From Pseudomonadota bacterium (GTDB lineage Bacteria > Pseudomonadota > Gammaproteobacteria > Steroidobacterales > Steroidobacteraceae): 35,097 nt of DNA. The stretch lies in assembly GCA_021792555.1 (NCBI GenBank), contig JAJYUL010000038.1, positions 1 through 35,097 of the forward strand. The letters are read 5' to 3'. Positions 1 to 35,097 of the stretch are shown in pieces. The position numbers were made by a program, and so were the translations under genes. Below the pieces are notes generated by a model that worked only from the letters and a program-made list of their open reading frames with translations, had not been told where the DNA came from and ran no database searches. Every line of letters starts with the position of its first letter. Position 1 is the stretch's first letter.

Positions 1-1
1 A

Positions 2-664
2 CCGGTGCGTCTCGAGCACTGGCAGCTGCGGCTCGGCGCCTGGGCGCCGGGCCAGCCGTTCTCCGTGCGCACGCGCTTCATCCTGAAGGCGCCGAAGGTG
101 CCGCCCGCCGGCGTTCCGGTCGGCTTCAGCGCGCCGCAACTGCGCCTGCAGACGGCGCCGCTGCGCCTCGCGGCGCCGCGCTGGAAACTCACACTGGCCA
201 GCGCGGCGGCGAGCGGCGCGCTGCAATTCGACGACAGCGCGCAGCCGCACGCCGACGGGACGCTGGCGCTGACGGTGCCCTCGGTGCGCGGCCTGATCGC
301 TCAGTGGGGCCTGAAGATGCGCCTGCCGAAGGATCCTGCCGCGCTCGGCCCGCTCTCGCTGTCGGGTCGGTGGCGGCTGCGCGGCGGCGCACTGCGCATC
401 GAGCCGCTCACCGCCCGGCTCGACACCACGACGCTCACCGGCTGGGCGGACCACTCCGGCGGCGCGCAACCGCGCTGGACCTTCGATCTGCACGCCGATC
501 ACATCGACTTCAGTGATTATCTGCCGCCGACGCGCAGACATCCCAAGCCGCTGAAGCTGCCGCTCGCCATGCTGCGCGCCCTCAAGGCCGACGGCACGCT
601 CACCGTGCGCCGCGCAAAGATCGGCAGCACCGTGATGCGCGACGTGCAGCTGCGGGTACAGTGA
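2..664 (+). CDS. AsmA family protein, 5' end outside window, apparently C-terminally truncated
   Basis: The reading frame is open to the window edge, so the N-terminus lies upstream. The visible 219+ residues look like the middle of an AsmA-type protein, a family of inner-membrane-anchored periplasmic proteins linked to outer-membrane assembly and lipid transport. Support is the run of beta-rich segments followed by 'HIDFSDYLPP' and 'ALKADGTLTVRRAKIG', which resemble the family's conserved 'DRYLPP' and 'L.ADG.L.I..LK..G' blocks. In relatives the chain continues for a further couple of hundred residues after this point, but here TGA (662-664) follows at once and the intact mutY N-terminus leaves no room for the rest. 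The stop overlaps the mutY GTG start (GTGA), which suggests coupled translation. The AsmA-mutY-yggX order is familiar from gammaproteobacteria. Family confidence is good; the truncation is inference from memory of the family. Confidence 0.75.
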   Translation, partial: PVRLEHWQLRLGAWAPGQPFSVRTRFILKAPKVPPAGVPVGFSAPQLRLQTAPLRLAAPRWKLTLASAAASGALQFDDSAQPHADGTLALTVPSVRGLIAQWGLKMRLPKDPAALGPLSLSGRWRLRGGALRIEPLTARLDTTTLTGWADHSGGAQPRWTFDLHADHIDFSDYLPPTRRHPKPLKLPLAMLRALKADGTLTVRRAKIGSTVMRDVQLRVQ

Positions 665-1776
665 GCCCCGGTCGCTCGGACATGCCGGCCGGAAATGCCG
701 CGGAGGTTTCGGGCGCGCGCCTCGCGCGCGCGCTCATCGAGTGGCATGCGCGCTGCGGACGACACGATCTGCCGTGGCAGCGCGATCGCACTGCCTACCG
801 AGTCTGGGTGTCGGAAATCATGCTGCAGCAGACCCAGGTCGGCACGGTCATCCCCTATTACGAGCGCTTCATGCAGCGCTTTCCCGACGTCGGTGCGCTG
901 GCGGATGCGCCGCTCGATGAGGTGCTGCACCTCTGGTCGGGGCTGGGCTATTACGCGCGGGCGCGCAACCTGCACCGCGCCGCGGTGCAGATCCGCGATG
1001 AGCACGATGGGCGCTTTCCGGAAACCTTCGCGGCAGTCGCAGCGCTGCCGGGTATCGGACGCTCGACCGCGGGCGCCATCCTGGCACTCGCCCGCGGCGA
1101 GCGCTTTGCGATCCTGGACGGCAACGTGCGCCGAGTGTTGTCCCGGTATTTCGGGGTGGAGGGCGAGCCCGCGCAGCGCCACACCGCCGAGCAGCTCTGG
1201 GCTCTGTCGGAAGCGTGCACGCCGGCGGAACAGGTGGAGGTCTACACGCAGGCCGTGATGGACCTCGGCGCGACGCTGTGCACGCGCCGCAACCCGGCAT
1301 GCGAGCGCTGTCCCCTGACGCAGACATGTCTGGCCCGGCGCACGGGCCGTCAGCACGAGCTGCCCGCGCCGAAGCGCCGCCCCGAGCGACCGCTGCGCCG
1401 CGTGTACATGCTGGCGGCGCAGCGCGCCGACGGGGCCGTGCTGCTCGAGCGCCGGCCGGAGCGCGGCATCTGGGGCGGCCTGTGGTGCCTGCCGGAATTC
1501 GACAGCGCCGCGGCCGCCGAGACGTACCTCGCGCGCCTGCTCGGCGCGGCGGCTGCGCTGCGCCCGCTGGCGGCGATCGAGCATGCCTTTACGCATTTCG
1601 ATCTTGTCATTACGCCGCTTCTGGCTCATTGTTCCGCCTATGACGGCGCGCCGGATCCGGCGCAGCACGCGTGGTACCACGTCAGCGCGCCTGGCGCGCT
1701 CGGCCTTCCGGCCCCGATCCTGCGATTCCTGCAACGCCTGGCGTCGGCCGCGGCCCAGACACAACTTTTTGATTGA
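661..1776 (+). CDS. mutY: A/G-specific adenine DNA glycosylase MutY
   Basis: MutY removes adenine mispaired with 8-oxoguanine in base-excision repair. The 371-residue protein has the family layout. The helix-hairpin-helix region contains 'LPGIGRSTAGAILAL' (129-143). The catalytic Glu is in 'SEIMLQQTQV' (E52) and the catalytic Asp in 'ILDGNVRRVL' (D153). The [4Fe-4S] ligands follow the spacing C-x6-C-x2-C-x5-C (C207, C214, C217, C223). A C-terminal NUDIX-like 8-oxoG recognition domain covers about 235-360. The GTG start at 661 overlaps the TGA of the AsmA gene. An ATG at 682 is an equally plausible start and gives an N-terminus closer in length to E. coli MutY; neither has a strong Shine-Dalgarno. 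yggX follows 22 nt downstream, as in many gammaproteobacteria. Confidence 0.96.
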   Translation: MSPGRSDMPAGNAAEVSGARLARALIEWHARCGRHDLPWQRDRTAYRVWVSEIMLQQTQVGTVIPYYERFMQRFPDVGALADAPLDEVLHLWSGLGYYARARNLHRAAVQIRDEHDGRFPETFAAVAALPGIGRSTAGAILALARGERFAILDGNVRRVLSRYFGVEGEPAQRHTAEQLWALSEACTPAEQVEVYTQAVMDLGATLCTRRNPACERCPLTQTCLARRTGRQHELPAPKRRPERPLRRVYMLAAQRADGAVLLERRPERGIWGGLWCLPEFDSAAAAETYLARLLGAAAALRPLAAIEHAFTHFDLVITPLLAHCSAYDGAPDPAQHAWYHVSAPGALGLPAPILRFLQRLASAAAQTQLFD

Positions 1777-1798
1777 TTGGACTTTTACGGAGAACGCC

Positions 1799-2074
1799 GT
1801 GTCCCGAATGGTGCAGTGTGTGATGCTCAAGCGCGAGGCCCCCGGCCTCGACCGTCCGCCTTACCCGGGCCCGCTGGGCCAGCGGATCTTCGAGCACGTC
1901 TCGCGCGAGGCGTGGGCGCGCTGGGTGCAGCATCAGATCATGCTGATCAACGAGTACCGCCTGAGCCCGATCGAGCCGAAGGCGCGCCAGTTCCTCGAGG
2001 CCGAGATGGAGAAATTCTTCTTCGGCGAGGGCGCCGCCCGGCCCGAGGGGTACCGGCCGCCCCAGGAGGACTGA
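1799..2074 (+). CDS. yggX: YggX-family Fe(II) trafficking / oxidative damage protection protein
   Basis: Encodes 91 residues, the normal size for YggX, a small cytoplasmic protein that helps protect Fe-S clusters and limits oxidative damage. Recognisable blocks are '[14 protein letters not shown]' near the N-terminus with the conserved Cys7, 'YPGPLGQRI' (22-30), '[19 protein letters not shown]' (37-55) and the C-terminal 'PEGYRPP'. The start is GTG (1799-1801), preceded by CGGAG at 1788-1792 with suitable spacing; an upstream extension of this frame runs through mutY and is not real. It sits 22 nt after mutY, a conserved pairing of two oxidative-damage functions, and 7 nt before edd, so the four plus-strand genes probably share a transcript. 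Confidence 0.95.
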
Positions 2075-2081
2075 CCGACCC

Positions 2082-3905
<1,824 letters not shown>

Positions 3906-3919
3906 GCGCCGCGGCACGC

Positions 3920-3942
3920 CGGATGGCCCGACGGCCGGTCCG
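3920..3942. terminator. Candidate stem-loop between convergent edd and minE
   Basis: CGGA (3920-3923), GGCC (3925-3928), loop CGAC, GGCC (3933-3936) and TCCG (3939-3942) can fold into an interrupted 8-bp hairpin in the short gap between two convergent genes. No T-run follows on either strand, so it is only a possible bidirectional or Rho-assisted terminator. Confidence 0.35.
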
Positions 3943-3959
3943 ACGCGCTGCCCGGGGGC

Positions 3960-4217
3960 TCAGGCGCCGGGTTTCTCCGGCAGGGCGACGCTGAGCTCCA
4001 GGACCTCGTGCCCGGCCTCGCGCTCGAGATTGATCTGCACGGCCTCCGGATCCACGTTGACGTACTTGTGGATCACCTGCAGCAGCTCGCGCCTGAGCAG
4101 CGGCAGGTAGTCCGGGCCGCCGCGTCCGCCTCGCTCCTGCGCCACGATGATGCGCAGGCGCTCCTTGGCGATGCTGGCCGAGCTCGGCTTGCTGCGAAAC
4201 AGTGCCAACAGGCCCAT
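3960..4217 (-). CDS. minE: Cell division topological specificity factor MinE
   Basis: Encodes 85 residues, the standard MinE size. MinE stimulates the MinD ATPase and drives pole-to-pole oscillation, keeping the MinCD inhibitor away from mid-cell. The N-terminus '[10 protein letters not shown]' is the membrane-targeting segment. It is followed by the anti-MinCD helix region '[16 protein letters not shown]' (about 14-29) and the topological specificity domain with '[17 protein letters not shown]' (37-53) and 'INLER'. ATG 4217 starts 1 nt after the minD stop, so the two are translationally linked. It is the last gene of minCDE and lies convergent to edd. Confidence 0.96.
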
Positions 4218-4218
4218 G

Positions 4219-5031
4219 TCAGCCTCCGAACATGCGCGCGAAGAAGCCGCGCTTGGGTTCTTCGAGGAACCTCAGCGGACACTCCTCGCCGAGCAGGCGG
4301 GCGACCGCATCGCCGTACGCGGCCGCGGCGTCGCTCTCCTCGTTGAGGATCACGGGCACGCCGGCGTTCGAGGCGGCGAGCACGTCGGGTGACTCCGGGA
4401 TCACGCCGATCACATCGAGCCCCAGGATCTCCTTGACGTCCCCGACGCTCATCATCTCCCCGTTCGCCACCCGCCGCGGGTTGTAGCGGGTGAGCAGCAG
4501 ATGCTCCTTCACCCCGCCGTTGCCGTTCGCGGAGCGGTGAGTCTTGCTCGCGAGCAGCCCGAGGATGCGGTCGGAGTCGCGCACCGAGGAGACTTCCGGG
4601 TTGACCACGACCACCGCGCGGTCGGCGAAGTACATCGCCAGGTGCGCGCCCTTCTCGATGCCCGCCGGCGAGTCGCAGATGATGTAGTCGAATTGCTCGG
4701 CGGTGAGCTCATCGAGCACCCGGCGCACGCCCTCCTCGGTCAGCGCGTCCTTGTCGCGCGTCTGCGAAGCGGCCAGCACGTGCAGCGTCTCGAGGCGCTT
4801 GTCCCTGATCAGCGCCTGCTTGAGGGTGCAGTCGCCGTTGATCACGTTGACGAAGTCGTACACCACGCGCCGCTCGCACCCCATGATGAGGTCGAGGTTG
4901 CGCAGACCGATGTCGAAGTCGATCACCGCCACGCGCTTGCCGCGGCGGGCCAGTCCGCAGGCCATGCTGGCCGAGGTGGTGGTCTTGCCGACCCCGCCCT
5001 TGCCAGAGGTCACCACGATGATTTCAGTCAA
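4219..5031 (-). CDS. minD: Septum site-determining ATPase MinD (TTG start)
   Basis: MinD is the ParA/MinD-type ATPase that binds the membrane when ATP-loaded and recruits MinC and then MinE. The 270-residue protein shows the deviant Walker A '[10 protein letters not shown]' (9-18; signature lysines K11 and K16), switch region '[14 protein letters not shown]' and '[10 protein letters not shown]'. The C-terminal amphipathic membrane-targeting helix is '[14 protein letters not shown]'. The first codon is TTG (5031-5029), not ATG. It is supported by a strong GAGGAG Shine-Dalgarno 6 nt upstream and by exact agreement of the N-terminus '[15 protein letters not shown]' with the family. minC lies 39 nt upstream and minE 1 nt downstream. 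Confidence 0.97.
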
Positions 5032-5037
5032 AGCTCA

Positions 5038-5043
5038 CTCCTC
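5038..5043 (-). promoter_or_regulatory. Shine-Dalgarno that fixes the minD TTG start
   Basis: GAGGAG on the minus strand lies 6 nt before the TTG codon at 5031-5029. No in-frame ATG is available at a position that preserves the MinD N-terminus, so this site decides the start. Confidence 0.75.
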
Positions 5044-5070
5044 GAATTGGGTTCACTGCGCTGGCCGCAC

Positions 5071-5820
5071 TCAAGCGCCCAGCCGCTCGAAACGCAAGGC
5101 GTCGCCATCCAGCCACGCCTGCACGGGTTTGCCCGCGAGCTCCGGCGGCAACGTCTCGAATACGCGGAACACGCCGGCGATCGACACCAGCTCCGCGTGG
5201 AATTCCTGGCAGAACACGCGCGCGGCGGCATCGCCGCGCGCCCCGGCCACCGCCCGGCCGCGCAGTGCGCCGTACACGTGCACGCAGCCGTCGGCGATCA
5301 CCTCCGCGCCCGCTCCGACCATGGCGGTGACCACCAGGTCGCGCCCGCGCGCGTACAGCCTCTGGCCGGAGCGCACGGGGTGCGCGTGCACCTGCGCCAC
5401 CGCGCCGGCGGGCTCGGGTTCCGCCGCCACCGGCTCGACGTGGCGCGCCCCGCGCCCCAGCGCCTCGGCGGGCGGATGAAACTCGCGGAACGGCGGCAGC
5501 AGCGGCAGATCGAGCGGCTGGCTCAGCGCCTGCGCCGCGGCCGCGCCGCTCGAGAGGCCCACCGGACACATGCCGGCGCGGCGCACCGCCTCCAGCACAC
5601 CGTGCATCTCCTCGACCGAGGGCTCCCGCCCGAGCGGCCCGATGTCGAGCGACACCGCCGTGCGCTGGAAGAACTTCGGCGCAGTCGCCACGCGGCCGGT
5701 GAGCTCATCGAGTATGGCGCCCGGATCGGTCGTCCAGACGAGCACCTGGATCAGACCGACCTGTCCGAAACGGATGTCGATGGCCGGCGCGGCGGCGGCC
5801 TCGGCTCTCTGTGTCGTCAT
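5071..5820 (-). CDS. minC: Septum site-determining protein MinC
   Basis: MinC is the FtsZ-polymerisation inhibitor of the Min system and is brought to the membrane by MinD. The 249 residues fit the family. An N-terminal domain (about 14-110; 'DIRFGQVGLIQVLVW', 'FFQRTAVSLDIGPL') precedes a Pro/Ala-rich linker. A C-terminal beta-helix domain (about 145-247) contains 'HPVRSGQRLYARGRDLVV', 'GAGAEVIADGCVHVYG', 'LRGRAVAGARGD' and 'FCQEFHAELVSIAG', the residues typical of MinD binding. The start is ATG 5820. It is the first gene of minCDE; a TACACT -10-like hexamer lies within the 57-nt gap to hrpB, without a convincing -35. Confidence 0.95.
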   Translation of the reverse strand: MTTQRAEAAAAPAIDIRFGQVGLIQVLVWTTDPGAILDELTGRVATAPKFFQRTAVSLDIGPLGREPSVEEMHGVLEAVRRAGMCPVGLSSGAAAAQALSQPLDLPLLPPFREFHPPAEALGRGARHVEPVAAEPEPAGAVAQVHAHPVRSGQRLYARGRDLVVTAMVGAGAEVIADGCVHVYGALRGRAVAGARGDAAARVFCQEFHAELVSIAGVFRVFETLPPELAGKPVQAWLDGDALRFERLGA

Positions 5821-5877
5821 GTATCCCTGGCTGAGCGGTGCACGGCTGGGGTGATGTTGGGCATGAAGTGTACCGGC

Positions 5878-8412
5878 TCAGGGCCGCCGCCGCACGCCCC
5901 GCACGGGTTCGGCCGCGAGCGGATCCTCCGGCCAGTGATGCTTCGGGTAGCGGCCGCGCAGATCCTTGCGGACCTGCGCGTAGCCGCGCCGCCAGAAGCT
6001 CTCCAGGTCCCGCGTCACCTGCACGGGCCGGTGCGCCGGGGAGAGCAGTTTGAAGGTCACCGGCACCCGGCCGCCGCCGAGCCGGGGCGTGGCGGCGAGC
6101 CCGAACACCTCCTGCAGGCGCACCCCGACCGCCGGGGCGCTCTCGTCGAGATAATCGACGCGGATGCGCGAGCCGCTCGGCACGGCGAGGTGCGTGGGTG
6201 CGAGGACATCGAGCTCGCGCTCCCGCTGCCAACCCAACCGCGCCCGCAGCGCCTCGGCGAGCGGCACTCGCGCAAGGTGCGCGCGCCGGGTCACACCCTC
6301 CAGCCAGGGTGCGAGCCATTCCTCGAGATCCTGCGCGAGCGCCGCGTCAGCCAGATCGGGCCATTCGGAATACGGCGCGCCCAGCGCGCGGACGAAGGCG
6401 ACACGCGCCTGCAGGTCACGGGTATCGCGGTCCCAGGGCAGCGCTGCGATGCCGAGCTCGCGCACGCCCGTGAGCATCGCCTCGCGCGCCCGCTCGGCGG
6501 GCAGCTCGGCGAGCGGCCGGGTCTCGAGCAGCAGCTGATCGAAGCGCAGCTCGCGCCGGGCGAGGACGGCCTCCTCGCGCCGGTTCCACTCGACGGTCTC
6601 CCGCCACACCAGTTGCCCGGGCAGAACCGCCTCCAGCGCCTCGCGCTCGAGGGGCGCGCCGAGCAGGATCCGCGCATCGCGCTCGCGGTCGTCCAGGTTC
6701 ACCGCGACGATGAGCGCCTGGCGGCCGAGGCTCTGCGCCCGGGGAAAATGTGCGCCCCGGCCGTTGGCGAGCGTGTAGCGTCCCTCGCCCCCCGGGCGCA
6801 GGGCCCCGATACGGTCGGGGAAGGCGAGCGCCAGCAGCGCCCCGACCGGAACGGCTCCCGACTCGTCTCCCCCGGCGCCGGGCTCGCTCTTGAGCTGGCG
6901 GAGGAACTCGCGAGCCTGAGCGCGCGCCGCCTGCAGCGCCGCGCGATCGGCCTCGCCCGCGGGGCTTTCCCCGCGGAGGATGTCCAGACGGGTGCGGATG
7001 TCCGCATCCCCTCCCCCCGCGAGCCCCCGCAGCAGGTCCCGCTCCGACAGCAGCGCGGCGAGATCCGCCGCAAGCCGCAGGGCCCCGAGCTCGCGCGCGC
7101 GCAGCAGCATGTGCGCCAGACGCGGATGCACGGCCAGAGGAGCCATCTCCCGGCCGTGCGCCGTAATGCGTCCATCGGCATCGAGCGCGCCGAGGCGCCG
7201 GAGCAGATCGCGGGCGCTCGCGAGCAGCGCCGGGGGCGGCGGATCGAGCCACTTCAGGCTCTCCGCCTCCCGCGCGCCCCAGCGCGCGAGCTCCAGGGCG
7301 AGCGGGGCCAGATCGGCCTCGAGGATCTCGGGCGGCGTGAACGGGGCGAGCGCGCGCTGGGCCGCTTCGCTCCACAGCCGGTAGCACACGCCCGCCTCGA
7401 GCCGCCCGGCGCGGCCCTGGCGCTGCTCGGCGGAGGCGCGCGAGATGCGCTCGAGCTCGAGGCGGCTCATTCCGGTGTTCGGGTCGAAGCGCAGGCGGCG
7501 CACGAGCCCGCTGTCCACCACCACGCGCACACCCTCGAGCGTCAGACTCGTCTCGGCGATGTTGGTGGCGAGCACGACGCGCCGCGCGCCGGCCACGGGA
7601 GTCAGGGCGGCATCCTGCGCCTCGGCGGGCAGATCGCCGTAGAGCGGCAGAATGCGCGCCGGTGCGCCGGCGCTCGCGAGCAGCCCCGCCACGCGCCGGA
7701 TCTCGCGCGCCCCGGGCAGGAACACCAGCAGATCGCCGTGCGTCTCACCGAGCGCCCGCAGCACGAGCCGCGCCAGAGCCTGCTCGGGACTCGCGGTGCC
7801 GCGCGGCCCGCTCTGCGGCAGCGGCGGGGCGCCCGTGCCCGCGTAGCGTGTCTCGACGGGGAAGCTCCGGCCGGCGGCGCGCACGATGGGCGCCCCGCCG
7901 AGCAGCGCCGCGACGCCCTCGGCTTCGAGGGTCGCGGACATCATGAGGATCTTCAGATCCGCGGCCAGCGTCTCGCGCGCATCGAGCGCCAGCGCGAGCG
8001 CGAGGTCGGCCTGCAGGCTCCGCTCGTGAAACTCATCGAACAGCACCGCGGCGACCCCTTCCAGGGCCGGGTCGCTCTGCAGCATGCGGGTGAGCACCCC
8101 TTCGGTGAGCACTTCCAGACGCGTCTCCTTCGAGACGCGCGTCTCGCGCCGCATGCGGTACCCGACGGTGCGTCCGGTTGGCTCCCCGAGCGTGCGCGCC
8201 ATGCGCTCGGCCACCGCTCGCGCGGCCAGACGCCGTGGCTCCAACATCAGGATCCGCTTGCCCTGCGCCCAGCGCTCCGCGAGCAGCGTCAGCGGCACGA
8301 CCGTGCTCTTGCCGGCCCCCGGCGGCGCGGTGAGCACGACGGAGTCGTGCGCGGCGAGCGCCGCGCGCAACGCCGGCAGCGCCGCATCGATGGGCAGTCC
8401 CGAAGCGCGCAT
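5878..8412 (-). CDS. hrpB: ATP-dependent RNA helicase HrpB (DEAH/RHA family)
   Basis: The 844-residue protein is the typical length for HrpB, a bacterial DExH-box helicase of poorly defined role; E. coli HrpB is dispensable. Visible motifs are Walker A 'PPGAGKST' (30-37), motif Ia 'LEPRRLAARAVAERMA', DEFH (126-129), 'MSAT' (158-161) and motif VI 'EQRQGRAGRLEAGVCYRLW'. The HrpB-specific C-terminal domain contains 'VPVTFKLLSPAHRPVQVT', 'LESFWRRGYAQVRKDLRG' and 'RYPKHHWPEDPL'. ATG 8412 is 12 nt after the DUF423 gene, so it probably belongs to the nfeD-slipin-DUF423-hrpB transcription unit. The last residues overlap nothing; minC begins 57 nt downstream. Confidence 0.95.
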   Translation of the reverse strand: MRASGLPIDAALPALRAALAAHDSVVLTAPPGAGKSTVVPLTLLAERWAQGKRILMLEPRRLAARAVAERMARTLGEPTGRTVGYRMRRETRVSKETRLEVLTEGVLTRMLQSDPALEGVAAVLFDEFHERSLQADLALALALDARETLAADLKILMMSATLEAEGVAALLGGAPIVRAAGRSFPVETRYAGTGAPPLPQSGPRGTASPEQALARLVLRALGETHGDLLVFLPGAREIRRVAGLLASAGAPARILPLYGDLPAEAQDAALTPVAGARRVVLATNIAETSLTLEGVRVVVDSGLVRRLRFDPNTGMSRLELERISRASAEQRQGRAGRLEAGVCYRLWSEAAQRALAPFTPPEILEADLAPLALELARWGAREAESLKWLDPPPPALLASARDLLRRLGALDADGRITAHGREMAPLAVHPRLAHMLLRARELGALRLAADLAALLSERDLLRGLAGGGDADIRTRLDILRGESPAGEADRAALQAARAQAREFLRQLKSEPGAGGDESGAVPVGALLALAFPDRIGALRPGGEGRYTLANGRGAHFPRAQSLGRQALIVAVNLDDRERDARILLGAPLEREALEAVLPGQLVWRETVEWNRREEAVLARRELRFDQLLLETRPLAELPAERAREAMLTGVRELGIAALPWDRDTRDLQARVAFVRALGAPYSEWPDLADAALAQDLEEWLAPWLEGVTRRAHLARVPLAEALRARLGWQRERELDVLAPTHLAVPSGSRIRVDYLDESAPAVGVRLQEVFGLAATPRLGGGRVPVTFKLLSPAHRPVQVTRDLESFWRRGYAQVRKDLRGRYPKHHWPEDPLAAEPVRGVRRRP

Positions 8413-8424
8413 CGTTCGCGCAGC

Positions 8425-8844
8425 TCAGCTGCGCCAGACGCCCACGGCGAACACTGCCCAGGCGCCGATCATCAGCGCTCCGCCGGCCGGCGTGAGAAGT
8501 CCCACCCAGCGCGGCGCCTGCAGGCTGAGCGCGTACAGGCTCCCGGAAAACAGCACGCTGCCGATGAGCAGCGTCTGCGTCGCGCTGCGGCAGCGGCGCA
8601 GGATCAGGCGCTTGGCCGAGGGCAGCTCGTCATATCTGCGCGTGCTCAGCCAGGCGCCCATCCCGAGCAGCCCGAGCGCCTGGTAGAACTGGTAGCGCAC
8701 GGCGATGGTGTAGATGTGCACCCGCTGTGCGGACCACTCGTGCGGCAGTGCGTGCGCGCCGATCGCGCCGGCAATGGTGGCGAGCGCCAGCAACACCGCG
8801 CCGGCCACCACCGGCATGCGCCCGAGTGATGCGCCCTGCGCCAT
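8425..8844 (-). CDS. DUF423 family inner-membrane protein (YgdD-like)
   Basis: Encodes 139 residues with about four hydrophobic segments, in line with the DUF423/YgdD family of small inner-membrane proteins of unknown function. The signature region is 'AGAIGAHALPHEWSAQRVHIYTIAVRYQFYQALGLLG', in which the 'GAFGAH.L' and 'W.TA..Y...HALALL' family motifs are recognisable. Later blocks are 'IGSVLFSGSLYALSL' and 'LTPAGGALMIGAW'. The ATG start at 8844 is 6 nt after the slipin stop. The loop around 65-85 is more basic than usual. No function can be assigned beyond the membrane location. Confidence 0.85.
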   Translation of the reverse strand: MAQGASLGRMPVVAGAVLLALATIAGAIGAHALPHEWSAQRVHIYTIAVRYQFYQALGLLGMGAWLSTRRYDELPSAKRLILRRCRSATQTLLIGSVLFSGSLYALSLQAPRWVGLLTPAGGALMIGAWAVFAVGVWRS

Positions 8845-8850
8845 CGCGGC

Positions 8851-9612
8851 TCAGGCCTGCGGCGGCGTGCCGCCGCGGTTCAGCAGCGGCCCGATGAGGT
8901 CGAGCGGCAGCGGGAAGACGATCAGCTGCGACTTGTCGTGCGAGATGTCGGCGAGCGTCTGCAGATAGCGCAGCTGCAGCGCGCTCGACTGCTGCGCGAG
9001 GGCCTTGGCGGCCTCGACCAGCGTCTGCGCGGCCTGGCGCTCGCCCTCGGCGTTGATGACCTTGGCCCGCCGGTTGCGCTCGGCCTCGGCCTGGCGGGCC
9101 ATCGCGCGCACCATGCTCTCGTCGAGATCGACGTCCTTGATCTCGACGTTGGCCACCTTGATGCCCCACGCCTCGGTGCTCTCGTCGAGGATCTGCTGGA
9201 TGTCGGCGTTGAGCTTGTCACGCTGGGAGAGCAGGTCGTCCATCTCGTGCTGCCCGAGCACCGAGCGCAGCGTGGTCTGCGCCACCTGACTGGTCGCCTC
9301 CCAGGCGTTGGCCACCTGGATGATGGCCTTGGCCGGGTCGACGATGCGGAAATAGACCACCGCGTTCACCTTCACCGACACGTTGTCGTGGGTGATGAGG
9401 TCCTGCTTCGGCACGTTGAGCACGATGACCCGCAGATCCACCTTGCTCATGCGCTGGATGATCGGCCAGAGGATGATGATGCCCGGGCCGCGGATGCCGG
9501 TGAAGCGCCCGAGGGTGAACATGACCGCGCGCTCGTATTCGTTCAGCACCCGCACGGAGCTGACCACGAGCAGCGCGATCAGCACGACGACGACGATCAG
9601 GAAATAAGACAT
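8851..9612 (-). CDS. Slipin (SPFH/stomatin-like membrane protein)
   Basis: The 253-residue protein has a single N-terminal transmembrane segment (about 4-20, 'FLIVVVVLIALLVVSSV') followed by an SPFH/PHB domain. This has 'LNEYERAVMFTLGRFTGIRGPGIIIL', 'VLNVPKQDLITHDNVSVKVNAVVYFRI' and 'LRSVLGQHEMDDLLSQRDKLN'. A charged coiled-coil-like tail ('MARQAEAERNRRAKVINAEGE') comes next. Slipins form oligomeric scaffolds in the inner membrane and are the classic partner of NfeD, which lies directly upstream with a 25-nt gap. The start ATG 9612 has GGGGAGG a few nt upstream. QmcA is a related family, but the short length and nfeD linkage favour slipin. Confidence 0.93.
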   Translation of the reverse strand: MSYFLIVVVVLIALLVVSSVRVLNEYERAVMFTLGRFTGIRGPGIIILWPIIQRMSKVDLRVIVLNVPKQDLITHDNVSVKVNAVVYFRIVDPAKAIIQVANAWEATSQVAQTTLRSVLGQHEMDDLLSQRDKLNADIQQILDESTEAWGIKVANVEIKDVDLDESMVRAMARQAEAERNRRAKVINAEGERQAAQTLVEAAKALAQQSSALQLRYLQTLADISHDKSQLIVFPLPLDLIGPLLNRGGTPPQA

Positions 9613-9637
9613 GAGACCTCCCCGGGGGCGCGCGGCC

Positions 9638-10990
9638 CTACAGCGGCTCGACCCACAACTGCAGACCTTCGACCTTCACGATCCGCGCCCGCTGGCCGCG
9701 CTTCAGGGGCGCCGAGGCCATGGCGTTCCACAACTCACCGCCGTAGCGGACCCGCCCGCTCCCCTCGATGTCCTCCTCCGCCTCCACGGTGCCGCCGACC
9801 ATGGCCTGCACGCCGGTCGTCGGCGGGCGGCGCAGCGCGCGGGTGCCAAGATACACGATCCCGAGGATGACCAGCCCTGCGACGAAGGCGACCGCCCCGA
9901 TCAGCGCGCGGCTCAAGTGCATGCCGGGTACTCCGGAGTCGAACAGAACGAGCGACCCGACCACGAAGGCGATCAGCCCGCCGATGCCGAGCGAGCCGTA
10001 GGTCGGAAAGAAGAACTCCCCGGCCATCATGGCCGAACCGACCCCGATCAGCGCAAGTCCCGCGAAATCGGTCGGCAGCAGCTGGAAGGCGAACAGCGCC
10101 ACGAGCAGCGCAATCACCCCGACCACCCCCGGCAGCACCCCGCCGGGATGCAAGCCCTCGAAGATCAGCCCCCAGATGCCGATCAGGAGCAGTCCGTAGG
10201 CGATCATCGGGTTGGTGATGACCGCCAGCACGCGCGTGCGCCAGCCCGGCTTCAGCCACACCACCGTAACGCCCGTGCTCGCCAGAGTCACCGCATGGCC
10301 GTGCAGCATGACGGTCCGGCCATTCAGCTCACCGAGCAGGCTCGCCAGGTCGGGCGCGATGAGATCGACGACGTGCTCGCGCAGCGCGTCCTCGGCCGGC
10401 AGACTCGCCGCGCCGCGCACCGCCTGCTCGGCCCACTTGACGTTGCGCCCGCGCAGCTCGGCAAGCGAGCGGATGTAGGCGATGGAGTCGTTGAGAATCT
10501 TGCGCTGCTCGGCGCTCATCGGCGGACCCGACGATGCGCCGCTCTTGCCCGTAGGCGGCGCGGGCTCCGAGCCGCCGAGCGAGACCGGGGTGGCCGCCCC
10601 GACGTTCGTGGCCGGGGCCATGGCCGCGATGGGACAGGCGTAGAGAATGTACGTGCCCGCGCTCGCAGCGCGCGCTCCGGAGGGCGCGACGTAGCCCACC
10701 ACGGGCATGGGAGCGGCGAGGATGGCCTTGATGATCTCGCGCATCGAGGTCTCGAGGCCGCCCGGGGTGTCGATGCGCAGAATGACGAACGGGGCGGCGC
10801 GCGAGGCGGCCGTCCGCAGACCCTCCACCACGTAGCGGGCCGTGGCCGGTCCGATGGCGCCGCGCAACTCCAGCCCGATCGCCGCCCGCCCGGATGCCGG
10901 GACGATGCCACCCGGAGCGGACGGCGCCGCCCGCGCCGCCGGGAGCGCTCCGGCGAGCAGCACCATCATCGCAATGAGCGGCGCTCTCAT
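9638..10990 (-). CDS. nfeD: NfeD family membrane-bound serine protease (long form, ClpP-class)
   Basis: The 450-residue protein starts at ATG 10990, chosen because it begins with a signal peptide ('MRAPLIAMMVLLAGALPAARA'). A ClpP-fold protease domain follows, with 'FVILRIDTPGGLETSMREI' (68-86), the nucleophile Ser in 'GARAASAGTYIL' (S110) and the general-base Lys in 'RKILNDSIAYIRSLAELRG' (K164). Several transmembrane helices come next (about 235-400). A C-terminal OB-fold NfeD domain contains 'MVGGTVEAEEDIEGSGRVR' and 'KRGQRARIVKVEGLQLWVEP'. The archaeal homologue PH1510 is a Ser-Lys protease cutting stomatin C-termini. Its substrate here is presumably the slipin encoded just downstream (inference). 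The SDR gene ends 75 nt upstream. Confidence 0.93.
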   Translation of the reverse strand: MRAPLIAMMVLLAGALPAARAAPSAPGGIVPASGRAAIGLELRGAIGPATARYVVEGLRTAASRAAPFVILRIDTPGGLETSMREIIKAILAAPMPVVGYVAPSGARAASAGTYILYACPIAAMAPATNVGAATPVSLGGSEPAPPTGKSGASSGPPMSAEQRKILNDSIAYIRSLAELRGRNVKWAEQAVRGAASLPAEDALREHVVDLIAPDLASLLGELNGRTVMLHGHAVTLASTGVTVVWLKPGWRTRVLAVITNPMIAYGLLLIGIWGLIFEGLHPGGVLPGVVGVIALLVALFAFQLLPTDFAGLALIGVGSAMMAGEFFFPTYGSLGIGGLIAFVVGSLVLFDSGVPGMHLSRALIGAVAFVAGLVILGIVYLGTRALRRPPTTGVQAMVGGTVEAEEDIEGSGRVRYGGELWNAMASAPLKRGQRARIVKVEGLQLWVEPL

Positions 10991-11065
10991 GGGAGCATTA
11001 TCCTCGCGCCACCGGGGCAGGCAACCCGGGCCAAGACCCACGGATCGGGCGGCACGCGGCGCGCG

Positions 11066-11821
11066 CTACCACTCGCGGTTCATCTGCTCGAAACGCCGGT
11101 CGATCTCGTTGCGGGAGGCGCGGATGACGTCGGCGCTGAACCCGTAGCCGATCTCCGGCACGTCCGCCTCCAGATCGGCCATGACCACCGCCACGAACTC
11201 CGCCGGCTCGAGGTCGATCTTGAACTGTGGCCGGCGCGCTCGGCCCTCGGGGTTCAGCCCGGTGTTGACTGCGGGCGGCACCACCTCGAACACCTGGATG
11301 CCGATGGGGGCGAGCTGACGGCGCAGCGCCATGCTGAAGGCGTGCAGGCCTGCCTTGGTGGCGCTGTAGACCGGCATGCGCGCCGAGGGCACGAACCCGA
11401 GACCGGAGGTGATGTTGATGATGGCGGCGGGACGCTTGCCGGCGATGAGCGGCACCATCAGGCCCGCGAGCAGGATCGGCGCCTCGAGATTGACGCGCAC
11501 CTCGTTCTCCCCGGCGAGGAAGTCGTTCGCGCCGCGGGTAAAATCGATGTCGCGCTGGATGCCCGCATTGTTGACGAGGACGTTCACCCGCTCGAACCGG
11601 TCGGCCACCCAGAGCGCGAGCTCCTGACAGCCCGCGACGTCGGAGAGGTCCGAAACCTTGGTGTGCAGCGCCGGATGCCTGCGCTGCGCGGCCTCGAGCC
11701 GCTCCTCGCTGCGGCCGCAGATGATCACTTCGCTGCCGCGCTGCACGAACGCCTCGGCCAGAGCGAGCCCGATGCCGCTGCTGCCGCCGGTGATCAGCAC
11801 CGTATTGGCCGAGAGTCTCAT
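11066..11821 (-). CDS. Short-chain dehydrogenase/reductase, DltE-like
   Basis: The 251-residue classical SDR has the NAD(P)-binding 'TGGSSGIG' (11-18), 'NNAG' (84-87), catalytic Ser in 'NITSGLG' (S139) and 'YSATK' (Y152, K156). The sequence 'LVNNAGIQRDIDF' together with 'MPVYSATKAGLHAFSMALR' resembles the DltE-like SDR subgroup. The substrate is unknown. The start ATG (11821-11819) overlaps the TGA of the upstream SagB-type gene as ATGA. This makes co-translation likely and rules out the longer in-frame extension. G35-R36-S37 after the second strand ('IICGRSEERL') suggests NADPH preference; that is inference. Confidence 0.9.
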   Translation of the reverse strand: MRLSANTVLITGGSSGIGLALAEAFVQRGSEVIICGRSEERLEAAQRRHPALHTKVSDLSDVAGCQELALWVADRFERVNVLVNNAGIQRDIDFTRGANDFLAGENEVRVNLEAPILLAGLMVPLIAGKRPAAIINITSGLGFVPSARMPVYSATKAGLHAFSMALRRQLAPIGIQVFEVVPPAVNTGLNPEGRARRPQFKIDLEPAEFVAVVMADLEADVPEIGYGFSADVIRASRNEIDRRFEQMNREW

Positions 11822-12525
11822 CGGCGCCCTCCGCGCACCCGCCGCGGCGGATAGCCCACCGTCTGCGCGAACAGCACACGCTGTCCGGCCTCGAGCGGCA
11901 GGCGCTCCGCGAGCCCCTGACGGTCGCAGTTGTGGAACCACGCGCCGAGCCCCGTGGCGGCGGCGAACAGATAGACGTTGGCGGCGATGAGGCCCGTGTC
12001 GACGTAATAATAGGAGCGCTGCACGTCCGGATCGCGCAGGCCCGGTTCCTGCAAGCCGCGCGTGTGCACGAGCCGATCGACGTCGGCGACGTAGATCAGC
12101 CGCACCGCCGCCCTCGCGCCCGGATCGCTAGGCGATTGTCCGCGGCTGATGGCCAACTTGCGCAGATCCTCGGGCACCACCAGCTCAAGACGATGCTGCG
12201 GCGCGTCGTACCGGTAGGTGCCATCGGCCAACGCGACATAGAGGTCGATTTCCTGGGAGTTGCTGGCGGAGGCGGCGGTGCGCCCCACCGCGCCGAACGG
12301 CCCGCGCTCGCGGTTCACCCCGAAGGCCGCCCAGAGTAGTTCGGAGAGTACCTCGGGCGAGAGCGCACGGTCACTGAACGCGCGGGTTGTCTGACGCCGT
12401 CGCAGCGCGCGGATCAGCAGATTGCGCGCCGCGCTGCGCAGCCGAGGCAGCCGCGCCGCGGCCGCCTCCGCCGCGGGCTGATGCGGCGCGGAACGCGCCG
12501 GCCGTGCCGATCGTTTCGGTCGCAT
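11818..12525 (-). CDS. Nitroreductase-family protein, SagB/ThcOx type
   Basis: The 235-residue protein has an Arg/Ala-rich N-terminal extension of about 40 residues, then a nitroreductase-fold FMN domain. It opens with 'RRRQTTRAFSDRALSPEVLSELLWAAFGVNR', close to the SagB/ThcOx-type pattern 'RRS.R.F...pLs..eLs.LLWAa.G'. Later blocks are 'SASNSQEIDLYVAL' and 'DTGLIAANVYLFAAATGLGAW'. SagB proteins oxidise azolines in thiazole/oxazole-modified peptides, but stand-alone homologues of unknown function are common, and no YcaO or precursor peptide is visible here. ATG 12525 is preferred over an upstream GTG at 12531 because AGGTG sits at a good distance before it. The gene overlaps the SDR by 4 nt. 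Confidence 0.82.
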   Translation of the reverse strand: MRPKRSARPARSAPHQPAAEAAAARLPRLRSAARNLLIRALRRRQTTRAFSDRALSPEVLSELLWAAFGVNRERGPFGAVGRTAASASNSQEIDLYVALADGTYRYDAPQHRLELVVPEDLRKLAISRGQSPSDPGARAAVRLIYVADVDRLVHTRGLQEPGLRDPDVQRSYYYVDTGLIAANVYLFAAATGLGAWFHNCDRQGLAERLPLEAGQRVLFAQTVGYPPRRVRGGRR

Positions 12526-12616
12526 GGGCACACCTGAGCGGGAAGCTCCGACCGATGGACCTTACGGCGCGCGGTCGGCCCGGGACAGTGTGGTTTTCCC
12601 GTAGCGCCCGGATGCG

Positions 12617-12633
12617 CCGCCGCCCGACGGCGG
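12617..12633. terminator. Stem-loop just after the GNAT gene
   Basis: CCGCCG (12617-12622), loop CCCGA, CGGCGG (12628-12633) form a perfect 6-bp GC hairpin 6 nt beyond the GNAT stop on the minus strand. There is no U-tract, so intrinsic termination is uncertain; it may stabilise the 3' end or act with Rho. Confidence 0.4.
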
Positions 12634-12639
12634 TCTGGC

Positions 12640-13122
12640 TCAACTGCCGAGCGACTTGACGTACACGCGCTGCGTCTTGGCGAGCACGTATTCGAGCTTC
12701 GGGTAGAAGAAGTGCGCCTCCGGGCGCACGGCATTCGAGCGCACCACGATCCGCGCAAGACCCGCGGCCCGGCTCCACTGCTCGGCCGCCGCGACCAGCT
12801 GCCGGCCAGCGCCCCCGCGGCGGGCGGCCGCGCCGACGACGAGCCCGAGGATCTCGGCGCTCTCACCGGACTCGAGCCAGATTCCGCGGCCGACGTGTAC
12901 CCACCCGAGCAGGGCTGCCGAAGCATTCCCCGCCGGCCCGCCGGCAGGCTCCGCCACGAACACCGCGTGATCGGCGCTTGCGCCGAGCTTCTGCAGCCGC
13001 TCGCGCATTGCCGCGGCGTCGCTCGGATAGCCGAGCTGCCCCGACAGCCGCGCCAGCTCCGGGGCATCCGCCTCACAGGCGGGTCTGATGCGCATCGTCG
13101 CGGGCGGCGCGTCTGCGCTCAT
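12640..13122 (-). CDS. GNAT family N-acetyltransferase
   Basis: The 160-residue GNAT-fold acetyltransferase begins with 'MRIRPACEADAPELARLSGQLGYP', the usual first strand and helix. The acetyl-CoA-binding motif A is 'ILGLVVGAAARRGGAGRQLVAAAE', with RRGGAG as the pyrophosphate loop, followed by 'ARIVVRSNAVRPEAHFFYPKLEYV'. The start ATG at 13122 overlaps the stop of the S9 peptidase gene (ATGA); a second Met at 13095 begins exactly at the domain. Because of the overlap the two genes are probably co-translated. The substrate cannot be read from the sequence. Confidence 0.87.
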   Translation of the reverse strand: MSADAPPATMRIRPACEADAPELARLSGQLGYPSDAAAMRERLQKLGASADHAVFVAEPAGGPAGNASAALLGWVHVGRGIWLESGESAEILGLVVGAAARRGGAGRQLVAAAEQWSRAAGLARIVVRSNAVRPEAHFFYPKLEYVLAKTQRVYVKSLGS

Positions 13123-15134
13123 TTCAGGTAGCGCTTCATCCAATCGACCCAGCGGCGGTAGACGTCGCACTGGCGCACGATGTCCGACGGGAAATGCGTA
13201 TGGGCCGGATAGGCGTAGAACCTGACCGTCACACCGTTGTCGCGCAGCGCGTGGTACCACTCGTAGCTGTTCACCAGCGGCACGTTGGGATCGAAGACAT
13301 CGCCCATGATGAGCGTCGGCGCCTTGACGTTGAGCGCATAGGCGATCGGCGACTGCGCGCGCCAGATGCGGTAGTACCGCTTCGTCCAGGGCGAGCCGCC
13401 GAAGAAATACTCATCGCCCTGCTGGTAGTAGGCGATGGTGTAGTCCATCACCCAGTCGTTGAGCGCCGCGCCGGAGACGGCCGCCTTCCATACGCGCGGA
13501 TAGTGACCGGTCAGCCAGTCGGTCATGTAGCCGCCGTACGACCAGCCGCTCACCCCGATGCGGCCGGGCTGCACGATGCCGAGCTTCTCGACGGCGGCGA
13601 GTCCCGCCATCACGTCCTGGCCCGGGCCCTCGCCGGTATCCCGGTAGATCGCGTGCTGGTACGCGTCGCCGAGATTGGTGCTGCCGCGGTAGTTGGGCTG
13701 GAAGACCACGAAGTCCGCCGCCGCGAGCAGCTGCGCAAGGGAGGCGAAAGCGTTCGTGGAGGCCCCTTCCGGACCGCCGTGGATCAGGAGCACCAGCGGA
13801 TACTTCCGACCCGCCTGGTAGTGCGGCGGATAGGTGAGCACGCCATCCTCGTGAAAGCGGCCGGGACCCTGCCAGGCGATGCCCGTGGTGCGCCCGAGCG
13901 AGAGCTTCGCGAGAAAGCCGTTGAGATCGGTCAGCCGGCGGGGCGGCGCCGCGGTCGAGGTCATGACGTACAGCTCATCCGCACGGCGCGCCGTGCGCCC
14001 GATGAAGGCGATCACGCCGTTGGCTGAGACGCTCGGCTGACTGACGACGTCGACGCCGGCGAGGTCGAGCTCTTGGGCGGCGCCCTCGAGCGGCTGCTGC
14101 CACATGACCGAGCGCGTGCCGTCCTCGCCCGTGAGCAGAAGACCGCGGCCGCCGGGCAGCCACGCGTAGGTATCGATATTGCGCGCGAGCGCGCGTGTCG
14201 CGTCGAAGGTCTTGCCGCCGACCTTGACGTAGACCGCGGTGCCGTTGTTCTCATCGCCGTTGCGCGGCCGCATGAAGGCCAGGGCGCCGCCCGCGGGCGC
14301 ATAGCGCATCAGCATCGAGCCCTCGAGCGGCACGAGTGTGGCGGGCGTGCCCCCGCCCGCGCCCACGGTGTCGATGACCGACTTGAACGACAGCGCCCAG
14401 AACGGATCCGGGAAGCGGGCGAAGACGATCGAGCGGCCATCCGGGCTCCAGGCCGGCGCCGGCTGCGGATCCTGCTGATCGGTATCGAGACTGAACGGGC
14501 CGTGGGTCAGGCGCCTGGCCTTGCCCCCGGCGCTCGGCACGACCCACAGCTGCGAGCGCGCCGCCGCCGCGTGCACCATGAAGTTGTTGTCGGTGACCCG
14601 GAAGACATTGTCATGCGCCTTGAGCGCCTTCTGGTTCGGCGGCTCGTTCTTGGCGATGTAGGCGATACGCTTGCCGTCGGGACTCCAGGCAAACGAGATG
14701 ACGCCGCGCTTGGCGTCGGTCACGCGCAGGGCGTCTCCCCCGTCCATGGGCATCACGAAAACCTGATCGTATGCCTTGGCGGGCTTGCCCGCCGCGAGCG
14801 GCGGGGCGGGCACACGCGCGATGAAGGCCAGGCGATGTCCGTGCGGCGACCAGCGCGGCGCGTGCACCTCCTTGCGGTAGCGGGTGAGCGGGCGCAGCGC
14901 ACCGGTCGCGACGTCGACAAGATCGATCTGCTGGTCGGGCTTGTCGCTCTTCCAGTCGGGCCGCGAGACGACGACGGCAATCTCGCGCCCGTCGGGCGCA
15001 ATCCGCGGATCACTCAAGGTGACGATGCGGCGCACGTCCTTGAGCTGGAAATCGCGTGCCGAGGCGTGAGCCACGGCGAGCGTGCATGCCGCCACCGCCG
15101 CTGTGGCAATCGTCCGGATTGTGCCGTTCGCCAT
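13119..15134 (-). CDS. Secreted S9 family peptidase (acylaminoacyl/dipeptidyl peptidase-like)
   Basis: The 671-residue prolyl-oligopeptidase-family enzyme has a signal peptide ('MANGTIRTIATAAVAACTLAVAHASA'), so it is periplasmic or exported. An N-terminal beta-propeller (about 30-400) contains TolB/WD40-like repeats such as 'APRWSPHGHRLAFIA', 'SFAWSPDGKRIAYIA' and 'APAWSPDGRSIVFAR'. The alpha/beta-hydrolase domain has 'LLIHGGPEG', the nucleophile elbow 'GWSYGGYM' (Ser532), Asp615 in 'FDPNVP' and His647 in 'AHTHFP', completing a catalytic triad. It is likely to degrade short peptides for nutrition. ATG 15134 has AAAGG upstream. A 222-nt gap before it holds a stem-loop and a weak promoter candidate. 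Its stop overlaps the GNAT gene start. Confidence 0.93.
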   Translation of the reverse strand: MANGTIRTIATAAVAACTLAVAHASARDFQLKDVRRIVTLSDPRIAPDGREIAVVVSRPDWKSDKPDQQIDLVDVATGALRPLTRYRKEVHAPRWSPHGHRLAFIARVPAPPLAAGKPAKAYDQVFVMPMDGGDALRVTDAKRGVISFAWSPDGKRIAYIAKNEPPNQKALKAHDNVFRVTDNNFMVHAAAARSQLWVVPSAGGKARRLTHGPFSLDTDQQDPQPAPAWSPDGRSIVFARFPDPFWALSFKSVIDTVGAGGGTPATLVPLEGSMLMRYAPAGGALAFMRPRNGDENNGTAVYVKVGGKTFDATRALARNIDTYAWLPGGRGLLLTGEDGTRSVMWQQPLEGAAQELDLAGVDVVSQPSVSANGVIAFIGRTARRADELYVMTSTAAPPRRLTDLNGFLAKLSLGRTTGIAWQGPGRFHEDGVLTYPPHYQAGRKYPLVLLIHGGPEGASTNAFASLAQLLAAADFVVFQPNYRGSTNLGDAYQHAIYRDTGEGPGQDVMAGLAAVEKLGIVQPGRIGVSGWSYGGYMTDWLTGHYPRVWKAAVSGAALNDWVMDYTIAYYQQGDEYFFGGSPWTKRYYRIWRAQSPIAYALNVKAPTLIMGDVFDPNVPLVNSYEWYHALRDNGVTVRFYAYPAHTHFPSDIVRQCDVYRRWVDWMKRYLK

Positions 15135-15171
15135 GAGACGCCTTTCTGCTGCGCAAGTTCTCGACGGTGTG

Positions 15172-15197
15172 CCGGCCGCGCCGATGGCTGCGGCCGG
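15172..15197. repeat. Perfect 8-bp inverted repeat in the S9 peptidase leader
   Basis: CCGGCCGC (15172-15179), a 10-nt loop and GCGGCCGG (15190-15197) lie 38 nt before the start codon. On the minus strand this would be a stable hairpin in the mRNA leader, extendable by two G-U pairs. It could also be a protein-binding site; GC-rich chance is possible. Confidence 0.45.
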
Positions 15198-15232
15198 TGC
15201 GGCAGACGCCGTGCGGTGCTGCCCCTGAAATC

Positions 15233-15261
15233 ATTCTCGCCTCGCCCCGCGGCACCCGCAA
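15233..15261 (-). promoter_or_regulatory. Weak sigma70-like promoter candidate for the S9 peptidase gene
   Basis: On the minus strand TTGCGG (15261-15256) and GAGAAT (15238-15233) are separated by 17 nt, about 100 nt before the start codon and upstream of the leader hairpin. The hexamers match the consensus only partly. Confidence 0.28.
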
Positions 15262-15356
15262 GCCGAGCCCCGGCAGCGGGCGAAGGTGCGGATCGGCGCA
15301 GGCGCGGCGGCCGGCTCGCGATCAGCCATCTGCACACGCTGGCGAGCGCGCGCCGG

Positions 15357-16052
15357 TCACTGGGGCTCGGCGCGCCGCAACACCCGCACGTTCATCTCGG
15401 TACGCACCTCGAAGCCGAGCGAGCGGTACAGCGTGATGGCCGGCGTGTTGGTTTTCCAGGCCTGCAGGAACGCCTGCTCACCGCGCTGGTGGATGGCGGC
15501 GGTCACCGCGGCCGTCAGCCGGCGCGCGAAACCCCGCCCCCGGAAGTCAGGATGCGTGCAGACCGCGCTCACCTCGGTGTATCCCGGGAAGCTGAACCGC
15601 TCCCCGGCCATGGCCGCAAGCCGCCCGTCGATGCGGATGCCGAGGAACCGTCCGAGCGTGTGCGTGCGCGACTCGAACGGGCCCGGCTCGGTGAGCCGCG
15701 CGAGCGCGAACATCTCGGCCGCGTCGCGCTCGGTCAGCGTGAGCAGCGGCTCCGGGCCGGCAGGGACGTCGATCGTGCGCGGCGCCATCATCTGCACGCC
15801 CTGCAGGCCGCGCTCCACCGCGAGGCCCCTCGGCACGATGACCGGCTGCGCCTGCGCGATGCAGATGCGCTCGCCGGGCCCGACCAGGGCAGCGAGCTCA
15901 GCGAGGGCCGCGTCGGACTCGTCGCGCTGCCCGGCGAATACACTGAACTGCGGGCGGTAGCGCCGGGCGAGCGTCCCGCCTGCGGCGAGGGAGGCGTGCC
16001 GCGAGACGAGGCTCGCCCACACGGGACGATCGAGGGGAGTCGGATCGGACAC
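15357..16052 (-). CDS. GNAT family N-acetyltransferase (FR47-like)
   Basis: The 231-residue protein has a less conserved N-terminal half and a C-terminal GNAT/FR47-like domain. The latter has 'YTEVSAVCTHPDFRGRGFARRLTAAVTAAI' (acetyl-CoA loop RGRGFA), 'QAFLQAWKTNTPAITLYRSLGFEVRTEM', a strand-helix pattern typical of this subgroup. The start is GTG (16052-16050), 17 nt after ygiQ, so it is probably the last gene of that transcript. 'GRFLGIRIDGRLAAMAGERF' matches the domain's first strands. The acceptor substrate is unknown. Confidence 0.88.
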   Translation of the reverse strand: MSDPTPLDRPVWASLVSRHASLAAGGTLARRYRPQFSVFAGQRDESDAALAELAALVGPGERICIAQAQPVIVPRGLAVERGLQGVQMMAPRTIDVPAGPEPLLTLTERDAAEMFALARLTEPGPFESRTHTLGRFLGIRIDGRLAAMAGERFSFPGYTEVSAVCTHPDFRGRGFARRLTAAVTAAIHQRGEQAFLQAWKTNTPAITLYRSLGFEVRTEMNVRVLRRAEPQ

Positions 16053-16069
16053 GGCGGCCGCTCGCGGGA

Positions 16070-18214
16070 TCAGCGCCGCGGCGTGCGCGGCAAGCCGGTG
16101 TGCTGAGTGCGAAACGGCAGGGGCCGCTTCGCGCGAGCAGCGGGCGCGGGCGCGCCGCGCCGGCCCTCGTGGGCCGCACCGGTGCCCGGCGGCTGATACG
16201 CCGGCACCAGCTGCTGCTTGCCGCTGCCGATGAGCTCGGCCCGCCCCATGCGGCGCAGCGCTTCACGCAGCATCGGCCAGTTGTTCGGATCGTGGTAACG
16301 CAGGAACGCCTTGTGCAGGCGGCGCACCTTAAGGCCCTTCGGCACCTGCACATCCCCGCCACTGCGGCGCACGCGCTTCAGCGGATTCTTGCCCGAGTGA
16401 TACATGGCCGTGGCGCTCGCCATGGGCGAGGGCAGGAACGCCTGCACCTGATCGGCGCGAAAGCCATTGCGCTTCAGCCACAGCGCCAGTTCGAGCATAT
16501 CCTCATCGCTCGTGCCCGGATGCGCGGCGATGAAGTACGGGATGAGGTACTGCTCCTTGCCGGCCTCGCGCGAGTAACGGTCGAACAGCTCCTTGAAGCG
16601 GTAGTAGGCGCCGATTCCGGGCTTCATCATCATCGACAGCGGCCCCTCGGAAATCGCCTCCGGGGCGATCTTGAGGTACCCGCCGGTGTGATGCTGCGCG
16701 AGCTCCTTGACGTACTCGGGCGACTCGACGGCAAGGTCGTAGCGCACGCCCGAGGCAATGAGCACCTTGCGGATCCCGGGCAGCTCGCGCACCTTGCGGT
16801 ACAGCGCAACGAGCGGCGCGTGATCGGTGTTGAGGTTCGGACAGATCCCCGGATAGACGCAGGAGGGACGGCGGCAGGCGCTCTCGATCTGCCGGCTGCG
16901 GCAGGCGAGCCGGTACATGTTGGCCGTCGGCCCGCCGAGGTCGGAAATCACGCCCGTGAAGCCCGGCACGCGGTCGCGGATGTCCTCGACCTCGCGCAGG
17001 ATCGACTGCTCGGAGCGGTTCTGGATGACGCGCCCCTCGTGCTCGGTGATCGAGCAGAACGAGCACCCGCCGAAGCAGCCGCGCTGGATCGCCACCGAGA
17101 AGCGGATCATCTTGTAGGCCGGGATGTTGGCCTCGCCGTAGCTCGGGTGCGGGCGGCGCTGATACGGCCGGTCGTACACCCAATCCATCTCGGCGGTGGT
17201 GAGCGGGATGGGCGGCGGGTTCAGCCAGACATCGACGTCGCCGTGGCGCTGCACGAGCGCGCGCGCGTTGCCGGGGTTCGCCTCCAGATGCAGGATACGC
17301 GAGGCGTGCGCATACAACACCGGGTCGGCCGCGACCTGCTCGCAGGAGGGCATGCGGATGACGCTGCGCGCGCGGTCGGCATTCTTCACGCGGCGCACCA
17401 GGCGCACGACGGTCTCGCCGCCGTGCGGCGCGCTCACCGCACCCGGCGCCGGCTGCGGCGCCATGGCGTAGGGATCGGGAAGCGGCTCGAGCGGGCCCGG
17501 CGCATCGAGGTGGGTCGAATCGATCTCGATCCACCCCGGCGGCGCGGCCCTGCGCACGAACGCGGTGCCGCGCACGTCGGTGAGGTCGCGGATCGACTCG
17601 CCGGCGGCGAGGCGATGGGCAATCTCGCACACCTGCCGCTCGCCGCTGCCGTACACGAGCAGATCCGCCTTGGCGTCGAGCAGCACCGAGCGGCGGACCT
17701 TCTCCGACCAGTAATCGAAATGTGCGATCCGCCGCAAAGACGCCTCGATGCCCCCGATGACGATGGGCACGTCCTTGAACGCCTCGCGCACACGCTGCGA
17801 GTAGACGATCACGGACCGGTCGGGACGCTTGCCGCCCGCCCCGCCCGGGGTGTAGGCATCGTCGCTGCGCAGACGGCGGTCGGCCGTGTAGCGGTTGACC
17901 ATCGAGTCCATGTTCCCGCCGGTGATGCCGAAGAACAGGCCTGGCCGTCCGAGCGCGGCGAACGGCTCGGCGCTGTGCCAGTCCGGCTGCGCGATGATGC
18001 CGACCCGAAACCCCTGCCCTTCGAGCACCCGTCCGACGATCGCCATGCCGAAGCTCGGCAGATCCACGTACGCATCGCCCGTGACCAGGATGACATCGCA
18101 GCTGTCCCAGCCGAGCGCGTCCATTTCGGCGCGCGACATGGGCAGAAAAGGCGCTGTTCCGAAGCGTTCGGCCCAGTGCTTGCGGTAGCGGGTGATGTCA
18201 GGTGCGGCGTGCAT
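16070..18214 (-). CDS. ygiQ: YgiQ family radical SAM protein
   Basis: The 714-residue protein has the family size. The radical SAM cluster motif is C-x3-C-x2-C in '[12 protein letters not shown]' (C380, C384, C387), next to '[18 protein letters not shown]'. The N-terminal YgiQ-specific region contains '[23 protein letters not shown]' and '[18 protein letters not shown]', and the central part '[19 protein letters not shown]'. The C-terminus has the family blocks '[23 protein letters not shown]' followed by a basic, low-complexity tail. The biochemical role is not established. The start ATG 18214 matches the family N-terminus; a longer frame upstream has no homology. An extended -10 promoter candidate lies at 18366-18374. 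Confidence 0.95.
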
Positions 18215-18363
18215 GGCGTCAGCAAGTGGGGGCGCAGCGCGCCGGTGGCACACGGATCGCGCCCGGCGATCCGCAGCGATGATGGATGAGAAGTCGCCGC
18301 CGCGGTCCGCGCGATGCGCCGCGGGCCAGAGCGCGAGCCCGGCCGGCAACCCCTTGAGAAATA

Positions 18364-19569
18364 TCAGTATATCAGAAAGGGCCGCCGTGCGTCCTGCCAC
18401 GCGGCCTCATCGGCCGCGGCGAGCGCCTCGAGATCCTGGCTTGTGGCGGCCGGATCGTCCACCCAGCGCCGCAGCGTCTCGCCGCCGTTGATCACGTCGA
18501 TGGCCAGCCGCTCGCGCTCGTACTCATAGGGAAACTCGCGCCACAGCGGATAGTCCGGCCGCAGCTCTCGCAGCGCCTTGAAGGCGAGCGCCATCAGCCG
18601 CCACGGCTGGAACGCCCGATGCTCGTAGTGCGAGGGGTCCTCCACGTGCAGCTGCACCCCGGCGCAGAGCGCCCCGGCGTGCTTGTGGAAGGTGGGCTCG
18701 AACCAGCAGGCCCGCAGGCGGCAGCCGCCCATCCAGGCCGGCGCCAGCGCGTGCATCGCCTCGAGCAGGGCCGGGACGTCCAGATCCGGCGCACCGAACA
18801 GCTCAAGCGGCCGGGTCGTGCCGCGCCCCTCGGAGAGCGTCGTGCCCTCGAGCATCACCGTGCCGGGATAGCAGCGCGCCATGAACAGATTCGGGGCGTT
18901 GGGGCTCGGGTTGACCCAGGTGCGCTGCCCGAGCGGCCAGCCGTAGCCGGGCGCGGCATGCGGGTTCCAGCCCTCCAGCGTCACGACCTGACAGTCGAGG
19001 TCGAGCTTCAAGGTGTGCACGAACCAGCGCGCAAGCTCCCCGAGCGTCATGCCGTGGCGCATCGGCATCGGCGCGGCGCCGACGAAACTCTCCGCTCCCG
19101 GGCGCAGCGAGAGCCCCTCGACCGGCCGGCCGATGGGATTCGGCCGGTCGAGCACCCAGAGGCTCTTGCGGCGCCGAGCGCACGCCTCGAGCACGTAGCG
19201 CAGGGTGGTCACGAACGTGTAGACGCGGCAGCCGAGGTCCTGCAGATCCACCAGCAGCACATCGAACGTATCGAGCATCGCCTCGGTCGGCCGGCGCACT
19301 TCCCCGTAGAGGCTGAACACCGGGATGCCGTGCACCGGGTCGATGAAATCCGCAGACTCGACCATGTTGTCCTGCTTGTCGCCGCGCAGCCCGTGCTGCG
19401 GGCCGAACGCGGCCGTCAGGCGCAGCTCCCCGAGCGCCCCGAGCGCATCCAGGCTGTGCGTCAGGCCGCGCGTCACCGAGGCCGGATGCGCGAGCAGCGC
19501 CACGCGGCGGCCCGCCAGGGGTTTGCGCAGTGCCGGTTCGCCCAGCAGGCGGTCGATGCCGAATTTCAT
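18364..19569 (-). CDS. DUF1343 / NamZ-type exo-beta-N-acetylmuramidase, no signal peptide
   Basis: The 401-residue protein belongs to the DUF1343 (NamZ/YbbC) family, whose characterised members release N-acetylmuramic acid from peptidoglycan fragments. Recognisable blocks are '[17 protein letters not shown]' (25-41), '[19 protein letters not shown]' (54-72), '[21 protein letters not shown]' and '[19 protein letters not shown]'. Further ones are '[15 protein letters not shown]', '[16 protein letters not shown]', '[23 protein letters not shown]' and the C-terminal 'PFEYE'-like '[19 protein letters not shown]'. The start ATG 19569 begins at the first conserved block. There is no signal peptide here or in the upstream extension, so it is predicted cytoplasmic, unlike exported relatives. 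A DOMON-like gene lies 34 nt upstream. Confidence 0.9.
18366..18374 (-). promoter_or_regulatory. Extended -10 promoter candidate for ygiQ
   Basis: The minus strand reads TGATATACT, an extended -10 (TGn plus TATACT, 5 of 6 to consensus), inside an AT-rich patch overlapping the namZ stop codon. No good -35 is present, as expected for an extended -10. It would give a ygiQ leader of about 145 nt. Confidence 0.45.
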
Positions 19570-19603
19570 GGGGCTCGCATTGGATGACGGGCGGCGGGTG
19601 ATC

Positions 19604-20203
19604 TCAGGTCCACGCCAGCGTGAGTGCAAACGCGTCCGGATGATGGAAATCCGGCCGCCCCGGCGCGTGCCGGAGCGCCCAGTATGACAGGCTGCCCGTC
19701 TCATCCTCCACTACGGCGCTCAGGGCCAGAGCGAGCCCCCGCGGCGGATCGGCGTAGGGCGAAGGCAGATGCACGAGCGCCTCGAGCACCAGCGCATCGG
19801 CCGCGCCGCCGGAGCGCTCGCGCTGCCCTATGGTCAGATGCGGGGGCGCTGGCAGTTCCGCGGGCGCCATGTCCTGCCGGTAGCCGCCGAGGCGATAGGC
19901 CTGCCATGCGCCCGAGGGCGAGAAGTTCAGCTCGAGGTAGCCGGGCACCTCGTCACGCCGCACGAATGCCTCGAAACACGTGTGCCGCCACAACTCGTCG
20001 GCGCGCCGCGCGAAGCCGGGCGGCGGAATGCGGACCGCGCGCAGCTCGCCCGTCAGCGTGAACTCGACACCGATCACGCCCGGGCGCAGCGCCTGCGCCC
20101 GGGCCTCGAGCGAGTGCACCGCTGCGCAGGCGGAATGCGCATGGCGCACGAGGCGGACGCGTGATCCATCGCCAGGACGAGTCTCATGCGGATCCGCTCT
20201 CAT
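19604..20203 (-). CDS. DOMON-like domain-containing protein
   Basis: The 199-residue protein resembles the bacterial DOMON-like (murB-like DOMON) family: a single beta-sandwich domain. It has 'VIGVEFTLTGELRAVRIPP', 'ADELWRHTCFEAFVRRDEVPGYLELNFSPSGAWQAYRLGGYR' (split in the sequence by no gap), 'ALVLEALVHLP' and 'LALALSAVVEDETGSLSYWALRH'. The 'LW..TCFE.F.......Y.E.NFSPSG.WaaY.F..YR' pattern is the family signature. DOMON folds bind heme or sugars; nothing here identifies the ligand. No signal peptide is visible, so it is cytoplasmic. The start ATG 20203 is uncertain by up to about 15 codons. It is followed after 34 nt by the NamZ gene, an association that suggests a link to sugar or muropeptide handling (inference). 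Confidence 0.82.
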   Translation of the reverse strand: MRADPHETRPGDGSRVRLVRHAHSACAAVHSLEARAQALRPGVIGVEFTLTGELRAVRIPPPGFARRADELWRHTCFEAFVRRDEVPGYLELNFSPSGAWQAYRLGGYRQDMAPAELPAPPHLTIGQRERSGGAADALVLEALVHLPSPYADPPRGLALALSAVVEDETGSLSYWALRHAPGRPDFHHPDAFALTLAWT

Positions 20204-20519
20204 TCAGCGACGGTCCGGTCCGCTGCGCCCGCGACCCGCGCTTTCGCCCCTCCCGCGGCCGACAGGCGCTCGAGCGCGCCGGGGATCGGGCGCAGGGAAT
20301 GTGGCGGCTTACCGTTTGCGGCCACAATGGTCTCCGCTCGGATTCCGCCCGCCCGTGTCGCTCAGAATACACGTGTTCGAATTGTCGCTGGACATGCTCG
20401 GGACTTCCGTTGGCGAGCTCGTAGTGTCTCACGTCTGGCGACACGGACCAACAATCAGGAGGCTCGCCGGCGATATCCGGCGACCGATCCCAGGGCCCTG
20501 CCGGGCGTACTCCGGGAGG
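20204..20519. other. 316-nt intergenic region between the DOMON gene and the VC0807-type gene
   Basis: No convincing gene was found. A hairpin CGCCGG (20465-20470), loop CGATAT, CCGGCG (20477-20482) lies about 40 nt beyond the VC0807-type stop and may mark its 3' end. An 8-bp palindrome ACACGTGT is at 20369-20376. On the minus strand TTGGTC (20451-20446) and GACACT (20428-20423), 17 nt apart, are a weak promoter candidate for the DOMON-NamZ unit, with the same -10 hexamer as the riboswitch promoter at 30373-30401. Base composition is less GC-rich than the neighbouring genes. Confidence 0.5.
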
Positions 20520-21266
20520 TCAAAGACCCTGCGCCGCGGCCCGCATGCGGGCCGCGGCACCTGCTTTGCGCGCTCGCGCTGCGTAGTTGATCGTCCATAG
20601 CACCGTGAGCAGCGACGCCGAGCCGAGAACGATGGGGGAGACGGCCAGAACGGTCGCCGGAGAGAGCGTATAGATCAACACGACACGCACCGTGAACTCC
20701 CCGACGAAGACCAGTCCCCACACCAGCGTCATGATGCGCTGCACACGGCGAAAGCTCGGGTACTGCCACAGCTGATCGAAGCGCGTGCGCCGGACCGGAT
20801 CGCTGCCCGCAGCGAAGAACCGCCCGAAGTAGAACATCACCGGGCGGCGCGAGCGGAACAGCAGAGAGACGAGGCAGGCGAGCCCGAAGGCTCCGGTGAA
20901 CAGCGATTCGCGGACCAGCAGCAGCTTCGCGCCGCCGCCGACCAGCAGGGCCGCGAGTCCGAACAGCAGGCCGGCGAGGATGAGCACGCTGATGGGATCG
21001 AGTTCGCGGCGGCGCAGCACCCCATGGAGACTCTTCAGGGTGGGGAAGATGCTCGCCACGAGCAGCGCGACGACCTCGGAGTGCGAGAGGTAGTGCATCG
21101 AGAGCCAGTAACAGCCGAACGGAATGCCGGCATCGGCCGCCATCTCCAGCAGCATCGGCCGAACACTCAGTCGCTGCGGCGGGCCGAACCCGTCATCGGC
21201 CTGCGCCGCGGGCGCGGCGGTGGACTCGACGGGACCGGCCGGCGGGAGCGGCTCATGTTGAGTCAT
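20520..21266 (-). CDS. VC0807 family multi-pass membrane protein
   Basis: The 248-residue inner-membrane protein has about six hydrophobic stretches: 'GIPFGCYWLSMHYL', 'VVALLVASIFPTLKSL', 'LILAGLLFGLAALLV', 'FTGAFGLACLVSLLF', 'LVWGLVFVGEFTVRVVLIYTL' and 'VLAVSPIVLGSASLLTVLW'. It has a short hydrophilic N-terminus and a basic C-terminus. The arrangement, with 'FPTLKSLHGVLRRRELDPISVL' and 'RPVMFYFGRFF', is what I associate with the VC0807 family of unknown function. ATG 21266 has a strong AGGAG site 7 nt upstream. It starts 10 nt after the Rieske oxygenase stop and is almost certainly co-transcribed with it. Confidence 0.75.
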   Translation of the reverse strand: MTQHEPLPPAGPVESTAAPAAQADDGFGPPQRLSVRPMLLEMAADAGIPFGCYWLSMHYLSHSEVVALLVASIFPTLKSLHGVLRRRELDPISVLILAGLLFGLAALLVGGGAKLLLVRESLFTGAFGLACLVSLLFRSRRPVMFYFGRFFAAGSDPVRRTRFDQLWQYPSFRRVQRIMTLVWGLVFVGEFTVRVVLIYTLSPATVLAVSPIVLGSASLLTVLWTINYAARARKAGAAARMRAAAQGL

Positions 21267-21276
21267 GGTGATTCTC

Positions 21277-22311
21277 CTAGGCGCGAACGGCGACGACGCG
21301 CCGGTGAGGAAGGGTGCCGCGCGCGCTCGGCCAGCGCTGTTGTGCGGCGAGCGCGATGATGCGCCGGGCAAGCAGGGTGGAAGTATCGGCGCCCACGCTG
21401 TTCTCAAATTCGGCGCCTTCACGTTCGTACGCGCGCTGCGCGCTCTCGAGCAAGAGGCGATCCTGCATGAAGACCGTCGACTCCTCCTCGCTCCAGCGCA
21501 CCCGCACGCCTGCGAGCGGCCTGCTCGAGGGCATGATCGCACTCAGCCACTCGAGGCGGCAGGTGTCGGCCCCGGTCGGCACCAGATGCATGATGATGAC
21601 CATGCGCTGGCCGGCGCCGAACTCGAGAGTCAGGCGGTCGGGCAGATCGAAGCGCGCCTTGAACCAGAAGCTCTCGGGGATCGGGTCGGTCTCGTTCGCG
21701 GCGGCCGGCCCGAACAGCACCAGGCCGGTATCGGTCGCCCGGGTCTCGTAAGTGTGCTCCGTGAAGCCGGCCAGCTGGTTGTGGAAGAACTGCCCGTGCG
21801 TCCAGGGATGCGCGAACACCGGATGACACCAGTCGAGATTGTTCTCGATGCCGAGCGTCGCGGCGCACTGCATGGCGAGCGTTCCCTGCTGCCAGATGAA
21901 CTCCTCCATCCGCCCGATCCGCGCCGGCGGGGCCGGCGGCGCCTCGGTGCCGGTCCACACCCACAGATAGGCATCCTGCTCGACACACGGGAAGCTCCTG
22001 ACCCGCGCGCGCTGGCTCGGCTGCGCGCCCTGCGCCAGCGAGGGAATGTGCACGCAGCAGCCCTCGCCGTCATAGCGCCAGCCGTGATAGCCGCACGCGA
22101 GCTGATCGCCGCTCACCATGCCCAATGAGAGCCTGACGCCGCGGTGACAGCATCTGTCGAGCAGCGCGTGCGCGCTGCCGGCCGCATCGCGGAACAGCAC
22201 GATATCGTGATCGAGGACACGGCAGGCCAGAGGGGCGGCCGCCAGACGGCTCGACGGTGCGGCGATGTACCAGCCTGTTTCAATGACCGGAAAGACGGCG
22301 TCGGTATCCAC
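21277..22311 (-). CDS. Rieske [2Fe-2S] non-heme iron oxygenase, alpha-subunit type
   Basis: The 344-residue protein starts at GTG (22311-22309), preceded by GGGGAG with good spacing; the longer upstream frame has no similarity to the family. The N-terminal Rieske domain has ligands C54 and H56 ('RCCHRG') and C73 and H76 ('CGYHGW'). The catalytic domain has the mononuclear iron motif D-x2-H-x4-H in 'ENNLDWCHPVFAHPWTH' (D160, H163, H168). The length and the overall pattern fit VanA/phthalate-type single-component oxygenases that hydroxylate or demethylate small organic acids or sterol-like compounds. The substrate is not determinable. No reductase or ferredoxin gene is adjacent; the partner gene is the VC0807-type membrane protein. 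Confidence 0.88.
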   Translation of the reverse strand: MDTDAVFPVIETGWYIAAPSSRLAAAPLACRVLDHDIVLFRDAAGSAHALLDRCCHRGVRLSLGMVSGDQLACGYHGWRYDGEGCCVHIPSLAQGAQPSQRARVRSFPCVEQDAYLWVWTGTEAPPAPPARIGRMEEFIWQQGTLAMQCAATLGIENNLDWCHPVFAHPWTHGQFFHNQLAGFTEHTYETRATDTGLVLFGPAAANETDPIPESFWFKARFDLPDRLTLEFGAGQRMVIIMHLVPTGADTCRLEWLSAIMPSSRPLAGVRVRWSEEESTVFMQDRLLLESAQRAYEREGAEFENSVGADTSTLLARRIIALAAQQRWPSARGTLPHRRVVAVRA

Positions 22312-22661
22312 GATGAGCTCCCCGCCTGATCTGCAGCCGGACTGTAGGCGCCTCGCGGGGGCGGCGGCAGTTTGAATCGTCAGGTCTGGCAGGTGACAGG
22401 TGTCACCTGCGAGCACTCCCGGGGGCGCCCGCGGCTGGCCCCGCGCCGGCCCGCAGCGCTGCGCGGCCTGCGGCCGGGGTGCCCCGCCCCCCCCAACCGC
22501 GTGCATCCAGGGGTGGGTGATCCGCCGCACTGTACACGGGGCTGTCGGCGGGCCGCCGAGGACGGATGCCGCTCCGCCTGCACGCTTTCCGGTAGAATAG
22601 GAAGTCCTCGTGCGCCAGCCGCGCACGCTCAACCCCCAGTCGATCCGTCCATGGTGAAGGA
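22312..22661. other. 350-nt divergent promoter region between the Rieske oxygenase and uvrA
   Basis: The region separates divergent genes. It holds the palindrome at 22389-22410, 78 nt from the Rieske start, and a -10-like TAGAAT (22593-22598) 63 nt before uvrA without a matching -35. I looked for an E. coli-type LexA box (CTGT-N8-ACAG) and found none; CTGT repeats near 22530-22550 are in the wrong arrangement. A four-codon reading frame (ATG GTG AAG GAA TGA, 22651-22665) overlaps the uvrA start. No longer gene is supported. Confidence 0.6.
22389..22410. promoter_or_regulatory. Perfect 22-bp palindrome, candidate operator upstream of the Rieske oxygenase
   Basis: GCAGGTGACA (22389-22398), GG, and TGTCACCTGC (22401-22410) are exact inverted repeats with a 2-bp centre, the geometry of a dimeric helix-turn-helix repressor site. 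The site lies 78 bp upstream of the Rieske oxygenase start and 252 bp from uvrA, so control of the Rieske-VC0807 pair is more likely. No regulator gene is adjacent. It could instead form an RNA hairpin if transcribed, but no U-run follows. Confidence 0.7.
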
Positions 22662-25600
22662 ATGACCGACGCCCACCGAGACGTCATCCGCGTACGCGGC
22701 GCGCGTCAGAACAACCTGAAGAACCTCGATCTCGAGATCCCGCTCAACGAGCTGGTCGTGGTGACGGGTGTGTCGGGATCGGGCAAGTCTTCGCTGGTGT
22801 TCGATACGCTCTACGCCGAGGGCCAGCGCCGTTACGTTGAGACGTTCTCTCCCTACGCGCGCCAGTTCCTCGACCGCATGGACAAGCCGCAGGTGGACGC
22901 GATCAGCGGCATCCCTCCGGCCATCGCCATCGATCAGACCAACCCGGTGCGCACATCGCGCTCCACGGTCGGAACGATGACGGAGCTCAACGACCATCTG
23001 AAGCTGTTGTTCGCCCGCACGGGGAGCCTGTACTGCCAGCGCTGCGGACAGCCGGTGCGGCGCGACACCCCCGAGAGCATTCACCGGGACCTGCTCGCGC
23101 GCGCCGCAGCGGCCGGCGATCCGCGGCTGCTCGTGACGTTTCCGGTCGAGGTGCCGGCGAATTTCACGCCCGAGGAAGTGCGCGCGCTGCTCGAGAAGCA
23201 GGGCTACACGCGCTTCATCGAGCCGCCGCCGCAGGCACCCTCCCGGGCGCGCACCGGCAAGGGCCGCCGCAAGGCGCCCGCCGCGCCCGCGATCACGTTC
23301 GAGGTGGTGCAGGACCGCCTGCGCGCCGGGAACGCCGAGCGCAGCCGCATCCTGGAGTCCCTCGAGACCGCGCTGCGGGTCGGCCGCGGCAAGGTCAACA
23401 TCCGCGTCGTGGATGCCGCCGATCCGCCCAACACGCTGTCGATCTGGCGCTACTCGAGCGGGCTGCACTGCGCCGAGTGCGACCTGTCCTACCTCGAGCC
23501 GACCCCCAGCCTGTTCTCGTTCAACTCCCCGGTGGGCGCCTGCGAGACCTGCCGGGGCTTCGGGCGCGTGATCGGCATCGACTACGGCCTGGTCGTGCCG
23601 GATGACAGCAAGAGCCTGCGCGGCGGGGCGATCAAGCCCTGGCAGACGCAGTCCTACGCCGAGTGCCAGCAGGACCTCGAGAAATTCGCGCGCAAGCGCG
23701 GCGTGCCGCTCGATGCGGCCTGGCGCGATCTGTCCGCTGAGCACAGACGTTGGGTGATCGAGGGCGAAGGCGACTGGAGCAAAGGCGTGTGGTACGGGGC
23801 GAAGCGATTCTTCGCCTGGCTCGAGAGCCGCTCGTACAAGATGCACGTGCGCGTGCTGCTGTCGCGCTACCGTGCCTATACCCCGTGCGAGACCTGCGGA
23901 GGAGCGCGGCTGAAGACCCAGGGGCTGCTGTGGCGCGTCGGCGGGCGCGACGCCGCCGATGCGGCGCTCGGCGACACGCCGCGCTTCCAGCCGCGCGCGG
24001 CCGAGTGGAGCGAGGCGACGCGCCAGCGCCTCCCGGGGCTGTCCCTGCACGACATCATGCTGCTGCCGGTCACGCGGGCGCGCGCGTTCTTCGAGCAGCT
24101 GCAGCTGCCGAAGCCGCTCGACGAGGCCACCGATCTGCTGCTCGGACAGATCCGTGCCCGCTTCGGCTACCTCGCCGACGTCGGCCTCGGCTACCTCACG
24201 CTCGACCGCCAGTCGCGCACCCTCTCCGGCGGCGAGGTTCAGCGCATCAATCTCACCACCGCCCTCGGCACCTCACTGGTCAACACGCTGTTCGTGCTGG
24301 ATGAGCCCTCGATCGGGCTGCACCCGCGCGACATGCAGCGGGTCATCGGGGTGATGAAGCGGCTGCGCGATGCGGGCAACTCGCTGCTGGTCGTGGAGCA
24401 CGACCCGCAGATCATGCTCGAGGCAGACCGCATCCTCGACATCGGCCCCGGCGCCGGCGAGCGCGGCGGGCAGATCGTCTTCTTCGGCACGCCGCGTGAG
24501 ATCCGCCGCAGCGCTCACTCGATCACCGGGGAGTACCTGAGCGGGCGCAGGCACGTGAGCGCCGAGCGGGCGGTCCGGCCGGCTGCGGCCGGCGCCGCGC
24601 CGCCCGGCGAAGTGGTGGCCGAGGCGCGCTCGAACCGCTGGATCGAGCTGCGCGCAGTCAGCCAGCACAACCTCAAGTCGATCGACGTGCGCATCCCGCT
24701 GAAGCGCCTGGTGTGCGTCACCGGCGTGTCCGGCTCGGGCAAGTCGACGCTGATCGAGGATGTGCTCTACCCGGCGCTGCTCAAATATCACGGCAAGCCG
24801 ACCGAGGCGCCCGGCGCGTTCGCGGCGCTCGCCGGCGCCGAGCTCATCGACGATGTAGTGATGGTCGACCAGAGCCCGATCGGCCGCACGACGCGCTCGA
24901 ATCCCGCCAGCTACGTCGGCGCGTTCGATGCGATCCGGGCCCTGTTCGCCGCGGAGCCGGCCGCGCTCGAGCGCAAGTACACCGCCGGCACCTTCAGCTT
25001 CAACTCCGGCAACGGCCGCTGCCCGACCTGCAGCGGCAACGGCTTCGAGCACGTCGAGATGCAGTTCCTCTCCGATGTGTATCTGCGCTGCCCGGACTGC
25101 AACGGCCGCCGCTACCGCGACGAGGTCCTCGACATCCGCCGCGAGGGCAGCGACGGCCGGCGCGCCAGCATCGCCGATGTGCTCGAGATGACGGTCACCG
25201 AAGCGCTGGCGTTCTTCCGCGACTCGCGCGAAGTGTGCGCCCGGCTTGCGCCGCTCGCCGACGTGGGGCTCGAGTACGTCACCCTAGGCCAGCCGGTGCC
25301 GACGCTCTCCGGCGGCGAGGCACAGCGGCTGAAGCTCGCCGGACACCTGGCGCAGGCCGGCTCGGTGCTCTCGAGCATCACGCACAAGGGCAAGCTCTTT
25401 CTGTTCGACGAGCCGACCACGGGGCTGCACTTCCAGGACGTCACGCGCCTGCTGATGGCGTTCCGCAAGCTGCTCGCCGCGGGCCACTCGCTGCTCGTCA
25501 TCGAGCACAACCTCGATGTGATCCGCGCCTGCGACTGGATCATCGATCTCGGCCCGGAGGGGGGCGAGGACGGCGGGCACATCGTGTGCGTCGGAACCCC

Positions 25601-28400
25601 GGCCGAGGTGCGCCGGCACAGCGGTTCGCACACCGCGCGCGCGCTGTTGGAATACGAGCAGGCGCTCGCCGGCGAGCCGCCCGCCTCAGCCGCGGCGCCG
25701 CCGGCGGTCGCCGAATCGGCGCCGCGCTACGGCCGGATCGATGCGGCCGCACGGCACGACATCGTCATCCACAATGCGCGCGAGCACAATCTCAAGAGCA
25801 TCGACGCGCGCATTCCGCGCGACCGCTTCACGGTGATCACCGGTGTGTCGGGATCCGGCAAGTCGACGCTGGCGTTCGACATCCTGTTCAACGAAGGCCA
25901 GCGCCGCTATCTGGAATCCCTGAACGCGTACGCCCGCCAGTTCGTGCAGCCGGCCGCGCGCCCCGACGTGGATGCGATCTTCGGCATTCCGCCAACGGTG
26001 GCCATCGAGCAGCGCACCAGCCGCGGCGGACGCAAGAGCACCGTGGCGACGCTCACTGAGATCTACCACTTCCTGCGCCTGCTCTACGTGAAGCTCGGCA
26101 CCCAGTATTGCCCGGACTGCGCGGTGGCCATCGAGCCGCAGAGCGGCGCGTCGATCGCGGCGCGTCTGCTGCGCGAGTACCGCGGCAAGCGCATCGCGCT
26201 GCTCGCTCCGCTCGTCGTGGCGCGCAAGGGCTACTACACGGATCTGGCCAAATGGGCGCACAAGAAGGGGTTCAAGACGCTGCGCGTCGACGGCAGCGCG
26301 CTGCCGACGGCGAAGTGGCCGCGCCTCTCGCGCTTCAAGGAGCACACCATCGAGCTGCCGGTCGCCGAGATCGAAGTCGGCGCCCACACCGACACCGAGC
26401 TGCACCAGGGACTCGCGCGCGCGCTCGATTTCGGCAAGGGGCTGGTGCACGTGCTCGCGCCGAATGCCGCCCGCGTGACGGTGTTCTCCACCAAGCGCGC
26501 CTGTCCGTCGTGCGGACGCAGCTTCGCCGAGCCCGATCCACGTCTGTTCTCGTTCAATTCCAAGCATGGCTGGTGCGAGAGCTGCTACGGCACCGGGGTG
26601 GCAATGGCGGGCTTCGATGCCGAGCAGACCGGCGAGGAGCACTGGTGGAACGACTGGCTCGAGGGCGAGCCGCAGCCGTGCCCGGCCTGCCAGGGGCGGC
26701 GGCTCAACCCGGTCGCGCTCGCCGTGCGCTTTCGCGAGCGCTCCATCGCCGACCTGACGCTCGAGCCGGTGCTGCGGGCCGCGGAGTTCTTCCGGCGGCT
26801 CAAACTTTCCGCGCGCGAGCGGCAGATCGCCCGCGATCTGCTCGCGGAGATCCGCTCACGGCTGGCGTTTCTCGAGCGCGTGGGGCTCGGCTACCTGCAG
26901 CTCGACCGCTCCGCCCCGACCCTCTCCGGCGGCGAGGCGCAGCGTATCCGCCTCGCCGCGCAGCTCGGCTCGAATCTGCAGGGCGTGTGCTACGTGCTCG
27001 ACGAGCCGACCATCGGGCTGCATCCGCGCGACAACGAGATTCTGCTCGATTCGCTCGCGGAGCTCGCGAGCCACCGCAACACCCTGGTCGTGGTGGAGCA
27101 CGATGAGGACACCATCCGGCGCGCCGATCACGTGCTCGATCTCGGCCCGGGTGCCGGCGTGCTCGGCGGTGAAATCGTCGGCGCCGGAACGGTGAAGGAG
27201 TTGATGCGCAACCCGCGCTCGGTCACCGGGCGTTTCCTGCGCCACCCGCTGCAACATCCGTCCGTGCCGCGCCGCGCAACGGACGCGAAGACCGCTCATC
27301 TGACGCTCGAGAAAATCGCCCTGCACAACGTGCAGGGCGACGTGAAGATTCCGCTCGGCCGCCTGGTGGTCGTCACGGGCGTGTCGGGCTCAGGCAAATC
27401 GACCGTCGCCCGCGACGTGCTGTACACCAATCTGCGCCGCCTGCTCGGGAACGCCGAAAAGCCCTCGGGCCAGCGCGCGGCCAAAAGAACCGCGCGGCGC
27501 ACCCGCAAGGCCTCGGGCGCGGAACTCGCCGGCTGCCGCGCCGTTCGCGGGCTGGAACACCTCGATCGCGTCCTGGAAGTCGACCAGACCCCGATCGGCA
27601 AGACACCGCGCTCGTGCCCCGCGACCTACATCGGGTTCTGGGACGACATCCGGCGGATCTACGCGGCGACCAGCGAGGCGCGTCTGCGCGGCTACACCGC
27701 CAGCCGCTTCTCCTTCAACACCGCGGGCGGGCGCTGCGACGCGTGCGAGGGCCAGGGCGTCAAGACCATCGAGATGAGCTTCCTGCCCGACGTGAAGGTG
27801 GTGTGCGATGTGTGCGGCGGCCGGCGCTTCAATTCCGAGACGCTCGCGGTGCTCTGGCGGGACAAGAGCATCGGCGATGTGCTGACGATGAATGTCGATA
27901 CGGCGGTGTCGTTCTTCGCCGCGCACGCGCGCATCCACCACGCGTTGAAGCTGCTTCAGGACGTGGGACTCGGCTACCTGACGCTCGGGCAGCAGAGCCC
28001 CACCCTCTCCGGCGGCGAGGCGCAGCGCATCAAGCTGGTCACGGAGCTGGCCAAAGTGCGCGATCCGGGACCGCGCCCGCCCGGGGCGCCGCGGGCGGGC
28101 AAGCACACGCTGTACGTGCTCGATGAGCCGACCGTGGGACTGCACATGGCCGACGTGGAGAAGCTGATCCATGTGCTGCACCGGCTGGTTGACGCCGGCA
28201 ACACCGCAGTGGTCGTGGAGCACAACCTGGACGTCATGGCCGAGGCGGACTGGATCCTCGACCTGGGACCGGAGGCCGGCGAGCGCGGCGGGCGCATCGT
28301 GGCGCAGGGCACCCCCGCCGCAGTCGTGCGCCGCGCCAGACACTCGCATACCGGCCGCGTGCTGGCACAGTTCCTCGCGACGCGGCACGCCGGCGATTGA
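22662..28400 (+). CDS. uvrA: Double-length UvrA (two tandem UvrA modules, four ABC ATPase sites)
   Basis: At 1912 residues this is twice the normal UvrA (~940). Four Walker A motifs 'GVSGSGKS' begin at residues 36, 688, 1061 and 1573; four ABC signatures 'LSGGE' at 521, 882, 1421 and 1782. Each module has both UvrA zinc modules: C270/C273/C294/C297 and C787/C790/C810/C813, then C1281/C1284/C1305/C1308 and C1692/C1695/C1715/C1718. An Ala/Pro-rich linker (about 1008-1035) joins the halves. UvrA finds DNA lesions in nucleotide excision repair as a dimer; a tandem protein could be a covalent dimer. Module 2 keeps a UvrB-binding-like segment ('[19 protein letters not shown]'), while the equivalent part of module 1 is divergent and has a basic insert (about 186-209). 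Similar giant UvrA paralogs are known from some proteobacteria. A separate canonical UvrA may exist elsewhere. ATG 22662 follows AAGGA closely. Confidence 0.93.
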
Positions 28401-28414
28401 GGTACAGTGCCCGC

Positions 28415-28717
28415 ATGGGACACGAGCTGGTCTGCTGGAAGTGCGGCGCGTCGCTGGCGGCGCTGACGCTGCCGCTGCGCCGGCTCGAGGAATGCCCGCG
28501 CTGCCGCGCGCAACTGCACGTCTGCCGGATGTGCCTCGAGTACGACACGACGGTGGCCACACGGTGCCGTGAGCCAACGGCCGAGGAAGTGCGCAACAAG
28601 GAGGGAGCCAACTTCTGCGATTTCTTCAAGCCGCGCCCGGGCGCCTACACGGCGCCGAACACGGCCGAAGCCGAGCGGGCCCGCGCCGAGCTGGACAAGC
28701 TGTTCGGCAAGGGCTGA
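28415..28717 (+). CDS. Small cysteine-rich zinc-ribbon protein of unknown function
   Basis: The 100-residue protein has eight cysteines: CxxC pairs at C7/C10, C27/C30 and C37/C40, then C51 and C68. This suits one zinc ribbon (C7/C10 with C27/C30) plus a second metal site. The conserved-looking tail 'CREPTAEEVRNKEGANFCDFFKPRPGAY' is a pattern I recall from short uncharacterised proteobacterial proteins. The C-terminus is charged and helical ('AEAERARAELDKLFGKG'), with no membrane segment. ATG 28415 lies 14 nt after uvrA. No Shine-Dalgarno is evident, but TACAGT (28402-28407), a -10-like hexamer, sits just upstream, so a nearly leaderless transcript is conceivable besides read-through from uvrA. 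Confidence 0.8.
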   Translation: MGHELVCWKCGASLAALTLPLRRLEECPRCRAQLHVCRMCLEYDTTVATRCREPTAEEVRNKEGANFCDFFKPRPGAYTAPNTAEAERARAELDKLFGKG

Positions 28718-28718
28718 C

Positions 28719-28737
28719 GCGGCGAGGAGCACGCCGC
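28719..28737. terminator. Stem-loop between convergent zinc-ribbon and twin-SPOR genes
   Basis: GCGGCG (28719-28724), a 7-nt loop AGGAGCA and CGCCGC (28732-28737) form a perfect 6-bp hairpin that fills the 26-nt gap between two convergent genes. This position is typical of a shared bidirectional terminator, though no T-run is present. Confidence 0.45.
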
Positions 28738-28743
28738 CGGCGG

Positions 28744-30192
28744 TCAGTTCTTCCGGACTCGCTCGCCCAACCGCTCGAGCAGCCGCGTGAACGGCGTGCT
28801 CCTCTCCGTCTTGTCCATCTTGCGCGACTGGCCGGCTCCGCGCGCATCGTCCGCGCTGGCGCGCCCGTCGTCGATGGTCAGCTCGTGCGCGCCGAGAATC
28901 TCCAGCGTCTCCTCAAGCGTCTGCGGCGCCCGGCGCTCGCGCGCATGCACCTTGCTGCCGTTCGTGGCCCGTTTGTTGAACGGGATCGGCCGCAGCTCAT
29001 GCACCGGCGCCTTGGGCGGGGAGGCCTCGGGCGCCGCGGCCGCCTCGTGGGGCGGCGTGTCGGCATCGAACAGCTTGAACTCGTGGTCGACCGATGCGGG
29101 CGCCTTGCGCGCCGGACGCAGCGGGGTGGTCCCCGGCTCGCCGCTCACCCGCTGACGCTCATCGGCGGTCACCGGCACGACGGCGGCGGAGGAGAACTCC
29201 GAGCGCACGTAGCCGGCCACCTGCTTCGCGGAGATCGGATCGTTGAAGAAGCCGAGCCGCAGCCCGTACCACTTGCGCCCTTCACGGCTGCCCTCCACGC
29301 AATAGAGCGTATAGGCGCTGAAGATCGCCAGCGGCGGCAGCTTGTCGAAGCTGATGGGCTGCACCGACCACTTCAGCTGCACGGCGAAGGCGGCCGGCTT
29401 GACGGCCTCGGGCGTGCGACCCTCCAGGCACTGCAGCGCCTGGGCGTCGCTGAGCGGCGGCTCCGGCATCGGCATGGCGCGCGTCTCGCCGGTCGCAGCC
29501 TGCGGCTCATCGAGCGCCGCGAGCACTTCCTTGATGTTGGAGTTCCCGAACACGCCCGGCTTGCGGGCGGCCGCGGGGGGTGTGGTCCGGGCGGCGGCCT
29601 TGGCTGGCTTCGACGGCGCGGGACGCACCGCCGCAGGCTTCGGCGGCGCCGCGCTCGGCGCCTGCGCGGCGGCCGGCGGGTGCACCGTGGGCACGGGCTT
29701 GGCAGATTCGGCAGACGGCGGGGCGGCCTCCTGCACCGCGGCCGTGAGGACGGGCGGAGAAGAGGCCGGCGGCGCGGGCGGCGCGGCCTGGGGGGCGGGC
29801 GGCTCGACCTGGGGGGCCAGCGAGTGCGGGCCGGCCGCATGGGCGGCCTGCGCTTCGGCGGCAGCGACGGCGCGCGCACGCAGCTTCTTGCCGGGCGCCT
29901 CGCCGGCCCAGGCGCCCGGATAGATCTCGCGCACCAGAGCCAGCCAGCTTTCCGCCTCGGCCTGGGTCTCGAAGAACCCCATGTGCAGCCGGAAGCGCTC
30001 GCGCCCTTCCTCGAAGCGGCGGCTGACGAAGAAGTTGAAGCGCTTCAGCTCCGGCATGTCGGCGCGCGGCAGCGCCATGGGCGTGCTCGAGGAGCACAGA
30101 TTGATCACGAACGGGCCCGCTTCGGCGGCGGGCTCCACCGATGATGGCGCGCCGGTCTCGGGGAGCGGCGCCAGATTTTCCGCTGGTGTCAT
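28744..30192 (-). CDS. Twin SPOR-like-domain protein, soluble, under a c-di-GMP riboswitch
   Basis: The 482-residue protein has two related alpha/beta domains of SPOR type. Domain 1 is about 27-97 ('FVINLCSSSTPMAL', 'RFRLHMGFFETQAEAESWLALVRE'). Domain 2 is about 268-342 ('FAVQLKWSVQPISF', 'WYGLRLGFFNDPISAKQVAGYVR'). Both keep the 'R-L-G-F-F' strand followed by a helix. A Pro/Ala-rich linker (about 120-212) separates them, and a charged tail with 'TLEETLEILGAHELTIDDG' (425-443) follows. There is no signal peptide or membrane helix, so it is probably cytoplasmic, unlike classical SPOR proteins that bind denuded peptidoglycan. ATG 30192 is preceded by AAGAGA. The leader contains a GEMM-I riboswitch and its own promoter, so expression should respond to cyclic di-GMP. 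The exact function is unknown. Confidence 0.85.
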   Translation of the reverse strand: MTPAENLAPLPETGAPSSVEPAAEAGPFVINLCSSSTPMALPRADMPELKRFNFFVSRRFEEGRERFRLHMGFFETQAEAESWLALVREIYPGAWAGEAPGKKLRARAVAAAEAQAAHAAGPHSLAPQVEPPAPQAAPPAPPASSPPVLTAAVQEAAPPSAESAKPVPTVHPPAAAQAPSAAPPKPAAVRPAPSKPAKAAARTTPPAAARKPGVFGNSNIKEVLAALDEPQAATGETRAMPMPEPPLSDAQALQCLEGRTPEAVKPAAFAVQLKWSVQPISFDKLPPLAIFSAYTLYCVEGSREGRKWYGLRLGFFNDPISAKQVAGYVRSEFSSAAVVPVTADERQRVSGEPGTTPLRPARKAPASVDHEFKLFDADTPPHEAAAAPEASPPKAPVHELRPIPFNKRATNGSKVHARERRAPQTLEETLEILGAHELTIDDGRASADDARGAGQSRKMDKTERSTPFTRLLERLGERVRKN

Positions 30193-30283
30193 ATCTCTTG
30201 GACGCTCGGTAGAGGTGCCCCGGTCGGCCGGCGACGCGCCCAGGAGATGCGGAGGATGCAAGCGATGCGCCCGAAGCGCGCTC

Positions 30284-30361
30284 GTGGCAGCCCCGCCGTC
30301 ATGGGATCGACCCGAAGACCGGTGGCTTTGCGTCCCCGTCTTTCGACGGGTTTGCCCTTGT
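30284..30361 (-). promoter_or_regulatory. GEMM-I (c-di-GMP-I) riboswitch aptamer
   Basis: The minus strand matches the GEMM-I aptamer block by block. AGGGCAAACC starts at 30358. A GNRA-capped stem CCCGTC-GAAA-GACGGG follows (30350-30335), then GGGACGCAAAGCC, CCGGTC with its partner GACGG, and the closing GGGGCTGCC ending at 30286. The GGCAAACC and ACGCAAAGCC segments and the GAAA tetraloop are the near-invariant parts of the aptamer, as in the Vibrio cholerae Vc2 RNA. The second hairpin is shorter than in Vc2. This class binds cyclic di-GMP. It lies in the 5' leader of the twin-SPOR gene, about 90 nt before the start codon. Outer ends are approximate by several nt. Confidence 0.9.
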
Positions 30362-30372
30362 CACTGACGCAA

Positions 30373-30401
30373 AGTGTCAGCGTGCTGCCCCGGAGTGTCA
30401 A
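30373..30401 (-). promoter_or_regulatory. Promoter of the riboswitch / twin-SPOR transcript
   Basis: On the minus strand a perfect -35 TTGACA (30401-30396) is followed after exactly 17 nt by GACACT (30378-30373), a half-matching -10. Transcription would start near 30366, a few nt before the aptamer. This places the riboswitch at the very 5' end of the mRNA and supports both calls. The -10 lies in an imperfect palindrome (TGACGC-AAA-GTGTCA, 30365-30379). Confidence 0.6.
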
Positions 30402-30469
30402 GCGCCGGATTGAGGCGCAACTCTCAGGTCGTATTTGCCGCAGCGCCGTGCGTACATAACGCGTCGACG

Positions 30470-30509
30470 GCGGCCGGCGCGCGCTTTCTTTATGTCGCGT
30501 ACCGGCCGC
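30470..30509. repeat. 8-bp inverted repeat with 24-nt loop downstream of hutU
   Basis: GCGGCCGG (30470-30477) and CCGGCCGC (30502-30509) are exact inverted repeats 31 nt beyond the hutU stop. The hairpin could end the hut transcript, but the loop is long and no U-tract is seen, so its role is uncertain. Confidence 0.4.
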
Positions 30510-30539
30510 GATATGTAATGAATCGCCCCCCCGACCCGC

Positions 30540-32237
30540 TCAGGCCGGGCCGCCCAGGATCCCCGGCAGGTCGAGCCCCTTCTCCCGGGCACAGGCGATG
30601 GCCTCCGGATAGCCGGCGTCCGCATGGCGCATCACTCCACTCGCCGGGTCGTTCCACAGCACCCGCGCGATGCGCCGCGCCGCCGCTTCGGTACCGTCGC
30701 ACACAATGACCAGGCCCGCGTGTTGGGAGAATCCCATGCCGACGCCGCCGCCGTGATGCAGCGAGACCCAGGTCGCGCCGGAGGCCGTGTTGAGCAGCGC
30801 GTTGAGCAGCGGCCAGTCCGACACCGCGTCGGAGCCGTCGCGCATCGATTCGGTCTCGCGGTTCGGCGAGGCGACCGAGCCGGAGTCCAGGTGATCGCGG
30901 CCGATCACCACCGGCGCCTTCAGTTCCCCCCGCGCGACCATCTCGTTGAACGCGAGACCGAGGCGGTGCCGGTCGCCGAGACCGACCCAACAGATGCGCG
31001 CCGGCAGACCCTGGAAGTGGATGCGCTCGCGCGCCATGTCGAGCCAGTGGTGCAGATGCTTGTCCTCGGGCAGCAGCTCCTTGACCTTCGCGTCCGTCCT
31101 GTAGATGTCCTGCGGGTCGCCCGAGAGCGCCGCCCAGCGGAACGGGCCCTTGCCGCGGCAGAACAGCGGCCGGATGTAGGCCGGCACGAATCCCGGGAAA
31201 TCGAACGCGTTCTTCACGCCCTCCTCGAGCGCCATCTGCCGGATGTTGTTGCCGTAGTCGACGGTCGGCACGCCGGCGGCGTGGAAGTCGAGCATCGCGC
31301 GCACGTGCACGGCCATCGAGGCCTTGGCCGCGCGCATGACGGCCTGCGGATCGCGCTCGCGCATCTCGAGCCAGTGCTCCACGCTCCAGCCGATGGGCAG
31401 GTAGCCGTTCAGCGGGTCATGGGCCGAGGTCTGGTCGGTGAGCAGATCGGGCCGCACGCCGCGCTTGAACAGCTCCGGCAGCACTTGCGCGGCATTGCCG
31501 AGCAGTCCGACCGACACGGCGCGCTTCTGCGCGCAGGCGCGCTGCACGATCGCGAGCGCCTCATCGAGGCTCTCGGCGGCATGGTCGAGATACCCCGAGC
31601 GCAGCCGCATCTCGATGCGCGAGCGCTGGCATTCCACCGCCAGACACGAAGCGCCGGCCATCACGGCAGCGAGCGGCTGCGCGCCGCCCATGCCGCCGAG
31701 CCCGGCGGTGAGCAGCCAGCGGCCTGCGAGGTCCCCGCCGTAGTGGCGCCGGCCCATCTCGACGAAGGTCTCGTAGGTGCCCTGCACGATGCCCTGGCTG
31801 CCGATGTAGATCCACGAGCCCGCGGTCATCTGGCCGAACATCATCAGCCCCTTGCGGTCGAGCTCGTTGAAATGCTCCCAGGTCGCCCAGCGTGGCACGA
31901 GATTGGAGTTGGCGATGAGCACGCGCGGGGCGTCCTCGTGGGTGGTGAACACGCCGACCGGCTTGCCCGACTGGATGAGCAGCGTCTGGTGCGCTTCCAA
32001 CCGCCGCAGCGTGGCAACGATGATGTCGTAGCTCTCCCAGTCGCGCGCGGCGCGCCCGATTCCCCCGTACACGACGAGCTCGGCCGGACGCTCGCCCACG
32101 GCCGGGTCGAGATTGTTCATCAGCATGCGCAACGGCGCCTCGGTGAGCCAGCTCTTGGCGGTGCGCTGCGTGCCAGTGGGCGCGCGGATGACGCGTGTGG
32201 TATCGAGGCGGGTGCGAGGCTTGCGATCTGCGCTCAT
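30540..32237 (-). CDS. hutU: Urocanate hydratase
   Basis: HutU converts urocanate to 4-imidazolone-5-propionate using tightly bound NAD+, the second step of histidine degradation. The 565 residues match the family (~557). Recognisable blocks are '[32 protein letters not shown]', '[24 protein letters not shown]' (each part of the conserved N-terminal half), '[14 protein letters not shown]' for NAD binding, '[16 protein letters not shown]', and the active-site Cys in 'ICWVGLGDR' (C416, equivalent to C410 in Pseudomonas putida). ATG (32237-32235) shares one base with the hutG stop (TGATG). It is the last gene of the hut operon. Confidence 0.97.
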
Positions 32238-33064
32238 CAGGCGGCTCCCGTGGCAGAGTGGGCGAAATTCAGACAGGCCGTGAGCACGCGCTGCAGCACA
32301 GCGCCGAGCGGCGCGGCCCGTTGCGGTTCGAACGGCGGCGGCCAGTTGTGCGGGCCGGGCATGGGCGGTTCATGCAGATAGCCCCGGCAGGCGAGCTCCA
32401 TCTGCACGGCATGCACTTCGTGCTCGGGGCGGCCGTAGTGCCGGGTCGTCCAGCCGCCCACGAAACGACCGTCGGTGACGCGGCTGAAGCTCGGATCCTC
32501 GCACGCGCTCTCGATGGCGCGTGTCAGCGCCGGCGCGCAGCTCGCGCCGCGGTTCGTGCCGATGTTCAGATGCGCCAGCTCGCCGTCGAACAGCCGCGGG
32601 ACGCGCGAGCGAATCGAATGAGCGTCATAGAGCACGACTCGTCCGTGGCGTGCCCGCAGGCGCTCGAGCTCCGCGGCGAGAGCAGCATGATACGGATCGA
32701 AATAACGCGCGCGCCGCTCGGCGATCTCCGCGCTGCCCGGCGCCTGGCCCGCGGCGTAGAGCGGCTCGCCGTCGAAGGTGCTCGTCGGGCACAGCTCAGT
32801 GGTGGCCTGCCCCGGATAGAGCGATGCGCCGGAAGGGTCGCGGTTGACGTCGATCACCGTGCGGCTGATCGTCGTGCGCACCAGGGTCGCCCCGAGCGCA
32901 AGCGCCATCGCATACAGACGCTCGACGTACCAATCCGCGTCCTTGCGCGCGAGCCAGGGGGAAACCAGTCGCGCGGCAATGTCCGGCGGAAGTTCAGTTC
33001 CGGTGTGCGGGAAGCTGACCACGAGCGGCGCTTCGCCGCGCTGCACCTCGAGCCAGCCGCTCAT
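32237..33064 (-). CDS. hutG: N-formylglutamate deformylase
   Basis: The 275-residue member of the N-formylglutamate amidohydrolase family hydrolyses N-formylglutamate to glutamate and formate. This is the last step of the five-step histidine route used by pseudomonads and relatives. Supporting blocks are '[13 protein letters not shown]' (14-26), '[11 protein letters not shown]', '[19 protein letters not shown]', '[17 protein letters not shown]' with Asp/His metal-site residues, '[10 protein letters not shown]' and '[14 protein letters not shown]'-like '[14 protein letters not shown]'. The start ATG (33064) overlaps the hutH stop as ATGA. It is not the arginase-type HutG of Klebsiella or Bacillus. 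A formiminoglutamate deiminase (hutF) would be needed and is not in the window. Confidence 0.95.
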
Positions 33065-34602
33065 ACCGGCTCCAGCGACGGCAGCGGCACGCCGACCACC
33101 GCCTGCACGAGCGCGCGCCCGCGCACCAGCTCGCCGGCCGCTTCCAGATCGGCGTGCAGGTAGCGGTCATCCCCGAGCGGCGCGATGCGCGCGCGCACGG
33201 CAGCGCGCACCGCCTCGAGCGGCGCGCTCGAGCGCAGGCCGCGGTGAAAGTCGCAGCCCTGCGCCGCGGTGATCAGCTCGATGCCGACGATCGCGGCGGC
33301 GTTGCGGATCATGCGATGCAGCCGGCGCGCGCCGTGCGCGGCCATCGACACGTGGTCTTCCTGGTTGGCCGACGTCGGGATGGAGTCCACGCTCGCCGGA
33401 TGGGCGCACTGCCTGTTCTCGGCGACCAGCGCCGCGGCGGTCACCTGCGGCATCATCAGGCCGGAGTTAAGTCCCGGGTTCGGGGTCAGGAACGCCGGCA
33501 GCCCCGAGAGCGCCGGGTCGACCAGCATGGCGATGCGTCGCTCGGCGAGCGAGCCGACCTCGCACAGCGCGATGGCCATCACGTCGGCGGCGAATGCGAC
33601 CGGCTCGGCGTGGAAGTTGCCGCCCGAGAGCGCCTCGTCCGTGCCCGGGAAGATGAGCGGATTGTCCGATACTCCGTTGGCTTCGACGGTGAGCGTGGCG
33701 GCCGCGTGGCGCAGCAGGTCGAGCGCCGCGCCCATCACCTGCGGCTGGCAGCGCAGGCAGTACGGATCCTGCACGCGTGGGTCGGACACGCGGTGCGAGT
33801 CGCGGATGGGCGAGCCGGCCATGAGGGCGCGCAGCGCGGCGGCCGTCTCGATCTGGCCGCGATGGCCGCGCAGGGCGTGGATACGCGCATCGAAGGGGGT
33901 ATCGGAGCCCTTGGCCGCTTCGGTAGCGAGCGCGCCGCTCACCAGGGCGGACTGGAACACCGTCTCGAGGTCGAACAGCGCGGCAAGCGCGTTGGCGGTG
34001 GAGAACTGCGTGCCGTTCAACAGCGCCAGACCCTCCTTCGGCGCGAGCGTCAGCGGCTCGAGTCCCGCGCGCCGCAGCGCTTCTGCGGCCGGCGCGCTCG
34101 CCCCGTCCGGCAGGCGGATCTGCCCGACACCGATCAGCGCGCCTGCCAGGTGCGCAAGCGGCGCCAGATCGCCGGATGCGCCGACCGAGCCCTGTGCAGG
34201 CACCACCGGCAGCAGATCGCGCTCGAGCAGCTGGCAAAGCCGCCGGACCGTCTCGGGGCGCACGCCCGAGGCGCCCTGCGCGACGTTGGCGATCTTCAGC
34301 GCCAGCATCAGCCGCGTGACGGGCGCCGGCATGGGCTCGCCGACCCCCGCGCAGTGCGACAGCACGATGTTGCGCTGCAGGCGGATGAGATCGGCCGCCT
34401 CGATGCGCACGCTGGCGAGCTTACCGAATCCGGTGTTGATGCCGTACACGGGCTCGCCGCGCGCGACGATGCGAGTCACCGCCTCGGCGCCGCGGGCAAT
34501 GTGCGCGTAGCAGGCCTCATCGAGCGACACCGGCGCGCCGCGGTACACGGCGGCCCACTCGGCGAGCGAAACCTGTCCGGGCTTGATGAGCGTGGAATTC
34601 AA
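33061..34602 (-). CDS. hutH: Histidine ammonia-lyase (TTG start)
   Basis: HutH removes ammonia from histidine to give urocanate, the entry step of the pathway. The protein is 513 residues from a TTG start (34602-34600). The start is supported by GGAGGGG a few nt upstream, by '[16 protein letters not shown]' matching family N-termini, and by the catalytic Ala-Ser-Gly falling at 142-144 ('[14 protein letters not shown]'), the canonical numbering for the MIO prosthetic group. Also visible are '[12 protein letters not shown]' (Tyr53), '[14 protein letters not shown]', '[15 protein letters not shown]' and '[26 protein letters not shown]'. The TTG overlaps the hutI stop (TTGA). A longer in-frame extension reads through hutI and is rejected. 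Confidence 0.97.
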
Positions 34603-35097
34603 TGACCCCTCCAGATGCGGGCATACAAGGGATTGCGGCCGATCCAGTAGACGAGCTCCGCGGGGCGCTCGGCGTTCCAGATGGCCAGATCCGCCGCCTT
34701 GCCCGGCTCGAGCGTACCGAGATCCTCCTGCCGCCCGAGCGCATGCGCCGCCTCGCGCGTCACGGCGGCCAGCGTCTCCTCGACGGTCAGGCCGAACTGG
34801 ATCGCCCCGATGTTCATGGCGGTGAGGATCGACAGCAGCGGCGAGGTGCCCGGATTGCAGTCGGTGGCGAGCGCCATGCGCACGCGGTGAGTGCGCAACA
34901 GCGCCACCGGCGGCACGCGCCGCTCGCGCAGACAGTGGAAAGCACCCGGCAGCAGCACCGCCACGGTGCCGGCGCGCGCCAGCGCGGCCACACCGGCCTC
35001 GCCGGTCCACTCCAGATGATCGGCGGACAGCGCCTGAAACTGCGCGGCGAGCGCCGCGCCGCCGCCGTCGGAAAGCTGATCGGCATGCAGCTTCACG
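34599..35097 (-). CDS. hutI: Imidazolonepropionase, C-terminal part (gene runs out of the window)
   Basis: The visible 165 residues are the C-terminal part of HutI, the metal-dependent amidohydrolase that opens imidazolonepropionate to formiminoglutamate. The segment begins in the conserved '[10 protein letters not shown]' and continues with '[13 protein letters not shown]' (metal-site His), '[12 protein letters not shown]', '[14 protein letters not shown]' (catalytic Asp) and the closing '[15 protein letters not shown]'. The start lies beyond 35097. Its TGA overlaps the TTG start of hutH, so the order hutI-hutH-hutG-hutU is read as one tightly coupled unit with its promoter outside the window. 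Confidence 0.96.

Follow-up and report, generated by a model that had tools for sequence, protein, structure and literature searches.

Vc1 and Vc2 of Vibrio cholerae are GEMM-I riboswitches (RF01051, clan CL00126) with a full aptamer and a GAAA loop on P2, and the accessible text of two reports names G20, A47, and C92 as the c-di-GMP contacts of the class (PMC4744006, PMC3764141). The same architecture is present in a 35,097-nucleotide window (the whole stretch of DNA that was analyzed), where an aptamer with the P2 GAAA loop shares the equivalents of G20, A47, C92, C44, and G83. The next gene encodes a protein with two SPOR-type domains. The usual ligand of SPOR domains is glycan located outside the cytoplasm. 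A literature search, in which subscription journals were mostly uncovered, found no link of a SPOR domain to c-di-GMP or to a c-di-GMP riboswitch, including in the accessible part of PMC13029372, and a search of the same coverage for Steroidobacter and riboswitches returned nothing. The best explanation of the locus, to which we assign a probability of about 0.68, is that the gene has its own promoter, would be turned off by c-di-GMP, and encodes a leader-less twin-SPOR protein that would act at the inner membrane face.

Identity of the aptamer and its linkage to the twin-SPOR gene

30282-30365, minus strand: c-di-GMP-I (GEMM-I) riboswitch aptamer, P1-P2-P3, from RF03167 and RF01051 covariance matches
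28744-30192, minus strand: twin-SPOR gene, 482 aa, the next gene after the aptamer and its putative target, from the translation and a start conserved in relatives

Scanned in full with cmscan at gathering thresholds, the window gave a single family, RF03167 (c-di-GMP-I-GGC), with one lower-ranked overlapping clan match omitted. The RF03167 match scores 74.0 bits (cut-off 59; E = 6.2e-16) over 30365-30282 of the minus strand and spans the full model (1-80). The RF01051 covariance model gives 76.8 bits (cut-off 35; E = 3.2e-15) at 30366-30283 of the same strand. These E-values exclude a chance match. They confirm the GEMM-I riboswitch of the preliminary description, which had proposed the RF01051 search and had quoted three near-invariant motifs on the minus strand, all of which are present. 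Its coordinates, 30284-30361, mark the right site but miss a few bases on either side. The RF01051 match is the only one in the genome (3.51 Mb, listed as 99.2% complete), and this search found no second GEMM-I copy there.

The ligand-contact equivalents in the window aptamer are G20 at 30356, A47 at 30329, and C92 at 30287. Fifty-two distinct SPOR-linked aptamers (56 copies minus identical ones) were aligned, and the equivalent columns are G, A, and C in 52/52, the window included. The column match leans in part on the Vc2 sequence. Columns were also tied to Vc2 numbering through the conserved neighbors C22, C44, G45, and A47-A49, which the accessible text of PMC4744006 and PMC3764141 names. 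RF03167 ranks first by E-value in the Rfam clan competition, which brings in the possibility that the aptamer is the GGC variant or binds another dinucleotide such as 3',3'-cGAMP; the available part of PMC7266159 describes GEMM-I variants that sense c-AMP-GMP. The GGC in the RF03167 name presumably refers to positions 20, 47, and 92. The RF03167 consensus GCGAAG has a G, at presumed position 47, where the window has the first A of GCAAAGCC (GCAAAG), and for this reason the window aptamer is not filed as the GGC variant. The G20A change marks cGAMP-type GEMM-I RNAs, and position 20 is G throughout the alignment. The higher RF01051 bit score, the A in place of the consensus G, and the invariant contacts make another ligand very unlikely, and we treat the window RNA as a canonical c-di-GMP aptamer that would bind c-di-GMP. 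The ligand is very likely made by the host, in whose genome 23 matches to GGDEF and 4 to PilZ were found, 3 of the PilZ matches over the cut-off.

Conservation of the paired stems at homologous loci was a point on which the preliminary description had staked its reading, and standard pairs fill 95.4% of 1298 pair cells in the 52 aptamers. P1 is the weakest stem (79.5% paired). Changes on both sides of a pair occur in 33 cells, whereas shuffles give 5.5 and slid controls no more than 9. Most of this covariation is carried by the variable P3 tip. The tip reads UCUUCGGG...CCCAUGA in the subclade of the window and UCUAA(A/G)GG...CCUAUGA in most of the other clade. The excess is small when counted by pairs instead of cells: 5 pairs have both-side changes versus 2.7 in shuffles (15 of 500 shuffles reach 5), and one slid control has 6. 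Further pair types show no excess (15 versus 16.4 in shuffles).

Linkage of the aptamer to the gene was measured in relatives. Scanning named genome contigs for the protein yielded 36 loci, which all come from metagenome assemblies and are titled Proteobacteria, Pseudomonadota, Gammaproteobacteria, or Steroidobacteraceae. The aptamer core lies upstream of the twin-SPOR gene in 36/36, and this linkage is kept among proteins 42-95% identical to the one in the window. A larger set of 68 distinct N-terminal copies has the core within 420 nt in 56, although part of this set was found through the aptamer and the unbiased figure is 36/36. The core is present in 51/52 close copies (profile E < 1e-60), at 156-226 nt from the first domain, and in 5/16 others. 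The 12 copies without it are a clear family copy with a split frame (L145), short paralogues (L111, L146, and L107), six long diverged paralogues of ~700-790 aa (L098-L101, L114, and L115), and two matches that fall outside the family (L155 and L157); absence is also Rfam-negative for L145, L146, L107, and L111 and is judged by pattern only for the rest. Under stricter filters, exactly one GEMM-I match was found in 21 of the 23 genomes that carry the closest copies (E <= 1e-100), and 2-3 in the other two. The aptamer lies beside the twin-SPOR gene in 22 of the 23, and coordinates place it there in G038 as well.

A class-wide profile search matched 13/274 genomes, including that of the window, and 11 of the 12 other matches are in open frames of 692-897 aa. 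L155, L156, and L161 from this search were rejected as orthologues; they look like SPOR-TPR-type precursors. The search gave no match in G115, a member of the window's family, and no twin-SPOR match was found in three genomes of the window's genus that are 62-75% complete (G013, G022, and G025) or in plasmid records.

An alternative is that the RNA is conserved without switching any longer, or that its function lies in mRNA stability or ribosome pausing. Single-residue changes in Vc1 had an inconsistent effect on its gene, according to the accessible text of PMC4744006. The invariant contacts, the paired stems, and a linkage that persists down to 42% protein identity argue against loss of switching here and make it quite unlikely. 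Because the RNA sensor has stayed with the gene in nearly all close relatives, the twin-SPOR gene is very probably under direct c-di-GMP control through a working canonical riboswitch with a conserved, unstudied target. That a c-di-GMP riboswitch serves this gene, as the preliminary description read the locus, is thus highly likely on the sequence comparisons.

Promoter-like element and predicted expression platform of the leader

30373-30401, minus strand: promoter-like element, −35 TTGACA (30401-30396), 17-nt spacer, −10-like GACACT (30378-30373), from cross-species comparison
30263-30284, minus strand: hairpin P4, CGAGCGCGC-UUCG-GGCGCAUCG, directly after the aptamer and the start of the expression platform, drawable by eye in 22 aligned subclade leaders
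30235-30259, minus strand: predicted switching segment GCAUCCUCCGCAUCUCCUGGGCGCG, from minimum-energy folds
30190-30206, minus strand: ribosome-binding region and start codon, AGCGUCCAAGAGAU AUG, accessibility 0.22 free and 0.10 with the aptamer enforced

The comparison of leaders in relatives that the preliminary description had suggested extends beyond the aptamer. TTGACN, a spacer of 17 or 16 nt, and NANACT precede the aptamer core by 14-19 nt in 35/35 distinct leaders (the window and the 36 protein-scan loci, identical ones merged); these leaders are related, and the count measures conservation and not 35 independent finds. The −10-like hexamer is GACACT in 25, GAAACT in 5, and another sequence in 5. 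A looser form of the pattern has a background of 0.002 per 25-nt window, and a generic sigma-70 scan reported no promoter. Transcription would start at ~30366, at the 5' edge of P1.

The hut (histidine utilization) genes lie upstream on the same strand, and the hutU frame ends ~175 nt before the aptamer. This proximity is what could be said for a riboswitch that serves the hut genes or acts antisense. Both the aptamer and its promoter lie downstream of the hut genes, and the promoter-like element, by placing the start at the aptamer edge, sets the SPOR gene apart from hutU as a unit of its own. In relatives, hutU is upstream in 17/36 loci, and the other 19 keep the aptamer and the SPOR gene with no hutU match in the upstream DNA examined, which covers only ~0.5-1 kb in two of them. 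A hut function for the riboswitch is hardly credible.

The twin-SPOR gene is better explained by a single-gene transcript of its own, and the folds suggest how its leader may switch. In the minimum-energy fold of the 186-nt window leader, the 5' and middle part of GCAUCCUCCGCAUCUCCUGGGCGCG, after P4, pairs with the 3' strand of P3 and the start region is open. When the aptamer is enforced, CAUCUCCUGGGCGCG (30249-30235) pairs instead with AGCGUCCAAGAGAUA over the ribosome site. The unconstrained minimum of a longer stretch already holds this Shine-Dalgarno (SD) duplex, which indicates that the balance between the two folds is close. The free-energy gap is 2.7 kcal/mol in the window and 6.1 on average. 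A gap of this size is within the range of tight ligand binding.

The SD-region duplex has an energy of −19.6 kcal/mol in the window (z = −3.8 versus shuffled linkers) and −19.3 in L063 (z = −4.5). Its mean z is −1.2 over 33 leaders, 14 of which are below −1. Taken by itself, the anti-aptamer duplex does not exceed shuffles in strength (mean z = +0.5), nor is the stability of the whole 186-nt window leader above shuffles (z = −0.35). By eye, the SD helix has one clean compensatory change in the subclade alignment (AUCUC/GAGAU to GUCUC/GAGAC), and its pairing is partly lost in L037.

Ribosome-site accessibility was calculated with and without the enforced aptamer for 33 leaders: that of the window and those of 32 protein-scan loci, the more diverged L078, L091, L092, and L097 being left out. 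On enforcement, mean accessibility falls from 0.370 to 0.251. It is lower in 19/33 leaders, higher in 5, and hardly changed in 9 (L070-L072 among them), counts that are not independent since the leaders are related to each other. The 396 shuffled-linker controls go from 0.361 to 0.368, with 16% lower and 20% higher. The excess of lowered accessibility over the shuffled linkers favors an OFF switch at translation, which we consider the probable mode of action on these models. Without c-di-GMP, the P3 3' strand would pair with the pyrimidine-rich segment after P4 and leave the ribosome site open; with c-di-GMP, the stabilized aptamer would free the segment to pair with the ribosome site and reduce translation. 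An intrinsic terminator was rejected as the expression platform, because no intrinsic-terminator-like site is listed on the minus strand in 28600-30700.

The same riboswitch could work with the opposite sign, c-di-GMP turning the gene ON by, for example, blocking Rho-dependent termination or stabilizing the mRNA. Precedent comes from Vc1, with which gbpA expression is raised by c-di-GMP (accessible text of PMC4744006), and the 5 leaders with higher accessibility fold in the ON direction. The 19 that fold in the OFF direction and the lack of a listed terminator-like site weigh against an ON switch, which we regard as rather unlikely.

The twin-SPOR protein and its setting

29905-30111, minus strand: SPOR-type domain 1, residues 28-96, Pfam PF05036 at 56-95
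29170-29391, minus strand: SPOR-type domain 2, residues 268-341, matching the SPOR fold, with Q272 aligned to RlpA Q270
28750-28794, minus strand: C-terminal amphipathic helix PFTRLLERLGERVRK, from the hydrophobic moment and a helix at 467-481 in the structure model

The preliminary description took the target to be a soluble protein with two SPOR-like domains, and the analysis agrees. Domains 1 and 2 are homologous (hhalign P = 5e-6, probability 86, 27% identity over 64 columns), and domain 2 has a SPOR-like fold. Pfam SPOR (PF05036) reaches 21.2 bits against a cut-off of 21 in the window protein, at domain 1 and with no stretch passing alone, and is found at E <= 0.01 in 14/30 relatives. The gene is not among the 4 genome-wide Pfam SPOR matches, and NCBIfam has no match for the protein. 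Domain 1 modeled alone gave low confidence (pLDDT 65.5) and no significant fold match, with a DamX SPOR domain second at E = 1.0. Two results of PDB sequence searches were rejected: one search gave low-complexity matches only, and a fucose-binding lectin (E = 4e-4) arose from summed repeats with no single stretch passing.

Hydropathy shows no signal peptide or transmembrane helix (highest 19-residue mean, 0.87), and the absence of an export signal disfavors binding of denuded peptidoglycan in the periplasm; the protein has no visible way to reach glycan outside the cytoplasm. The C-terminal helix has a hydrophobic moment at or near the highest of the protein in 30/30 aligned rows (0.73-0.91) and a negative mean hydrophobicity (−0.29 to −0.68). 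It is a possible peripheral membrane anchor. The leader-less protein would be made at low c-di-GMP, would probably be cytoplasmic, and would be held at the membrane by this helix.

Other GEMM-I loci suggest where it might act. Thirty-four further loci without the SPOR gene were chosen from genome listings, not at random, and their families were assigned by Pfam. Ten lie before pilM, with the core 363-421 nt upstream (L118, L122, L124, L125, L128, L129, L131, L135, L151, and L153), all in other species of the window's genus. Ten lie before an M23 peptidase, 8 of them in that genus (L119, L123, L126, L127, L130, L132, L133, and L152), one in a different genus of the family (L013), and one in a different family of the order (L016). 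The remaining 14 have neither and include Ig-like, fibronectin-type, and DUF11 proteins (Pfam for L018, L134, and L120); L136 was uninformative. Three loci of order relatives (L003, L004, and L008) carry a tandem GEMM-I pair, with cores 228-244 nt apart, before lipoprotein-like genes. The window's genome contains pilM without a second aptamer and gave no flagellin match.

By guilt by association with the pilM and M23 loci, the best guess for the twin-SPOR protein is a role in envelope remodeling or type IV pilus function at the inner membrane face. We put forward only tentatively that it works on the cytoplasmic side in envelope or pilus biology. The GEMM-I loci before pilM and the M23 peptidase in congeners hint at an envelope and pilus regulon. 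A broader and more doubtful proposal is that GEMM-I riboswitches of Steroidobacteraceae set a small envelope regulon (the cytoplasmic, membrane-attached twin-SPOR protein, the M23 peptidase, and the PilM pilus operon). The twin-SPOR gene would be its core member and keep its riboswitch where the other members are missing from smaller genomes. The SPOR domains that it encodes would have been redirected to a cytoplasmic ligand other than peptidoglycan, one that links c-di-GMP to the pilus or division machinery. If the regulon exists, it would give this lineage a simple c-di-GMP route to type IV pili and cell-wall remodeling.

The neighborhood contains three other genes of note. A UvrA-like protein of 1912 aa (22662-28400, plus strand) is convergent to the SPOR gene and is found in 29/36 loci. 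Its UvrA domains are spread over one long chain, with UvrA_DNA-bind at 307-371, UvrA_inter at 1160-1266, and P-loop-type matches near 19, 675, 1035, and 1553. A small Cys-rich protein (28397-28717, plus strand; 30/36 loci) has no Pfam match, and its frame overlaps the end of the UvrA-like frame. A NamZ-type exo-beta-N-acetylmuramidase (18364-19704, minus strand), another cell-wall gene, is ~9 kb from the riboswitch gene.

Comparison with known riboswitches and SPOR proteins

Domain 2 shares the SPOR fold with RlpA, DamX, DedD, FtsN, and CwlC, and its Q272 matches the glycan-binding Q270 of RlpA (accessible text of PMC6895207). The twin-SPOR protein differs from these proteins in that a disordered linker rich in Pro and Ala connects its two SPOR-type domains, hydropathy shows no transmembrane segment, and the C-terminal helix is amphipathic. 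A SPOR-type protein without a visible export signal is unusual and raises the question of what the fold binds besides naked glycan. The proposed OFF switch would be opposite in sign to Vc1, an ON element of the same class in Vibrio cholerae (accessible text of PMC4744006). Through a conserved RNA, the locus would connect a protein family that has no name directly with c-di-GMP: relative to the known riboswitches of RF01051 and clan CL00126, the riboswitch class is known, and the conserved target family is new.
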